The translations under genes were made by a program, and so were the position numbers. From contig DBZL01000055.1 in assembly GCA_002311745.1 (NCBI GenBank), forward strand, positions 124,001 to 188,000: a stretch of 64,000 bases of DNA, written 5' to 3'. The DNA comes from Phycisphaerales bacterium UBA1161. GTDB taxonomy: Bacteria > Planctomycetota > Phycisphaerae > Tepidisphaerales > Tepidisphaeraceae. Positions 1 through 64,000 of this stretch are shown piece after piece (position 1 is the stretch's first letter; the number at the start of each line of letters is the position of its first letter). A model generated the notes under the pieces. The model had not been told where the DNA came from. It saw only the letters and a list, made by a program, of their open reading frames with translations, and did not search any database.

Positions 1-2901
1 GCGCCCATTGGCGGATTCGTCAAGCAATACCAGATCGTCCTCAAGCCGCAGCGCATGCTCGCCTACAACCTCTCCATCGCCACGGTCTTGTCCGCGGTGC
101 AGCGCTCCAACAACGACGTCGGCGGGTCGGTCGTGGAGATGAGCGAGAACGAATACATGGTCCGCAGCCGCGGGTATCTGCGCGGCCTGGCCGACCTGGC
201 CAAGGTGCCCCTGGCCGTCGGCAAGGATGGCACCCCGATCCTCCTGGCGGACGTCGCCACGCTGCAAATCGCCGGCGAGGAACGCCGCGGCATCGGCGAG
301 TGGAACGGCCGCGGCGAAGCCGTCGGCGGCGTCATCGTCGCTCGCTTCGGCGCCAACGCCTATCAGGTCATCCACGATGCCAAGGCAAAACTCGCCGATC
401 TCGAAGACGGCCTGCCCCCGGGCGTCACCATCAAAACCGCCTATGACCGCTCCGATCTCATCGACCGCTCCATTCACACCCTGAGACACACGCTGATCGA
501 GGAAATGATCGTCGTCGCCCTCGTCTGCATCATCTTCCTGCTTCACGGCCGCAGCGCCCTGGTCGCCATTTTCGTCATCCCCAGCAGCATGCTCATCAGC
601 CTTCTTGTCATGAATCTTCTGGGCATCAACGCCAACATCATGAGCCTGGGCGGGATCGCCATCGCCGTCGGCGTCGTCGTCGATAGCGCCATCATCATGG
701 TGGAAAACGCCCACAAGCATTTGGACATTGACGCCGAAACCCCGCATGCACATGCGGGGCCGCGGCCGCGCAGTGAAATCATCCTCCAAGCCGCCAAGGA
801 AGTCGGACCCAGCCTCTTTTTCAGTCTGCTCATCATCACCGTCAGTTTCCTGCCCGTCTTCGTGCTGGGCGGCGAGAGCGGACGGCTGTTCAGGCCCCTG
901 GCCTTCACCAAGACCTTCGCCATGGCCGCCGCCGCCGTCCTCTCCATCACCATCGTTCCCGTCCTCATGATTTACTTCATTACCGATCGCGCCCTTCCGG
1001 CGCGATGGACGCGGTGGATCAACGGCCCGATCACGTTGGCGATCGTGGCGATACCGGCTCTGCTGCTTTGGCGATGGGCCGACGGCTCGGACGCGCTGCG
1101 CCCCTATCGCGCCGCGATGGCGGTCGGCTGGGCCATTCTGGCCGCCCTGGCCTTGCTGCCCCAGAAAATCATCCGCGAGGAACGCAGTCCCATCAGTTGG
1201 ATATTGCAGAAGCTGTATGAACCGATGTTCCGCGCGGCCATTCGCTTCCGCTGGCCGGCGGTGATTCTGGCGCTGGCGTTTATGGCGTCGGCGCTCTGGC
1301 CGTTCCCACGGTTGGGCAGCGAATTCATGCCGCCCCTGGACGAAGGCGACTTGCTCTACATGCCCACCACCGATCCCAGCATCAGCGTCACCCTAGCCCG
1401 CCAGGTGTTGCAGCAGACCGACAAGCTCATCGCCACGTTTCCCGAAGTGCTCAGCGTGTACGGCAAGATCGGCCGCGCCGACAGCGCCACTGATCCGGCC
1501 CCGTTGGACATGATCGAAGCCGTCGTGCGATTGCAGACCGATCCCGCCAAATGGCGCACGCGCAAGCTGGATTACGCGTTTGATCATTGGCCGCTTTTGG
1601 CCACGCCCCTGCGCTGGACGCTGCACCACACCTTCTGGCCCACCGGTCGCAAGATCACCATGGACGAATTGGTGTATGGCTGGACGGACGCCGACGGCGA
1701 TCATGCGGGCCTCAACACGGTCGTCTCCCTGCCCGGCGTGGCCAACGCCTGGCCCATGCCCATCGCCAACCGCACCAACATGCTCTCCACCGGCGTCAAA
1801 ACTCCCGTGGGCATCAAAGTCATGGGCCCAGACCTGCAAATCCTGGGCGATCTGGCCCAGCAGGCCGCCACCATCGTCTCGACAGTTCCCGGCACCACCA
1901 GCGCGTATGCGGAGCGGTCCTTCGGCGGCAATTACCTCGACATCAACATCGACCGTTCCCAGGCCGCACGCTACGGCCTGACCACCGGCGACGTCCAAGA
2001 CGTCATCTCCACCGCCCTGGGTGGAATGAAAACCACCACCACCGTCGAAGGCCCCCAGCGTTTCCCCGTCAACATCCGCTACGCCCGGGATTATCGCGAT
2101 GATCCCCAGACCATCGCCCAGGTGCTCATCCCCATTCCCACCGGCGCCCAGGTGCCCCTGGGCCAGCTCGCCCAGATCAAGATCGACCCCGGCCCGCCCA
2201 TGATCAAGAGCGAAAACAGCCGGCTTTCCGCTTGGGTTTACGTCGACGTGGCCGGCCGCGACATCGGCAGCTTCATCGCCGATGCCCAGAAAGCCATCGC
2301 CGACAAGCTGCAACTTCCCGCCGGTTACACCCTGACCTGGTCCGGACAGTTCGAGCAAATCCAGGAGGCCAACGCCCGCCTCAAATGGGCCGTCCCTCTG
2401 ACCCTGCTGACCATCGTCATGCTCCTGTACCTGGCCACCCGAAGCTGGTTCCGCGTCTGCGTCGTGCTGCTGGCCGTTCCGTTCAGTCTCGTCGGCGCGG
2501 TCTGGCTCCTGTGGATGTTGGATTACCACCTATCCCTGGCGGTGTGGGTTGGCATGATCGCCCTGGCCGGCCTGGATGCCGAGACCGGCTTGGTCATGCT
2601 CCTCTACCTCGACAACAGCTACGAGCGATTCAAATCACTGGGCCGCATGCGTGACCAAGACGACCTCTGGCGAGCCGTGCACGATGGCGCCGTCAAGCGC
2701 ATCCGTCCCAAGACCATGACCGTCGCCGCCGCCTTCATCGGTCTGGTGCCGCTGCTCTGGGCCACCGGCACCGGCGCCGACGTCATGCGTCGCTTGGCCG
2801 CCCCCATGCTCGGCGGGCTCTTCACCAGCTTCCTGATGGAACTCCTGATCTACCCCATCATCTTCTTCATCGCCAAGAGCCTTACTCTCGGGAGGGAATA
2901 A
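1..2901 (+). CDS. cusA: CusA-like heavy-metal RND efflux pump, 5' end outside window
   Basis: Inner-membrane proton-driven pump of the heavy-metal RND family, likely exporting Cu(I)/Ag(I). The reading frame is open from base 1, so the N-terminus lies upstream. Visible features are the TM4 proton-relay segment GVVVDSAIIMVENAHK (Asp codon at 682), the CusA-type stretch GRADSATDPAPLDMIE, NMLSTGVKTPVGIKV and the C-terminal TGTGADVMRRLAAPM. Methionine codons at 1780, 2026 and 2200 fall at or next to the three Met of the CusA copper site; the middle one is shifted by one residue relative to E. coli as I align it. Extra hydrophobic segments between about 990 and 1160 enlarge the region between TM6 and TM7. 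It is followed one base later by the outer-membrane channel gene. CzcA (Zn/Co/Cd) is the alternative, but the motifs favour CusA. Confidence 0.9.
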   Translation, partial: APIGGFVKQYQIVLKPQRMLAYNLSIATVLSAVQRSNNDVGGSVVEMSENEYMVRSRGYLRGLADLAKVPLAVGKDGTPILLADVATLQIAGEERRGIGEWNGRGEAVGGVIVARFGANAYQVIHDAKAKLADLEDGLPPGVTIKTAYDRSDLIDRSIHTLRHTLIEEMIVVALVCIIFLLHGRSALVAIFVIPSSMLISLLVMNLLGINANIMSLGGIAIAVGVVVDSAIIMVENAHKHLDIDAETPHAHAGPRPRSEIILQAAKEVGPSLFFSLLIITVSFLPVFVLGGESGRLFRPLAFTKTFAMAAAAVLSITIVPVLMIYFITDRALPARWTRWINGPITLAIVAIPALLLWRWADGSDALRPYRAAMAVGWAILAALALLPQKIIREERSPISWILQKLYEPMFRAAIRFRWPAVILALAFMASALWPFPRLGSEFMPPLDEGDLLYMPTTDPSISVTLARQVLQQTDKLIATFPEVLSVYGKIGRADSATDPAPLDMIEAVVRLQTDPAKWRTRKLDYAFDHWPLLATPLRWTLHHTFWPTGRKITMDELVYGWTDADGDHAGLNTVVSLPGVANAWPMPIANRTNMLSTGVKTPVGIKVMGPDLQILGDLAQQAATIVSTVPGTTSAYAERSFGGNYLDINIDRSQAARYGLTTGDVQDVISTALGGMKTTTTVEGPQRFPVNIRYARDYRDDPQTIAQVLIPIPTGAQVPLGQLAQIKIDPGPPMIKSENSRLSAWVYVDVAGRDIGSFIADAQKAIADKLQLPAGYTLTWSGQFEQIQEANARLKWAVPLTLLTIVMLLYLATRSWFRVCVVLLAVPFSLVGAVWLLWMLDYHLSLAVWVGMIALAGLDAETGLVMLLYLDNSYERFKSLGRMRDQDDLWRAVHDGAVKRIRPKTMTVAAAFIGLVPLLWATGTGADVMRRLAAPMLGGLFTSFLMELLIYPIIFFIAKSLTLGRE
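740..759. repeat. 9-bp-stem palindrome inside cusA
   Basis: A perfect inverted repeat, ccccgcatg-CA-catgcgggg, lies in frame in the pump gene and encodes TPHAHAG in the loop after TM4. It may be a small mobile hairpin tolerated in a loop, or chance in GC-rich DNA. No function is claimed. Confidence 0.4.
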
Positions 2902-2902
2902 A

Positions 2903-4285
2903 ATGCAGCGACAGATGAAACCACGGAGGCACGGAGACACGGAGGCGCCTCCGTGCCTCCGTGTCTCCGTGGTTATATTTTTGTCTTTAGCCGCGGTCGG
3001 ATGCACCGTCCATCCGGATGGCGAAAATCAGGAGCGTCAATCCGCCTTGCACGCGGGAGCGCCGTACGAACCGCCGATCGCGCAGCGCCAGCTCCCGCCC
3101 CTGCCGGACAAGCCGACCGTGGATGATCTGGTCCGCTACGCCCTGCAAACCAATCCCGATGTCGAGCGAAGCTATTGGGAATGGCGCTCCGCCCTGGAGC
3201 AAATCCCCATCGACGGTACGCAGGCCACCAACCTGGCGATCTCCGCCGGAACCATCCTGAATCGCGGCTCTTTTTCGGGAGACCGCACCACCATCGGCGC
3301 CCAGAACGATCCCATGTCCGACATCGTACTTCCCGACAAGCTCTCGGCCGCCGCCCATCGCTCCCTGGAAGCCGCCCGCGCCGCCGCCAAACGCTTCCGC
3401 CAAGCCCAGCTCGATCTGCGCAGCAAAGTGATCTCCGCCTACGACGATTACGCCCTGACCGCCGAGCTGATCCGCTTGGGCAACCAAAGCGTCCAACTCT
3501 TGCAGGCCACCGCTTCCATCACCGAGGCCCGCAACCGCGCCGCCTCCTCCTCCCAGCAGGACGTTCTCAAGTCCCGCAACGAACTGGACTTGGCCCGCAA
3601 CAACGTGGCCAACCTGCAATCCCAGCTTCCCGCCCAGCTCGCCGCGCTCAATGCGTTGCTCGGCCGCGAGGCGAGCGCTCCCATCGCGCCGCCCGCGGCA
3701 TTGCCGCCGGCTCGTCCCGTGCAATACTCCGATCAGCAATTGCTCGACCTGCTCGCCAAGGCCAATCCACAGCTCCTCGCCCTCGCCGATGAAATCCGCG
3801 GCAAGCAGCAAAGCATTCGCTTGGCCAAGCTCCAGTACATCCCCGATTTCAGCTTATCCGCCAACACCGACCTGGCCGGCATGGCCCAGAACCTCTCCGG
3901 CATGATTACGCTTCCGCTGCTTCGTCACGAAGCCTTGGACGCCGCGATCGCTCAGGCCAAGGCCAATCTGCGTGCCTCCGAAGCAGCTCGCCGCCGGACC
4001 AAGAGCGACCTCGCCGCCCAAGCGATCATGGACATCGCCACCCTGCGCGACGCCGATCGGCAATTGCAACTATTTGAGCAGGCGATTCTTCCCCGCTCCC
4101 GCCAGGAAGTAGCCTTGACCCGCGCCGCCTACGAATCCGCGACCGCGACGCTCTTGGATTTGCTGGACAGCCAGCGTTCCCTGATCGACACCGAGCAACT
4201 CGTCGTCACCCTGCGTATCACTCGCGACAAGCGCCTGGCCGACCTGGAATCGCTCGCGGCCGCCCCCATCCAACCGGCGCCGTGA
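2903..4285 (+). CDS. TolC/CusC-like outer membrane efflux lipoprotein
   Basis: Outer-membrane factor of about 460 residues that would complete the tripartite metal pump with the upstream RND protein. The body is long amphipathic helices typical of the OEP fold, with the repeated pattern seen in sequences such as LDLLDSQRSLIDTEQ near the C-terminus. The ATG lies one base after the pump's stop, with a GGAGGG ribosome site six bases upstream, so the two genes are co-translated. The N-terminus is odd: residues 6-24 are encoded by a near-perfect 56-bp palindrome, followed by a hydrophobic run ending AAVGC that resembles a lipobox. The repeat therefore supplies the n-region and part of the h-region of the signal peptide. 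The periplasmic adaptor gene is expected upstream of the window. Confidence 0.85.
   Translation: MQRQMKPRRHGDTEAPPCLRVSVVIFLSLAAVGCTVHPDGENQERQSALHAGAPYEPPIAQRQLPPLPDKPTVDDLVRYALQTNPDVERSYWEWRSALEQIPIDGTQATNLAISAGTILNRGSFSGDRTTIGAQNDPMSDIVLPDKLSAAAHRSLEAARAAAKRFRQAQLDLRSKVISAYDDYALTAELIRLGNQSVQLLQATASITEARNRAASSSQQDVLKSRNELDLARNNVANLQSQLPAQLAALNALLGREASAPIAPPAALPPARPVQYSDQQLLDLLAKANPQLLALADEIRGKQQSIRLAKLQYIPDFSLSANTDLAGMAQNLSGMITLPLLRHEALDAAIAQAKANLRASEAARRRTKSDLAAQAIMDIATLRDADRQLQLFEQAILPRSRQEVALTRAAYESATATLLDLLDSQRSLIDTEQLVVTLRITRDKRLADLESLAAAPIQPAP
2919..2974. repeat. 56-bp palindrome of the 'ccacggaggcacggag' type
   Basis: Left arm 2919-2946 and right arm 2947-2974 are reverse complements at 26 of 28 positions with no loop. 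Repeats of this purine-rich kind are common between genes in planctomycete and related genomes; this copy lies inside the start of the outer-membrane channel gene. Confidence 0.85.
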
Positions 4286-4343
4286 TCCGCGTGCCCGGTT
4301 GCGATTTCAGTTGAGGATCCATCCAGAAAAGTCGCGATTGTCA

Positions 4344-4614
4344 GGAGGGCGGGGAAAACCATATACGGCCCCAAAAGTTTTTCCCCGCCCTCCCGACACC
4401 CTTCCACCCCAATCCTTTTCCCCTCAACCGTCCAGCGTGAAGCCGAATCAGCGTCGCTCGCAGTGACAGAGCGGTGCGCGGCGAATTTGCCCAATGACCG
4501 TCATGTGGTTCTTCTTTGTGCTGGACGGTTTGAGGGGAAGTGGGAAGAGAGTGGAGGAGGTGCGGGGGAGGCGGGAGAAACACCTTGGGGCCTTATGGGG
4601 TTGCTCCCGCCTCC
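4344..4614. repeat. 271-bp nested inverted-repeat element in convergent gap
   Basis: The 420-base gap between two convergent genes (4286-4705) holds no gene that I can support. Instead there is a symmetric structure: a 15-bp perfect stem (4344-4358 with 4379-4393), a second 11-bp perfect stem (4567-4577 with 4604-4614), and long outer arms pairing 4417-4436 with 4520-4539. The two hairpin loops resemble each other (ggccccaaaag against ccttggggcc). It could be a MITE-like element or a double terminator. Confidence 0.7.
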
Positions 4615-4705
4615 ACCGCTTTGCATTTCCGCAATTGCATGTCACCAGTTCGCCAAATTCGGCAACACGGGAGAAATAGCGTTTCACATTTTCCAGAAGT
4701 TAACC

Positions 4706-5899
4706 TTACCCCTCTTTGGCCCCGGCGCAGGCGGTGACTTCGGCTTCGAACAGCAGATCATCCCGGCAGACGTCAGCGGGCACCACCAGCCACGGCCACG
4801 GCATGTCGCGCCGCTGCTTCTCGAAACCCGCTTCTACTTCAGGCGTCTTGCAATACGCGATGGCTTGCACCACGTCGCTCCTGGAGCACTGCAAGTCATC
4901 GAGCACGGCGTTGATGCAATCGAGGGTCATCCTGATCTGGCCGGCGATGTCGCCGCGATGGCACGTGGCGCCGCTGGGGTCGATGGCAGCGGTGCCGGAG
5001 ACATAGACGGTTCGTCCGGCGGGCGTGCAGACGGTGGCGGCGCGGGCGAAGGATGAGCCGTACTCGTAGGCCGATTGCTGTTTGCCGGCAGCCAGGTGTT
5101 TGCAGAGACATTGGGCCTCACCGCGTGGGCAGGGCGTGTTGCCGACGACGGCGATCAGATCCATGAGGCAATCGCCGTTTCCCGCGGGGGCAACGCCGAT
5201 ACCCGTGCTGGCCGGCAGGCGGACGCCGGAGGTTGGGCTCAACAGTCCGCGGTCGATGAAGTAGCGGCTGCGTGTGTCGTTGAAGCTTTCGTACCAATCC
5301 AGGATGTCGCGCAGGAAGAACCAGGTGCGGGCGATGGAGTCGACGTTCCCGCCGCCCTGCTTGAGGAGGATTTCCGCCTCCGCAAAGGCGCGGCGGACCT
5401 GCGCGGGCCGCGTGCGAGCGCGGCGCGTGGGCAGGCCGCTGGCGGTGATCCAGCGGCAGCCGTTCTGCTCGATCAGCCTGCCGCAGGGCGTGCCGTCGAC
5501 GGCCAGCGGGCGCGGCTTTTGGGACACGGCGTGGATCTGCACGCCGCGGATGATCGGTTCGGGCCCGCCGCTCAGCCAGGCCGGGCTTACGCCGTCGTCC
5601 AAGTCTCCGTAGGCTGCGCTGCGCAGCATCTGCAGCATTTCGACGGCGTGGGCGGGGGCGAAGATGCGTTCCTGGGCGATCCGGAGGCGCTGGGTCGCCA
5701 GCGTTCTGCGGATGGCCGCAAAAATCTCATGGCCCTGGCGCTGCAGCGGAAGCTGCGGATCGGGCCGGGCGGTGAGATAGATTTCTCGCGTCGCCGGCGA
5801 CTCGACGCCGCTGACGTCGATTTGCACCGGTTGGTTTTTTGTCGGCGGCCGCACCGTGCGCGATAGCGCCTGCGGACCAGTAGCCCCTGAACGTCGCAT
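4706..5899 (-). CDS. Chorismatase-like protein with tandem RidA/YjgF folds
   Basis: 397 residues, about three times a RidA monomer. The C-terminal 120 residues are RidA/YjgF-like (GRTVYVSGTAAIDPSG). The middle segment ARTWFFLRDILDWYESFND followed by LPASTGIG, and the final DVCRDDLLFEAEV, resemble the FkbO/Hyg5/XanB2 chorismatases, where the closing Glu is catalytic. If active, it would cleave chorismate to a hydroxybenzoate or dihydroxycyclohexadienoate; this is inference from remembered motifs. It starts four bases after the stop of the 2OG oxygenase gene, so the two are probably one operon. A plain Rid-family deaminase is the alternative, but the length argues against it. Confidence 0.6.
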   Translation of the reverse strand: MRRSGATGPQALSRTVRPPTKNQPVQIDVSGVESPATREIYLTARPDPQLPLQRQGHEIFAAIRRTLATQRLRIAQERIFAPAHAVEMLQMLRSAAYGDLDDGVSPAWLSGGPEPIIRGVQIHAVSQKPRPLAVDGTPCGRLIEQNGCRWITASGLPTRRARTRPAQVRRAFAEAEILLKQGGGNVDSIARTWFFLRDILDWYESFNDTRSRYFIDRGLLSPTSGVRLPASTGIGVAPAGNGDCLMDLIAVVGNTPCPRGEAQCLCKHLAAGKQQSAYEYGSSFARAATVCTPAGRTVYVSGTAAIDPSGATCHRGDIAGQIRMTLDCINAVLDDLQCSRSDVVQAIAYCKTPEVEAGFEKQRRDMPWPWLVVPADVCRDDLLFEAEVTACAGAKEG

Positions 5900-5903
5900 G
5901 GAT

Positions 5904-6641
5904 CTAACTCATCACTGGAATCCGGTATCCGTCCGGGTCCTTGCCGCGCACGCGCCGCCACCAGACCTGAAGCGTCGGCACGTTGATGGTGATGATGAAC
6001 AGCTTTCGCAGTTGCTGGGCCGGCGGCTGCAGCGGGCGCACGCCGTGCCAGGAATGCTCCGTCCGCTCGAACAGCAGGCTTCCGTTGCCGCGCGGGTCGA
6101 TGGAGGCCGCCACCTTCAGGTCGTCGAACGACGGCCCCGAGTGGGGTTTGTAGCGCCGCTCGTCGTCCAGGATCAGGATGTGCCCGCCCCAATCCGACTG
6201 CCAATCCTCCTCGGTGTTGAAATAGAAGATGTGCGTGGCCCGTTTGCGCCGGGCGTCGCAGTGCGGCGAAACCGAGCAGCCCTGCCAGGCGTAATACCAC
6301 TCCATCGTCAAAATGAGCGGCTTGCTGGGAATGTCCAGCATCCGGCGCAGGAAGTTCTCGTACCCTTTTCCATTCAACTCGGCGACGAACGTCCGCCACG
6401 GCTGGCCCAGCGCCAACGTGGAGTTGTAGTGCAGCAGATACCGGTCATGGTATCCCTGCCCGTGCGCCCGCTTGACTCCGACCATCTTCTGAAACGCCTC
6501 GACCTCCGGCAGCGTCTGGCGTAGCTCCTCGTAACCTTGGCCAGTCAAGATATTTTGTATATTGACCCACGGATAAGGTTGCCGGTTGCGGAATGAATCG
6601 GCCGTGATCCCCGCCAAAGCGTCGTAATTGAGATAGCTCAT
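5904..6641 (-). CDS. 2OG-Fe(II) dioxygenase
   Basis: 245-residue soluble enzyme of the double-stranded beta-helix family that couples 2-oxoglutarate decarboxylation to substrate hydroxylation. The iron triad is visible: His127 and Asp129 in PHCDARRK, and the distal His in TEHSWHGV (196 or 199). Arg212 in QLRKLFIITIN is the likely 2OG-binding residue. GGHILILDD fits the strand between them. The substrate is unknown. It leads a two-gene minus-strand operon with the chorismatase-like gene, so an aromatic acid or a glycan-linked small molecule is a reasonable guess only. Confidence 0.8.
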   Translation of the reverse strand: MSYLNYDALAGITADSFRNRQPYPWVNIQNILTGQGYEELRQTLPEVEAFQKMVGVKRAHGQGYHDRYLLHYNSTLALGQPWRTFVAELNGKGYENFLRRMLDIPSKPLILTMEWYYAWQGCSVSPHCDARRKRATHIFYFNTEEDWQSDWGGHILILDDERRYKPHSGPSFDDLKVAASIDPRGNGSLLFERTEHSWHGVRPLQPPAQQLRKLFIITINVPTLQVWWRRVRGKDPDGYRIPVMS

Positions 6642-6793
6642 GATGCGCCTCCCGACTCGCGATGAAGTCTTCCAGCTTGCGGCGTGGACGCCGCCGCGTG
6701 AGCTTGTATCCCTGTTTCCTACCGCTCCAATAGCCTATCCAATTTGTGCGATGGTCGCCAGTTTGGCGGCGTGATTTGTCGCCTGCGCTGCAA

Positions 6794-6865
6794 AGCGGGC
6801 GAACGGACTCGAACCGTCAACGTCCTGCTTGGAAGGCAGGTGCTCTACCATTGAGCTACGCCCGC
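6794..6865 (-). tRNA. tRNA-Gly (UCC)
   Basis: Read on the minus strand, this 72-base sequence folds as a full cloverleaf: acceptor GCGGGCG/CGCCCGC, D-arm with GTAGCTCAATGGTAGAGC, anticodon stem CCTGC/GCAGG around loop CTTCCAA (anticodon TCC), and a T-arm with GGTTCGAGTCC. No CCA is encoded. It lies between the 2OG oxygenase gene and nuoB. Confidence 0.95.
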
Positions 6866-6915
6866 GATGGGCGAACATGGTACTCAACGCTTGCTGCAAA
6901 ACCAACCAAAGGGTG

Positions 6916-7485
6916 TTAGATCGCTTTACCGTCCACGGTCAGCCCAGTGGCCATCGGCTGGGCGGCGGGGGAGTAGCTGGGTTCGATGGCCAGTTGCAGC
7001 GGGCGGCGCTTGCCGTGGGGAGGAAGGCCTTCTTCGTCGATTATCCGCTGAATGGCCATGATCCCTTCGATCAGCGTCTCCGGCCGCGGCGGGCAGCCCG
7101 GAACGTACACGTCCACAGGCATGAATTGGTCGATCCCCTGGATCGTGGCATACGCGTCGAACACCCCGCCCGTGCTGGCGCAGGCCCCCATGGAAATAAC
7201 CCACTTCGGCTCCGTCATTTGTTGGTAGATGTGCTGGAGAACCGGCATCATTTTGATGCAGACGCGCCCGGCGACGATCATGAGATCGCTTTGCCGCGGG
7301 CTGAAGCGCATCGCCTCGGCCCCGAAACGGGCCAGGTCGTACCGGCTGCAGCCGGCGGCCATCAGCTCGATCCCGCAGCAGGCGGTGGCGAACGGCATCG
7401 GCCACAGCGAGCTGCGCCGCGCCCAGTTCACCACCTTCTTGAGCTGGGTCGTCAGGATGTTGTCCGGCAACGTTTGCGTGTCCAT
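6916..7485 (-). CDS. nuoB: NADH-quinone oxidoreductase subunit B
   Basis: Peripheral-arm subunit of respiratory complex I that carries the N2 [4Fe-4S] cluster and passes electrons to quinone. All four cluster ligands are visible: Cys36-Cys37 in ATACCGIE, Cys102 in GACASTGG and Cys131 in VPGCPPRPE. At 189 residues it is normal length. The nuoA gene lies 3.1 kb away on the same strand, with four opposite-strand genes between them, which breaks the usual nuoA-nuoB adjacency. nuoC and later subunits do not follow here; the tRNA and the oxygenase do. Confidence 0.95.
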
Positions 7486-7605
7486 CCGTCACTCCATCGG
7501 CACGTTAGAAGTATAGTGCAACCGTGTGGCGCGATCCAACCGGCGGAATTTCGCGATTCTTTAGACAAAAACCGGGTGTGGGGCGCTCTTGGTGGGTAGA
7601 CAACG

Positions 7606-8133
7606 ATGAAGGCATCGCCGGCTAATCCGCTTCTCGCCGCACTGGCGGCCGGTCAGCCGGAGGCGTTCGCCGCCCTGTACGACCGATACGGCCGTTCGTT
7701 GCTGCGGGCGGCGGGCGTCATGCTCGGCCGCGGCGAGGATGCCCAGGACGCCGTGCAGGATTTGTTCGTCGCTTTGGTCCGATCGCGGCATCGCTTTTCG
7801 TACGTCGAGGATCTGGACGCGTACATCTTTGCGATTTTGCGGCACGCGGTGGGGCGGCGGTTGACGCAGCGACAAAGCGAGCGCCGGGCGATGCAGCGGT
7901 TGGCCTTGATGCCAAGCCAGCGCGGTGCGCCGGCGACGGTTGAGGAGACGGATTTGGACGGGGCCCTGGCGTCGCTGCCCCTGGAGCAGCGCGAGATCGT
8001 GGCGTTGAAGATCGACGCGGACCTGACCTTCGCCCAGATCGCCGAGATTTTGAAAACCAGTCCGAACACCGTTGCCAGCCGGTATCGCTATGCGTTGGAA
8101 AAATTACGCAACATCCTCAAGGAGTCCCCATGA
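7606..8133 (+). CDS. ECF-type RNA polymerase sigma factor
   Basis: 175-residue group 4 sigma factor. Region 2 is seen around residues 20-85 (AFAALYDRYGRSLLRAAG, then DAVQDLFVALVRSR) and the region 4 helix-turn-helix at about 120-170 (LPLEQREIVALKIDADLTFAQIAEIL). There is no C-terminal extension. The stop overlaps the start of the next gene by four bases (ATGA), so the two are translationally coupled, the usual arrangement of an ECF factor with its regulator. Confidence 0.9.
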   Translation: MKASPANPLLAALAAGQPEAFAALYDRYGRSLLRAAGVMLGRGEDAQDAVQDLFVALVRSRHRFSYVEDLDAYIFAILRHAVGRRLTQRQSERRAMQRLALMPSQRGAPATVEETDLDGALASLPLEQREIVALKIDADLTFAQIAEILKTSPNTVASRYRYALEKLRNILKESP

Positions 8134-8459
8134 ATTCTGGTGCCTTACCGCCGGAACTGCATGAACTGGAAAGCAGGCTGCGCGGCCGTTTCAGCCCCGG
8201 AGCATCAGCCGATCTGCGCTTTCGCATCATGCACGTCGTCGGATCGGATTTGTCTTTTCAAGCGCAAACATCCTCTGGCCGAACCAGCGACAGATGGTAT
8301 TGGGCCGCCATTGCCGCGGCCGGCATCATTGCGATGAATCTCTCTCTGATCGACTCTTCTCGAACAGAATTATCAGGCCGAGCGAGCATCAGCCAAAGTG
8401 TGGTCAATGTTGAACCGATGTGGCGAGTCTCGCCCCTGGAACCGGGAGCGTTCAAATGA
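8130..8459 (+). CDS. Small single-pass membrane protein, putative anti-sigma factor
   Basis: 109 residues: an N-terminal cytosolic part of about 50 residues, one transmembrane segment (WYWAAIAAAGIIAMNLSLI) and a short external tail. I recognise no named domain. Position, size, topology and ATGA overlap with the ECF sigma gene suggest an anti-sigma factor, but no zinc-binding HxxxCxxC motif of the ZAS type is present. The next gene also starts by ATGA overlap, so all three are one transcript. Confidence 0.55.
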   Translation: MNSGALPPELHELESRLRGRFSPGASADLRFRIMHVVGSDLSFQAQTSSGRTSDRWYWAAIAAAGIIAMNLSLIDSSRTELSGRASISQSVVNVEPMWRVSPLEPGAFK

Positions 8460-10060
8460 GCTACGCATTGTTATGGATCGAAGTGCTGATCAGTGCGCTT
8501 CTGTGGATGGCACTACTGGCCGCGTGCGTCGCCCGCTTCAAACGCCGTTGGGTGCGGGCGACCTTGATGTCGTTGGCTTCGGCATTGCCATTATTGTTTT
8601 TTGCCGCGTTGGTTTTCGCGGCGATCATGATTCGATTCAACGCCAAGGTGGAGAACAACTGGTTGGTGTATGCCACGGCCCTCTTCATCGGCGCAATCGC
8701 GGGCCTGGCGGTGATTCTAATTCGGGCGCGCCCGCGCGAAGCGGGCATGGCGCCCAGCGCGATGACCTGGCGGCGCGGGCCGCTGGCGGCGGCGTGGCTG
8801 GTGTCCATCGCGGTGACGGGAATGACGCTCTGGAACATGGACTTAGCCATTCGCGCTCGCGCCAACGTCCTTGCCGTTGAAGCCGATGCGCTGTGGCTGG
8901 CCACGAGTCCGGCCGTCCCATCGGACGCCCAGAACGCCGCGATTCTCTATGAAAAAGCATTTGCCCGATTACGCGACGACCCGCCAAGCGATGTGAACAA
9001 TCCTCCGACCGGAAGCAACTCGACGTTTGATCCGAGAGAGCCCGCGATGATTGCGTTCCTGGCGCGTCAGACCCCAACGCTGGCGCTTCTGCGGCGAGCC
9101 GCCAATATGCCGGCTTGTCGTTTCGATGAAGACTTAACGACTCCGGACATCCAGCAACTGCTGCCAGCGCTCAACGAAGAGCGCGAAGCGGCGAATGTTC
9201 TGGAACTGGACGCCCGCCATGAACTTGCCCAAGGGCATGTGTCCAACGCAATCGCCGATATTGATGCGGTCTTCAAGATGAGCCGCCATTTTGGTCAGCG
9301 GCCGCTGTTGGTTTCTGGATTGATCGCTATCGGCACTGACGCGGCGGCCGCTGTTTGGTTGCAGGAGGCCCTCCCGGCAGTGACCCGGCGGGAAGACATT
9401 GCCGCCCTGAATCTCCAAGCGCTGTCCCCGATCCGGCGGATATTCTGGCGAACGTTCCAAGGAGAGGAGCGATATGGATTAGGTCTGTTGAGCGGTGTGG
9501 GATATGAAGAATTCGGTCTCGCCGGCGCGGCTAACCAACCTGGCTCGCCTTTGGTGCGGGCCATTGGACACAGCCCCCTGTTCCGCGTGCTCCTTCTTCC
9601 CGACGTGCTCGATGGATACCTCCAGCTGATGGACGGGCTCAAGCGGGCGACGCTCGAACCCTATTTCAAGGCCAGGCAACAGCTTGTCGAGCTTGAAGAT
9701 TCATATAGTCCCAATGGGCCGCACAGGGGACTTTTCGTCGCGATCATGGCCCCGTCGATGACGCGAACCATTCAGATGGTCGCCCAAGCCGAGGCAACCG
9801 ACGCCTGCGCCGAAGTGGCCGTGGCCATGACGCGCTACCGCCTCGACCACGGCGCACTGCCGGCCAAGCTGGAGGACCTGGTGCCCGGTTATCTCGATGA
9901 AATTCCCCTCGATCCATTCGATGGCAAACCCCTGCGATTGGCGGTCAAGCAGGATCAGTGCATCATCTACAGCGTCGGCCCGGATGGCAAAGACGACGGC
10001 GGGATTCCACTTGATCCGCGTACCAACACTGGCGACGTGCCGTTTGTGCTGAAGAAATGA
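8456..10060 (+). CDS. Membrane-anchored hypothetical protein of the ECF operon
   Basis: About 534 residues, taking the ATG at 8456 because it overlaps the upstream stop as ATGA; an in-frame ATG at 8420 would give a longer overlap. Four hydrophobic segments occupy roughly residues 1-125, followed by a large soluble domain rich in helices. The C-terminus has the pattern YRLDHGALPAKLEDLVPGYL, then DPFDGKPLRL and YSVGPDGKDDGG, which occurs at the end of many planctomycete membrane proteins and resembles the exposed part of type II pseudopilins. No catalytic motif is recognised. It is probably the effector or target of the sigma/anti-sigma pair. Confidence 0.6.
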   Translation: MSYALLWIEVLISALLWMALLAACVARFKRRWVRATLMSLASALPLLFFAALVFAAIMIRFNAKVENNWLVYATALFIGAIAGLAVILIRARPREAGMAPSAMTWRRGPLAAAWLVSIAVTGMTLWNMDLAIRARANVLAVEADALWLATSPAVPSDAQNAAILYEKAFARLRDDPPSDVNNPPTGSNSTFDPREPAMIAFLARQTPTLALLRRAANMPACRFDEDLTTPDIQQLLPALNEEREAANVLELDARHELAQGHVSNAIADIDAVFKMSRHFGQRPLLVSGLIAIGTDAAAAVWLQEALPAVTRREDIAALNLQALSPIRRIFWRTFQGEERYGLGLLSGVGYEEFGLAGAANQPGSPLVRAIGHSPLFRVLLLPDVLDGYLQLMDGLKRATLEPYFKARQQLVELEDSYSPNGPHRGLFVAIMAPSMTRTIQMVAQAEATDACAEVAVAMTRYRLDHGALPAKLEDLVPGYLDEIPLDPFDGKPLRLAVKQDQCIIYSVGPDGKDDGGIPLDPRTNTGDVPFVLKK

Positions 10061-10082
10061 GCTGGTCCCATCGGAGAGCGAA

Positions 10083-10586
10083 GTGATCAGGCCCTGCACG
10101 CAAGCTGACTTCGAGGCCATCTGGCAAATCATCAACGATGCCGCCCAAGCCTACCAAGGCGTTATCCCGGCCGACCGCTGGCACGAGCCTTACATGTCGA
10201 AGGTCCAGTTGCAGCGCGAGATCGACGACGGCGTGCGGTTCTGGGGATTTGATTCAGACGATGGCCTGCTCGGCGTGATGGGCGTGCAGGACAAGGGCGA
10301 GGTGAATCTCATCCGTCACGCCTACGTCAAGACCGCTCATCGCCGCAAGGGCATCGGGGCGCAGCTTCTTGGCTTTCTCGAATCCCGCTGCGACAAGCCG
10401 ATCCTCGTCGGCACCTGGGCCGACGCCCGCTGGGCCGTGTCGTTCTATCAGAAGCACGGCTACCGGCTGCTCGGCACGCAAGAGAAGAACGCCCTGCTGC
10501 GAAAGTTCTGGTCGATCCCCCCGCGCCAAGTGGAAACCTCGGTCGTCCTGGCCAACGCGAAATGGCGAGGCGTTGGACGGCCCTAA
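10083..10586 (+). CDS. GNAT family N-acetyltransferase
   Basis: 167-residue acetyl-CoA-dependent acyltransferase. The acetyl-CoA pyrophosphate loop is HRRKGIGAQLL, preceded by the beta-4 strand VNLIRHAYVKT, and the late motif SFYQKHGYRLLGTQEK fits the family's C-terminal beta-alpha unit. The substrate cannot be told. It follows the ECF operon on the same strand, 22 bases after its last gene, and its stop overlaps the nuoA stop by four bases in convergent orientation. Confidence 0.8.
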   Translation: MIRPCTQADFEAIWQIINDAAQAYQGVIPADRWHEPYMSKVQLQREIDDGVRFWGFDSDDGLLGVMGVQDKGEVNLIRHAYVKTAHRRKGIGAQLLGFLESRCDKPILVGTWADARWAVSFYQKHGYRLLGTQEKNALLRKFWSIPPRQVETSVVLANAKWRGVGRP

Positions 10587-10987
10587 TCCCAGCGGAACAC
10601 GCCCTTGCCCCAGGCGTAGATGTAGGCCACCAGCAGGATCGCGATGAAGACGATCATGCCCATAAGCAGGATCAGGCCGTCGTGTCCGGTGCCTTCCTGC
10701 ACGTGCTTGGCGAAGATGCTGGCCCAGGGATAGAAAAAGACGATTTCCACGTCGAAGACCAGGAAGATCATGGCGACGATGTAGAAGCGGACATTGAATC
10801 GTCCCCGGGCGTCCCCGACGGGAACCATTCCGCTTTCGTAGGCCGCTTCCTTGCCCGGCCCCGTGCGCTTCGGGCCGATCCAGATCGACAGCGCGATATT
10901 GACCACGGCGAAGGCAAGGCCGATCAGGATCAGCAGCACCACCGGCGCCCAGGCGTGCACCGGCGATTCGGATTGAGCCACCAGCAT
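10583..10987 (-). CDS. nuoA: NADH-quinone oxidoreductase subunit A
   Basis: Membrane subunit of complex I with three predicted helices: one at VVLLILIGLAFAVVNIAL, one around the conserved FYIVAMIFLVFDVEIVFFYPW, and one at MIVFIAILLVAYIYAW. The family signature YESGMVPVG is present. I place the start at the ATG of MLVAQSESP (10987); an upstream in-frame ATG at 11068 would add 27 residues translated from a dispersed repeat (IRHSSFVIRHSA), which is very unlikely to be protein. nuoB lies 3.1 kb downstream on the same strand. Confidence 0.9.
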   Translation of the reverse strand: MLVAQSESPVHAWAPVVLLILIGLAFAVVNIALSIWIGPKRTGPGKEAAYESGMVPVGDARGRFNVRFYIVAMIFLVFDVEIVFFYPWASIFAKHVQEGTGHDGLILLMGMIVFIAILLVAYIYAWGKGVFRWD

Positions 10988-11033
10988 CGCCGGGAATCTA
11001 TTCGCCAATGGACAGAAACGCAACGGCGATGCT

Positions 11034-11160
11034 GAATGACGAATGACAAATGACGAATGACGAATCAAGCTCCAATAACCAATGAGCAGTGGCTGGGGGC
11101 GTATTTCGTCATTCGGTCATTCGAAATTGATTCGTCATTTATCATTTATCATTCGTCATT
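11034..11160. repeat. 'ATGACGAATGACAAATGACG' inverted repeat
   Basis: Arms 11035-11068 and 11127-11160 are inverted copies at 31 of 34 positions, separated by a 58-base centre. It fills the space between divergent nuoA and the glycosyltransferase gene and creates spurious upstream start codons for both. Confidence 0.8.
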
Positions 11161-11185
11161 TTCGTTTTTGGGTAAGATTATCTGC

Positions 11186-12466
11186 ATGGTGCTGGCGGCT
11201 CGCGAGATGAGAATCTGCTTGGTCGCCCAGAACGCGTCGCTGAAATTCGGCGGCGAGGCGAGTCTGCCGTGGCTCTGTTTCAAATATCTGCGCCAGCGCG
11301 GCGTGGACGTGCATCTGGTGGCGCACGGTCGCACCCGCCAGGAAGTGTTGGCCGGCTTCCCGGGCGACGCCGATCGCCTGCATTTCGCGCCAGAGACGAG
11401 GACCGACCGCCTGCTGTGGCGGATGGGGTCATGGCTGCCCGGAAAAATCGACGCGCAAACTTTCGGCACGGCCCGGCACGTCTTCAACCAGATGCTGCAG
11501 CGCCGCATCGTCCGCCGATTGATCGCCGGCCGCGGCATTCAGCTCGTGCACGAAATGACTCCCGTCTCGCCCAAGCAACTGAGCCTCATGTACGGCCTGG
11601 GTGTTCCGGTGCTGATCGGCCCGCTGGCGGGGGGGATGACCTACCCGCCGGCGTTTTCGTACCTGGAGCCGCGCGGCGCGCGAGCGGTGGAGGCGGCCGG
11701 AAGGGCCCTGGCGCATACGCTTAATCGCATCCTGCCCGGCAAACGCGACGCCGCGGGGCTGATCGTCGCCAACGACCAGGCCCGCGCGGCTTTGCCGCGC
11801 GGCGTGCGGGGGAAAATCTTCCACATCCCGGACGTCGGCGTTGATCTGCGCGTCTGGGACCAGCCGGGCGAGCCGCCAAAGCCGCAGGGCGGGCGGATCC
11901 GCCTGGTCTATCTCGGTCGATTGGCGGATTGGAAGGGCGTTGCATTTCTTTTGGAGGCGATGGCATCGGTCGTGAAACGAGCGGATTGCGTGCTGGAGAT
12001 CCTGGGCGACGGTGAAGAACGGGGGGCCCTGGAAGCGCAGGTTGGGCGATTGAATCTGTCCGACCGCGTGACGTTTTGCGGCTGGGTGACCGCGGACCAA
12101 GCGGCCCGGCGGCTGGGCGGCGCCGACATCTTTGTGATGCCCAGTCTGCACGAAGTCGGCGGCATCGCGATCTTGGAGGCGATGGCCGCCGGCCTGCCGG
12201 TGATCGTGACCGACTGGGGCGGGCCGGCCGTGCACGTGAGCGAGGATTGCGGCATCCGCGTCCGGCCGGATTCTCGCGACGGTTTTGTCGCCGGCCTGGC
12301 CGATGCGGTGCTTCGCCTGGCGCAATCCCCGGACCTGCGTCACCGCATGGGGCAGGCCGGCCGGCGGCGCGTCGCGGCGAATCTGTACGATTGGAACCAA
12401 AAAATCGATTCTCTGCTGGAAATCTACGCCCAGCTGATCGAAGATGCCGCGCGCACATGCAACTGA
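11186..12466 (+). CDS. Glycosyltransferase family 4 protein
   Basis: GT-B retaining glycosyltransferase, about 420 residues. The N-terminal half starts MRICLVAQNASLKFGGEASL (ATG at 11207; 11186 is the nearest alternative and both lie beyond the repeat). The C-terminal nucleotide-sugar domain shows LVYLGRLADWKGVAFLLEA and the EX7E-type region HEVGGIAILEAMAAGLPVI. The segment PLAGGMTYPPAF is typical of GT4 enzymes acting on lipid-linked glycans. Donor and acceptor are unknown. Its stop overlaps the start of the following membrane protein gene by ten bases. Confidence 0.85.
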   Translation: MVLAAREMRICLVAQNASLKFGGEASLPWLCFKYLRQRGVDVHLVAHGRTRQEVLAGFPGDADRLHFAPETRTDRLLWRMGSWLPGKIDAQTFGTARHVFNQMLQRRIVRRLIAGRGIQLVHEMTPVSPKQLSLMYGLGVPVLIGPLAGGMTYPPAFSYLEPRGARAVEAAGRALAHTLNRILPGKRDAAGLIVANDQARAALPRGVRGKIFHIPDVGVDLRVWDQPGEPPKPQGGRIRLVYLGRLADWKGVAFLLEAMASVVKRADCVLEILGDGEERGALEAQVGRLNLSDRVTFCGWVTADQAARRLGGADIFVMPSLHEVGGIAILEAMAAGLPVIVTDWGGPAVHVSEDCGIRVRPDSRDGFVAGLADAVLRLAQSPDLRHRMGQAGRRRVAANLYDWNQKIDSLLEIYAQLIEDAARTCN

Positions 12467-13038
12467 TCGACGAGCTCAGCGGCCGGCGGGCCACGCGCTG
12501 GCGCGAATACGCTTTTTTGCTCCTGTGCGTCGCCGTGGCCATCGCCTACGGAATCGTCAACGACCAGATCACCTCGCGCATTTCGTGGGAGTATTTCTAT
12601 TACGGCAAGGAATTGGCGCCGATCCTCGGCCCGCAAACTCCGCCGGACGCGGGGGCGCTGCACTGGCAGGCGGTCCGCATCGGCGCGGAAGCGACGTGGG
12701 CGGCCGGGCTGATCGCCGGCGTCGCGATGTTGCTGGCCAACAATCCGCACCCGGGCCGCACGCAGCTTCGATTTTTCGCTCTGCTTGCCCGCTTGCCGCT
12801 GTTCATTCTCATCGTCGCCGCCACCGCCGTTTTGCTGGGCATCGCCGGGCGTTTCTTTCTGTTGAACTGGATCAGCCAGGATTTCCGTGACTTGGCCAGG
12901 TACAACCTGTGGCGTCCCCGCCGATTTATGACCGTGTACGGCATTCACTTGGGCGGCTATGTCGGCGGGCTATTGGGGATCGTCTACGGCGTTTGGAGCA
13001 TTCGCCGCCGGCGCCGTCGCGATGCTACGGTTTCTTGA
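12457..13038 (+). CDS. Hypothetical polytopic membrane protein
   Basis: 193 residues from the ATG at 12457, which overlaps the glycosyltransferase stop. Four hydrophobic segments are visible: AFLLLCVAVAIAYGIV, TWAAGLIAGVAMLLA, FILIVAATAVLLGIAGRFF and GGYVGGLLGIVYGVW, ending in an Arg-rich cytoplasmic tail. No family is recognised. Coupling to the glycosyltransferase suggests a role in handling its lipid-linked product, which is a guess from context only. Confidence 0.65.
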   Translation: MQLIDELSGRRATRWREYAFLLLCVAVAIAYGIVNDQITSRISWEYFYYGKELAPILGPQTPPDAGALHWQAVRIGAEATWAAGLIAGVAMLLANNPHPGRTQLRFFALLARLPLFILIVAATAVLLGIAGRFFLLNWISQDFRDLARYNLWRPRRFMTVYGIHLGGYVGGLLGIVYGVWSIRRRRRRDATVS

Positions 13039-13069
13039 CACGCGTGGCGGCGTTTCGATACTCGTCGGC

Positions 13070-14218
13070 GTGAAACGAGTTTTCCCCGCAATCGCCATTG
13101 CCGTGCTGCTCTTGCCGGGCTGCAAAAGCGAGCAACCGGTGCCCGGCGCCGAATCCGCCGGGCAGCTTCCACCCATGGACAACGAGGTGGTGGCCACGGT
13201 TCGCGGCGAGGCCGTCACCCTCAAGGACCTTCAGCCCGTGCTCCTGCAAGCCTACGGCTTGAACGTGCTGCTGGCGATCGTGCAGCGCGATTTGGCCAAG
13301 CACGAGGCCGCCCAACTGCACATCGTCGTCACGCCCCAGGACGTGGACCAAGAGAGGACGTTGACCCTGGTGGCGCTGAAGAAAGCGGCCCTGCGGATGC
13401 AGGATGTGGCTGCCACGACGCAGCCGGATGAAGAGGATTTGAACGCCCAGGAAACTCAGCAGCTTTTGGATCAAGTGCTTGCCCAGCAGCGCATGAGCCG
13501 CGCGGAATTCGACATCGTCATGGAGACCAACGCCTACCTGCGCAAGATGGCCGAGCCGCAGGTGACCGCGCAGATGACCGAGCAGGCGGTGCGCAACCAG
13601 TTCAACGTGACTTATGGCGAGAAGGTGCTCGTGCATTACATCGTCTGCGGCAACATGGAAGAAGTGGCCCAGGTTCGGCGGGAGTTGGCGGCGGGCAAGA
13701 GTTTTGAGGATGTCGCCCGCGCCCGCAGCCGCGACCGTGCCTCGGCCGCCACGGGCGGCGAACTCCCCCCCTTCACGTTGCAGGACAACCGCTTCCCGCC
13801 GGAATTCCGCCAGGTGGCGTTTCTGCTCAAAAAAGGGCAGGTCTCGGACCCGGTTCAGATCAAGCAGTACATTTACATCGTCAAACTCGTGGATCGCATC
13901 CCGCCCGAGCATGCCAAGTTTGAGGATTATCGCGACGCGGTGCGGCGCGACCTGTACCAGCAGAGCGTGCAGGCGGCCATGGCCGTCATGCGCCAACGGC
14001 TGGGGCAAATGGCCCTGGAATCGCTCAGCATCAAGGACCCGGTGCTCCGCGAGCAGTGGGAAGAGCGCGTGGCCCGGAAGGATGGGCAAATTCGCGACAT
14101 GCAGGAAATCCGCCACCATCTGGACCGAGAGCACGCACCGCCGACGACTTTGCCCGCTTTTGAAGCTCCAGGCGGGCCGGCGGCGCCACCGGCGACGCAG
14201 CCGGCCACGGCGCCGTGA
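13070..14218 (+). CDS. Lipoprotein peptidyl-prolyl isomerase, parvulin/SurA type
   Basis: Periplasmic foldase-like protein. A GTG at 13070 gives a clean lipoprotein signal, VKRVFPAIAIAVLLLPGC, directly followed by KSEQ; an ATG at 13022 is the alternative and 12959 would overlap the upstream gene. Residues about 70-180 form a SurA-like helical N-terminal domain. The rotamase domain follows (VLVHYIVCGNMEEVAQVRRE, then AATGGELPPF and KKGQVSDPVQ). The tail is Pro/Ala/Thr-rich (PATQPATAP), as is common for envelope proteins in this group. It probably assists outer-membrane protein folding. Confidence 0.8.
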   Translation: MKRVFPAIAIAVLLLPGCKSEQPVPGAESAGQLPPMDNEVVATVRGEAVTLKDLQPVLLQAYGLNVLLAIVQRDLAKHEAAQLHIVVTPQDVDQERTLTLVALKKAALRMQDVAATTQPDEEDLNAQETQQLLDQVLAQQRMSRAEFDIVMETNAYLRKMAEPQVTAQMTEQAVRNQFNVTYGEKVLVHYIVCGNMEEVAQVRRELAAGKSFEDVARARSRDRASAATGGELPPFTLQDNRFPPEFRQVAFLLKKGQVSDPVQIKQYIYIVKLVDRIPPEHAKFEDYRDAVRRDLYQQSVQAAMAVMRQRLGQMALESLSIKDPVLREQWEERVARKDGQIRDMQEIRHHLDREHAPPTTLPAFEAPGGPAAPPATQPATAP

Positions 14219-14272
14219 CGGCGCCGCATCGTTCCCCACAATCCCCTTTTCTCCGTTACAATTGAGGCCGTT

Positions 14273-15508
14273 ATGAACCAGACACCTTTCAAAGTTGACG
14301 TTTCGCCGCGCATCGCCCGTTTGCCGCCGTACCTCTTTGGCCGCATCAACAAGATGAAGTACGAAAAGCGCGTCGCGGGCATCGACATCATCGATCTGGG
14401 CATGGGCAATCCCACCGATCCGACGCCCGAGTCGGTCGTGCGGAAATTGGCCGAGGCCGCCCGCGACCCGCGCAATCACCGCTACAGCGTGAGCAACGGC
14501 GTCATCGGCCTGCGCAGGGAAGTGGCCAAAAAATATCGCCAGAAATATGGCGTTGAACTCGATCCGGAAACCGAGGTGATCGCCACCATCGGTTCCAAGG
14601 AAGGCTTCGCGCACCTGTGCCTGGCGCTGCTGGGTCCGGGCGACACGGCGATCGTGCCCGACCCGGCGTTTCCCATCCACATCTACGCCGTGGCCATGGC
14701 CGGCGCCAACGTCATCCGCGTGCCCCTGGGCAACGACCAGGCGTTCCTCGACCGCATCGAGAAAATGATCGAGGGGCTTTACCCCACGCCCAAGCTGCTG
14801 ATTTTGAACTATCCGCACAACCCCACCGCCGTGACCATCGAGCCCGGTTTTTGGGAGCGGGCCATCGCCATGTGCCGGCGCCGCGGGATCATGATCATCA
14901 GCGACCTGGCCTACGGGGAAATCTGTTTCGATGGCTACCAGGCCCCCAGCTTACTGGCTGCCCAGGGGGCCAAGGATTTGGGCGTGGAATTCACCACCAT
15001 GTCCAAGAGCTACAACATGGCCGGCTGGCGCATCGGCTACTGCGCCGGCAACGCCGAGATGGTCAAGGCCCTGGCGACGATCAAGGGATATTACGACTAC
15101 GGCATTTTTGCTCCCATCCAGATCGCCAGCATCATCGCCATGCGCGAGCACGCCGACGCCCCGATCGAGCAGAGCAAGATTTACCAGCACCGCCGCGACG
15201 TGGTCTGCCGCGGCCTGGACCGCCTGGGCTGGACCTACGAAAAGCCGCGGGCCAGCATGTTCGTCTGGGCCCGCATCAAGGACGAGCATCTCAAGGGGCA
15301 GGGCTCGATCGATTTTTGTCTGCGCATGATGGACGAAGCGCAGGTGGCGTTGTCTCCCGGCCGCGCCTTCGGCGAGAGCGGCGAGAATTGCGTCCGCATC
15401 GCCCTGGTGGAAAACGACCAGCGGCTCAAGCAGGCGATGTCCAACCTGGATCGGGCCCTGAATCCCCGGCAACCGAAGCCGAAACGGCAGAAGACGGCGA
15501 CGGCTTAA
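14273..15508 (+). CDS. alaC: PLP-dependent aminotransferase, AlaC-like
   Basis: 411-residue fold-type I aminotransferase, most like the glutamate-pyruvate transaminases AlaC/AlaA that make alanine from pyruvate. Lys245 in TTMSKSYNMAGWRIGY binds PLP. NYPHNPT (Asn183) and ISDLAYGE (Asp211, Tyr214) complete the cofactor pocket, and Arg253 or the C-terminal RIALVEN Arg binds the substrate carboxylate. Full length; the tail is Lys-rich. It stands alone on the plus strand. LL-diaminopimelate aminotransferase is a related alternative. Confidence 0.8.
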   Translation: MNQTPFKVDVSPRIARLPPYLFGRINKMKYEKRVAGIDIIDLGMGNPTDPTPESVVRKLAEAARDPRNHRYSVSNGVIGLRREVAKKYRQKYGVELDPETEVIATIGSKEGFAHLCLALLGPGDTAIVPDPAFPIHIYAVAMAGANVIRVPLGNDQAFLDRIEKMIEGLYPTPKLLILNYPHNPTAVTIEPGFWERAIAMCRRRGIMIISDLAYGEICFDGYQAPSLLAAQGAKDLGVEFTTMSKSYNMAGWRIGYCAGNAEMVKALATIKGYYDYGIFAPIQIASIIAMREHADAPIEQSKIYQHRRDVVCRGLDRLGWTYEKPRASMFVWARIKDEHLKGQGSIDFCLRMMDEAQVALSPGRAFGESGENCVRIALVENDQRLKQAMSNLDRALNPRQPKPKRQKTATA

Positions 15509-15584
15509 GCGCATTTCTTCATCCGGAGATCGCGCCTCATCGGGAAATGCTCGCAATAAGAAAGGGGAAAGGACCCTTTTGGCC

Positions 15585-16145
15585 ATGCAGCCCGACACCG
15601 ATAAGCGACGGAACGGCTTTGCCCAAATCTACGCCCAACTGTTTCGCGATTTTCGGGACAAACCGATTCGAATCCTGGAGATCGGCGTCTTGAAAGGCGG
15701 ATCGCTGTGGCTCTGGACGGAGTTATTCCCCCATCCGGAAACGCTCGTGGTGGGAATCGATCTGGAGATTCCAGAGGATCCGCTTCCGGCAAACGCCAAG
15801 GTCCATGTATGCGACCAGAATGATCCCGCGGGCCTGCAGCGGATCGTGGCGCAGTATGGCCCCTTCGATCTGATTTTCGACGACGGCTGTCATTTCACCA
15901 AGGAAACCCGACTCTGCTTCGAGACGCTGTTCTCGTCGGTGAAAGATAACGGCTATTACATTATCGAGGATTGGGCCGTGGGCTATTGGGACGATCGTGA
16001 TGTCCGGTATCGCGGCATGGTGGAGGTCGTCACCGAGATTATGCAGCAAGCCCCGGCCAAGTCGATCGATGCATTTTTGATCGCGCTGAACCCCGGCCGG
16101 ACGTACGCCGTGTTTCGCAAGGGGACCACGGGTTGGAAACACTGA
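15585..16145 (+). CDS. SAM-dependent methyltransferase, MycE/cephalosporin-hydroxylase-like fold
   Basis: 186 residues from the ATG at 15585; a TTG two codons upstream, nearer to the AAGGA site, is equally possible. The SAM motif is ILEIGVLKGGSLWLW, then GIDLEIPED for the acidic ribose contact and DLIFDDGCHFTKET, the metal-type motif of sugar O-methyltransferases such as those in macrolide and tetracenomycin pathways. YYIIEDWAVGYW closes the core. It most likely methylates a sugar or glycan. It lies before the CHAD gene in convergent orientation. Confidence 0.7.
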   Translation: MQPDTDKRRNGFAQIYAQLFRDFRDKPIRILEIGVLKGGSLWLWTELFPHPETLVVGIDLEIPEDPLPANAKVHVCDQNDPAGLQRIVAQYGPFDLIFDDGCHFTKETRLCFETLFSSVKDNGYYIIEDWAVGYWDDRDVRYRGMVEVVTEIMQQAPAKSIDAFLIALNPGRTYAVFRKGTTGWKH

Positions 16146-16166
16146 CGCGCGGCGCTGGCCGCGTGA

Positions 16167-17165
16167 TTACGCCGCCGGGGCATCGGTGGGCAGAGGGGGC
16201 GAAGCCGGGGGTTCCGAGAGCTTTTCAAGCTGGATACTCTCGGCCGCGGTGGTTTTCCGCTGCTCGACCGGCGGCGCCTCGACGACGATGCGCGTCAGGG
16301 GAAAGGCGCGGCGAATCCCCTCGCATAATTGCCCGCTGCGCGGCTTCCACCATTCGGCGGCCTTGCTCAACTGCGTCCGGGCCTTGCGAAGATTGGACTG
16401 CGAAAGACTCAGAATCTGCTCGGCGAGTTGCGGATGGTGCAGGGCCAGATCGCTATCAACGATTTCGCAAAGCATCCGCTCGCTGAGGACGACGTAGTCG
16501 TGCCAGAGTCCCAGGGCGTCCTGGATTCGCTTGAACAGGGTGGTGACTTCCCGCGGCAGGGGCAGGCCGTGGGCTTTGGCCATCTCCAGAGTGTAGCGCA
16601 GCGATTTGCCGGCGATGCGCCAAGCGTGCGGATCGTTCTTGCCCAGCGAGGCGGCCTGCTCCGCGAAGGCGTCGAGCTGGAGATGCACCGACTCGGCCAG
16701 CAGGTATTCGATCGCGTCGCGGGCCTCGGCGATCTCCTGCCGCAAGCCCCACCACGAGCCGAGCCGCGCCAGCATCCGCGGCGCAGGAGCCTGCTTTTGC
16801 GCGGCGGCGACCGCGGCGGCGCGGCACTCGGAAAGACGATTCTTCAGCCAATCCACCGCGGCCTTGGATTTGGCGTCCCTGACCTTACCGAGATGTTGCA
16901 GCATGACATCCAGATCGCGCAGCGGCCCAAGCTGTCTGCGTAGGCGGCGCGTGACGCGGTCGAACGGTTTTCGGCAGCGGGCGGAGACGACCGAATCCAG
17001 AAGCTGCGTTGCCGCCTTTAGACGGCGGGTTGCCACGCGGGCATCGTGCACCACATCGACGTCCTGGCCCTTCAGGGCGGGCGGGATCAATTTGCGCAGG
17101 TCCTCGACCAAGGTGTCGAGGTATTTGAGCAGCGGGAAATTCGGTGCGGTTATCATCCGCGGCAT
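16167..17165 (-). CDS. CHAD domain protein
   Basis: 332-residue all-helical protein with conserved histidines and basic residues that in this family bind polyphosphate. The signatures VHDARVATRRLKAATQLL (residues about 39-56) and HAWRIAGKSLRYTLEMAK (about 180-197) are the two halves of the domain. A Pro-rich tail follows (EPPASPPLPTDAPAA). No CYTH phosphatase domain is fused. It is divergent from lpxC-fabZ, about 100 bases away. The physiological role cannot be told from the sequence. Confidence 0.8.
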   Translation of the reverse strand: MPRMITAPNFPLLKYLDTLVEDLRKLIPPALKGQDVDVVHDARVATRRLKAATQLLDSVVSARCRKPFDRVTRRLRRQLGPLRDLDVMLQHLGKVRDAKSKAAVDWLKNRLSECRAAAVAAAQKQAPAPRMLARLGSWWGLRQEIAEARDAIEYLLAESVHLQLDAFAEQAASLGKNDPHAWRIAGKSLRYTLEMAKAHGLPLPREVTTLFKRIQDALGLWHDYVVLSERMLCEIVDSDLALHHPQLAEQILSLSQSNLRKARTQLSKAAEWWKPRSGQLCEGIRRAFPLTRIVVEAPPVEQRKTTAAESIQLEKLSEPPASPPLPTDAPAA

Positions 17166-17210
17166 TGTAACGGACTTGGGCCTTGGGCCGGAAAACCTTC
17201 TGCGGTTAGC

Positions 17211-17238
17211 TTCATGTTTGTTGGGAATTCGATATAAT
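17211..17238 (+). promoter_or_regulatory. Candidate sigma-70-type promoter for lpxC-fabZ
   Basis: TATAAT at 17233-17238 is a perfect -10 hexamer; TTCATG at 17211-17216 is a weak -35 with a 16-base spacer. It lies about 30 bases before the ATG of lpxC-fabZ. Confidence 0.45.
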
Positions 17239-17268
17239 TAGGGGTTCTCCGAAGGATGCGAACCCGAA

Positions 17269-18597
<1,329 letters not shown>

Positions 18598-18598
18598 G

Positions 18599-19399
18599 AT
18601 GGCGAGCATTTCTTCCCTATCCTGTGTCGATCCCAAGGCGGTGATCGCCGATGACGTGCAGATCGGCCCGTTTTGCTGGATCGGTCCGGACGTGGTGCTG
18701 GGCGGCGGGTGCAAGCTGCTGAGCCACGTGGTCATCACCGGTTGTACCACCGTCGGCCGCAACAACGTGTTTCATCCCAACGCGGTGATCGGCGGCGAGC
18801 CGCAGGACAAGAAATACCGCGGCGAGCCCACCCGCCTGGAGATCGGCGACTCCAACCAGATCCGCGAAGGCGTCACCATCCACATCGGCACCGACTTCGG
18901 CGGCGAATGCACCCGCGTCGGAAACAACAACCTGCTGATGGCCAACTGCCACGTCGGACACGACGCCCAGATCGGTCATGATTGCGTCCTGGCCAACAAC
19001 GTCATGATCGCCGGACACGTGCTCTGCGGGAATCACGTGCACATCATGGGCGGCGCCGGCGTGCACCATTTCGTGACCATCGGGGATTACGCCTACCTGG
19101 GCGGCGCAGCCCGCATCCACCACGATGTGCCTCCCTACGTGAAGGTCAACGGCGCCGATCAAGTCAGGGGATTAAACACGGTCGGGCTGCAGCGGGCCGG
19201 CTTCGCCCAGAGCGACATCGACGCCCTGGAGCAAGCCTGCCGGCGCCTGTTTTATCGACGCAAGCCCTTCGCCCGCGCCATGGCCGAATTCGACACGCTC
19301 AACGGCATCAACCCGCACACCAAGAACCTGGTGGCGTTTCTCCGTCGCCGCGACCAGGGCAAGCACGGCCGATACCTCGAGCGCTTCCGCACCGCATAG
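18599..19399 (+). CDS. lpxA: Acyl-ACP--UDP-N-acetylglucosamine O-acyltransferase
   Basis: First enzyme of lipid A synthesis, moving 3-hydroxyacyl from ACP to UDP-GlcNAc. The 266-residue chain starts at an ATG one base after the lpxC-fabZ stop. Hexapeptide repeats of the left-handed beta-helix run from residue 10 to about 190 (VIADDVQIGPFCWIGPDVVL). The catalytic His is His121 in ANCHVGHDAQIGHD. The C-terminal helical domain (ALEQACRRLFYRRK) is complete. A longer reading frame from 18530 would overlap lpxC-fabZ and is not needed. Confidence 0.95.
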   Translation: MASISSLSCVDPKAVIADDVQIGPFCWIGPDVVLGGGCKLLSHVVITGCTTVGRNNVFHPNAVIGGEPQDKKYRGEPTRLEIGDSNQIREGVTIHIGTDFGGECTRVGNNNLLMANCHVGHDAQIGHDCVLANNVMIAGHVLCGNHVHIMGGAGVHHFVTIGDYAYLGGAARIHHDVPPYVKVNGADQVRGLNTVGLQRAGFAQSDIDALEQACRRLFYRRKPFARAMAEFDTLNGINPHTKNLVAFLRRRDQGKHGRYLERFRTA

Positions 19400-19483
19400 C
19401 CCGCACCGCTCGCGTTTAAACGCCCCGGGTCTTCCGATATACTGCCCGGCCCTCTGGGCCATGGAACCAAAGGAGTTGCGGTT

Positions 19484-21166
19484 GTGTTCCGCATGTCCAA
19501 TAAGCTGCAATTGATTGGTTCTTCGTTCTTCGCCCAGACGATGCGCATCTTCACCACCATGGTCATGGCCCGGTTCATCGGGCCCACGGAACAAGGCGCG
19601 TATTTTCTTGTGTTGATCGTGTCGGGTTTTGTCGGATCGCTCGGCGACTTTTTTATCCCCCAGTCCCTCGTACAAATGCGCGGATTCTCGGATCAGACGC
19701 TTTTGGACACCGGCCTGCTGCTGGAAGGCGGCATCTTCGTTTTTTATGGATTGTTCACCATCGGCGGCGGAATGGTGCTATCGCACATGCACGGCGATCC
19801 GCGGCTTTGGAAATTGGCCGTTCTGGTCGCCCTCGCCAACGCTCTGAATGCCTTTTATTCCGTGCAGTTGGCCAACCTCAATCGAAATCTTCAATTTCGC
19901 TCGGAAAGTCGGCAGAACATCATTTTTTCGGTCTCTTCGGCGGTCGCGGGCATCATCCTGGCCTTGCTGGGCTGGGGGGCATTTGCCCTCGCCATGCAAT
20001 TATTGGTGGCGCAAATCCTGGCCAACATCGCCCTGAGCATAAGGGTGCCCTTGCGGTGGCCTCGCCAGTGCTCCTGGGCGGCGGCCAAGCGATATCTGAA
20101 ATTGGGCTTTCCCATGTCGATGGCCGGGTATGTCGGCAACGTGGAGGGAAGCATCGTCGGCATGGTGATCAATTCCGTGGCCGGTGAAACCGGCGTGGGG
20201 CTGTGGGGCAAGACCGTCCAGGTCCAACAGCTTTTCGCCCAAAACATCATGGCGGCGTTCCAACGAGTCGCCTATCCCTTGATCTGCCGTGCCACCACCA
20301 ATCCCAGCCATATGAAAAAGCTGTTCGTTCGCGTCACCATCACGTTGATGCTGGTATCCATTCCGCTGACGGTGGTCGTGGCGCTCAACAGCCCGGCCAT
20401 CATTCGCGTCGTCATGGGCTCCCAATGGATGGCGGCGGCGCCGCTGCTGCGGATCACCGCGTGGGCCATTCCCGCCGGCGCCCTGGCCTGCCTCGGCTAT
20501 ATGCTCTGCATGGCCCTGGGCATCACGGGTTCGGTGTTTCGGGCCAGCGCTTTGAACATCGTCGTTTTCGTGCCCTTATTGCTGGTCGCCCGGCGTTGGG
20601 AAATGGCGGGCCTGGCGGTGTGCTGGAGTCTGTCGCGGTACCTCATCGCTTGCTCGGTGCTCGTTTCCGCCACCCGCCGGTTGGGCGTACAGTTGCGCTT
20701 GGTGTGGCGTCAGGTATCCCGGCTGGCCGTCGCTGGCGCCGCCGGCGCCGCCGCGATGTTCGCGTTGATTCGAATCATACCCCCGCAATTGGTGGTGCCT
20801 TCGCATATTCGGTTACCCGGGGAACTTGCCTTATCGTGCCTGGTTGGCGCGGCGGCTTACGGCTTGGTTGTGCTGCTGATCGAAAGGGAGGCATTGGCTT
20901 ACGCTTGGCGAATGGCGCGCGGCAGCAGCGCGGCCCCGGAAGATCAACCCGGCGAATCCGAACAGTTGCAGGCGTTGGCTGCGGCCCCCCTGGGACCGGC
21001 AGATTCAGCCGATTTCTTGCTGACCGCCGGGGCGCTCGGAGTCGATGGTAATCTGCAGTCCAAAATCATGGCCAACCCCGCGGAGAGCCAAAGCGCCGGC
21101 CAATCCGCGCTCAACGCCGCGCCCTCCGCCTCCACCGCTAACCCTGAAGGCCATGGGCACGAATAA
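19484..21166 (+). CDS. Wzx-like oligosaccharide flippase
   Basis: Integral membrane protein of the MOP/PST superfamily, likely flipping undecaprenyl-linked glycan units to the periplasm. A GTG at 19484 has an AGGAG ribosome site nine bases upstream. About 12-14 hydrophobic segments span residues 5-470; family cues are FIGPTEQGAYFLVLIVSGFV near the N-terminus and YLKLGFPMSMAGYVGN in the middle. A hydrophilic tail of about 90 residues follows, rich in Ala, Ser and Glu and ending in GHGHE, which is unusual for a flippase. It opens the surface-glycan locus directly after the lipid A genes. Confidence 0.8.
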   Translation: MFRMSNKLQLIGSSFFAQTMRIFTTMVMARFIGPTEQGAYFLVLIVSGFVGSLGDFFIPQSLVQMRGFSDQTLLDTGLLLEGGIFVFYGLFTIGGGMVLSHMHGDPRLWKLAVLVALANALNAFYSVQLANLNRNLQFRSESRQNIIFSVSSAVAGIILALLGWGAFALAMQLLVAQILANIALSIRVPLRWPRQCSWAAAKRYLKLGFPMSMAGYVGNVEGSIVGMVINSVAGETGVGLWGKTVQVQQLFAQNIMAAFQRVAYPLICRATTNPSHMKKLFVRVTITLMLVSIPLTVVVALNSPAIIRVVMGSQWMAAAPLLRITAWAIPAGALACLGYMLCMALGITGSVFRASALNIVVFVPLLLVARRWEMAGLAVCWSLSRYLIACSVLVSATRRLGVQLRLVWRQVSRLAVAGAAGAAAMFALIRIIPPQLVVPSHIRLPGELALSCLVGAAAYGLVVLLIEREALAYAWRMARGSSAAPEDQPGESEQLQALAAAPLGPADSADFLLTAGALGVDGNLQSKIMANPAESQSAGQSALNAAPSASTANPEGHGHE

Positions 21167-21202
21167 GCACCGACGGGCGTCGCCGGCTGGCGGTTTTATG
21201 CT

Positions 21203-22426
21203 GTGGTTGCGGTCCGTGATCGATTCATCAGCGCGAGGCAAGCCTTGAACGCCTCCACCGAAGCAACCCCAAATTCTGGGCAGGATCGGCCCCTGCGCGT
21301 CTTTCTTGTCTGCACGGGAGTGGATCGGTACCGCGGCGGGTTCGAGACCTTTGCGCGAGAGTGTTTTGACGGTCTGTGCGGCACGCCGGGGCTGGACATT
21401 CAGTTGATCAAGGGCTCGGGTGGTGATCGGCCCGGCGAACAGCGCGTCTGGTGCCTCCTGCGTTCGACTCCGCTGGCGCGATTTTTGGCCTGGAGCACGC
21501 GGCGCAGCGGTTACGCCGTCGAGCAGTTCACATCGCTGCTTCCGGTGGCGCGGCGAATTCGCGCGCAGCGTCCGGACATCGTGTTCTTAAGCGATGAGAG
21601 CCTGCTGCGGCGGCTGTATCGATATCGGAAATGGATCGGCGTGCCGTTTCGGCTCCTGTTTTCCAACGGCGCCCCCTACGCCGGTCCGTTCCCCACGGCG
21701 GATCACGTGCACCAGGTGACGCCGCACGGCGTGGAAATCGCCCTCCAGCGCGGCGAGACGCGCATGCGACAGACGATGGTGCCCTACGGCATTGCCGTTC
21801 CCGAGGGCGATCCGGCGGCGATCGATCCGGCGTTGGTGCAACGCGTCCGCCGCCAACTGCGGCTTCCCCTGGATCGGAAAATCGTGCTCAGCGTCGGGTG
21901 GATCAGCAGTTTTCACAAGCGGATGGATTACGTCATTTCCGAGGTGGCCGCGCTGCCGCCGCCGCGGCCCTTGCTCGTGCTCCTGGGCCGGATGGATCGC
22001 CGCAGCGCGCAGATCGTTCGCCTGGGCAACCAGCTTTTGGGCCCCGATGGTTTCCGAGCCCTTTCCGTCCCGCACCAAGAAGTGACCGCGTATTACCAGG
22101 CGGCGGACGTCTTTGCCCTGGCGTCGCTGACGGAGGGATTCGGACGCGTCTACGCCGAAGCGATGATCGAAGGCTTGCCCTGCATCGTCCACGATGATCC
22201 GGTGATGCGGTATGTCCTGGCCGAGGAGGGAACCTACGCCGATCTTTCGCAAAAGGGGGCGCTGACCCGGCGCCTGGCCGAACTGCTGGACCGCCCGCGC
22301 TCGGCGCAGGAGATGATTCGGCGACGCCAGAGCGTGCGCGATCGATTCGCATGGAAGGTGCTGGCCCCGGCGTATTTGCAGATGTTCCGTGCTTGCCTGC
22401 ACGACCGTTCACTCGCCGCATCCTGA
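21203..22426 (+). CDS. Glycosyltransferase family 4 protein
   Basis: GT-B enzyme of about 400 residues. The start is uncertain: a GTG at 21203 or a TTG at 21245; the family-like sequence begins at LRVFLVCTGVDRYRGGFETF. The donor domain shows KIVLSVGWISSFHKRMDYVI and the acidic loop LTEGFGRVYAEAMIEGLPCI. It follows the flippase gene by 36 bases and its 3' end overlaps the opposite-strand GT2 gene by 18 bases. Sugar specificity is unknown. Confidence 0.8.
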   Translation: MVAVRDRFISARQALNASTEATPNSGQDRPLRVFLVCTGVDRYRGGFETFARECFDGLCGTPGLDIQLIKGSGGDRPGEQRVWCLLRSTPLARFLAWSTRRSGYAVEQFTSLLPVARRIRAQRPDIVFLSDESLLRRLYRYRKWIGVPFRLLFSNGAPYAGPFPTADHVHQVTPHGVEIALQRGETRMRQTMVPYGIAVPEGDPAAIDPALVQRVRRQLRLPLDRKIVLSVGWISSFHKRMDYVISEVAALPPPRPLLVLLGRMDRRSAQIVRLGNQLLGPDGFRALSVPHQEVTAYYQAADVFALASLTEGFGRVYAEAMIEGLPCIVHDDPVMRYVLAEEGTYADLSQKGALTRRLAELLDRPRSAQEMIRRRQSVRDRFAWKVLAPAYLQMFRACLHDRSLAAS

Positions 22427-23404
22427 ATAGATGGAGGCCGCGACCTCCGGCGGGATTTCCGTGGGACGATACGCGCGGTCGTATCTCGGCCGCCCACGAT
22501 CCAGGATGGGCAGCAGCAGCGGGTGGACCATACGCCGTGCCAGGCGGGTGTGCCACGGTGGAATGTGATTGTGCAACGGGATTTCTCGCAGCGGGGTGTC
22601 CGGTTGCCAGTAGTAGAGCGGGCCGGTGTCGATGCCGCGTTGGCTTGCCAGGCCGATTTTTTGCGCGGCCTGGGAGGAGACCGACACCCCGTCCGCGTCC
22701 ACCAATTCCTGACGCCAGTCCTGCACATTCCAATGTCCGCCGGCATGGGCCTTGAGCTGCATCATGGCCGCCCGCAGGCGAAAACGCCGCTGCATCTGCA
22801 AGGGGTCGCGGTGAGGGTAATGGCGGATGGGAATCCGCTCTCGGGCCACGAAGCCGGCGTTATACGGAAAACTCTCGTGGTCGCTCCATTTCATGGTGCG
22901 GCGGTAGCGGAACATGCGCGGCTCGGCATAGGTGGAAATCTTGTAATAGCGGCGTCGCTGCTCGAGGGGGCGCTGCCGGTCCTGGGCCATGTCCACGCGG
23001 CCGGTCTCGTAATCCGTCACCTCCTGACGGGTTAAGCGGAAATAGTACCACTGGAGATATACGGCCGTTTCCAGTGGTCGCAGACGCTGTGCCACGAATT
23101 GCGGCGGCGGAACGTGATAAAACTCGTCCGTGTCCGTCCTCAGCACCCAATCCCCACGCTCAAAACGTCCCCGATATTGCTCGAACAACATGCCGCGCAG
23201 ATTGTCGTCGAAAACTATCGGCCGGCTGAAAAACGGAACAATCCGCGAATCGCGCCGCGCATAATCCTGGATCACGTCCCACGTCCCGTCCACGCTCCCC
23301 ATGTCCAAAACGTATAGCGCGTCGATCCAGCTCAGCAGATGTTCCAGGTTCTGCACGATGATGTCCATCTCATCGCGCAAGAGCATCAGGCCGTGGAATC
23401 GCAT
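22409..23404 (-). CDS. Glycosyltransferase family 2-like protein
   Basis: About 331 residues from the ATG at 23404 (MRFHGLMLLRDEMDII). A TTG at 23479 would add 25 residues unlike the family. Nucleotide-sugar binding is indicated by LDMGSVDGTWDVIQDYARRD, and the metal-binding acidic motif is WVLRTDTDEFYHVP. This pattern matches the GT2 subgroup (Glyco_tranf_2_4) seen in capsule and O-antigen loci. The remainder is rich in Arg, Tyr and Trp. It is convergent with the GT4 upstream. Confidence 0.75.
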   Translation of the reverse strand: MRFHGLMLLRDEMDIIVQNLEHLLSWIDALYVLDMGSVDGTWDVIQDYARRDSRIVPFFSRPIVFDDNLRGMLFEQYRGRFERGDWVLRTDTDEFYHVPPPQFVAQRLRPLETAVYLQWYYFRLTRQEVTDYETGRVDMAQDRQRPLEQRRRYYKISTYAEPRMFRYRRTMKWSDHESFPYNAGFVARERIPIRHYPHRDPLQMQRRFRLRAAMMQLKAHAGGHWNVQDWRQELVDADGVSVSSQAAQKIGLASQRGIDTGPLYYWQPDTPLREIPLHNHIPPWHTRLARRMVHPLLLPILDRGRPRYDRAYRPTEIPPEVAASIYSGCGE

Positions 23405-23573
23405 GTCGCTCCAAAGAATAAACCACTTTTGGCCTATGGCCAGGAGTTGGAAATATACTGCCCGCACGGCGTGAGACAAAAGCGCACCGGCGCCGATTCA
23501 ATCGTTCCCTTGTCTCTGGTCAGCCACTTGGGCGGTGGTTTGACCGCGGTCGAGGCAGCGGTAGGATGACCCT

Positions 23574-24527
23574 ATGGCTTCGAGAGGCTCCGCCGCGGTC
23601 ATCATTCCAACCCACAATCGAGTGGAGCTGCTTTCAAAGGTCTTGGATTCGGTCCTCGCGCAGACCGTGCGAACCGAAATTTACGTCATGGATGATGCCT
23701 CCACCGACGACACGCAGGCCATGGTCGCTCGGGATTATCCCCACGTTTCTTATCACCGCGAGGGCACCAGCCGAGGCCCAACGTTTCAAAGGAACAAGGG
23801 TGCTGCTCTGGCGCAGGCCGAGATTCTTTTCATGATCGACGATGACTGCGTGCTCAGATCGCCGCGCACCTTTGCGCAGACGCTGGAGGCGTTCGATCAT
23901 CCGCGCGTGGCGGCGGTGACGTTGCCGTTTATCAATGTGCGGCAGGACGCCCTCGTGCGCACCGCCGCGCCCAACCACGACGGAATATTCGCGGCGTATG
24001 TCTATTTTGGCGGGATGGTCGCCCTGCGGCGGGGCGTGTTCTTGGGCGCGGGCGGTTATCGCAACTTCCTGTTCATGCACATGGAAGAGCCGGACTTGGC
24101 CATCCGCTTGCTGGATGCCGGCTACATCGTGCGTCTGGGCTGGGCCGACCCGCTGGAGCATAGGGAGTCGCCGCTGCGCGACAGGCCGCTTCTCGACCGT
24201 CAGGGGCCACGCAATAACCTCTTGTTTTCTTACTACAACGTTCCGTGGCCCAATTTCCCGTTTTATTTAACAGCCACAACGGCGCTGTGTTTCTGGCATG
24301 GCCTGCGCGTCGGGCATCCGATTCGGGTCCTACAGGGCTTGGCGCAGGGCTTCGCGGCCATCGTCCATGAATTCGGCCGGCGCGCGCCGGTTTCCCGAGC
24401 GGTGTATCGTCTGGCACGCGCACTGAAACGCCGTCGCTGCATTCCTCTGCAGGAGATGGAATCGCACCTTCCTCCCATTCGGTGTTACGACAACTCGCCA
24501 TCATCTGACCGGCAATGCGTCGTCTAG
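23574..24527 (+). CDS. Glycosyltransferase family 2 protein (paralogue A)
   Basis: 317-residue GT-A enzyme. Key motifs are AAVIIPTHNRVELLSKVLDS, DDASTDDTQAMVA and the metal-binding IDDDC at about residues 91-95, then GGYRNFLFMHMEEPDLAIR, where the Glu pair is the likely catalytic base region. It is clearly homologous along its full length to the next gene on the opposite strand (shared DHPRV, NVRQD and AGYIVRLG/AGYVVRLG blocks). The two stop codons overlap as CTAG. Confidence 0.85.
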   Translation: MASRGSAAVIIPTHNRVELLSKVLDSVLAQTVRTEIYVMDDASTDDTQAMVARDYPHVSYHREGTSRGPTFQRNKGAALAQAEILFMIDDDCVLRSPRTFAQTLEAFDHPRVAAVTLPFINVRQDALVRTAAPNHDGIFAAYVYFGGMVALRRGVFLGAGGYRNFLFMHMEEPDLAIRLLDAGYIVRLGWADPLEHRESPLRDRPLLDRQGPRNNLLFSYYNVPWPNFPFYLTATTALCFWHGLRVGHPIRVLQGLAQGFAAIVHEFGRRAPVSRAVYRLARALKRRRCIPLQEMESHLPPIRCYDNSPSSDRQCVV

Positions 24528-25450
24528 GACTTCATCGCCGGCAACTGGGATTCAATTTGGGGCAGCGCGATGCCTGACCTTTTGGACAGCGTGCGGTAAA
24601 GACGATAAACATCACGGTTGACCGGTTGCCGTTGACCCCACCGCTTGAAAATCTGCGCGTAACCCATCATCAAACCTTTGACCATGGCCAGCGGCCGGCG
24701 GGTGCGCACTCCACGCCGCAGGCCGGTGAGCGTCGTCGTCACCATCCGGCCCACGACAAACGGCATGGGCACGTTGCACCATTGGAACAGCACGTTGTTG
24801 CGCCGGCCGTAAAGGTCCATGCGGTGCAGATCGCGCCGTGGCGATTCAAAATGATGAATCGGATCGGACCGACCCAGCCGAACGACGTATCCGGCCGCCA
24901 GCATCCGTATGCAATAATCCTCCTCTTCGCCTTGGTGAAACAAAAACTCACGGTATCCGCCCAGGCGAAGAAACACGTCTGTGCGCAACGCATGAGCGGT
25001 ACCGATGTACGCCGCCGTTAACCATACCCCTTGATCATCGGGCGCGCGCTGCTGCACGAGTTGGTCCTGGCGAACGTTGACGCACGGGATCGCCACGGCC
25101 CCCACCCGCGGGTGATCCAGATCCACCAGCGTTTGCGAAACGACGCGCGGCGTGGGAAAGGTCGCATCATCGTCGATGGAGAAGACAAATGGCGTGGTGC
25201 ACATCGCCGCGCCGCGGTTACGCTGCACGATCAACCCCAGCGACGACTCGACCCGATCCAATTGCACCTGCGGAAATTCGCTGGCCACCATCTCGCTCGT
25301 GCCGTCGGTGGAACCGTCGTCGATCACCAAGACGCGCGGGGCGGCATCCTGCTGCAACGCCGACGCGATGGCACTGCGCAATTCGTCCTTGCGGTTTTTG
25401 GTCGTGATCAGCACGGTGGCTGTCGCGCTGGGCCGCGAGACGGGCGTCAC
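24524..25450 (-). CDS. Glycosyltransferase family 2 protein (paralogue B)
   Basis: 308-residue GT-A enzyme with TVLITTKNRKDELRSAIASA, IDDGSTDGTSEMVA, the metal-binding SIDDDATF and GGYREFLFHQGEEEDYCIRM. It is a diverged inverted duplicate of the convergent neighbour. Divergence at the loops around the acidic motif suggests a different sugar or linkage. The C-terminal amphipathic part (RRGVRTRRPLAMVKGLMMGY) may bind the membrane. Confidence 0.85.
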   Translation of the reverse strand: MTPVSRPSATATVLITTKNRKDELRSAIASALQQDAAPRVLVIDDGSTDGTSEMVASEFPQVQLDRVESSLGLIVQRNRGAAMCTTPFVFSIDDDATFPTPRVVSQTLVDLDHPRVGAVAIPCVNVRQDQLVQQRAPDDQGVWLTAAYIGTAHALRTDVFLRLGGYREFLFHQGEEEDYCIRMLAAGYVVRLGRSDPIHHFESPRRDLHRMDLYGRRNNVLFQWCNVPMPFVVGRMVTTTLTGLRRGVRTRRPLAMVKGLMMGYAQIFKRWGQRQPVNRDVYRLYRTLSKRSGIALPQIESQLPAMKS

Positions 25451-25573
25451 GCATTGCCTCCCACGGCCTGCGCGATCGGACCCTCTTGCGGATGCAGCGG
25501 AAAATGAATATTCACCCGGTCCATCGCAAGGTCGTTAAGAGCAAATGTACCCAAGACGTCCTGCTTGTAATAG

Positions 25574-25594
25574 CCGCGGGGCGGAAGCCCGCGG
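25574..25594. repeat. 'ccgcggggcggaagcccgcgg' hairpin
   Basis: Inverted repeat with 8-base arms (25574-25581 and 25587-25594, one mismatch) in the 195-base gap between two minus-strand glycosyltransferase genes. It may be a dispersed hairpin or a terminator for the upstream gene; no U-run follows on either strand. Confidence 0.4.
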
Positions 25595-25645
25595 TCGCAA
25601 GGAAGCACCGCGTTGGCGGCCATGGTGCCCCGTTGGCGACTGGCC

Positions 25646-26893
25646 CTACCCCACACGCGATCCACGGGGCAGCGCTTTGACCGCGTTTTCCACGGCATCG
25701 GCGTAACCATCAAGAGAAAAACGACGCTCTTTGGGTTTCTGCATCGCCTGGATCGACATCTCATGCAGCAGCTCGCGGTTTCGATCCAGACTGAGAATCG
25801 CCTGAGCAAGGGCGTCGCTGTTGCAAGGCGGCACAATCAACCCATCCGTGCCGTGCGTCACCACGTCCCCGCAGTTGGGCGTGGTGATGACGGGCAGTCC
25901 CGACGACATGGCTTCCAGTTGTGTGATGGCGAATCCGTCGGAGACCGTGGGCAACACGAAGAGGTCCGCCTGAGCATAATACTTGGGCGTATCCGCCTTC
26001 AAAATGCGGCCAACGATGGAAACGTTGCCCGGCGCCGTGGCCAGTTTTTCCGCGGAAATGCCCACCGGACCGGCGACGATGAAACGCACGTTGGTGGACA
26101 GCAATTGCCGCGCCGCCTCGAACAGATACGGGATGCCCTTGCGGAGGTTCACTTGACCAAGCCACAACACCGTCAAGGGTGCGGTTGACGAGGTGGCGCG
26201 CTCGGCTTGCGCCGGGAGCGACTTCTGGCCCAGGCAAAGCGGAACGACGACGATCTTGCCCTGGTCGATCCCCTGTTGCATCAGCGCCGTGCGCGACCAG
26301 TTGGAATTCACCAGAACCACGTCCGCCGCTCGCCATTCTGCGGTCAGACGCTGAAAATAGGATTCCGGAATTTCGCCGGGCCGGTCTTGCCATCCCGGCC
26401 ATTTCTGCATTTCGGCGGCAACGAGTTGCTCTTCAACGCGCGCCGGATCGATCTGATCGACGACGACGGGAACGCCCCATTGCCGCATCAACTCGCAGGT
26501 CTCCAGCGCGCCGGTGGTGTAGAGGAACGCCGCCGCATCCCTGGGATCGAAACGCGATCGCAGCAGGTGGCGGTTGACACGCAAGGCGAACTCGCCCCCG
26601 ATCCTTGCGAATTCCTCGAACTCCCGCGTTCTGGATCTCGGCCCTCGCCGCAGCAGGTTGTTGAGACTGTTGCGCGCGCTCCAGAAATTGAAGGCGGTGA
26701 CTTTATGGGGGGGCAGGTCGCGATGACCGCGGGTGGCCAGGGCGGCGATCCCGCCGGGGAGCCGCCGAACCAGGCCCGCGCCGCTTCGCCACCAGATGTC
26801 GGTGTAAAAATGCTCGAGACATCCCCTCCCATGGAATGCCCGCGGCACCCCGTAGTGCTCTCGCGACCCGATTTGAGTGACGACCCACCTCAA
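25646..26893 (-). CDS. Glycosyltransferase family 4 protein
   Basis: GT-B enzyme. The family-like N-terminus LRWVVTQIGSREHYGVPRAF begins at a TTG (26893); an in-frame ATG at 26989 would add 32 residues with no family likeness. The donor domain has LTVLWLGQVNLRKGIPYLFE and the acidic motif SDGFAITQLEAMSSGLPVI. LVNSNWSRTALMQQG is also typical of GT4 proteins. It sits 158 bases upstream of the GT2 paralogue on the same strand, following the polymerase gene. Specificity is unknown. Confidence 0.8.
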   Translation of the reverse strand: MRWVVTQIGSREHYGVPRAFHGRGCLEHFYTDIWWRSGAGLVRRLPGGIAALATRGHRDLPPHKVTAFNFWSARNSLNNLLRRGPRSRTREFEEFARIGGEFALRVNRHLLRSRFDPRDAAAFLYTTGALETCELMRQWGVPVVVDQIDPARVEEQLVAAEMQKWPGWQDRPGEIPESYFQRLTAEWRAADVVLVNSNWSRTALMQQGIDQGKIVVVPLCLGQKSLPAQAERATSSTAPLTVLWLGQVNLRKGIPYLFEAARQLLSTNVRFIVAGPVGISAEKLATAPGNVSIVGRILKADTPKYYAQADLFVLPTVSDGFAITQLEAMSSGLPVITTPNCGDVVTHGTDGLIVPPCNSDALAQAILSLDRNRELLHEMSIQAMQKPKERRFSLDGYADAVENAVKALPRGSRVG

Positions 26894-27051
26894 CCGACAG
26901 ACCCTTGCAGTCAAGGACACACGGGGACGGCCGTGGTTCGCTTCCACGGCCCGGTGACGATCCACCTTGGCATTCGATAATAACTCCACCTGAGCGGCTT
27001 CAGACGCTGATACACTCCTTCAGCCGGCGCAAAACCGCTCAGTTTTTGTCA

Positions 27052-28650
27052 TTAAGCTGCGGACATATCGGTGTCACCGGCTACCTCGCCAACTGGGGAA
27101 GGCGCGGCGAACGGTCGAACCAGAAGGATCACCAAGACGATGCCGGCAAGACCCACCAGAAGCGTATCCAATTCCGACAGACTAGGATCTCGGAAACCGC
27201 GGAAAAGCCAGGTGAGTACTCCGAGACTCAACAGGATGGTCAAGGGTCGCCCGCGATGATTCAGCAGCGCGCGTTCGCTGCGGCCCATCAACCAGCCAAG
27301 GAACAGTCCTCCCTGGATCACCCCGGGCACTCCGAACCGGAAGAACCAGAAGCCGAAGATCGTTTGCGAAATCGTGGTTCCTCCCATGCCGAGGCCGGCT
27401 TCACCGCTGCCTCCCAAAGAGATGGAGTTGTACCACGCCCACGAACTGTCTATGGGTTTAGTGGTCCACAGCGCCCGAGGCATCGGAGCGACCACGAACC
27501 AGAACAGAAAATTGGGAAGGGGTAGAACGATGGTCTCGCCGGGGAACTGGTCATAAAAGTAATCGTGCGTTTCCGGGATTACAGAAAAGCCCATCAGGCT
27601 CTCCGTAAACATGTCGTTGCCTTGCAGTTTGGTCAAAGACACTTCCGAAAAGCGCACCTCTTGAAACCCGGCGTTCCGGTAATAGGCTTGCGTTTGCACC
27701 ATCACCACGGTCGAGACCATACCGATGACCACGATGATGTAGGCGCGCAGACTAATGCGCCTCAGATACCTTCGTGCTATCAGGTGGTAGCGGAGGAAAA
27801 TGAAGAAAAGCATTGGCAGGATCTGGAAGACAACTTCCCCGCGCGTGCCGGTGCCAAATGCCAGCAGGAGCCAAAGCAGCCACACGGCAAAACAAACGAT
27901 CTTGCGGAGGAAACTCTGCCGGATAAACACCAGACAGAACGCCGCCAACAGCGCACCGCCCGTGCCGACCTGAATGATTTGGGCGACGTAACCGCCCCAG
28001 TTATAGTTGAGGTTGCCCGTTCGCCCCACCGTCCAACCGACCCCCGAGGCCCGACCCCCAATGATTTGATGAAACAACGCCAAATAAAACGGCTCCTGGG
28101 TGAACACGGAGTAAGGGGCCAGCCCGATCACCTGGGTGATCAGCATGACGTAAAAATAGACGTTGACGTTGGGCGGTTCGGGCAACAGAGTCATCCACCG
28201 GGTGAACCTCCGTCCAATGCGAAAGCGAATGCCGATCGACAAGCACAATACGTACAGCGTGCAACAGGCCGCCGCTTTCGCCACCGTTCGCTGCGTAAAC
28301 GGCATCTCCCAGTGGGGAATGGAAGCCAGAAACCAGGTGCCCATGTAGTCGTAGCAGAACCAGACCAGCACCCCCCCGTAAAGCACGATCCCGCCGACAC
28401 CCAATCGCTCCGAAAAGTGGTACAGCTCCAGCGCTAGGAAAACCGCGCACAGGATCGTCATCAGCAGAAACGCGAAGTCGGTCAACATCGCCGAGCCGCC
28501 GGATAGAAAGGAAACGGAGGCGAAGATGACCGGGATCAATAGCAGCAGTGGCTGAAGGATGGACCGCCGCCGAGGCTCGATCAGCGGTTGCACCGCTGGC
28601 ACATCGGTCGACTGCAGATCATCGGAGACGTCGTCGGTCCACTGACTCAT
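27052..28650 (-). CDS. Wzy-like oligosaccharide repeat-unit polymerase
   Basis: 532-residue inner-membrane protein with about 11-12 hydrophobic segments and a large periplasmic loop in the second half, the topology of O-antigen and exopolysaccharide polymerases. Cues are the Arg-rich FGTGTRGEVVFQILPMLFF and the late loop carrying LPLPNFLFWFVVAPMPRALW. An Arg/Gly-rich segment before a membrane helix is the usual catalytic site of Wzy proteins. Sequence conservation in this family is too low for more. With the flippase 6 kb away it completes a Wzx/Wzy-type assembly set. Confidence 0.7.
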   Translation of the reverse strand: MSQWTDDVSDDLQSTDVPAVQPLIEPRRRSILQPLLLLIPVIFASVSFLSGGSAMLTDFAFLLMTILCAVFLALELYHFSERLGVGGIVLYGGVLVWFCYDYMGTWFLASIPHWEMPFTQRTVAKAAACCTLYVLCLSIGIRFRIGRRFTRWMTLLPEPPNVNVYFYVMLITQVIGLAPYSVFTQEPFYLALFHQIIGGRASGVGWTVGRTGNLNYNWGGYVAQIIQVGTGGALLAAFCLVFIRQSFLRKIVCFAVWLLWLLLAFGTGTRGEVVFQILPMLFFIFLRYHLIARRYLRRISLRAYIIVVIGMVSTVVMVQTQAYYRNAGFQEVRFSEVSLTKLQGNDMFTESLMGFSVIPETHDYFYDQFPGETIVLPLPNFLFWFVVAPMPRALWTTKPIDSSWAWYNSISLGGSGEAGLGMGGTTISQTIFGFWFFRFGVPGVIQGGLFLGWLMGRSERALLNHRGRPLTILLSLGVLTWLFRGFRDPSLSELDTLLVGLAGIVLVILLVRPFAAPSPVGEVAGDTDMSAA

Positions 28651-28789
28651 ACGGCCTTGGATCCATTTGTGGCCCGAGAATTTACCACCCTACCATAAAT
28701 CGGTCGCGGTGGCCACACAATCCAGGCACGGCGGCCCGCCGGATCGTTCGAGATGCCTCTGCGAGCAAACCTCGCGCACGCCTGGGGGC

Positions 28790-31147
28790 TTATGGGACGG
28801 TCGCGGGCGCGACGGAAGCAGTCTCTTCGGCAGGCTGGACGCTTGGCGTGATTTGCGGCCACACCAAGCCGAAATACCGCATCGCCTGCACCACGCCATC
28901 CACCGGATCGGCCCCCTCACGCCATGACTGAAGCATCCCCGCGCAATGTTGTCGCATCTCCAGATATCGTTCGCCCGTGGTCACTTGCCAGATCGCATCA
29001 GCCATCGCCTCCACGCTGCGCGGCGGGATGAGCAGCCCATTGGCCTGATGCCGCACCAGTTCGACCGCCGCGCCCACCACCGACGTGGAGATCACCGGCA
29101 GGTCGCACGTCACCGCCTCGTTGATCACCAATCCCCACGGCTCGTATTCGCTGGGATGCACCAGCACATGGCAGGCGTGGTAGGCGCAGACGACTTCGTT
29201 GAATTGGATGAACCCCAGCCATTTGACCCGTTCGTGGAGGGAGGCGGGCACCAGCTGTTCCAATTCCTTGCGCAGCGTACCGCCGCCAGCGATGACCAAG
29301 TCCCATTGCGGCCGTCCCGCCGCTACGCGCACAAACGCCTTCAGCAGCACATCCACCCGTTTGACGTCCACCAAACGGCCGGAAAAAAGCAACCGCTTTC
29401 GATCCGGCGCCAGGCCGTACTTCTGGCAAAACGCGGCCAATTTCTCCTCTTCCACGTGCCTCAATCCCGCGTAATTCGGCTCGTAGGGAAACAGGAATTC
29501 CGGCAGATTGTGGTCCTTGTAGAGGCGGAAAAAGGCCCGTCCGCAGGTTCCCATCGGCATCAGACCATTAATGTGGTTCAGCACCCATCGGACGTAGCGG
29601 CGCTTGAGCACCCGCAGCCAGGGCGGCACGCGCCCCTCGGCAAAAATGTTGGAATCCCCCGCCAACAGCAGCGGAATTCGCTGGTGCCGCGCCCAAGCGA
29701 TCAGCAACATTCGCGTCAGGTCGTTGTATCCCAGCAGGACGATCATCTGGACGGTGTGGTTCCGCAGATAACGCCGAATCTTGAAAAACAGCGGCAACGA
29801 TCGCCGCGAAATCGGGAATTCCGCCCGCAGATGGTGGCGGGGGAAAAAGACCGGATTCACCTCCGCGCCGATCTGCATCTCCCACGGCATGCTGGGATTG
29901 GAAATCGTGTGGGTGAAGATGTTGTGCACATGGATGCCTCGCAACTCGCGGGCGATGCGGGTCAGCACGTGCACGCGGTAGGGCGTCGGTTCGTTGGAGA
30001 TGATGGCAATTTGACAGACCGCCTCGCCCGCCGCGACGTGGGGACGCGCCCCCAGAGCCGCTAACCGCTCTTTGGGCAGACCCATCGCATCCCATTGGGC
30101 GATGATTCGTCGCGCTGTTTCCAAGTCCGCGACGCTCAGAAATGCCAGCGCCGCCTGTACATCCCGCCTGTCCTGCGGCGAGGCACCGGCCAGAAACGTC
30201 TGGGCGAACGCCCCGGCCGCTCTCGACGCGCCGGACATCAACTGCGAATGGTGCAGCGACAGGTAATAGGCGATTTCATCGGTTCGGAACGGACCGTTGT
30301 CGCTGCTTTGTTCCCAGTCGATGATCCACAACCCTTCAGGCGTCAGAACCAGATTATTGATGCCAAAGTCGCCGTGCACCCGGCATACGGGCAGCCCGTC
30401 GGCGCAGCATCGATTCAACTCGCTCAAATATTGCGGCGTGATAATGTCTGGGCGGCTCTGAAGTTCCTGATACCACGCGGCCTCGCGAACCTCCGGCGCC
30501 GAGAGCAACCGCAGCGGGCCGGCCATCTCCTGGATCGACATCCGCAGCGCCTCCCAGGTCAAATCCGGTGAGGTCATGTCCTGCGGCAACGGCTCCAGAA
30601 GAAGGTACCGGTGTTCGTCGTACATCCCCTCGCGCGTGAGCCGCGGCACCTGAAACCGCACCGGCGGTGTGGCGCGGAACATCGTCAGCATCTCCACTTC
30701 GCGCGCCAGCCGAGCGTTGTTCTGCTGGTCCAACGCCAGTTTGGCAAATGCCACCGGCTGACCCCTCTGATCCAGCAGGTGCACATACAGGCGCCGCCGC
30801 TCGGTTTGCGGCGGGCCGTGGACCACCGGGAAAAGATCGTGCCGCCCCAAGTCGTCGCACAGCCTCTGCAGCAAGCCGGTGAAGTCCAGATCCCCGATAA
30901 ACGAACTTGGCAACGCCCCACGCTCAGAAAAGGGCCCGTCCAGATGCAGCTTCAGAGCCAGCTGCATCATCCGGCGGAACAGGCGGCGCTTGGCGCTGTA
31001 CACCGGGAAGCGCCGCACCGCCGCCATACGCAGACGCCGCTCGCCCATCGCCATGGCCAACACCGGCTTGCCCCCAGCGCGGAAAATCTGAAATTGGTTC
31101 CAGGAGGGTCGAGTCTGGCCTGCCGACGGCGATTCCGGCGATTCCAT
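28790..31147 (-). CDS. Fusion of APH-like kinase and GT4 glycosyltransferase
   Basis: 785 residues with two catalytic halves. Residues about 110-330 form an aminoglycoside-phosphotransferase-like kinase: candidate ATP Lys136 in VAFAKLALD, Glu152 in REVEML, catalytic loop VCRVHGDFGINNLVL (Asp260, Asn265) and metal Asp277 in WIIDWEQ. Residues about 378-785 form a GT-B GT4 enzyme: IAIISNEPTPYRVHVLTRI at its N-terminus, LLFSGRLVDVKRVDVLLKAF and the acidic loop YEPWGLVINEAVTCDLPVI. Both sets of key residues are intact, so one chain could phosphorylate a lipid-linked sugar or lipid and glycosylate it. In sugar modification of LPS, kinases of this fold (WaaP, KdkA) act on core sugars. The acceptor is unknown. 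Confidence 0.75.
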   Translation of the reverse strand: MESPESPSAGQTRPSWNQFQIFRAGGKPVLAMAMGERRLRMAAVRRFPVYSAKRRLFRRMMQLALKLHLDGPFSERGALPSSFIGDLDFTGLLQRLCDDLGRHDLFPVVHGPPQTERRRLYVHLLDQRGQPVAFAKLALDQQNNARLAREVEMLTMFRATPPVRFQVPRLTREGMYDEHRYLLLEPLPQDMTSPDLTWEALRMSIQEMAGPLRLLSAPEVREAAWYQELQSRPDIITPQYLSELNRCCADGLPVCRVHGDFGINNLVLTPEGLWIIDWEQSSDNGPFRTDEIAYYLSLHHSQLMSGASRAAGAFAQTFLAGASPQDRRDVQAALAFLSVADLETARRIIAQWDAMGLPKERLAALGARPHVAAGEAVCQIAIISNEPTPYRVHVLTRIARELRGIHVHNIFTHTISNPSMPWEMQIGAEVNPVFFPRHHLRAEFPISRRSLPLFFKIRRYLRNHTVQMIVLLGYNDLTRMLLIAWARHQRIPLLLAGDSNIFAEGRVPPWLRVLKRRYVRWVLNHINGLMPMGTCGRAFFRLYKDHNLPEFLFPYEPNYAGLRHVEEEKLAAFCQKYGLAPDRKRLLFSGRLVDVKRVDVLLKAFVRVAAGRPQWDLVIAGGGTLRKELEQLVPASLHERVKWLGFIQFNEVVCAYHACHVLVHPSEYEPWGLVINEAVTCDLPVISTSVVGAAVELVRHQANGLLIPPRSVEAMADAIWQVTTGERYLEMRQHCAGMLQSWREGADPVDGVVQAMRYFGLVWPQITPSVQPAEETASVAPATVP

Positions 31148-31293
31148 GGATCATCCTCGCATGGGCCAAGCTACCTTACCTTCATCGGCCATACAACTCG
31201 GGTGAATCGCAGTCCCACGGTCGTGGATATTGCTCCGATTGCGGGTATTTTACCCCCTCAGGATGCGCCGGCGCCGACCAGGAGGCCGCTCCA

Positions 31294-32076
31294 TTGAATC
31301 AATCGTACTCCCAGCATTTCCGAAATGACGCCGAGGCACGGCGATATGAAACCGGCGAATACGCCCCTTTCAGCTATGCCAGCTTGCTGTATGAAATCGA
31401 GTGTCAGCAGTTGCAGGAGGTGATCGCCGCGCTACGGCAAAGCAAGCCCACCCTCCAGTGCTTGGACTTCGCCTCGGGCACCGGACGCATCACCGCCTTT
31501 TTGGAAAATCACGTCGATGCGGTCACCGGCATCGAAATCTCCGAGCAGATGTGCACCGTGGCCCGGACCAAGGTGCGCCAGGCGCGCATCCTCTGCGCCG
31601 ACATCCTGGCCCCCGGCGCCGCCGTCGAGGGAAAATACGACTTGATCACGGCCTTCCGATTCTTCCTCAACGTCGAGCCGGCGCTGCGCCTGGTGGCTCT
31701 GCGCGCTCTGGCGGGGCGTTTGCGGGATTCGGACAGCTTGCTGGTTTTCAATAACCACGGAAATCTTTGGAGCCACAAGCTGCTTCTGTGGCCGTACCAC
31801 GCCCTGCGCCGTCTGGGCAAAGGTCGGGTCCTGGCCGGAAATTACCTCTCCTCGCGCCGCATGCTTGCCCTTCTTCCCCAGGCCGGATTGCAAATCTTCC
31901 GCACCATGGGCTGCGGCTTTTACAGCCCCAAAATCCTGAAGTTGGTTTCCTACGAAAGGGCTTTGCGGATGGAACGGCGCATCGCCGCCTCGCGCGGGTT
32001 GTCCCCCCGGTGCGTCAACCAGATGTACCTCACCAAGCTCGCCGCCTCAGCCGCGCTCCCGGCGCGCCGGGACTGA
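31294..32076 (+). CDS. Class I SAM-dependent methyltransferase
   Basis: 260 residues. The start is a TTG at 31294, fixed by an AGGAGG ribosome site eight bases upstream; no ATG is suitably placed. The SAM motif is CLDFASGTGRITAFL, followed by VTGIEISEQM, where Glu contacts the ribose, and YDLITAFRFFLNVEP. It resembles the ubiE/BioC-like group (Methyltransf_11/25). Divergent from the kinase-glycosyltransferase fusion; by context it probably methylates a sugar of the surface glycan. Confidence 0.8.
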   Translation: MNQSYSQHFRNDAEARRYETGEYAPFSYASLLYEIECQQLQEVIAALRQSKPTLQCLDFASGTGRITAFLENHVDAVTGIEISEQMCTVARTKVRQARILCADILAPGAAVEGKYDLITAFRFFLNVEPALRLVALRALAGRLRDSDSLLVFNNHGNLWSHKLLLWPYHALRRLGKGRVLAGNYLSSRRMLALLPQAGLQIFRTMGCGFYSPKILKLVSYERALRMERRIAASRGLSPRCVNQMYLTKLAASAALPARRD

Positions 32077-32107
32077 GGGCATCGCTCCATGCGCCGCGGA
32101 CGATCCT

Positions 32108-33091
32108 TCAGTTCGCTGCGGTCCGAACCATGGCATCCGGCGGCCTGCCCGCCACCGCACGCCCGTCGAACCCGAATCGCTCCTGCAATCGGTTGAATTC
32201 CTGGCAAAGCCTCGGAGGCAACACCAGCGGCGGACCCGTGTTGCGACGCGTCGTGTCGATCTGGCGGACCGACCACCCCAGCCATTTCGCCGGCACCTCC
32301 AGCGACAGAAAATCGCAGATTCTCTGAATCGATCCCGTCGGTTCCACCGTCAATTGGTCATACGTCATCTCCAACAGCCGATCCCCCAGTCGCGATCGCC
32401 ATCGATCCACCTCCGCCAGGCTCACAATCCACTCGTACGCACCTTTGGATTCATAGCTCTGCAACAGGGGCACTTCGTTCGCGAAATAGCCAGCGGCCAT
32501 GCCCTCGACGGCCAACGCCGTCCACTTGCTCGCTCCGCGGCCCCACCAGCGGTTCAGCGCCGCAGTCCCCGCGATCCGGTACGACCGATCGCTCGACAGC
32601 CGCCGGATCGAATAAACCACGTCCAATCCGCTACGGATCAGATGAATGAATTTGCTTCCGGGCTTCAGCGCGTCCAGATACCCGATGCGGCAGGCATTGA
32701 ACGGCGTTTTCTCAATGACCAGGGGCTTGCCCAATCGCCGCGCCGGCGCCAGCATCAGTCGATCGAATCGCCGCCGCAGCTCATCGGCGCAATCTTGCTG
32801 ATCCAACAGGAACCGCGCCGCGTCGCGGGAATACAGATTCAGCACGTCGATGCTCGGGTCGATGGTCGCCCAAAGGTGGTAAGGCTCGAAGAAGTAGTAC
32901 ACTTGCGGGTGCTGGTTCAACACCATGCCCAGGACGGTTGTGCCGGAACGGCCGCACCCGATCAGAAACGCCGCCCGCGGCCGCTGCACGTCCAGTTCCC
33001 CGTCGCTTTGGGCCGCGACTCGCCGTTCCGCGCGGTGCTTCATATAGCCGTACTTAAGGGCACGGCCCAGTGGCTTGAGAAGCTGCTTCAC
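32108..33091 (-). CDS. PAPS-dependent sulfotransferase
   Basis: 327-residue soluble sulfotransferase. The 5'-phosphosulfate loop is FLIGCGRSGTTVLGMVL near residue 42, and the 3'-phosphate site is FIHLIRSGLDVVYSIRRLSS. Lys and Glu of LVIEKTPFN lie between them. It would transfer sulfate to a glycan hydroxyl, making the surface polysaccharide sulfated. The GTG start lies inside a 37-bp direct repeat whose second copy stands 1.39 kb away. No PAPS-synthesis genes are in the window. Confidence 0.85.
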   Translation of the reverse strand: MKQLLKPLGRALKYGYMKHRAERRVAAQSDGELDVQRPRAAFLIGCGRSGTTVLGMVLNQHPQVYYFFEPYHLWATIDPSIDVLNLYSRDAARFLLDQQDCADELRRRFDRLMLAPARRLGKPLVIEKTPFNACRIGYLDALKPGSKFIHLIRSGLDVVYSIRRLSSDRSYRIAGTAALNRWWGRGASKWTALAVEGMAAGYFANEVPLLQSYESKGAYEWIVSLAEVDRWRSRLGDRLLEMTYDQLTVEPTGSIQRICDFLSLEVPAKWLGWSVRQIDTTRRNTGPPLVLPPRLCQEFNRLQERFGFDGRAVAGRPPDAMVRTAAN

Positions 33092-33120
33092 GACCCAACT
33101 CCGCTTATGCTGGCCAACGC
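33084..33120. repeat. 37-bp direct repeat, copy 1
   Basis: Identical to 34475-34511 at 36 of 37 positions, same orientation. It covers the first codons and upstream region of the sulfotransferase gene. Confidence 0.9.
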
Positions 33121-33243
33121 CGCAGCGCCCGCGGCGGCTGGGCCTTTGGCCGCGGATAATGTTAGGCGGGATTGGTAATGATAAAATTAAGTTCTGGTAA
33201 AGATGCGCACATCACACCCCGGCGAATCGGGCCCACGGAATTG

Positions 33244-34440
33244 TCAAATCGCCAATTCGCCATACATCGTTTCATAGCCGGCCGCGAGCGAATTGGCTTC
33301 GAAATGCTTCAGGACCCATTGTCGCCCGCGCTCTCCCAGCGCCGTCAGAAGGCCGGGATCATCCAGCAGGCGAGTTAGAGCCGTGCACAGCGCCTGCGGC
33401 GTATTGTCCACTATCGTTCCTCCGGCTGACTGGATCTCCTGCCAGATGTCAGTCTCGCGCGTGGTTACGACTGGCGTCGCCGCGGCGAGCGCCTCGATCA
33501 ACACCATGCCAAAATTCTCCTGTCGCGTGGGAAGGATGAACAAGTCGGCGGCCTCATATAAAGAGATCTTCTCCACCCCGCTGACCATTCCCAGGAAGGC
33601 GACCTCCCCGCCAAGGCCGAGGCGATCGATCCGCTGTTGAAGTTGCATCTGGTAAGCGGGTGCGCCGCTGCCGGCAATAAAAACCTTGAACGTTCGCCCC
33701 GAATCACGCAGCAGGGCGGCGGCCTCGATCAATACGTCCGCACCCTTTTTTTCGTGCAGGCGGCTCAGAAACAAAAGCTTGGGTTCGTCGACGTTGAGGG
33801 CGGGGAAACGCGTCCGAGCCGGCCCCTCGCCAGGCAGTATCTGGAACGGGGCTAGATCCACCAGCAGGGGCAGCACGATCGGCTGCGAGCCGCCAACCCA
33901 TTTTTGGGCCTGATCCCGCTCAGCGGCCGCGCTGTAGTGGATTCTGGCCGCCCGCCTAAGAAAACGCCGCCCCCCGATCATCAGGAACAGTCGCTTTTTC
34001 AGATGTTTCTGAGCCATCGACCAGTCGTCCAGCATCCCGTGGATGGAGACGATGTACGGCACACCGAGTCGGCGCGCGATCTTGGACATCTGAAGATTGC
34101 TGGCGGTCCAGGGGCAATGCAGGTGGGCGACGCCGCCTCCGCTCAGCACGTTTTCCCAGATGCGCAGCGCCTCTTTACCCACCATCCCGTTGGGCCGGCG
34201 CGGGGGAGGCACGGTGACGACTCGCGGCTTTGGGCCAGCGCCATTCCAATCGGCCGGCACGTCCGGCGAATCGTACGTCACCAGGATGACCTCATGCCCT
34301 CGCGCGGCCAGAACGGCGCACCAATCCAAAACCGTGCGAACGATGCCCCCCAATTCCAGCCGCAGCCGCGGGCAGTATTGAATGATCTTCAAGCGTCTTG
34401 CCGCCTCGGGCGATTTCGGACGCGGAGATAGGCTCATCAA
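33244..34440 (-). CDS. Glycosyltransferase family 4 protein, flanked by direct repeats
   Basis: 398-residue GT-B enzyme. The N-terminal domain begins RRLKIIQYCPRLRLELGGIV and contains the glycine-rich acceptor loop; the donor domain has PKLLFLSRLHEKKGADVLIE and the acidic motif RQENFGMVLIEALAAATPVV. The gene with its flanks is bounded by 37-bp direct repeats (33084 and 34475), so it may have entered or been duplicated as a unit. Its neighbours on both sides are glycan genes, and the divergent GT4 at 34512 is a related but clearly different enzyme. Confidence 0.85.
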   Translation of the reverse strand: MMSLSPRPKSPEAARRLKIIQYCPRLRLELGGIVRTVLDWCAVLAARGHEVILVTYDSPDVPADWNGAGPKPRVVTVPPPRRPNGMVGKEALRIWENVLSGGGVAHLHCPWTASNLQMSKIARRLGVPYIVSIHGMLDDWSMAQKHLKKRLFLMIGGRRFLRRAARIHYSAAAERDQAQKWVGGSQPIVLPLLVDLAPFQILPGEGPARTRFPALNVDEPKLLFLSRLHEKKGADVLIEAAALLRDSGRTFKVFIAGSGAPAYQMQLQQRIDRLGLGGEVAFLGMVSGVEKISLYEAADLFILPTRQENFGMVLIEALAAATPVVTTRETDIWQEIQSAGGTIVDNTPQALCTALTRLLDDPGLLTALGERGRQWVLKHFEANSLAAGYETMYGELAI

Positions 34441-34474
34441 CGACGATTATACAGTGTCGCATTGAAGAGGATGA

Positions 34475-34511
34475 TGCTTCACGACCCAACTCCGCTTATG
34501 CTGGCCAGCGC
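34475..34511. repeat. 37-bp direct repeat, copy 2
   Basis: Second copy of the repeat at 33084-33120, one mismatch. It lies immediately before the ATG of the plus-strand GT4 gene and upstream of the minus-strand GT4 gene. Confidence 0.9.
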
Positions 34512-35690
34512 ATGAGAATCGCACACGTCATTCCCTCCCTGGATCCGGCCACCGGCGGACCGCCCATCGTCGCCGCCGCCTTGGCCGCCGCTCAGGCCGC
34601 TTTGGGGTGTCAAACGCGCCTGGTCGCCTATGGCTTCCCTCACGCTCAGCAGAACGTCGAAACCGCTCTGCGCACCATCCCCCACATGGCCCAGGTGACC
34701 GTGGACTATTTGCCGCCTCTAACCCGCCCGGAGCGCTTTCTGGCCCACGGCGCTCGCCGGCGGCTTGTGCCGCTGCTTGCGGGGGCGGATGTCATTCATC
34801 TGCACGGTGTGTGGGACCCGGTCGTCTACGCAGCCGCTGCCGTCGCCACCAAGCTGGCCATTGGCTACGTCTTGACGCCGCACGGAATGCTCGATCAATG
34901 GGCCATCGCCCAGAAGCCTTGGAAAAAACGCCTGGCCCTGCTGCTGGGATATCGCGGCATGCTTCAGCGGGCGATGTTCCTGCATTTTCTCAACGAAGAT
35001 GAGCGGTCCCTGGCCGCGCCGTTGCATCTGGCCGTCGAGTCTCAAGTCCTGCCCAACGGGATTTTTCTGGAAGAGTTCGATTCACTTCCGCCCAAAGGCG
35101 AGTTTCGCGCCGCCCGGCCGCACTTGGTGGATAAGCCCTTCGTGCTGTTCCTGGGCCGCTTGCACTACAAAAAGGGGCTGGACTATTTGGCCGATGCCTT
35201 CGCCATCGTTGCTCGACAAATTCCCCAAACCCAGCTGGTCGTGGCCGGCCCCGATGCCGGCGCCCAACGCGAATTGGAGTCGCAGATCAAGGGCCTGGGG
35301 ATTGCCGATCGGGTTCACTTGATCGGTCCGATCTACGGCCGGGAAAAACTCCGGGCCCTGGTGGATTGCGACTGCTTTTGTTTGTCCAGCCGGCGGGAGG
35401 GATTCAGCCTGGCCGTCACCGAGGCCATGGCCTGCCGGGCCCCCGTGGTGATTTCCAAATCCTGTCATTTCCCCGAGGTGCAGGAGGCCGGCGCGGGCAC
35501 CGTGGTCGATTTGGACCCATCCCAGATCGCCGCGGCCATCATCGCCGTCTTGGCCGACCCAGCCAAGGCCCGCCAGATGGGCGAGGCCGGCCGCCAACTG
35601 GTGCTAACCCGTTTCACTTGGCCCACGGTCGCGCGGCAGATGATCGACGCCTACCGCGGCGCCATGGGAGTCGAATCAAAGGACAGTTGA
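34512..35690 (+). CDS. Glycosyltransferase family 4 protein
   Basis: 392-residue GT-B enzyme starting MRIAHVIPSLDPATGGPPIV, which is the classical GT4 opening; an earlier in-frame start at 34398 would overlap the divergent gene. The donor domain carries FVLFLGRLHYKKGLDYLADA and the acidic motif RREGFSLAVTEAMACRAPVV. VLTPHGMLDQWAIAQKPWKK is typical of the WcaI/PelF-like group that acts in exopolysaccharide synthesis. The direct repeat ends at the base before its ATG. Confidence 0.85.
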   Translation: MRIAHVIPSLDPATGGPPIVAAALAAAQAALGCQTRLVAYGFPHAQQNVETALRTIPHMAQVTVDYLPPLTRPERFLAHGARRRLVPLLAGADVIHLHGVWDPVVYAAAAVATKLAIGYVLTPHGMLDQWAIAQKPWKKRLALLLGYRGMLQRAMFLHFLNEDERSLAAPLHLAVESQVLPNGIFLEEFDSLPPKGEFRAARPHLVDKPFVLFLGRLHYKKGLDYLADAFAIVARQIPQTQLVVAGPDAGAQRELESQIKGLGIADRVHLIGPIYGREKLRALVDCDCFCLSSRREGFSLAVTEAMACRAPVVISKSCHFPEVQEAGAGTVVDLDPSQIAAAIIAVLADPAKARQMGEAGRQLVLTRFTWPTVARQMIDAYRGAMGVESKDS

Positions 35691-35707
35691 GCCGTGGCCA
35701 CGGACGT

Positions 35708-36592
35708 TCAATCGCGGTCTGGCGCACCGCCGCCGTCAAATTCCCCCGCCTCGCCGCGTTGTGCTGACATGGACCGATCGGTAATGGATCCCGGCGGCCG
35801 GTCTTTCGCCGCTTCGCCGCCGGTCAACCCCTTCAAGTTTGCGGCCAGCTCCGGCGAATGAGCCATCGTGGGTTCGTCTTTGATCCGTTCCACCGCGTAG
35901 ACCGCGCCCACCATCCGCTCGATCTTCCCTTCGCTATCCAAATACATCTTGCCGCGCGTGTACACCCGCCGCACCGCCCCGTCGCCGCAGATGACGCGGT
36001 GCGAAATTTCGTAACTCCGCGACGTCAGTCCCCCCTGCACGGATGCCAAGCGGAAAAAATCGCGGTCTTCCGGATGGATATAGGCAAAGAACCCTTCGTA
36101 GGTCGTGGCGAACTCGTTGTCGCTGCGGCCGAACAGCTCGCACAAGTTGGGCGACCTCCAGAACGTGTTGTGGCGGACGTCCGCATCCCAGCATGCCACG
36201 CCCGACGATTCCAGCGCAAATCCCAGCCGCTGCTCGCTCTCCGTCAGTCTTTTGCGCATGCGATTGCGCGCCGTTTGGAGGGAACCGATGATCACCGCAA
36301 CCACGACAAACACGATCAAGCGAAGCATGTCGTCGGCGTTTTTGAGGCGCAACGATCGTGCCGGAGGCAGGTTCCACATGGCGATGAGCGTGGAAAGGAC
36401 GATGGCATACATCGTCACCATGAATCCACCGCGCAAGGCCGCGACCGCTACGGCCAGCAGGTACAACCCGAGGAAGGCGGATTGGTGGGTCGTCGAATAT
36501 CGGCCTAGCAACAGTGAAACGACGGTTGCCAGAACCACCAGCACCGTCGCCCAAACATAATCAAGGAGTTTTCGACGGATTTGACGATCCAT
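35708..36592 (-). CDS. DUF4118 membrane sensor with PAS domain, no output domain
   Basis: 294 residues. The N-terminal 105 residues hold four hydrophobic segments of the KdpD-like DUF4118 type (VWATVLVVLATVVSLLLGRY at the start). A short coiled linker leads to one PAS fold of the PAS_3 type at about 120-240 (GVACWDADVRHNTFWRSPNL, then FAYIHPEDRDFFRLA). No histidine kinase, GGDEF or other effector follows; the tail of about 50 residues is low complexity. It may be a truncated sensor or work through a partner. Confidence 0.75.
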   Translation of the reverse strand: MDRQIRRKLLDYVWATVLVVLATVVSLLLGRYSTTHQSAFLGLYLLAVAVAALRGGFMVTMYAIVLSTLIAMWNLPPARSLRLKNADDMLRLIVFVVVAVIIGSLQTARNRMRKRLTESEQRLGFALESSGVACWDADVRHNTFWRSPNLCELFGRSDNEFATTYEGFFAYIHPEDRDFFRLASVQGGLTSRSYEISHRVICGDGAVRRVYTRGKMYLDSEGKIERMVGAVYAVERIKDEPTMAHSPELAANLKGLTGGEAAKDRPPGSITDRSMSAQRGEAGEFDGGGAPDRD

Positions 36593-36673
36593 GGCGTGCC
36601 CAAATTCACTCGGCGCATCTCGGCGTGCAACGGTTCGCGCGTCACTTATAACGCCGGCACCATAAACTGTAAA

Positions 36674-38290
36674 TCAATCGCGCAGCACGCGCGTTTTGAG
36701 CACCGCGGCTGCGGGACCGGCCACCACCTGATCCGGGCCCACGTCCTTCACCACCGTCGCCCGCGCGCCCACCACCGCCCGATCGCCCACCGTCACCCCC
36801 GGGCCGATGAACGCATCCGCCGCGATCCACGCATCCTCGCCGACCACGATCGGCGGTCGCAGCAGGGGGAAACGCCGCGTCGTGTAATCGTGCGTGCCGG
36901 CGCACAAATGCGCATATTGACTGATGATCGACCCTCGCCCGATGGTGATCTTCCCCAGCGAATAGAGGATCACATGATCGCCGATGTCCACGTCGTCGCC
37001 GATGTCCAGGTTCCAGGGGATCTCCACCAAAACGGTGGGGCGGATACGCACGTCGCGGCCCAGCTTGGCGCCGAACAGCCGCAACAGCAGCCGCCTCCAC
37101 CCATACCAGTTGTGAAACGAACAGCGGAACAACGCCGTCCGCAACAGCATCCACAAGACGCGCTTTAGGTTTTCCATCGGACTCCAGGGGCTGGGTTGTT
37201 TTTTGGGATGCAGCGGGACCACCGTGGCCACTTGCGGCTCCAGCGCCAGCCTTCCCGGCCCAAGCTCCGGCGGCGGCGCCTTGGGCGGCGCTTTGGGCTT
37301 GGGCGCCGGCTGCGCCGGCCGTTCGACAATCTGGTTCACGGCCTCGGCCGTGCTCATCTCGATCGCCTTGAGCACGTCCGGTTCGGGCACCAGCGTGGAC
37401 AGGGCGGCGGTGGGTAATTCCGGCGCCCCCTCCTGTTGCGCCAGGCCCACCACGCCAATCGGATCTTTGCCGCCCGTACGCACCAACTCCTTGTATTTGG
37501 CGCGGATGAACAACTCGTAGGTGCTGATCAGCAGGCTCAGCGTCAGCCCCGACTCGCGGTCGAAAATCCCGCCACGCACAACATACATGTAGAAAAACCG
37601 CAACAGCCACGGCATCGGCAGCTTCGGCGCCAACCGGTATTTCACGTACCGCCGCCGCGCCACTCGGTCATTGAGAATCCCGCCCAGCCCCGGCCATTTC
37701 TGCCGCTGGCGGTAAATCTCCCGCGCTTCCAGCGTCGAATACCGGTTGTGCTTGGCGATGAAATGCTCCAGCCCGCGATGGTCCTCGTGGATCAGCAGAT
37801 TATTCAGGTATCCCGTGCGCCCGTGCACCACCATGTGCTCGTGCACTTCCCGCTCCTCGTAGTGCGCCAGCCCACGCTTGAACAGTCGCAGGTTCCACGA
37901 CGGGAAAAACGCCGAGTGGTAAATCTCCCGGCCCAAAAACACCGTCACGCGGTTCAGAAAATACCCGGTGCACGGCACCGTCTTGATCGGCCGCGTGACT
38001 ATCTGCAGAATCTCTTCTTTCAATGCCGGGCTGACCCGCTCATCGGCGTCGAGAATCAACACCCAGGGCGCTTCAAACGGCAGGTTGTCCAGGGCCCAGT
38101 TCTTCTGCTTGGCGTAGCCCTGCCATTCGTGCTGCACGAATGCAGCGCCGTGGGCCAGGGCGATCTGCCGCGTCCGGTCCGTCGAGCCGCTGTCGACGAT
38201 GAAGATGCGATTGACCCATCCCTGGATGCTGGCCAAGGTGTGCCCTAGGTTCAGTTCCTCGTTGTGGGTTTGAATCAGGACGTCGACCAT
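36674..38290 (-). CDS. Fusion of GT2 glycosyltransferase and WcaF-like acetyltransferase
   Basis: 538 residues. Residues 1 to about 270 are a GT-A enzyme of the WaaE/KdtX type: DVLIQTHNEELNLGHTLASI, IVDSGSTDRTRQIA and the metal motif WVLILDADERVSP. Residues about 290-385 form a Pro/Ala/Lys linker (PAQPAPKPKAPPKAPPPE). Residues about 385-538 are a hexapeptide-repeat acetyltransferase like colanic acid WcaF, with a His in CAGTHDYTTRRFPLL as the probable catalytic residue and WIAADAFIGPGVTVGDRA in the beta-helix. Both active sites look intact. One chain may add a hexose and then O-acetylate the growing glycan. Confidence 0.8.
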   Translation of the reverse strand: MVDVLIQTHNEELNLGHTLASIQGWVNRIFIVDSGSTDRTRQIALAHGAAFVQHEWQGYAKQKNWALDNLPFEAPWVLILDADERVSPALKEEILQIVTRPIKTVPCTGYFLNRVTVFLGREIYHSAFFPSWNLRLFKRGLAHYEEREVHEHMVVHGRTGYLNNLLIHEDHRGLEHFIAKHNRYSTLEAREIYRQRQKWPGLGGILNDRVARRRYVKYRLAPKLPMPWLLRFFYMYVVRGGIFDRESGLTLSLLISTYELFIRAKYKELVRTGGKDPIGVVGLAQQEGAPELPTAALSTLVPEPDVLKAIEMSTAEAVNQIVERPAQPAPKPKAPPKAPPPELGPGRLALEPQVATVVPLHPKKQPSPWSPMENLKRVLWMLLRTALFRCSFHNWYGWRRLLLRLFGAKLGRDVRIRPTVLVEIPWNLDIGDDVDIGDHVILYSLGKITIGRGSIISQYAHLCAGTHDYTTRRFPLLRPPIVVGEDAWIAADAFIGPGVTVGDRAVVGARATVVKDVGPDQVVAGPAAAVLKTRVLRD

Positions 38291-38429
38291 GCAGTTTCCT
38301 CAGCCATTATCCATTCGCCGCCCGCTCGCCGCCGCGCGACCGCCGGTTTAAGATGCCGCATTTATACATGGAAATTCCGTTCATGGCAGCAACACCCACG
38401 CCGCGGCCGAACCCTCAGCGGAGCAGCCC

Positions 38430-39554
38430 ATGACCCCCCCTCGCCCGCTGCGCATCCTGCACCTGACCGCCGGCTCCGACGCCGGCGGCATCAGCCGCTA
38501 CCTCTACGACCTCTGCCGCGCCATGCACGACGCCGGACATCACGTCGCCATCGCCGGCCAGCGCGGGCCCTGGCATCACTTGTTCCAGTCCGCCCCCTGG
38601 CCCTGGATCGACGCCCCCCTCAAAGCCGGACCCCTGGGCTTGTGGCGCGCCGCCGGCATCTTGACAGACTACCTGGCCCGCAATCCCGCCGATGTCTTGC
38701 ACGCCCACTACCGCAAGGCCACTCTGGTCGCGCGCCGCCTGCAACGCCAAACCGCAATCCCTTTGCTCTACACCCTGCATCTCTCGCACATTCCGGTTTC
38801 AGGGCTGCGGCGATGGTTTACGGATTTTGGCGACTACGCGCACGTTGCATCTTCCGAGGCTCGGCAATGGCTGATCGAGCAGGGGCACGTCCCCGCCGGG
38901 CGCATCACGCTGATTCCCCACGGCGTCGACCCGGAAAAATTCCCCGTCGGCGATGCGGCCAGCCGCCAGGCGGCACGCCTGGAGCTGGGCTTGGCCGCCG
39001 ACGATCGCGTGGCCCTCTTCGTCGGCCGTTTGGAAAATCCCAAGAACGAGGCGTGGCTGCTGGATGTGGCGGCGATGTCGCGCCAATCGCTGCCCGCTCT
39101 GCGCATCCTGTTGGCCGGCGAGGGACCCAACGAGCCGGCCCTGCGGCGGCAAATCCAGCGCGACGGCCTGGCTGACCGCGTCCGCCTTCTGGGCCATCGC
39201 CAGCCCCTGCCCTTGTATCACGCCGCCGATGCCCTGCTCTTGCCTTCGGCCCGCGAAGGGTTCTCCCTGGCCTGTGCCGAAGCCATGTGCGCCGGCTTGC
39301 CGGTCCTTCGCACTCGCACCAGCGGCACGGCCGAGCTGATCATCGAAGCCGTCACCGGCAAATCGGTCCCCATCGACCGCCAGGCGTTTGTGCGGGCGGC
39401 GGTGGACTTCCTGTCCGATCCATCCGCCCTGGCCCGCATGGGCGCCGCCGCCGCACAGCACGTCCGCCGGAATTTCACCTTCGACCGGCAGTTGCAGCAA
39501 ACGATCGACCTGTACCGCAGCATTGCCGCCAGTGGCCAACCGCCTGCCGAGTAA
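38430..39554 (+). CDS. Glycosyltransferase family 4 protein
   Basis: 374-residue GT-B enzyme. N-terminal RILHLTAGSDAGGISRYLYD and ADVLHAHYRKATLVARRLQR; donor domain VALFVGRLENPKNEAWLLDV and acidic motif AREGFSLACAEAMCAGLPVL. It follows the GT2-acetyltransferase fusion divergently and is followed closely by the epimerase gene, with which it probably forms an operon. Specificity is unknown. Confidence 0.85.
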   Translation: MTPPRPLRILHLTAGSDAGGISRYLYDLCRAMHDAGHHVAIAGQRGPWHHLFQSAPWPWIDAPLKAGPLGLWRAAGILTDYLARNPADVLHAHYRKATLVARRLQRQTAIPLLYTLHLSHIPVSGLRRWFTDFGDYAHVASSEARQWLIEQGHVPAGRITLIPHGVDPEKFPVGDAASRQAARLELGLAADDRVALFVGRLENPKNEAWLLDVAAMSRQSLPALRILLAGEGPNEPALRRQIQRDGLADRVRLLGHRQPLPLYHAADALLLPSAREGFSLACAEAMCAGLPVLRTRTSGTAELIIEAVTGKSVPIDRQAFVRAAVDFLSDPSALARMGAAAAQHVRRNFTFDRQLQQTIDLYRSIAASGQPPAE

Positions 39555-39571
39555 CTACAGTGACATCCATC

Positions 39572-40576
39572 ATGAGCTCTCTGACCGATTGGCGCAAACT
39601 CCACGGCGGCAACTTCGACCGCCAAGCCGTGCTCGTCACCGGCGGCGCTGGATTCATCGGATCGCACCTGGCCGCGGCCTTGCACGAGCTTGGCGCCGAC
39701 GTCACCGTCCTGGACGATCTCTCCGGCGGGGGGGATCCAGCGGCGCTGCCCAAGGCGGTGCACTTCGTCAAAGGCTCGATCCTCGACCAGCCCCTGCTAC
39801 AAAAATGCACGGAAGGCCGGCGCCTGGTGTTCCATCAGGCCGCCCTCGGTTCCGTGCCCCGCAGCATCGAGCAGCCCCGGCTTTATCACGACGTCAACGC
39901 CGTTGGAACGCTGTGCGTCCTGGAATCCGCCCGCCTCGCCGGCGTACGCCGCGTCATGTTCGCCGCCAGCAGCAGCGCCTACGGCGACAGCCCGACCCTG
40001 CCGAAAATCGAGACCATGCCCACTTCGCCGCGCAGCCCCTACGCCGCCACCAAGGTCGCCGGCGAAGCCCTGCTGGCCGCCTACGCCGTCAGTCTTAACT
40101 TGGACACCGTCAGCCTGCGCTACTTCAACATCTTCGGCCCGCGACAGAGCGCCGACAACGCCTACGCCGCCGTCATCGCCGCTTTCGCCAAGGCGATGCT
40201 ATCCGGCAAACGCCCGACGATCTTCGGCGACGGCCAGCAGTCGCGCGATTTCACCTATGTCGACAACGTCGTCCACGCCAATCTCCTGGCCGCTTCGCAT
40301 CCGCAGCCGCTGGGCGGGGCGATCATCAACATCGCCTGCGGCGGACGCATCAGCGTCAACCAACTCGCCCGCGAAATGGCCCAGTGGCTCCGGCGGACCG
40401 ACCTGACCCCCATCTACGCCGCCGAACGCGCCGGTGACGTGAAGCATTCCCTGGCCGATCTGAGCTTGGCCCAATCGACGCTCGGCTACGCGCCGATCGT
40501 CGATTTCGTCTCCGGCTTGGATGCGACCATGCAGTGGTATCGCTCGGCCCTGGCCGCTCACACACAATCCAAATAA
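39572..40576 (+). CDS. NAD-dependent nucleotide-sugar 4-epimerase
   Basis: 334-residue extended short-chain dehydrogenase, likely UDP-GlcNAc or UDP-Glc 4-epimerase. The NAD-binding loop is VTGGAGFIGSHLA, the catalytic Ser lies in ASSSAYGDSP, and the Tyr/Lys pair is in SPYAATKVAGE. The later FNIFGPRQSADNAYAAVI and GDGQQSRDFTYVDNVV are typical of the WbpP/GalE group. The ATG at 39572 is chosen; a GTG four codons upstream is possible. It would supply a sugar donor to the surrounding transferases. A dehydratase or another epimerase of the same family cannot be excluded. Confidence 0.85.
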   Translation: MSSLTDWRKLHGGNFDRQAVLVTGGAGFIGSHLAAALHELGADVTVLDDLSGGGDPAALPKAVHFVKGSILDQPLLQKCTEGRRLVFHQAALGSVPRSIEQPRLYHDVNAVGTLCVLESARLAGVRRVMFAASSSAYGDSPTLPKIETMPTSPRSPYAATKVAGEALLAAYAVSLNLDTVSLRYFNIFGPRQSADNAYAAVIAAFAKAMLSGKRPTIFGDGQQSRDFTYVDNVVHANLLAASHPQPLGGAIINIACGGRISVNQLAREMAQWLRRTDLTPIYAAERAGDVKHSLADLSLAQSTLGYAPIVDFVSGLDATMQWYRSALAAHTQSK

Positions 40577-40611
40577 TCCGACGCTACCAGAGGACGATCC
40601 CAGAGGTGCCC

Positions 40612-41553
40612 ATGAAACGATTTTCTTTTTTGGCGGTGGTTCTGATTCTTTTTTTTGGCTTGCCGGTGCCAACCGCCGGCGCGGCCCAGCGGCCGGTGCC
40701 GCAAATCCGTCACGCCCTCATCATCAGCGTCGATGGCCTTCGCCCCGATCTGCTTCTGCGCGCCAACACCCCCGTCATGCACGCCCTATTCAATTCCGGC
40801 AGCTACAGCTTCTGGGCCCGGACCACGGCCGAAGCGGTCACGCTCCCGTCGCACACCAGCATGCTCACCGGCGTCGTGCCCATCAAACACGGCATCCAAT
40901 GGAACACCGACCTGCCCCTGGAACATCCCGTTTATCCCGCGTTTCCGACGCTCTTCGAGCTGGCCAAGCAGGCCGGTTACACCACCGCCATGGTGGCCGG
41001 CAAATCCAAGTTCATCAATCTGGCCAAGCCGGGCACCCTCGATTGGCAGTTCATCCCCAGTGAAGCAAAAATCGAAGACCCGCAGGTGACCGAGCGGGCC
41101 GTAGGATTTATCGACGACCACCAGCCGGACGTGCTTTTCGTGCATCTGCCCACCGTGGACAACGTCGGCCATGCCAGTGGCTGGTCCAGTCCCGAGCAGA
41201 TCGCCGCCATCGAGCAGGCGGATACGTGCATCGGCCAAATCCTCTTGGCCCTGGATCGGCACGGCCTGCGCGATTCCACTTTCATCCTGGTCACGTCCGA
41301 CCACGGCGGCGCCGGACGCAACCACGGGCCGGATGACCCCCGCAGCCGGCACATCCCCTGGATCGCCGCCGGACCCGGCATCCGCAAGGGCCTTGACCTG
41401 ACCATCTACGCCGATCTGGTCATCAACACCGAGGACACCTTCGCCACCGCCGCTTTTCTTCTGGGCATCCCCATCCCGCACCTGGTGGACGGCCGCGCCG
41501 TTCTGCAGATCATCGATCGATCCGGCCAGGAATTGCTCCATCCCCAGCCTTGA
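40612..41553 (+). CDS. Secreted type I phosphodiesterase/nucleotide pyrophosphatase
   Basis: 313 residues from the ATG at 40612, with a signal peptide (MKRFSFLAVVLILFFGLPVP). Alkaline-phosphatase superfamily: metal ligand Asp41 in ISVDGLRPD, nucleophile Thr77 in EAVTLPSHTSMLTG, then VDNVGH, TSDHGGAGRNHG and SRHIPW for the remaining zinc ligands. It would hydrolyse phosphodiester or pyrophosphate bonds of an extracytoplasmic substrate. It follows the epimerase gene at the edge of the glycan locus, so a role with glycan phosphates is possible but unproven. Confidence 0.85.
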   Translation: MKRFSFLAVVLILFFGLPVPTAGAAQRPVPQIRHALIISVDGLRPDLLLRANTPVMHALFNSGSYSFWARTTAEAVTLPSHTSMLTGVVPIKHGIQWNTDLPLEHPVYPAFPTLFELAKQAGYTTAMVAGKSKFINLAKPGTLDWQFIPSEAKIEDPQVTERAVGFIDDHQPDVLFVHLPTVDNVGHASGWSSPEQIAAIEQADTCIGQILLALDRHGLRDSTFILVTSDHGGAGRNHGPDDPRSRHIPWIAAGPGIRKGLDLTIYADLVINTEDTFATAAFLLGIPIPHLVDGRAVLQIIDRSGQELLHPQP

Positions 41554-41568
41554 GGTTACTGTGAACGC

Positions 41569-41952
41569 ATGCCCATCGTCGGCCATGGCATCGACATCGT
41601 CCAAACCAAGCGCGTCCGCCGCCTCCACCAGCAGCACGGCCAGCACTTCCTCGACCGCGTCTTCACCCCCCTCGAGCAGCAGTATTGCTCGGCCAACCCC
41701 AAGCGATATTTCGAGCATTTGGCCGGCCGATTCGCCGCCAAGGAGGCGGTCCTGAAAGTCCTGGGCACGGGCTGGCGCGGCGGCATCGCCTGGACCGACA
41801 TCGAAATCGTCAAAGACGCCAGCGGCCAGCCCAAAGTCGCTCTCAGCGGCGAGTGCTCCCGCATCGCCGCGGAACTGGGCATCACCCGTTGGCACATCAG
41901 CCTTAGCCATATTCCCACCCACGCCACGGCCAGCGCGATTGGAATGAAATGA
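41569..41952 (+). CDS. acpS: Holo-[acyl-carrier-protein] synthase
   Basis: 127-residue enzyme that moves phosphopantetheine from CoA to apo-ACP. The metal ligands are Asp9 in GHGIDIVQTKR and Glu59 in GRFAAKEAVLKVLGTGW; the C-terminal strand WHISLSHIPTHATASAIG is complete. Its last base begins an inverted repeat that fills the gap to hflX. Confidence 0.95.
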   Translation: MPIVGHGIDIVQTKRVRRLHQQHGQHFLDRVFTPLEQQYCSANPKRYFEHLAGRFAAKEAVLKVLGTGWRGGIAWTDIEIVKDASGQPKVALSGECSRIAAELGITRWHISLSHIPTHATASAIGMK

Positions 41953-42040
41953 GTTGCTGGTTGCTAGTTGCTGGTTGCTGGTTAATACTCTTTCGAGGTG
42001 ATGGCTTTTACTAGCAACTAGGAACCAGCAACTAGCAACT
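41952..42040. repeat. 'GTTGCTGGTTGCTAGTTGCT' inverted repeat
   Basis: Left arm 41952-41981 and right arm 42011-42040 are inverted copies at 25 of 30 positions. Each arm is itself a short tandem of GTTGCTGG/GTTGCTAG units. It lies between acpS and hflX. Confidence 0.8.
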
Positions 42041-42047
42041 GCTTTGC

Positions 42048-43406
42048 ATGGAACTGAAACGCACCGAACTGTCCGTCCGCCGCGAACGTGCCGTGCTCGT
42101 CGGCGTGATCCTGCCCGGCTCGACGGCCGATCCGCGCGATCCCCTGGGCGAATTGGCCTCCCTGGCCGACACCGCCGGGGCCAAGGTCGTCGGCACCATT
42201 CTGCAACGCCGCCGCCGCATCGACGCCGGCACCTACGTTGGCAGCGGAAAGGTCATCGAGATCGCCGAACTGGCCATGCGCGAGGAGGCCGATGTCATCA
42301 TTTTCGACAACGATCTTTCCCCAGGCCAAATCGGCGCCCTGGAGAAGATCGTCAACGAAACCGCCGGCAGCCCGCGCGGCGAAGGCATCAAGGTCCTGGA
42401 CCGCTCGGAGTTGATCCTGGACATCTTCGCCACCCGCGCCCGCACCAGCGAGGCCAAGATGCAGGTGGAGCTGGCCCAGATGCAGTACACCTATCCGCGT
42501 CTGACGCGCATGTGGGGACACCTGGAGCGCATCGCCGGCGGCGCCCCGGCCGGCATCGGCACCCGCGGTCCCGGCGAGCAGCAGCTCGAAATCGACCGCC
42601 GTCTGGTCCGCAAACGCATCGGCCGCCTCAAGGATGAAATCGCACGCATCCAGCAGCGCAAAAGCCGCCTCGTCGCTCAGCGCACGGCCACGCATTTCAC
42701 CGTCTGCATCGTCGGCTACACCAACGCCGGCAAAAGCACGCTCTTCAACACCCTCACCGCCGCAGGCACCTACGCCGATGACAAACTCTTCGCCACCCTG
42801 GACACCAAGACCCGCAAATGGAATGTCGAGCGCGGCCTCCACGTGCTGCTCAGCGACACCGTCGGCTTCGTCCGCGACCTGCCGCACAACCTCGTCGCCA
42901 GTTTCAAAGCGACGCTGGAAGAAGCGATTCACGCCGATCTGCTTCTGCACGTCCTGGACGTCGGCCACCCGCACGCCCACCAGCAGTTCGATTCCGTGCA
43001 TCAGGTCCTTGAGGACATCGGCGTCAAGGGCAAGCCGGAAATTCTGCTGCTGAACAAGATCGACACGCCCGAGGGCGAGCAGAAATTCCCCGAATGGCGC
43101 GCGATTCATCCCGATGCCATTCCCATCAGCGCCAAGACCGGTTCGGGCACGCCCGGTTTGCACGAGGCCGTCGAGCGCCACATCCGCAGCCAGCAGGTGG
43201 AAGTAACTCTTGAAGCCGACGGTGCCAACGGCAAATTGCTCTCGTTCATCGAGACGCACGCCCACGTGACTCACCGCGATTTCGCCGACGGCCGCGTCGT
43301 CCTCCGCGCCACCATGACCCAGCAGGTCTTGGCCGACCTGTCGCGGAATGATCAGGTCGAAGTGAAGACCGTTACCGGCAACAGCGACGACAAATGCAAC
43401 CGCTGA
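42048..43406 (+). CDS. hflX: Ribosome-associated GTPase HflX
   Basis: 452-residue GTPase that rescues stalled ribosomes. The N-terminal domain has GTYVGSGKVIEIAELAMREE and the conserved RGPGEQQLEIDRRLVRKRI with its coiled segment. G1 is GYTNAGKST (residues 223-231), G3 is DTVGFVRDLPHNLV, and G4 is NKID. Full length. Its last four codons (KCNR) and stop lie inside an inverted repeat, and another inverted repeat ends eight bases before its ATG. Confidence 0.95.
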   Translation: MELKRTELSVRRERAVLVGVILPGSTADPRDPLGELASLADTAGAKVVGTILQRRRRIDAGTYVGSGKVIEIAELAMREEADVIIFDNDLSPGQIGALEKIVNETAGSPRGEGIKVLDRSELILDIFATRARTSEAKMQVELAQMQYTYPRLTRMWGHLERIAGGAPAGIGTRGPGEQQLEIDRRLVRKRIGRLKDEIARIQQRKSRLVAQRTATHFTVCIVGYTNAGKSTLFNTLTAAGTYADDKLFATLDTKTRKWNVERGLHVLLSDTVGFVRDLPHNLVASFKATLEEAIHADLLLHVLDVGHPHAHQQFDSVHQVLEDIGVKGKPEILLLNKIDTPEGEQKFPEWRAIHPDAIPISAKTGSGTPGLHEAVERHIRSQQVEVTLEADGANGKLLSFIETHAHVTHRDFADGRVVLRATMTQQVLADLSRNDQVEVKTVTGNSDDKCNR

Positions 43407-43507
43407 GACACAGAGACGCAGAGACCGCCGCAGAGACGAAATTAAAAATCAGTTAAGTGTTTTCTCTGCGGCACTCTCGCGCCCTCCGCGTCTCCGCGGT
43501 TGCATTT
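43392..43507. repeat. 'gagacacagagacgcagag' inverted repeat overlapping the hflX stop
   Basis: The left arm starting aaatgcaaccgc at 43392 pairs imperfectly with the right arm ending gcggttgcattt at 43507; an inner stem pairs gcagaga with tctctgc. It is of the same purine-rich type as the palindrome at 2919. Confidence 0.75.
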
Positions 43508-43575
43508 TGTCTTAAGAGAATTGAAATACCCTGCTCCCGCTTGACGGGCCGAAATCCCCGCACACAATCGCGGGC

Positions 43576-44226
43576 ATGTTTGGCGGCAAAATCCGCGACC
43601 GGTTCCCCATCATCGAACAATATTGCCGAACCGGCGCCGTGCTCGACCTGGGCTGCGTCGATTCGCGCATCGATCGCGGCAGCGCCGCCGACCGCATCGC
43701 CAAGCCCAACCTGCTCTTCAAACGCATCAGCGAAATCAACCCCGACGTCGTCGGCCTGGACATCGACGCCGACGGCATCAAGCTGCTTCAGGAGATGGGC
43801 TTCAAGGCCGTGTGCGGCAACGCCGAGACCGTCGACCTGCAGCGGAAATTCGACGTGATCGTCGCCGGCGAGATCATCGAGCACCTGGAAAATCCCGGGC
43901 TGTTCCTGCGCAACATGCTGCGGCACCTGAGCGGCGACGGCGTGCTCATCATCAGCACGCCCAATCCGTTTTATAGCGGCTTCACCTGGAAAATCTGGCG
44001 CTACGGCCGGCCCATGATCCACGAGGAGCACATGGGCTGGCAGGACCCGACGACGATGGACCAGCTCTTGCGCCGCACCGGCTTCGAGCCGTTCGAGCGC
44101 TACTGGATTCAGCCGCCGCGGCCGTTGCACAAAGTCTGGAAGACGCTATTCCGCCCGTATTTTTGCAGCTCGTTTATGACCCTGGCCCGCCCGGCAAAAA
44201 CCTCGGTTGTCCCGTCCAAAATCTGA
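43576..44226 (+). CDS. Class I SAM-dependent methyltransferase
   Basis: 216 residues. SAM motif AVLDLGCVDSRID, acidic ribose contact GLDIDADGIKLLQ, then FDVIVAGEIIEHLENPGLFL, the post-motif of the Methyltransf_11/23 group, and VLIISTPNPFYSG. The C-terminal part is basic and hydrophobic. The substrate is unknown. It stands between hflX and a small conserved gene on the same strand. Confidence 0.8.
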   Translation: MFGGKIRDRFPIIEQYCRTGAVLDLGCVDSRIDRGSAADRIAKPNLLFKRISEINPDVVGLDIDADGIKLLQEMGFKAVCGNAETVDLQRKFDVIVAGEIIEHLENPGLFLRNMLRHLSGDGVLIISTPNPFYSGFTWKIWRYGRPMIHEEHMGWQDPTTMDQLLRRTGFEPFERYWIQPPRPLHKVWKTLFRPYFCSSFMTLARPAKTSVVPSKI

Positions 44227-44270
44227 TCCTACTATCCCGGCGAACCAACCACACACGAAGGGAGCTGCCC

Positions 44271-44579
44271 ATGCGCATGTTGCTACAGATCACGATTCCG
44301 CACGAGCCGTTCAACACCGCCGCGCGCGACGGCACGGCCGGCGCCAAGATCGGGCGGATTCTGGAGGCGACCAAGCCCCAGGCGGTCTATTTCACCGAGC
44401 AGAACGGCCATCGCGGCGCGGTCGTCATCGTGGATATTCCCGATCCGTCGAAGATTCCCGCCACGGTCGAGCCGTGGTTCGTGACGTTCAACGCGGACGT
44501 GCAGATCCGCATCGCCATGACGCCGGAGGACCTCAAGAAATCCGGTCTGGACGAGATGGGGAAAAAGTGGTCGTCGTGA
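44271..44579 (+). CDS. Small conserved alpha/beta protein
   Basis: 102 residues from the ATG at 44271, preceded by GGGAG at a good distance. The sequence (ITIPHEPFNTAARDGTAG, then VYFTEQNGHRGAVVIVDIPD and ATVEPWFVTFNADVQIRIAM) resembles a family of about 100 residues that databases often mislabel as pantothenate synthetase (DUF3303-like ferredoxin fold). No catalytic residues are known. Its 3' end overlaps the convergent spermidine-synthase-like gene by 47 bases. Confidence 0.65.
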   Translation: MRMLLQITIPHEPFNTAARDGTAGAKIGRILEATKPQAVYFTEQNGHRGAVVIVDIPDPSKIPATVEPWFVTFNADVQIRIAMTPEDLKKSGLDEMGKKWSS

Positions 44580-46911
44580 CCGCCTCGGCCAGGGGATGCT
44601 GGGCGATTCCGCGGCGGCGGGCCAGCATGGATGCGATCATGCTTAAGGCGTAGATCGCCAGGGCCAGCACGTACAGGAAGCGGTAGCCGAAGTACATCGA
44701 GTTGTATTCCAGGCACCCGCCCAGCATCGCCCCCAGCAGGTTCGAGCCCAGCGCCGCGCCGATGGAGCGGACGGACCTGATTTCGGATGAGAAGACCAGT
44801 CCCGAGAAGAACAGAGGCAGGGTGATGACGCCGGTGGCCAACGCGCGGCTGGTCCACAGGTTGTGAATGGAACCGCTCAGCGACCCGAACCACAGGCTGA
44901 AGGCCAAGCTGGCCAGCAACAGAACGTAGCAGAGAGCCGTGGGGATGGATCGCAGGCGCATCACCAGCGAATTAGCCAGGAATGCCATGATCAGGATGGC
45001 GGTGATGACCACACCGATGGTGACCCACGTGCTGCCGTAGTAGAGGGCCAATTCGGTGATGGCCTTGGTTTCCAGGAGCATGAAGCCGGCTCCCAGGAGA
45101 AAGCAGGGGCCGGAGAATCCACCGCCGGAATTCTTCATGGCCGGTCTGATGAAGACGGCCGCCGCCGCCAGCAGCACGCAGATCATGATCAGATACGACA
45201 CGGGGTATTTTCGCACGGGCATGTAGAAAAACGGCCAATCATCCGTGGACACGTTGACGCTAAAGCGATTGGCCATGGCGTTGTCGATTCGTTGCATCGG
45301 CAGCGGCAGGACGGGAATGGGGCCGCTGATGTTCCCGGCGACGTAAGTCACCGCCCCGTCGTAGAGGGACCTGAAGATCACCGGCTCCTGGCCGTCGAAG
45401 GCCTGCTTGAGCATGAGGTAGATTTTGTTGCTTATCTCGGGACTAACCATCGAGAACGACAGACAAAGCACGCCGTCCGGTTTCAATCGGGCGCGAGCCT
45501 CTTGGAGCGCCTCGACGGTGTAGATGTAGCTGTCCAGGCGCACGCCGCCCAGGCCCGACAGCAGCGTGTGCGAATCGAGCAAGCCGTAAACGATCAGGTC
45601 GTATGTCTGGCGGCCGTAGCGGATGAACGAGCGGGCATCCTGCACGTGGGCGGTCACGCGGTCCGATTGGTAAGGCGATTCGGGATGGAAGAGCTGACCC
45701 AGCCGGTAGATGGCCGGATCGATCTCCACCGCATCCACGTGGCCGGCGCCATTACGCAGAGCGGCTGCCACGTCGTTGCCCGTGCCGGCGCCCACCACCA
45801 GCACGTCGTTCGAATGCGCACGGAAACGGTAGGGCAGGCCGTAATACACCGCCGCCGGGCTGTGCAACATCGTATTGGGCGCGTTGGGGCCGAAGTTGAG
45901 AATCTTCTGGTAGTACGAGTGGTTCACGCAGAGCAGCAGGGGCTGGTGCGCCGCCGGCGGCTGCACCGTCAGAACCTGATACGGCGAATAGACGTCGTAG
46001 CTGTGTACCTGGAACGTCGTGTTGAGGATGCCGAAGATGACGGCGGCGGCCGCGGTCGTGCTCAGCAGATGTTGACCCAAAAACGGCGACAGCAGCACGA
46101 TGGCGGCGGCGAACCACACCACCGGCGGCGCCCACACCAGCGACAAACCGTAAAAAAGACCGATGCCCGCGAGGCTGCCCAGCAGGTTCCAGCCATACGC
46201 CGCCAGCTTCGGCGAGCGGCGCATCACCCGCGCGGCCACTTGTCCCAGCGGCATGAAGCAGATCGCGTTGACGCTGAAGACCCACACCAAAAAGCTGTAC
46301 ACCAGCACCGCCGAACTCACACCCGAGATCGTGCCCATTCCCAGCGCTTTTTGTTCCAATACGGGGTTGTTCAGCGTCAGACCGATGACCCCGAAACGCA
46401 GAATGTGAAGAAACACGACCTGCACCGCCAGCAGTGGCAGCAGCAGGAGGATGAACAACAAGCTGCCCTCTCCCAGGATGTAGCCGATCCCCAAACCCAG
46501 GAAGCATGACAGGAGGCTGATGTTCTTGAAAAAAGCGAACAGGGCGAAACAGGAGGCATGAAAGCGGATAAGAACCAGTTCCAGATACAACCCCGCCCCC
46601 GCGGCCAGGGCGATCCAAAACCAGCGCAGCCTTGGCGGCAAGGCGTCGATGCCATCGGCATCATGCTCCAGCTGCCGCCGCAGCTTCGGCCACCAGAGGT
46701 GCCGCCACCGCGCCATCAGCACCGCCAGCGCCGCCGGCACGGGGCACAAAACCATGAACACGCCAGCCGATATCGCATCGCTCCACTCGTTGTAGTAGCG
46801 CACCGCCGCCGCCACGCAGAACGCCGCCCAACTGACAACGATCAGGATCAGCGGCAACATCCACGGCCGAGAGGGCCGTGCCCATGGCTGTGTGCCTGTC
46901 ACGCGTTTCAT
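44533..46911 (-). CDS. Membrane protein with spermidine-synthase-like domain
   Basis: 792 residues. Eight or more hydrophobic segments fill residues about 15-320, a soluble methyltransferase-like domain follows at about 330-560, and about seven more segments end the chain. The soluble part has DVLVVGAGTGNDVAAALRNG and VDAVEIDPAIYRLGQL, the nucleotide pocket of spermidine synthases, and YDLIVYGLLDSHTLL at the aminopropyl-transfer site, where classical enzymes have a conserved Asp. This fused architecture is frequent in planctomycetes and delta-proteobacteria; no member is functionally known to me. Polyamine synthesis should not be assumed. Confidence 0.75.
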   Translation of the reverse strand: MKRVTGTQPWARPSRPWMLPLILIVVSWAAFCVAAAVRYYNEWSDAISAGVFMVLCPVPAALAVLMARWRHLWWPKLRRQLEHDADGIDALPPRLRWFWIALAAGAGLYLELVLIRFHASCFALFAFFKNISLLSCFLGLGIGYILGEGSLLFILLLLPLLAVQVVFLHILRFGVIGLTLNNPVLEQKALGMGTISGVSSAVLVYSFLVWVFSVNAICFMPLGQVAARVMRRSPKLAAYGWNLLGSLAGIGLFYGLSLVWAPPVVWFAAAIVLLSPFLGQHLLSTTAAAAVIFGILNTTFQVHSYDVYSPYQVLTVQPPAAHQPLLLCVNHSYYQKILNFGPNAPNTMLHSPAAVYYGLPYRFRAHSNDVLVVGAGTGNDVAAALRNGAGHVDAVEIDPAIYRLGQLFHPESPYQSDRVTAHVQDARSFIRYGRQTYDLIVYGLLDSHTLLSGLGGVRLDSYIYTVEALQEARARLKPDGVLCLSFSMVSPEISNKIYLMLKQAFDGQEPVIFRSLYDGAVTYVAGNISGPIPVLPLPMQRIDNAMANRFSVNVSTDDWPFFYMPVRKYPVSYLIMICVLLAAAAVFIRPAMKNSGGGFSGPCFLLGAGFMLLETKAITELALYYGSTWVTIGVVITAILIMAFLANSLVMRLRSIPTALCYVLLLASLAFSLWFGSLSGSIHNLWTSRALATGVITLPLFFSGLVFSSEIRSVRSIGAALGSNLLGAMLGGCLEYNSMYFGYRFLYVLALAIYALSMIASMLARRRGIAQHPLAEAVTTTTFSPSRPDRIS

Positions 46912-46940
46912 CCGCCGCCGCGCTCCCTATTCGGTGAGCA

Positions 46941-47771
46941 TCATTTCCCGCAGAAGTCGATCAGCCGGGCGATCTCGCTGCGCAGGTCTTTGCGGTGCAC
47001 GACGAAGTCGACGAATCCCTTTTCCTGCAGGAACTCGCTGCGCTGAAACCCCTCGGGCAGTTCGACCTTGATGGTGTTCCAGATGGTGCGCGGACCGGCG
47101 AAGCCGATCAGAGCTTTGGGTTCGGCGATGATGAAATCGCCCAGCATGGCGAAGCTGGCCGTCACGCCGCCCGTGGTCGGGTCGGCCAGCAGGCTGATGA
47201 ACAGCCCGCCCGCTTCGTCCAGCCGGGCCAGAGCGGCGCTGGTCTTGGCCATCTGCATCAGCGACAGCGTCGATTCCTGCATCCGCGCCCCGCCCGAGCA
47301 GCTCACGATCAGCAGCGGCAACTTTTCTTCCGTCGCGGCTTCGATCGTCCGCGTAATTTTTTCCCCCACGACGCTGCCCATCGAGCCCATCATGAAGTTC
47401 GGGTCCATGACGGCCATCATGACCGGCCGCCCCTTGATGAACCCCTTGCCGCACACCACCGCATCCTGCTCGCCGCTTTTTTCCTGCTCGGCTTTGAGCC
47501 GGTCCCGGTACGCTTTTTTGTCCACGAATTTCAGCGGATCGGCCGGCTCGATCTCCTGGAACATCTCCTCGAAGCTGCCCGGATCGCTCAACTGCTCGAT
47601 GCGCGTGCGCGCGGAAATGCGGAAATGATATTGGCATTCCGGGCAGACGTGCAGGGCCTCTTCCACCGCCTTGCGGAACAACATGGCGCTGCACCCCCCG
47701 CAGCGCATCCACAGCCCTTCGGGCACGCCCTCTTTCTTGGTTAATGGCGAATCGTTGGGTGCTTGCGACAT
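46941..47771 (-). CDS. accD: Acetyl-CoA carboxylase carboxyltransferase subunit beta
   Basis: 276-residue subunit that moves carboxyl from biotin to acetyl-CoA at the start of fatty acid synthesis. The zinc ribbon is Cys24/Cys27 ([11 protein letters not shown]) with Cys43/Cys46 ([10 protein letters not shown]). The crotonase-type core shows [20 protein letters not shown] and [20 protein letters not shown]. Normal length. The accA subunit is not in the window. It follows the phosphatase-like gene by eight bases on the same strand. Confidence 0.95.
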
Positions 47772-47779
47772 GGATTTCG

Positions 47780-48367
47780 TCAGGCGGCGCTAACCTTGCG
47801 CTCGTCCGGTCCCACGTCAATGGTCGCCATTGCCTGGCGCTCGTGCAAGTGGCCGGCGATCATTTGCGGCGATTCACCCCGCAGGGCTCCCGCGGCGATC
47901 TGCATGGCCATGGGACGCAGGGCCATCACCACCGTCTGATCCCGATTTCGCTTCAGAATTCGCCGCACCGCCTCGGATATCCGCGCGATGGCCATCGCCA
48001 GCGGCTCCCCGTCCGGCGGCGTCACGGCCAGCGGCTGCTCCTGCCATTGTGGAAAGACCGTCGGAAACCGCGCCCGAACCTCTTCCGGCGTCAAGCCCTG
48101 CCACAGGCCCATGTTCACCGCCTGCAAATCGGGATTGTCCCGCGCCCGCAGGGCGAATTTCTGGGCGATCAGCCGTGCCGCCTGCTCGCACGCCTCGCTG
48201 TCCCCCGGCCGATACACCCCGGCCACCGGACCCGGGATCGCCTCCAGCAGATGCCGAAGGGCATCAATCGCCTCGGCCGTCAGCGGCAACGACACGCTCC
48301 CGGTGATGCGTCCCTCCGCATCCCAAGGCGTCGGCGACGCCTCGATCAGGATCACCCGCGTGGCCAT
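47780..48367 (-). CDS. Histidine-phosphatase-fold protein lacking catalytic His
   Basis: 195 residues from the ATG at 48367. The fold cues of the phosphoglycerate-mutase-like family are present: N-terminal [19 protein letters not shown] followed by [19 protein letters not shown], then [20 protein letters not shown] and [16 protein letters not shown]. The signature RHG is replaced by EAS, and the second catalytic His by Arg ([12 protein letters not shown]). It is therefore probably not a phosphatase and may be regulatory. It is co-oriented with atpD upstream and accD downstream, suggesting one transcript joining energy and lipid synthesis. Confidence 0.7.
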
Positions 48368-48515
48368 GGCATAAGTGAATACGTCCCCGACCGCCCCCTG
48401 TAAAGCGCGGGGGGGGTCGCATAGGCGTTCCTGGGGCCAATACCGCATTCCGGCCACGCCAAATCCGGCCGGCTCCTGGGGATTCCTTCGATCTCGTACT
48501 GTGCCTAGCCCCGCG

Positions 48516-50117
<1,602 letters not shown>

Positions 50118-50147
50118 CTATCGGCCGCAGCCATGGAGGGCTTGGCC

Positions 50148-50537
50148 ATGCCAACCATCTTAATTATCGATGACACTGCCTTGGCGCGAGAATCGGTCGC
50201 CAAGCTGCTGGAGTATGAGGGCTTTGAGACCATCCGCGCCGCCAACGGCAAGGAAGCCTACGCCACGCTCTACGAGCACACGCCCGATCTGATCCTCTTG
50301 GACCTCATGATGCCCGAGATGGATGGCGTCACCTTCCTGCGCATGGTCCGCCACAGCCCGCGCTGGCAGCAGCTTCCCGTCATCGTCCTCACCGGCGTCG
50401 CCGACGACAATCACCTGATCGCCCGCGCCCGCGAACTGCACATCGACGACCTGGTCCCCAAGGCCACCTTCGGGATTGAAGATCTGCTGCAGCGCGTGAA
50501 AAAGGTGATCGCCGCCAAATCCCCCAGCTCCAATTGA
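50148..50537 (+). CDS. Single-domain response regulator (CheY-like)
   Basis: 129-residue receiver domain without an output domain. The phosphoacceptor is Asp52 in LILLDLMMPEMDG, with the acidic pair Asp8-Asp9 in ILIIDDTALARES, Thr82 in IVLTGVADD and Lys105 in LVPKATFG. The ATG at 50148 is chosen because GGAGGG stands seven bases upstream; an in-frame ATG at 50133 precedes the ribosome site. No histidine kinase lies next to it. Divergent from atpD. Confidence 0.9.
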   Translation: MPTILIIDDTALARESVAKLLEYEGFETIRAANGKEAYATLYEHTPDLILLDLMMPEMDGVTFLRMVRHSPRWQQLPVIVLTGVADDNHLIARARELHIDDLVPKATFGIEDLLQRVKKVIAAKSPSSN

Positions 50538-50567
50538 ACCTGCGCAGAACCGAGCCCGGTCCGACCG

Positions 50568-51137
50568 TCACTTCTTCAGGAAATTGACCAACAACCGCCC
50601 GCCTTGCTCGGTCAAGAAACTTTCCGGATGGTATTGCACGCCTTCCAGCGGCCAGGTCTTGTGACGCAAGCCCATGATCTCGTCGTGATCCGTCCAAGCG
50701 CTGACCTGGAATTCCGGCGGCACCGTGCCGTTGCGCACGATCAGGCTGTGATAACGCGTCGCGGTAAATGGGTTGGGCATGCCGTCGTAGATGCTTTGGC
50801 CGTCGTGGTGAATCAGATCGGTCTTTCCGTGCATCAGCCGCTGGGCTCGTTCGACGATCGCCCCGCTGACAAAACCAATGCACTGGTGCCCCAGGCACAC
50901 GCCCAGGATCGGGACCTTGGGTCCAAAATGGCGGATGACGTCGTTGCTGATCCCGCCTTCCTTGGGTGTGCAGGGTCCGGGCGAAACGACGATGTGCGTC
51001 GGCTTCAGCGCCTCGATCTGCTCGATCGTGACTTTGTCGTTGCGAAAGACCTTGATGCACTGATGCGGGTCGGCTTCCCCCAGCCTTTGCACCAAGTTGT
51101 AAGTGAACGAGTCGTAGTTGTCGATGATAACAAGCAT
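50568..51137 (-). CDS. trpG/pabA: Anthranilate/aminodeoxychorismate synthase glutamine amidotransferase
   Basis: 189-residue class I glutaminase that supplies ammonia to a chorismate-using synthase for tryptophan or folate. The triad is Cys81 in GVCLGHQ, His170 and Glu172 in GVQYHPESFLTEQGG. The opening MLVIIDNYDSFTYNLVQ fixes the ATG at 51137; the reading frame runs further upstream without family likeness. The partner TrpE/PabB is not in the window. Which of the two pathways it serves cannot be told; in many bacteria one protein serves both. Confidence 0.9.
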   Translation of the reverse strand: MLVIIDNYDSFTYNLVQRLGEADPHQCIKVFRNDKVTIEQIEALKPTHIVVSPGPCTPKEGGISNDVIRHFGPKVPILGVCLGHQCIGFVSGAIVERAQRLMHGKTDLIHHDGQSIYDGMPNPFTATRYHSLIVRNGTVPPEFQVSAWTDHDEIMGLRHKTWPLEGVQYHPESFLTEQGGRLLVNFLKK

Positions 51138-51252
51138 GGCTGCCTGGCCTTGATCCGCCGCGCCGTCCCTGCACAGTATATGACGGATCAACCTGAATTG
51201 ATCGGCGGCGGCCTTACTTCTATCATCGTAACGGCCCCCGGACAAGGCGTTT

Positions 51253-52086
51253 ATGTATTACAACATCGTGCTGCTTCATCCCGAAGGCTGTCCGCACACC
51301 ATGGCCGTGCGCGAAGCGGCGCTTCTGCTGTATTTTTCCTTCGGCTCGCTTGGCTTGCCCGCGAAGCTGCAAATCAACACCCTGGATCCCTCGGCCATGA
51401 ACATTCTCGTCGGATATCACTACCTCTACGACCCCTCACCCCTGGACGGCTACCACTGCGTGATCTACCAGCTTGAGCAGCTATCCGAAAAGCAGGACCA
51501 AGGTTGGTTTACCTCCGCCGCGTTCGAGGTGCTCAAACGGGCGCAGACGGTTTGGGATTACAGCCTGGACAACGTGCGCTTCCTCCGCGACAAGGGCCTG
51601 CGCGACGTACGCTACCTCCCCCTGGGCTTTCACGAGAGGCTGCAAACGATCAACGAGAATGTCCCGCGCGATATCGACGTGCTGTTTTACGGGTCCACCA
51701 ACGAACGCCGCTGTCACATCCTCCGCCAGCTGGAAACCCAGTGCCGCCTGGAATCGCTCTACGGCGTCTACGGGCCGCAACGTGACGCTTACATCGCTCG
51801 CTCCAAGATCGTCCTCAACATCCATTTCCACGGCATGCAGATCATGGAGCAGGTGCGTATCACCTATCTTCTAAACAACGGCTGCTTTGTGGTTTCCGAG
51901 GACTCCGCCCAAAACCCCTTCGAAGGGATGGTCGTCGTTACGCCTTATGACAGGATCGTTCAGACCTGCCTGGATTACCTGCCGCGTGACCATGAGCGCA
52001 AGACCATTGCGGCACACGGAATGGAGTTGTTCCGGCGGCAGCCGATGGCCGCCTATCTCGACCGCGCGCTTTCCAGTGACGGCTGA
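51253..52086 (+). CDS. CgeB-like glycosyltransferase-fold protein
   Basis: 277 residues resembling the CgeB/DUF3880-type GT-B proteins: RFLRDKGLRDVRYLPLGF, DIDVLFYGSTNERRCHILRQ, YIARSKIVLNIHFHGMQIME and LLNNGCFVVSEDSAQNPFEG, where the final acidic and glycine-rich part sits in the donor domain. The N-terminal acceptor domain is short. It is a single gene divergent from trpG/pabA, away from the main glycan locus. The function is unknown; a sugar transferase role is inference from fold-level likeness. Confidence 0.6.
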   Translation: MYYNIVLLHPEGCPHTMAVREAALLLYFSFGSLGLPAKLQINTLDPSAMNILVGYHYLYDPSPLDGYHCVIYQLEQLSEKQDQGWFTSAAFEVLKRAQTVWDYSLDNVRFLRDKGLRDVRYLPLGFHERLQTINENVPRDIDVLFYGSTNERRCHILRQLETQCRLESLYGVYGPQRDAYIARSKIVLNIHFHGMQIMEQVRITYLLNNGCFVVSEDSAQNPFEGMVVVTPYDRIVQTCLDYLPRDHERKTIAAHGMELFRRQPMAAYLDRALSSDG

Positions 52087-52182
52087 AAATCGTCCGGAAA
52101 CCGGCCTCCGGTTGCTTAATGTACGACGTTTCACCGACTAATTTTTAACAAACATAAAGTCCAAAAGTGTAATACATAACTC

Positions 52183-52211
52183 TTGGCGTTTCGGACGTCC
52201 TGGGGTAAATA
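52183..52211 (+). promoter_or_regulatory. Candidate sigma-70-type promoter for the PEP-CTERM gene
   Basis: TTGGCG (52183-52188), a 17-base spacer and TAAATA (52206-52211) lie about 180 bases before the ATG, implying a long leader. The 305-base stretch 52087-52391 otherwise holds only a small AACCGG-CCT-CCGGTT hairpin after the upstream stop (52099-52113); I see no gene in it. Confidence 0.4.
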
Positions 52212-52391
52212 ACCTTGCATCAAGTTGCGTTCGTGCTGACGGCGCAACGACTGTCTTGATGGTGGCCCCAGGAAGGGTCCGCCCAAGTAGGCCGGGTTAG
52301 TCGGCGTCGCGTTGTTTCATTTGCCACCGAATGGCGAGCCGGGTTAAGCGCGACCGATCGGTGGGTGTTAGCTTTGGGTAGAGGAGAGATC

Positions 52392-53681
52392 ATGAGCATA
52401 GTTGAATCCGCACGTCCCAGCCACAGTACGCGCATTGCTCGTTTTCAGGCGATAGCTGGTACAGCCTTACTCTCAGCGGCCATCTTCGCCGCGGCCCCCA
52501 AGGTGGCCCGCGGTGATCTAACTTATACCGGCACCGGCGATGGTGTGGGGGGCAACGGCCAGAACTGGTTCAACACGGCTAACTGGTGGACCGGCACGAC
52601 TACCGGCACCCTGCCAGAAGGCTACACCCTCACGACGGCCAATGTTGACGCCCCAAACACCGTCATGCCCTCGGTCGGCGTGCTGTTCGACCCGGCCAAC
52701 CAGGGCCTATCTGCTACCTACGTCGCCAACTTGGCTGTAAAACTAAGCTCGTTCTATGTCTCCAGGGCCAGCGGCAGTTTTGATGGCTCCAGCGGCTTCT
52801 CCGACAAGCTGACCATCGAAAGCGGCACGTTAATCGTTTCCACCACTAGCCTCGGCAGTGATGGCCCTGGCATCATCGTCCAGAAGAACGGGGCTTGGAT
52901 CGGCAATGCCAGCCTGAAGACTGGCGGCACCAACAAATCCTCCATGGGCTCCGGCACCTATGAGTACCATGGTGGCGTCTTCACCCAGAACAACCAGGTC
53001 CAGCTTGGCTCTGCCCAAAACAGCAACGATCCGGGCAGCAATTCTGCGTGCGTGGGCAAGTTCATCATCTACAACGATGGGCCCGATGGAGCCCTCTTGG
53101 TTGGCAACGGGTTCAGTATCGCCACGAACAACGCCAGCGGCGGCGCCATCGGCATCGTTGAGTTCCACTATGACCTGAACACTCACGGCGTGGGCCTCAC
53201 CCGCCCGATCCAGAACACCCTGTTCAACGGCTCCCTCAGCCTCAAAAACCAGGACTTTACCAACGTGTTAGATGGCGCGTCGTCCCGGTTGAACTTGGTG
53301 CTGGAAGCTGCACCGACCATCATCGGCGGCGCCCCCCAGAACCTGGGCTTGTTCAAGGAAACCGGCAAGATCGGAGGCAACGGCACCTGGCCGAAGGCCT
53401 TCTACTCATTCACCGACCCGACCGTCGGCTATAGCCAAGGCGCCACGATTAGCGCGAGCTACAACAGCCAGGTGTACTCCTGGACGATCAGCTACAGCGG
53501 TTTGATCACGTTCACCGACAGTGCCACGTCGGCCTACACTTCCGACGGCATCACCGACCCGGGCACCGGCAATGACGTCGTGCTGATCGGCGTGAAGCTG
53601 CCTGAACCCGGCAGCATGGCTCTGCTCGGTGGAGCGGGCAGCCTCATCCTGGCTCGCCGTCGCCAGAAGAGGCAGGCCTGA
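52392..53681 (+). CDS. PEP-CTERM sorting-domain exported protein
   Basis: 429 residues from the ATG at 52392, preceded by GAGGAG. The signal peptide (AGTALLSAAIFAAAPKVARG) is followed by a Gly/Ser/Asn/Thr-rich, beta-type body starting LTYTGTGDGVGGNGQNWFNT, typical of large planctomycete surface proteins. The C-terminus is LPEPGSMALLGGAGSLILAR plus an Arg/Lys tail: the PEP motif, hydrophobic segment and basic end recognised by exosortase. No exosortase gene is in the window. It is presumably anchored or released at the cell surface along with exopolysaccharide. No enzymatic motif is seen. Confidence 0.85.
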   Translation: MSIVESARPSHSTRIARFQAIAGTALLSAAIFAAAPKVARGDLTYTGTGDGVGGNGQNWFNTANWWTGTTTGTLPEGYTLTTANVDAPNTVMPSVGVLFDPANQGLSATYVANLAVKLSSFYVSRASGSFDGSSGFSDKLTIESGTLIVSTTSLGSDGPGIIVQKNGAWIGNASLKTGGTNKSSMGSGTYEYHGGVFTQNNQVQLGSAQNSNDPGSNSACVGKFIIYNDGPDGALLVGNGFSIATNNASGGAIGIVEFHYDLNTHGVGLTRPIQNTLFNGSLSLKNQDFTNVLDGASSRLNLVLEAAPTIIGGAPQNLGLFKETGKIGGNGTWPKAFYSFTDPTVGYSQGATISASYNSQVYSWTISYSGLITFTDSATSAYTSDGITDPGTGNDVVLIGVKLPEPGSMALLGGAGSLILARRRQKRQA

Positions 53682-53723
53682 TCGCACAACGGCTGTCATT
53701 TCACTTGAGAACAACTTTTATTC

Positions 53724-53751
53724 CCTCCCCCGGCCAGGAAGCCGGGGGAGG
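53724..53751. terminator. Hairpin terminator between convergent genes
   Basis: Perfect 10-bp stem cctcccccgg/ccgggggagg with an 8-base loop, 42 bases after the PEP-CTERM stop and followed on the plus strand by CTTGTTT. It lies between that gene and proC, which converge here, so it may stop both transcripts. Confidence 0.75.
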
Positions 53752-53812
53752 CTTGTTTGGGGAAGCGTCAGCGAGACTGGCCGCACCCGTGCCGCCACAT
53801 GATACGCGCCGA

Positions 53813-54634
53813 TTACTTGCCCATCTCCCGGCTGCGCTGGGCTGCCGCCTTGATTGCATCCACCGTGATCTGCGGCCAGTGCTGCGCTTCCAGGTGGTTG
53901 ATCGCGGCGTGCGTCGTGCCGCCCGGCGTGGTGACGCGCCGGCGATGCTCCGCCGGATCGGCCGGCGCGTCCGTCGGCTGGCTCATGATCTTCGCCGCTC
54001 CCGCCGCCGTTTGGATCGCCAGCGTCCGCGCCTCATCGGCGCCCAGCCCCAATTCCGTCGCCGCGCGGATCATCTGCTCGACCAGGAAAAAGAAATACGC
54101 CGGCCCCGACCCGCTGACGGCGGTGACCGCGTCCAGTTTGTCCTCGGTGGTTTGCAGGACCTTGGCGCCGGCTTGGAAAATCTGCCGCGCCCGGCTCAGG
54201 TCCGCTGGCGACGCGTGGGCGCCGGCCGCGATCGCCACCATTCCTTCGCCCACCAGCATGGGCGTGTTCGGCACGGCACGCACGATGCGCCAGCGCTTGC
54301 CGCCGCCCAGCGTTTTCTCGATGAAGGTTGTGCCGATGCCCGCGGCGATGGAGATCACCAGCGGCTGCTGGTGCATCGCCGCTCCCAGCCGCTGGAGCAC
54401 GCCTTGCATCTGATGCGGCTTGACGCACAGCAGCACCGCCGCCGCGTCCGCCGCCGCAACCGCGGCATCCTCCACGGCCTTGATCCCAAGGGTATTTTGG
54501 AAAAACTCTCGCCTCGGGGCGGAGATGTCCGCCGCGATCATCTGCTCCGCCGGCAGCACACCGCCGCGCAGAATTCCACGCGCAATCGCCTCGGCCATGA
54601 CCCCGGCACCGATGATCGCCAGCTCGTAGGGCAT
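53813..54634 (-). CDS. proC: Pyrroline-5-carboxylate reductase
   Basis: 273-residue NAD(P)H enzyme for the last step of proline synthesis. The start is the ATG of MPYELAIIGAGVMAEAIARG (54634), giving the dinucleotide loop GAGVMA at once; twelve upstream in-frame residues are not family-like. The catalytic region shows AVSGSGPAYFFFLVEQMI and RVTTPGGTTHAAINHLE, where the Thr and Gly residues line the substrate pocket. Full length. It is followed upstream by the STN-domain gene on the same strand. Confidence 0.95.
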   Translation of the reverse strand: MPYELAIIGAGVMAEAIARGILRGGVLPAEQMIAADISAPRREFFQNTLGIKAVEDAAVAAADAAAVLLCVKPHQMQGVLQRLGAAMHQQPLVISIAAGIGTTFIEKTLGGGKRWRIVRAVPNTPMLVGEGMVAIAAGAHASPADLSRARQIFQAGAKVLQTTEDKLDAVTAVSGSGPAYFFFLVEQMIRAATELGLGADEARTLAIQTAAGAAKIMSQPTDAPADPAEHRRRVTTPGGTTHAAINHLEAQHWPQITVDAIKAAAQRSREMGK

Positions 54635-54677
54635 GGCCCGAATTGTCGATTGAACTAAACCAGGATGCAACCGGAGG

Positions 54678-55382
54678 TCATTCGACGAACCCGCCGATGG
54701 CTTCCTGCACCGAGCGCGGCGCCGTGACGATCAGGTTGCCGTTGAAATAATCGATCGTCGCCGGGCCGCCGTTGTCTTTCCAGATCTCCGGGCGGACCTC
54801 CGTTTCGATCAGCTTGATGAGCTTCTGGATACGCTGGTCGTTGCCGATGTTTCCGGCGCCGCCGGCGCCGGCGGTAGACGATGAGAGGGTCCCGCTGCCG
54901 CCGCCGCCCCCTCCGCCCGTCCCGCCCCCGGAGAAGGAAAGGCCGCCGCTGATGGTGGGATCAAAATTCTCGTCCAGGGCCACCAGGTCCATGACGGGAT
55001 AGACCACGGTGATCAGTTTCTGGTCGGCCGCCGCCCGCGAGGTGATTTGGATGATGTTGTCTTCAACGTAGAAGCTCAGCACCTCCCCGCCGGCCGCCTG
55101 CGCCAGAATCAGCGACAGCACCTTCTCCATCTTCACGCTGTGCAACGTCAGCGTGACGGGAGCATCCCTGGCGACCTTCGCCGCCTCAAGCGCTTTCCAA
55201 TCCACGAGGATGTTGGCGCCGCTGGCGTCGCGCAAAAAATCCAGGGCGTCGGCGAGGGGGGTGTTATTAAACTTCACTTCCGGCAGGGCGGTTTCCAAGG
55301 CCCGGCGTGCGGCGCTGACCGCACCCATCGCCGCAACGGCGATGAATAGGACGGCCAGCGACGCAAAAACAAGCCGGCGCAT
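54678..55382 (-). CDS. Exported STN/secretin-N-like domain protein
   Basis: 234 residues from the ATG at 55382, with a signal peptide (RRLVFASLAVLFIAVAAMGA). Residues about 30-120 look like the secretin and TonB short N-terminal domain (FNNTPLADALDFLRDASGAN, then VTLTLHSVKMEKVLSLILAQ). A Gly-rich hinge with seven consecutive glycines follows, and then a second secretin N-type unit ending in LIVTAPRSVQEAIGGFVE. No secretin barrel is present. Such stand-alone proteins are frequent in planctomycetes; the function is unknown. Confidence 0.7.
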   Translation of the reverse strand: MRRLVFASLAVLFIAVAAMGAVSAARRALETALPEVKFNNTPLADALDFLRDASGANILVDWKALEAAKVARDAPVTLTLHSVKMEKVLSLILAQAAGGEVLSFYVEDNIIQITSRAAADQKLITVVYPVMDLVALDENFDPTISGGLSFSGGGTGGGGGGGSGTLSSSTAGAGGAGNIGNDQRIQKLIKLIETEVRPEIWKDNGGPATIDYFNGNLIVTAPRSVQEAIGGFVE

Positions 55383-55398
55383 GGTCACTCCAGGCACA

Positions 55399-55716
55399 TC
55401 AGCTCAGCGGCTTGCCGGTGTACGGATCGAATCGCGGCTGCGGTTGGGCCGGCTCCTCGGTCAGCGGCTTGCCGGTGTACGGATCGAACTTATACGTCGC
55501 CGGCAACGCCGGCCGTTCCGTGGAGCCGGTCTGCGGTTTCTGCCCCGACTGCTCGAGGTCGTCTTCGATTCCCTGCACGCCTTTCTTGAATTCCACGATT
55601 CCGCGGCCCAGGCTGCGGCCGACTTCCGGCAGCCGCTTGCCGAACAACAGCAGCGCTACGATGGCGATCAACAGCCAGTTATCCAGGTACGGCCCCAGGA
55701 TGTTTGCTAGCGGCAT
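55399..55716 (-). CDS. tatA: Sec-independent translocase protein TatA
   Basis: 105 residues. The ATG at 55716 is preferred over 55722 because GAGGAA stands eight bases before it. One transmembrane helix (WLLIAIVALLLFG) and the amphipathic helix RLPEVGRSLGRGIVEFKKG define TatA, which forms the twin-arginine export pore. The C-terminus is unusual: two copies of FDPYTGKPL at the end, separated by TEEPAQPQPR. The tatC gene is not in the window. Confidence 0.9.
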   Translation of the reverse strand: MPLANILGPYLDNWLLIAIVALLLFGKRLPEVGRSLGRGIVEFKKGVQGIEDDLEQSGQKPQTGSTERPALPATYKFDPYTGKPLTEEPAQPQPRFDPYTGKPLS

Positions 55717-55741
55717 AAGCATGGTTCCTCGTGGCTCTCCA

Positions 55742-56761
55742 TTATACGGCCGACCCGCCGAGCCGGGCAATCAGTTCCCGCATATCTTCGGCTATCGGAG
55801 CTCGCAGCGTGACGGTTTGCAGATTTCCGGGGTGCACGAAGGTGATTTCGTACGCATGCAGTGCCTGGCGTTCGAAGCGAAACCCATCCGCCTCTAACGG
55901 CCTTCCGCCGTACATGCTGTCGCCGACCAGCGGATGCCCGATGGCGGACATATGCACCCGCAACTGGTGCGTTCGGCCGGTCTTGGGCAGCAGCTTCACT
56001 AGCGAAAATTCCCGACCTCCCCCGGCCAGACGCTGCAGCACCTGGTACGTTGTGACCGCCGGCCGGCCGCCGTTTTCCAGCTTCCGCACCGCCTGCTTTT
56101 CGCGAGCGTACCGGTCCTTGCCGATGGGCAGATCGATCACATCCGCCAGCAGCGGCGGCACGCCCTGCACCACCGCCAGGTAGGTCTTCTGGATGGTGCG
56201 GTTCTCGAATTGCCGCGCCAGTCTCCAATGCGCTTCGTCGCTCTTGGCCACCAGCATGATTCCCGTGGTGTTGCGGTCCAGGCGATGCAGAATCCCCGGC
56301 CGCCACGGTCCGTTGACCGTGCTCCATTTCTGTCCGTAGTGCGCCAAGCCGTTGACCAGCGTGCCCGTCCATCGCCCCCGCGCCGGATGCACGATCAGGT
56401 TCGCCTGCTTGTTCAGTGCCAGAAAATGCTCATCCTCGTAAATGATCTGAAGCGGAATCGGCTCGGGGGCCAGGTCGTTGACCGGCTGCGGCGGCGTGAC
56501 CATATCCACCACGTCGCCGGTCTTGATTTTGTAGCTCGCCTTGGTCGGCTGGGCGTTGACTTTGACGAGCTGATCTTCGATCAGTCGTTGCACTGCGCTG
56601 CGCGACAGCCAGGGCAGTCGGTCGGTGAGGAACTGGTCGATTCGCCGCGTCTGCGTTTTGCTCGCCTGGAAATGAAAATGGACGACCTCCGCCTCCTCGG
56701 GCGAATCCGGCGAGTCAGCAAGATCAATCTCATCCTGCGGGATATCGGCATCCGCGCTCAC
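55742..56761 (-). CDS. rluD: Ribosomal large subunit pseudouridine synthase RluD family
   Basis: 339-residue enzyme that isomerises uridines in 23S rRNA. An S4 RNA-binding domain covers residues about 30-90 (RIDQFLTDRLPWLSRSAVQR), and the catalytic Asp is in GILHRLDRNTTGIMLVAKS. The later LLPKTGRTHQLRVHMSAIGH completes the active site. RluA/C/D cannot be separated with certainty; S4 plus length favour RluD. It lies 25 bases upstream of tatA. Confidence 0.9.
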   Translation of the reverse strand: MSADADIPQDEIDLADSPDSPEEAEVVHFHFQASKTQTRRIDQFLTDRLPWLSRSAVQRLIEDQLVKVNAQPTKASYKIKTGDVVDMVTPPQPVNDLAPEPIPLQIIYEDEHFLALNKQANLIVHPARGRWTGTLVNGLAHYGQKWSTVNGPWRPGILHRLDRNTTGIMLVAKSDEAHWRLARQFENRTIQKTYLAVVQGVPPLLADVIDLPIGKDRYAREKQAVRKLENGGRPAVTTYQVLQRLAGGGREFSLVKLLPKTGRTHQLRVHMSAIGHPLVGDSMYGGRPLEADGFRFERQALHAYEITFVHPGNLQTVTLRAPIAEDMRELIARLGGSAV

Positions 56762-56804
56762 AATCGGCCATTGTAGCGTTTAGACCGCCCCGAATACCGG
56801 TTGG

Positions 56805-56932
56805 CTCAACTTCGAAACTGAGCCGGCCCGTCTTCGGGCCGGTCTTGATCCCCCAACGGGCTCGACGACGGGGCGACACTCAACCTCGAAACTGAGCCGG
56901 CCCGTCCTCGGGCCGGTCTTGATCCCCCAACG
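56805..56932. repeat. Tandem pair of 54-bp hairpin units
   Basis: Copies 56805-56858 and 56879-56932 match at 52 of 54 positions, with a 20-base spacer. Each carries a ccggcccg-4-cgggccgg stem followed by TCTTGAT on the plus strand. It may end the minus-strand transcript after 56951 or be a dispersed element. Confidence 0.85.
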
Positions 56933-56950
56933 AGAGCGCTGACAAGGAAC

Positions 56951-57751
56951 TTATCGCGTCGTCGGCCGCGTGTTGGGCATACTGGTAGGCACGCTGTTCT
57001 GCGTGGCCGGCGGGACGTTGGTCAGCGCCGGCTGCTGGATCAGCCCAAGCAACTTCAGGCGGTTGGCGGCCAACTCCTTGAACGGCCGCGGCGTCGCGGC
57101 GTCGTCGATCACCACCTCGTATTCCTGCCGCGCCCGATCCCATTGCGAGGAATCCGTACCGCCGCCCTCGGCCGCCCGATCTTCCGCCACCGCCGCCAGA
57201 CCAAAATGCGCCGCCATCACTTCAAACGCCTGCTGCGGATAATCCTGCGTGACGCGCTGGTACGCGTCCTCGGCGTTGCTGAGCAATTCCGATTTCGACG
57301 GCTCCGGCCGCAACGACGGCTGCGTCGCCGCCCCACGCAAATCCGGCAGATTCGCCATCTCAAAATTCAAATCCCCTTTGCAGAGCATCGCCTGCGCCTT
57401 GAGCTGCTGCTGCTGATCCCCCGACTTGTCCAAGGCGTCATCCGCCAGGCGGATTCCGTCCGAATACCATAGCTGCCGCTGCTGCGCCACCGCCGCTTCT
57501 TCCCCCGGACCGGCCACCAGGAGTCGCTCCAGTCGGCCCAGACTTTGTTCCGCTTCGCTCAGGCTCTGCTGCGCGATCGCCATCTTTTCCTGCCCTTGGT
57601 TGATCCGATAGCGAATCCACACCGCTACCAGGGCCAGCAGGATCAAGCCCAGCATGATGCGCGTCCCGTATTTCCGCCAGATTTCCGGAATCCCCCACAG
57701 CATCATGGCCAGCGCGTTTTGCTTCAGCTCGTGCCGCCGTTGCGTCTTCAT
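56951..57751 (-). CDS. Single-pass membrane protein with TPR-like periplasmic region
   Basis: 266 residues from the ATG of MKTQRRHELKQNALAMMLWG (57751). A transmembrane helix (IMLGLILLALVAVWIRYRI) is followed by a helical region with a coiled coil (QQSLSEAEQSLGRLERLL) and TPR-like spacing (NAEDAYQRVTQDYPQQAFEV). The topology resembles YfgM, a Sec-translocon-associated protein, but sequence likeness is weak. The tail is Pro/Thr-rich. No function is assigned. Confidence 0.6.
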   Translation of the reverse strand: MKTQRRHELKQNALAMMLWGIPEIWRKYGTRIMLGLILLALVAVWIRYRINQGQEKMAIAQQSLSEAEQSLGRLERLLVAGPGEEAAVAQQRQLWYSDGIRLADDALDKSGDQQQQLKAQAMLCKGDLNFEMANLPDLRGAATQPSLRPEPSKSELLSNAEDAYQRVTQDYPQQAFEVMAAHFGLAAVAEDRAAEGGGTDSSQWDRARQEYEVVIDDAATPRPFKELAANRLKLLGLIQQPALTNVPPATQNSVPTSMPNTRPTTR

Positions 57752-57820
57752 GGGAGCGGGAAGTTTAAACAGCGCCCACCAACAAAGCAATCGGGAACCT
57801 CGTCTTGCAGACGACCTTCC

Positions 57821-59653
57821 CTACACCAGCGCATCCTCGCTGGAGCCCATGAACCGGGCAAACCAGGCGTTGCGATCGACCAGCTCGCGCACAGGTCCGT
57901 GGTCCGCGACCCGTCCGTTTTCGATCAGGTACACCATCTCCGCCTGGCCGATCAGGCTGGGCCGGTGACTGGTCAGCACGGTGGTTCGCCCGGCCATGAG
58001 CCGGTCCAGGGCCGCCACGATCGTCGCCTCGGCATCCGGCTCGACGCTGCTGGTCGGCTCGTCCAGCAGCAGCACCGATGGATTGGCCAGAAAGGCGCGG
58101 GCGATGCTGATGCGTTGCCTTTGCCCGCCGCTGAGCCGCACCCCGCGCTCGCCCACCTTGGTGTTGTAGCCGGCGGGGAGTTTTTCAATGAACTCGTGCG
58201 CGTTGGCCGCACTTGCCGCCGCCACCACCTGCTCCATCGTCGCCTCGCCGTGCCCGTAGCGGATGTTGTCCAGCAGGCTGTCGTTGAACAAGAACGTTTC
58301 CTGCTGCACCAGGGCGAAATGCCGCCGCAGACTGTCGCGCTGGATGGTGCGGATGTCGCGCCCGTCCAGCAGCACCTGGCCCTCGGCGGGGTCGTAAAAC
58401 CGCAGCAAAAGATGCAGGATCGTGCTCTTGCCCGAGCCGCTGGGCCCGCACAGCGCCACGCTCTGGCCCGGCTCGATGCGCAGGCTCAGATCGTGCAGCG
58501 TGATCGGCTGCGGTTGGCCCGGCACCTCCGCCGGATAACCGAACGTCACGTTGCGAAACTGCATCGCCCCGCGCACCGTGTCCACGGCGGCGGCGTCCGG
58601 CGCATCGGGCAACTCCTCCGGCGCATCCAGCACCTCGAAGACGCGTTTGCCCGACGCCCGCGCCCGCTGCACCAGGTCGTTGACCCGCGCCAGCGTCTGC
58701 ACCGGCCCGAACAGCCGCCACCAGTACGCGCGGAACATCAGCAGCGTCCCCACCGTGAACCGCCCCCCCGGATGCCGCAGCAAGATATACCCGCCCATCC
58801 CGATCATGAACACGTTGCTGAAAAACCCGATCGAGTAGGAAAACGGAAAGAACAAATTCCGCGCCGTGATCGCCTTGAGCTGCTGGCGGTAGTACGCCCA
58901 GGTGGCCTGCTCGAAGCGCTGGGCTTCCTGCTTCTCGCGGCCGAAGATCTTGATCACCGTGATGCCGGAGAGATTCTCCTGCAACCGCGTGGTCACGTCG
59001 CCGGCACGCTCGCGCACCGCCGTGTAGATCGGCTTCACCCTCGCGTTGAAGTAGTGCAGCAGGAAAAAGACCACCAAGAGCGGCGCCAGCGACGTGCCCG
59101 CCACCGGCAGGCTCTTGTAGAGCACGATCCCCACCGTCGCCAGCCACAGCACCGTGTCGCCGATGATCAGGTCGATCGAGTTGACCACGAAATTCTGCAG
59201 CTCATCCACGTCTCCCATCGCCCGGCTGATCAAATCGCCGCTGCGCTGCCGCTGCAAGTACCCCAGGCTCTGCGTCTGCAACTTGTGGTACACCCGATTG
59301 CGCATCACGTAGACGAACTTCTGCGCCACGCGCTGCAAGATCACCGTGCTGAGCGTGCTGGCCACGAGGCTTACGCCGTAGACGCCCATCAGCCACGCCA
59401 GCGCCGACAGCAGAAGCGCGAACGAATCGCCGATCCGGCCGTGCAGCGAAACCAAAAATCCTAGCCCGCTGGGCCGGCTGATGTTCTTGAGGATCAGATC
59501 ATCCGTGACGTATTGCCAGATGAACGCCGGAAATAATTCCCCGGGCATCGACACCAGCAGCAACGCCAGCGCCACGGCGATCCATCCCCATTGTGGGCGC
59601 AGCATCCACAAAAGCCGGCGGAACACGCCCGTTGCAACGCTGCTGTCCGACAT
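57821..59653 (-). CDS. ABC transporter with fused permease and ATPase (ABCB/MsbA type)
   Basis: 610-residue half-transporter that would act as a homodimer, exporting lipids or drugs. Six membrane segments fill residues about 20-320. The ATPase shows Walker A GPSGSGKSTI, Q-loop FALVQQETFLFND, signature LSGGQRQRISIARAFL and Walker B VLLLDEPTS, with an H-loop at LTSHRPSL. All ATPase motifs are intact. MsbA-like export of lipid A is possible given lpxC and lpxA in the window, but the family alone does not show it. Divergent from the gene at 59732. Confidence 0.9.
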   Translation of the reverse strand: MSDSSVATGVFRRLLWMLRPQWGWIAVALALLLVSMPGELFPAFIWQYVTDDLILKNISRPSGLGFLVSLHGRIGDSFALLLSALAWLMGVYGVSLVASTLSTVILQRVAQKFVYVMRNRVYHKLQTQSLGYLQRQRSGDLISRAMGDVDELQNFVVNSIDLIIGDTVLWLATVGIVLYKSLPVAGTSLAPLLVVFFLLHYFNARVKPIYTAVRERAGDVTTRLQENLSGITVIKIFGREKQEAQRFEQATWAYYRQQLKAITARNLFFPFSYSIGFFSNVFMIGMGGYILLRHPGGRFTVGTLLMFRAYWWRLFGPVQTLARVNDLVQRARASGKRVFEVLDAPEELPDAPDAAAVDTVRGAMQFRNVTFGYPAEVPGQPQPITLHDLSLRIEPGQSVALCGPSGSGKSTILHLLLRFYDPAEGQVLLDGRDIRTIQRDSLRRHFALVQQETFLFNDSLLDNIRYGHGEATMEQVVAAASAANAHEFIEKLPAGYNTKVGERGVRLSGGQRQRISIARAFLANPSVLLLDEPTSSVEPDAEATIVAALDRLMAGRTTVLTSHRPSLIGQAEMVYLIENGRVADHGPVRELVDRNAWFARFMGSSEDALV

Positions 59654-59731
59654 AGCGGATTATTCTATGCTGGCCTTCGCCAAGGCGTCTGAACAGCAGC
59701 AAACCCGCCTCGGATGCCGACATTACGTTAG

Positions 59732-61228
59732 ATGAGCACCACTGCAACGCCTTCTTCCACCGGCCGCCTGGGGTTCGCCCTGTTGTTGGGACTCCTCGCC
59801 CTGGCCGCGGGCGGCAAGGCCATCCTGGCCGATACCCTGGACCCGGATTGCTTCTGGCATCTCCGCGTTGCCGACCAGATCGCCAAAGCCGGCTGGCCCA
59901 GGCCGCTGGTCGATGATCTGTCCTTTGAATCCAGCAAGCAGCCGTGGACGCCCTATTCCTGGCTGGCCGAGTTGGGCATGAAGCGCTTATGGGATGCCGG
60001 CGGCTACCGCGCCGCCGTCGCCGTCCAGGCCCTGATGCAAGCCGCTTTCATCATCATGCTGGGCCTTGGGGCGGTGGAAGCGTCGCGGGCAATCGCCGGC
60101 ACGCCGCGCTATCTCGCCTCCGCCCTGGCCGCCGCCGCCGGAGGTCTTCTTTCTCTGGCTTACCTAAGCTTCCGTCCCGTCACCGCCGACTTGGTGCTGA
60201 TGAGCCTCATCGCTTGGCTGCTGTTGCGCGATCGGCGCATGAACCAAAATTCCGTGGCGGTTTGGCTCGTTCCCCTCCTGACACTCTTCGCGGCCAACGT
60301 TCACTTTATCGCTCTGCTGGTGCCGCTGTGGACGGCCTCGCTGCTCGTCGGCGACGCGATCGAGTTACGCCCGCTGCGCCGCGGGCTGCTGTTGACGGCC
60401 CTGACTGCCGCCGCCTCCCTGGCGACGCCCATGCCGTTCAGCACACTGCGCACCGTTGCCGGCTATGCGTTTCACGACGTGATGGTTCGCTCCCACGTGA
60501 TCGCGGAAATGCAGCCGTTTTACCGCGACATCATGGGCCATGTGTCGGCCGCCATCGTCACCATCATCAGTGTTTGCGTGATCGTCCGCTGGTTCGCCGC
60601 CTGGCGCGGTAAAGGCCAAATCCCCCTGCCCCTGGGTGAACTCATCTGGCTCGCCGGAAGCGCCGTTCTTTTATTCGCGGTAGGGCGGATGTCCCCGGTC
60701 TTCGCCTTGATCGGCTGCCCGCTGCTCGCCGCCACCATGCCCAATCTTTCCGACCGCACGCTGACTCGCCCCGCCATCGTGATCGCCCTGGCCGCCGTTT
60801 TGGTCATCGGAATTTGCAAACTGGTTCTTGCCTTTCCGGCCTCGTCAACGCCCCTGTCCGTCTGGCTGAACCGCAACCTGCCTTTCTATCCCTGCGCCGC
60901 CGCCGATTACGTCGATCAGCACGTCAGCCCCGCCTCGCACCGCATCATCTGCGAGTTCTCCTGGGGCGGCTATCTCGAATGGCGCCTGGGCGATCGCTTT
61001 CAGATGATGATGGACGGTCGCACTCAGGTCTTTCCCGCCCAATTCTGGCAGTTGCTTTTCTTAGGCTCGGCCCAGGATCGCCGGCGCATGGTGCAGGATG
61101 CCCGCGCCGACGCCGCCATCGTGCCCGCCCAGCGCAGCGCGTTCCTTGCCACGCTTCTCGATTTAAATTGGAAAACGGTTTACGAGGACGCCTGTGCCAA
61201 AGTGCTCATTCCCCCGCCGGCCCGATGA
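59732..61228 (+). CDS. Polytopic membrane protein, possible GT-C-like fold
   Basis: 498 residues with about ten hydrophobic segments in residues 12-385 and a soluble C-terminal domain of about 110 residues. The periplasmic loop after the first helix has TLDPDCFWHLRVADQIAKAG, like the acidic pocket of some GT-C lipid-linked sugar transferases. The C-terminal domain (EFSWGGYLEWRLGDRFQMMM, then DGRTQVFPAQFWQLLF) is conserved in similar proteins I recall from planctomycetes. No proven function. It is divergent from the ABC transporter. Confidence 0.6.
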   Translation: MSTTATPSSTGRLGFALLLGLLALAAGGKAILADTLDPDCFWHLRVADQIAKAGWPRPLVDDLSFESSKQPWTPYSWLAELGMKRLWDAGGYRAAVAVQALMQAAFIIMLGLGAVEASRAIAGTPRYLASALAAAAGGLLSLAYLSFRPVTADLVLMSLIAWLLLRDRRMNQNSVAVWLVPLLTLFAANVHFIALLVPLWTASLLVGDAIELRPLRRGLLLTALTAAASLATPMPFSTLRTVAGYAFHDVMVRSHVIAEMQPFYRDIMGHVSAAIVTIISVCVIVRWFAAWRGKGQIPLPLGELIWLAGSAVLLFAVGRMSPVFALIGCPLLAATMPNLSDRTLTRPAIVIALAAVLVIGICKLVLAFPASSTPLSVWLNRNLPFYPCAAADYVDQHVSPASHRIICEFSWGGYLEWRLGDRFQMMMDGRTQVFPAQFWQLLFLGSAQDRRRMVQDARADAAIVPAQRSAFLATLLDLNWKTVYEDACAKVLIPPPAR

Positions 61229-61244
61229 ATCCCGGCTGCTTGAG

Positions 61245-61718
61245 CTACGTCGACATCGTCGCGGCGTACTGGGCGATGTACTGCGGCACCGGGTAGTGCT
61301 TCATCAAAAACTCGCGAAGCTGCGCTCGCTCGGCGATCAGGAAATACACCGGCTCGTCCAGTTTCCGGCAGGTGAAGTTCACCGCACGCACCAGGTCCTT
61401 GGCGCTGGTGGCCATGTTCAGATTCTCTTGCAGGCGGTTGATCGGCAGCAGATGGAATTGCCACGCCTGCCGCCGGTTGAGGGTCCGCAGGCATTCCGTG
61501 TCGATCTCCTGTTGTTCCAGGTCGACCACCCCCGTCAGGCGCACGTACTGCTCCACCCACGCGTCCTCCACCGCCTTGGGGTCGATCCCGTACAGGCGCT
61601 CCGCCAGGTCGCCGAAGGGGCGGTGCGACATCTTCTGAATCTTCAGAATGTGGTTGACCTGCGTCTTGGTCAGCACGCCCTGTTCGACCAGCAGTTGTCC
61701 GATTTGAATGCCTGGCAC
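61245..61718 (-). CDS. Isolated GspE/MshEN N-terminal domain protein
   Basis: 157 residues. The GTG at 61718 is the start, because AGGAG stands seven bases upstream and the family sequence begins at once (IQIGQLLVEQGVLTKTQVNH). The pattern of LLVEQG with a following helix and the later LNRRQAWQFHLLPINRLQEN, NMATSAKDLVRAVN matches the N-terminal domain of type II secretion and type IV pilus ATPases. The ATPase core is missing. Such domains can bind c-di-GMP in MshE. It may be a regulator or remnant. Confidence 0.65.
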   Translation of the reverse strand: MPGIQIGQLLVEQGVLTKTQVNHILKIQKMSHRPFGDLAERLYGIDPKAVEDAWVEQYVRLTGVVDLEQQEIDTECLRTLNRRQAWQFHLLPINRLQENLNMATSAKDLVRAVNFTCRKLDEPVYFLIAERAQLREFLMKHYPVPQYIAQYAATMST

Positions 61719-61895
61719 GGCAGTCTCCTGATTGGTTGGTCGGCCAATACCGGCCGTCTCACGCTGTATCGGTCCAAAGGGCGCGCGGCTCAAGCTGTAA
61801 GCAAGAAAACGTCCGGGAAAACACGGGCCATGGAACTTGATTGACGCGTCTTTCGGGCCGATCTGATAAGGGGCACTCTGGCCGCTGCCTGCGCC

Positions 61896-62816
61896 TCATG
61901 CCCCCTTTTCCCACAGCGCCACCGCCGTCTGGACGTTCTGCTCCATCGGGTTTTCCCCATTCAGCCAGTGCACGTCCGGGAATCGCTTGAACCATTTCAT
62001 TTGCCGGCGGGCAAGCTGCCGCGTGGCGATCTTGATTTGCTCCACCGCCTCCTCGAGGCTGACCAGACCCTGGACGTGGTCGATCAACTGCCGATACCCC
62101 GTCGCCTCGCCCGCGGTTTTTGAGAATTTGTATTTCTGCAGCAACTGACGCACTTCCTCCACCCAACCGGCGGCGATCATGTCCTTGACGCGCGCGTTGA
62201 TCCGGCGGCTCAGCGCCTCCCGGTCCCACGCCAGGCCGATCCACACCGCCCGATGCCGCGGCGGCTGATCGCTTTCCCATTGCCGCTGCAGCGAGCTGAT
62301 CGGCTGGCCGGTCAATTCGTACACTTCCAGGGCGCGAATCAGCCGCTTGCGGTCGGAGGGATTGATTCGCTGGGCCGACGCCGGGTCCGCCTCACGCAGC
62401 TTCTGGTGCAACTGCTCGCCGCTCAGGTGCCGCAGACGCAGGCGGATCGATTCATCCGCCGGCGGACCGTCGAACAATCCCTTGAACAGCCCCTGGTAAT
62501 ACAGCGGCGTTCCACCCGTGGCGATCAGCCGCACGCCGCGCTGATGCGCATCGGCGATCACGCGGTCGGCCAGCTCCACGAAACGCGCCACGTTGAACGA
62601 TTCATCCGGCCGCACCCAGTCCAGCAGGTGGTGGCGGATCTCGTGCCGCTGGGCCAGCGACGCCTTGGCCGTGCCGATATCCATCTCTTGATATACCTGC
62701 ATCGAATCGACGCTGAGGATTTCCGCCCCGCATTGTCTGGCTACGGTCGTAGCCAGTGCGCTCTTGCCCGACGCAGTGGGTCCCAGGATCACCAGCAATG
62801 GCATAGGGGCTGTCAT
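61896..62816 (-). CDS. miaA: tRNA dimethylallyltransferase
   Basis: 306-residue enzyme that prenylates A37 of UNN-reading tRNAs. The P-loop is LGPTASGKSALA, then ILSVDSMQVYQEMDIGTAKA and the substrate loop IATGGTPLYYQGLFKGLFDG; RINPSDRKRLIRALEVYELT is the conserved tRNA and helical insert region. Length is normal. No hfq follows on the same strand; instead the T2S-like domain gene lies downstream. Confidence 0.95.
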   Translation of the reverse strand: MTAPMPLLVILGPTASGKSALATTVARQCGAEILSVDSMQVYQEMDIGTAKASLAQRHEIRHHLLDWVRPDESFNVARFVELADRVIADAHQRGVRLIATGGTPLYYQGLFKGLFDGPPADESIRLRLRHLSGEQLHQKLREADPASAQRINPSDRKRLIRALEVYELTGQPISSLQRQWESDQPPRHRAVWIGLAWDREALSRRINARVKDMIAAGWVEEVRQLLQKYKFSKTAGEATGYRQLIDHVQGLVSLEEAVEQIKIATRQLARRQMKWFKRFPDVHWLNGENPMEQNVQTAVALWEKGA

Positions 62817-62916
62817 TTTTTACAACGCCTGCCGTTTTTGCGGCTCGCCCGGGGGCCGCTCTTTGGCGGAACTATTGTAACCCCATGATTGACAATCAGG
62901 TGTGTCGCCCCGCCGC

Positions 62917-62933
62917 CTGGCACGGGCTTTGTA
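62917..62933 (+). promoter_or_regulatory. Sigma-54 promoter upstream of hsp20
   Basis: CTGGCACGGGCTTTGTA matches the -24/-12 consensus YTGGCACGRNNNTTGCW at every fixed position except one C-to-T in the -12 GC. The GG and GT pairs are 12 bases apart, as required. The predicted start near 62944 leaves a 24-base leader before the ATG. Confidence 0.7.
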
Positions 62934-62967
62934 TCCCGCAAAACGGTGAATTGTAATGGAGGTTCTT

Positions 62968-63417
62968 ATGGCATTGCCCACAATCGTTCGTCGTAACGTT
63001 GACCCGTTGGAGCTGGCTCAACGCGAGTTTGACAACATGCTGGGCCGATTCTTCGGCGCCAGGGCATTTGAAGGCGGCACTGGCCTAGCCCCCTGGGGCG
63101 TCGACGTCCGCGAGGATGCCGACCACATCTACGTCGAAGCCGAACTGCCCGGCTTCAAGAAGGAAGAGGTCGACATCAACCTGGAAAACCAGACCCTGAC
63201 CATCTCCGCCCAGCACAAGAGCGAGACGGAGGAAAAATCCCCCAGCAAGGGCGAATGGCTTCTGCGCGAGCGGCATTACAGCCGCTTCCAGAGGAGCTTT
63301 ACGCTTCCGCCCACGGTGGATCCCCAGAGCGTCCAGGCCAAGCTGCACGACGGGCTGCTGACGGTCACGCTGAACAAGCGCGAAGAGAGCAAGCCGCGGC
63401 GGATTACGGTCTCCTAA
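62968..63417 (+). CDS. Small heat shock protein Hsp20
   Basis: 149-residue holdase chaperone. The start is ATG 62968: GGAGG lies five bases upstream, inside the codons of an earlier in-frame ATG at 62956. The alpha-crystallin domain runs from about residue 40 (VREDADHIYVEAELPGFKKE) to about 140 with the conserved LHDGLLTVTLNKRE and a C-terminal IXI-like PRRITVS. The N-terminal arm (LPTIVRRNVDPLELAQREFD) is short. A near-consensus sigma-54 promoter precedes it. Its 3' end overlaps queG by 14 bases. Confidence 0.95.
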   Translation: MALPTIVRRNVDPLELAQREFDNMLGRFFGARAFEGGTGLAPWGVDVREDADHIYVEAELPGFKKEEVDINLENQTLTISAQHKSETEEKSPSKGEWLLRERHYSRFQRSFTLPPTVDPQSVQAKLHDGLLTVTLNKREESKPRRITVS

Positions 63418-64000
63418 CTGTTGGATTGACGCTCATCTTCGTGACGGTGGCGGGCCGCGCGGCACGTTGCGCGCGGCCCGCCTTTTCGTCCATCCCGTTG
63501 GCTTCCAAGTTCTGCAGCGCGATCTGCGCGTTGCGCTTGAGCATCGGCAGCTTTGCCCGCTTCATCGCGCTGCCGCGCAGATGGCGGCGGTAATCCTGCT
63601 GGGTCCAATTCAGCAGTTCGCGCGCATCCACTGTTCCCGTGGCAAAGCGCGGCTGAAGCTCCGAACCGCCGGCCGCCGGCGCCTCACGGTTCCAGGGACA
63701 AACCTCCTGGCAGATGTCGCATCCGTAAATCCACGCGCCGAACTTTTCCGCCAGCTCCGGATCGATCGCTCCGCGATGCTCGATGCTCAGGTACGAGATG
63801 CACCGCCGCGCGTCCAGGCGATACGGTTCGGTGATGGCCTGCGTCGGGCAGGCGTCGATGCAGCGCCGGCAGCTTCCGCAGCGGTCCACCGCCGCCTCGT
63901 CCGCCGGCAACGCCAGCGTCGTCACGATCTCGCCCAGGAACAGCCACGAGCCGATCTGTTCATTGATGACGCAGCAATTTTTCCCCAGCCATCCGATCCC
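63404..64000 (-). CDS. queG: Epoxyqueuosine reductase, partial at window end
   Basis: The C-terminal 198 residues of a cobalamin and 4Fe-4S enzyme that reduces epoxyqueuosine to queuosine in tRNA. The frame stays open to base 64000, so the N-terminus lies outside. The two ferredoxin-type clusters are visible as CGSCRRCIDACPTQAI and CDICQEVCPWNR, with the QueG-type EQIGSWLFLGEIVTT before them. The C-terminal HEAT-like tail includes RGSAMKRAKLPMLKRNAQIA. Convergent with hsp20. Confidence 0.9.
   Translation of the reverse strand, partial: GIGWLGKNCCVINEQIGSWLFLGEIVTTLALPADEAAVDRCGSCRRCIDACPTQAITEPYRLDARRCISYLSIEHRGAIDPELAEKFGAWIYGCDICQEVCPWNREAPAAGGSELQPRFATGTVDARELLNWTQQDYRRHLRGSAMKRAKLPMLKRNAQIALQNLEANGMDEKAGRAQRAARPATVTKMSVNPTVRRP

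Follow-up and report, generated by a model that had tools for sequence, protein, structure and literature searches.

The window, that is the whole stretch of 64,000 nucleotides analysed here, carries on its minus strand, at 28790-31147, a single uninterrupted frame which starts with ATG and encodes a protein of 785 aa, called KIN-GT4h below, in which a kinase half is followed by a glycosyltransferase half of the GT4 type. It lies in a polysaccharide locus: this setting, already assumed in the preliminary description of this DNA, is borne out by a Wzx-like gene, a Wzy-like gene and many glycosyltransferase (GT) genes. The features are listed with position, strand and supporting evidence.

19484-21166, plus: Wzx-like flippase (Polysacc_synt_3; PF13440, E 6.3e-40)
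27052-28650, minus: Wzy-like polymerase (PF14296, 28.9 bits, cut-off 26.6; 44% identity in locus L064)
28790-31147, minus: KIN-GT4h, kinase-glycosyltransferase fusion of 785 aa (open frame; Pfam APH and Glycos_transf_1; 21 proteins of the same order)
28862-30016, minus: GT4 (GT-B) half of KIN-GT4h, residues 378-762, with R591 and K596 (donor diphosphate) and E669 and E677 (E-x7-E)
30017-30091, minus: linker of KIN-GT4h, residues 353-377, about 25 aa (pLDDT <50 at 356-376)
30092-31093, minus: kinase half of KIN-GT4h, residues 19-352, a family-specific N-terminal part (to about residue 80) and an APH/choline-kinase fold
31294-32076, plus: class I SAM-dependent methyltransferase (MT), divergent from KIN-GT4h (Pfam Methyltransf_25; TTG start inferred from orthologues)
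32108-33091, minus: stand-alone sulfotransferase (ST), which we interpret as the one-time head of an ST-GT4 fusion (identity to ST halves; tail keeping the fusion linker)
33244-34440, minus: GT4 neighbour, without counterpart in L064 (genome G104)
34398-35690, plus: GT4 neighbour (order kept in L064 from G104, 50-65% identity)
35708-36592, minus: PAS (order kept in L064 from G104, 50-65% identity)
36674-38290, minus: GT2-acetyltransferase fusion (order kept in L064 from G104, 50-65% identity)

Locus L072 likewise has Wzx- and Wzy-like genes, and no ABC exporter was found among the 29 ORFs of the window that were scanned. Several other frames can be noted in passing. The gene at 36674-38290 joins a GT2 to a WcaF-like hexapeptide acetyltransferase, has full-length orthologues (45-65%) in L017, L019, L064 and L068, and is a second fusion of a GT with a decoration enzyme in this cluster. 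In other genomes of the class, several WcaF-like acetyltransferase stretches stand in tandem beside sulfotransferase genes (L065, L066, L067 and L068). Near the polysaccharide cluster, LpxC and FabA-like domains (lipid A genes) share a single frame (17269-18597, plus), adjoined by a CHAD-domain protein (16167-17165, minus). The 792-aa protein encoded at 44533-46911 (minus) shows a weak spermine-synthase domain in its middle, and nothing else in it matched at E 1e-5.

Architecture of KIN-GT4h and its kinase half

Residues 180-287 of KIN-GT4h match the Pfam family APH (PF01636) with 25.4 bits (E 1.4e-5), above the cut-off of 23.2 bits, and residues 575-735 match Glycos_transf_1 (PF00534) with 121.6 bits (E 3.4e-35). 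The precomputed PF01636 label is absent from many of its relatives. AlphaFold2 modelled both halves as folded domains (for the kinase half alone, pLDDT 89.1 and pTM 0.85): the predicted structures have, respectively, the two-lobed kinase fold of the APH type and the GT-B fold of the GT4 type. Among 5.8 billion proteins searched, 71 matched, the window's own (P0001) included, and 21 other proteins (P0002-P0022) have the same kinase-GT4 order, being 45-90% identical over 86-99% of the query. This rules out an artefact of assembly or of frame (P0002 is identical at 90%). Hence, we concluded that KIN-GT4h is a genuine fusion, in which the catalytic residues of both active sites are intact. The preliminary description had read an APH-like kinase and a GT4 in one polypeptide from the motifs HGDFGINN (from residue 258), IIDWEQ (containing D277) and EPWGLVINEA (from residue 669), and its reading stands. 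The motifs are as quoted, and no stop is found at residues 340-380, where it had considered that one might have been missed. The structure prediction and the search for the same order elsewhere, both of which it had proposed, gave the results above; the homologues, which it had allowed might always be separate genes, are fused in 21 other proteins and separate sometimes.

The alignment of the kinases has 27 rows: the window, 15 fusions, P0061 and 10 proteins that lack the GT half, some of which may be truncated. All 27 share K136, E150, H258-G259-D260, N265 and D277 without change. We take these residues to be the catalytic set, with K136 as the beta3 Lys, E150 as the alphaC Glu, H258, D260 and N265 as the HxDxxxxN motif and D277 as the metal Asp. 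The nearest structures include the APH, maltokinase, glucosamine kinase and fructosamine kinase folds, and kinases of the APH fold mostly have small molecules as substrates. The kinase half thus has the fold and the catalytic residues of the superfamily of APH, the choline kinase LicA and fructosamine-3-kinase, but it is only 9-18% identical to the solved APH-superfamily members, it has an additional N-terminal region of about 80 residues and, unlike that superfamily, it has partners from a glycan locus. We did not retain its identification as an antibiotic-resistance kinase, for which there is a likeness of fold and no support beyond it.

Stand-alone kinases of this family are found in L016-L019 and in L072. 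The kinase is rare: it occurs in 3 of the 397 sampled genomes of the class, in 2 of 392 genomes of the phylum (with a different query) and, by a scan of genome contigs, in two named Phycisphaeraceae MAGs. The labels of these relatives suggest that the window is itself of planctomycete origin. Remote kinases in G157 and G121 (25-26% identity, 46-bit matches) were not counted as members of the family, as their architecture is different and they have no MT or GT4h partner; no methyltransferase of this kind was found beside either of them. The frame in G157 (L073, 4589-7360, minus; about 923 aa) ends with an APH-like kinase region, its N-terminal half being without assignment, and lies on a contig which also has GT4 genes. 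A search of plasmids gave no kinase-GT4 protein at E 1e-20 and one GT4 at 27%.

Partners of the GT4 family and state of its donor site

The other matches of the protein search show with which partners this GT4 family is joined. Among P0023-P0058, 33 proteins have it fused to a sulfotransferase (P0032 holding only part of it), with a GT4 59-70% identical to that of the window. Six of the 71 matches are a GT4 alone, and some of these (for example P0030) look like fragments of fusions; one is a kinase alone (P0061) and nine are distant. Using P0018 as query added P0083 and the partial kinase-GT4 proteins P0084 and P0085, the last of which is labelled Tepidisphaeraceae, and the genome search found GT4 frames too short for an N-terminal head in eight genomes. 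The sulfotransferase is the commoner partner of this GT4 family. Its fusions (the 33 proteins, one of which is labelled Tepidisphaeraceae, and that of G104) have the same GT4 family in the same C-terminal position as KIN-GT4h, and differ from it by an N-terminal head which is a sulfotransferase instead of a kinase. In distant relatives of the GT4 half (P0063-P0068, 27-30%) the fused N-terminal partner is of a third type, a GT2 domain. A sulfotransferase frame of 994 aa in G308 was not accepted as another fusion; we read its excess length as an upstream non-coding extension.

KIN-GT4h retains R591, K596, E669 and E677, the last two of which form the E-x7-E of GT4 enzymes. By the aligned ranges, R591 and K596 correspond to R326 and K331 of TarM, which coordinate the donor pyrophosphate according to the cited part of PMC5974469. 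Of the 25 kinase-GT4 proteins, 15 no longer have R591 and/or K596, whereas the residues of the kinase site are constant. The losses affect 12 of the 22 kinase-GT4 proteins of the main search, the window being counted among the 22 (P0008, P0009 and P0013-P0022), and all three of P0083-P0085. They group in at least two lineages, which means that the independent events of loss are few. No such loss is seen in the 39 sulfotransferase-fused or stand-alone rows, nor in the nine loci from the genome searches, among which is the G104 fusion. In one degenerate clade the GT half is 74.6% conserved, against 77.1% for the kinase half; a half still so conserved is therefore not decaying freely. Binding of the acceptor would be the natural reading of these degenerate GT4 halves, and an altered donor is possible.

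For the window itself the conclusion is different. Every tested GT4 residue is kept and a search of its genome, about 80% complete, gave no other GT4h, so that the GT half of KIN-GT4h is probably active. Given the losses in 15 of 25 proteins, coupled phosphorylation and transfer is not general. The preliminary description had supposed that the enzyme phosphorylates a glycan or a lipid and extends it in one step: the phospho-decorated glycan is still a sensible guess, but the GT halves that look dead in so many relatives speak against an obligatory coupling. Where the donor residues are gone, a glycosyltransferase would have been turned into a binding domain.

The adjacent genes and the history of the fusion

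The ST beside KIN-GT4h resembles the sulfotransferase halves of the fusions: it is 62% identical over 325 residues to that of P0023, and 62-65% identical over its length to those of P0023-P0027, whose GT halves are, P0002 apart, the nearest overall to that of the window (66-70%). In G104, which belongs to the same family as the window, the order is GT4, GT2-acetyltransferase, PAS, GT4, ST-GT4 fusion and Wzy, the fusion being one frame of 753 aa with the Wzy orthologue directly after it. The order on the minus strand of the window matches this, with an extra GT4, followed by ST, MT (on the other strand), KIN-GT4h and Wzy. This means that the methyltransferase and the kinase occupy the place of the ST-GT4 linker of G104. 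That linker measures 15 or 16 residues from RA to SNEP in all 30 anchored proteins (6 of the 36 proteins P0023-P0058 had no anchor and were left out: P0030, P0032, P0042, P0043, P0049 and P0056). The last 15 residues of ST match these linkers at a mean of 4.27 of 15 positions, compared to 1.33 for shuffles, of which 1 in 20,000 did as well. Among the unfused sulfotransferases, 10 of the 11 tails included (of 15) end within 10 residues of the linker point; that of L058 is longer and unlike. We read the tail of ST as the probable remnant of a former ST-GT4 fusion. No convincing repeats or composition scars were found at the inserted segment, and the promoter scan was empty.

In a tree of the GT4 halves (61 of the 71 proteins, P0061 and P0063-P0071 being left out), well-supported branches force at least three changes of the kinase label. 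The window and P0002 fall in a group of seven with five ST fusions (support 99/93), within which no sister is singled out. In its main clades, the kinase tree is congruent with a GT tree reduced to the fusions. When the GT half was cut in 15 overlapping stretches of 50 residues, ST-fused groups were nearest to the window in 13, P0023-P0027 being first or tied in 7, and the kinase-fused P0007/P0010-P0012 were nearest by 1-4 points in the other two (454-528). No clear recombination breakpoint within the GT half came out of this comparison. The linker between kinase and GT4 has a similar length in the relatives and a sequence which is not conserved; in most kinase-GT4 members 117-129 residues, mostly 128, separate HGD from the start of the GT.

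It is most likely that the window fusion arose when a kinase/methyltransferase cassette split an ST-GT4 gene. Three histories can be considered for the family. An independent joining of the kinase to GT4h remains among them; a single old kinase-GT4h fusion, whose head changed place through recombination where GT4h begins, is possible; a repeated loss of the kinase yielding ST-GT4h is less likely, because the ST-GT4 linker is constant. The similar length of the kinase-GT4 linkers and the agreement of the trees make an old single fusion with later exchanges, or kinase loss, possible too. Under all three histories the head is exchangeable.

The other neighbour, MT, is a regular companion of the kinase. 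An orthologue directly adjoins the kinase in all six loci of this kinase family with readable surroundings (the window, L016, L017, L018, L019 and L072), five of which have stand-alone kinases. These orthologues are 43-51% identical to the window MT in L016-L019 and 36% in L072, which comes from another class, and in L017 the gene beyond MT is a GT4 of the same family (37% identity). Of the 397 genomes, the 3 with the kinase are also the ones, and the only ones, with a strong match to MT (>225 bits); weaker matches (76-107 bits) occur without the kinase in five further genomes. With kinase and MT adjacent, methylphosphate, the product of WbdD and of Klebsiella O7 ORF6, is more likely than plain phosphate.

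According to the cited part of PMC3482155, WbdD of E. coli O9a is a kinase-methyltransferase pair making methylphosphate on a glycan, and with WbdA it resembles the window locus in that kinase and methyltransferase work on a glycan while physically tied to mannosyltransferases. Unlike KIN-GT4h, its kinase and the GT are separate proteins, and its kinase resembles eukaryotic protein kinases. Sequence search found no WbdD chain at E up to 10 with the kinase half or up to 1 with MT; WbdD is also not among the best 50 Foldseek matches, an absence which is not evidence. As far as the cited part of PMC11231755 describes it, ORF6 of Klebsiella pneumoniae O7 holds in one chain a methyltransferase, an APH-like kinase resembling the aminoglycoside-type kinase AmiN, and two GT2 modules, and makes methylphosphate. 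An APH-like kinase, a methyltransferase and a glycosyltransferase thus meet on one glycan, as they would at the window locus; the O7 protein is a terminator with GT2 modules, a coiled-coil ruler and an ABC-transporter pathway, whereas the window has a GT4, a separate MT gene and Wzx/Wzy-like genes. By analogy, these two pairs would be the best guide to the chemistry at the window locus.

Proposed function and its alternatives

We propose that KIN-GT4h would be a two-headed enzyme of a surface-polysaccharide pathway of the Wzx/Wzy type. Its GT4 half would add one sugar to the lipid-linked repeat unit, and the kinase half, kept on the same acceptor by the GT half, would phosphorylate a hydroxyl of the glycan using ATP; the neighbouring MT would methylate the glycan phosphate, giving a methylphosphate substituent. 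The fusion would have its origin in a kinase/MT cassette inserted between the halves of an older ST-GT4 fusion, and the displaced sulfotransferase would persist as the next gene. As it survives next door, sulfate may be a further substituent of the glycan. Decoration of the repeat unit is likelier than a cap at the end of the chain, in view of the Wzx/Wzy-like genes, of the lack of an ABC exporter in the 29 ORFs and of a linker too short for a ruler. From sequences and models we infer the activities of the kinase, the GT4 and the MT in this locus. The same applies to the substrate, to the order in which the steps follow one another, to the direction in which the genes were rearranged, and to the idea that the methyl group goes to the phosphate and not to a sugar. 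Taken as a whole, with glycan phosphorylation, phosphate methylation and cassette origin together, this is our best explanation, with a little less than an even chance of holding in full.

The kinase could instead make a sugar phosphate from a free sugar, a precursor of a nucleotide sugar for later use by the GT4 half or by a different GT, and the fusion would channel this precursor. This would suit the nearest structures (APH, maltokinase, glucosamine kinase and fructosamine kinase), mostly small-molecule enzymes, and L017 has a PfkB/cytidylyltransferase gene about 6 kb from its kinase. Yet no nucleotidyltransferase stands beside the kinase among the Pfam-scanned neighbours (window, L016 and L017; nine neighbours in L018, L019 and L072), and a precursor kinase explains neither the close MT partner nor the sulfotransferase in the same place in the relatives; we consider it unlikely. 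The conserved kinase-MT pair would also be expected of a WbdD-like terminator, capping the non-reducing end with methylphosphate and setting the length of the chain, and in the cited parts of their sources WbdD and Klebsiella O7 ORF6 make such ends and either recruit polymerising GTs or are linked to them. Such a role seems rather improbable at this locus: Wzx- and Wzy-like genes are present here and in L072, the 29 ORFs scanned in the window include no ABC exporter, the linker is, with its 25 aa or so, too short to house a coiled-coil ruler, and the exchange with a sulfotransferase fits a side decoration better.

Two other readings keep the kinase on the glycan. If the GT4 half of this family were mainly a platform which binds the acceptor and aims the kinase, and no transferase, one would understand why the donor residues R591/K596 are lost in 15 of 25 kinase-GT4 proteins, from two lineages or more, where the GT half of one clade stays about as conserved as the kinase half (74.6 vs 77.1%), and lost in none of the 39 ST-fused or stand-alone rows or of the nine genome-search loci. 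Against it stands the window copy, which keeps all the tested GT4 residues in a genome (about 80% complete) where no second GT4h was found; we consider the platform reading improbable. Alternatively, phosphate and methyl could lie in different places, the kinase phosphorylating one sugar and MT O-methylating another, as methyltransferases of polysaccharide loci often do. But the kinase and MT stay together in divergent loci and in another class, and co-occur in the same 3 of 397 genomes, and separate sites thus appear very improbable to us.

With regard to novelty, the preliminary description knew of no described bifunctional enzyme pairing these folds. This was too strong in kind, since a kinase and GT2 modules have been published in one polypeptide, ORF6 of Klebsiella O7 (cited part of PMC11231755). 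The capsule polymerases Cps3D and Cps7D, like KIN-GT4h, also combine phosphate transfer with a GT-B domain, which in them is TarM-like, in a single polypeptide; according to the cited part of PMC5974469, their phosphate-transferring domain is TagF-like and transfers hexose- or polyol-phosphate, and is not a kinase. A kinase with a GT in one chain (GT2) and phosphate transfer with a GT-B (TagF-like) are therefore already known from these sources. What may be new is the pairing of a kinase with a GT4: among the matches listed, in the open-access literature, we found no published kinase-GT4 fusion, and no sulfotransferase-GT4 fusion.

Finally, we suggest tentatively, thinking it more apt to fail than to hold, that a single GT4 family forms a docking base on which different heads can be mounted, mostly a sulfotransferase and otherwise a kinase with its methyltransferase, swapped just before the first GT4 strand, and that in several lineages the base has become a pseudo-glycosyltransferase which only presents the acceptor. 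If this is true, a new head would replace sulfate by methylphosphate as the charged group of the glycan and leave the glycosidic linkage unchanged. With heads swapped in this way, kinase and sulfotransferase are predicted to recognise one and the same acceptor, which the GT4 determines, and the system would offer a sequence-level handle on the choice made by bacteria between sulfate and phosphate on their surface glycans.
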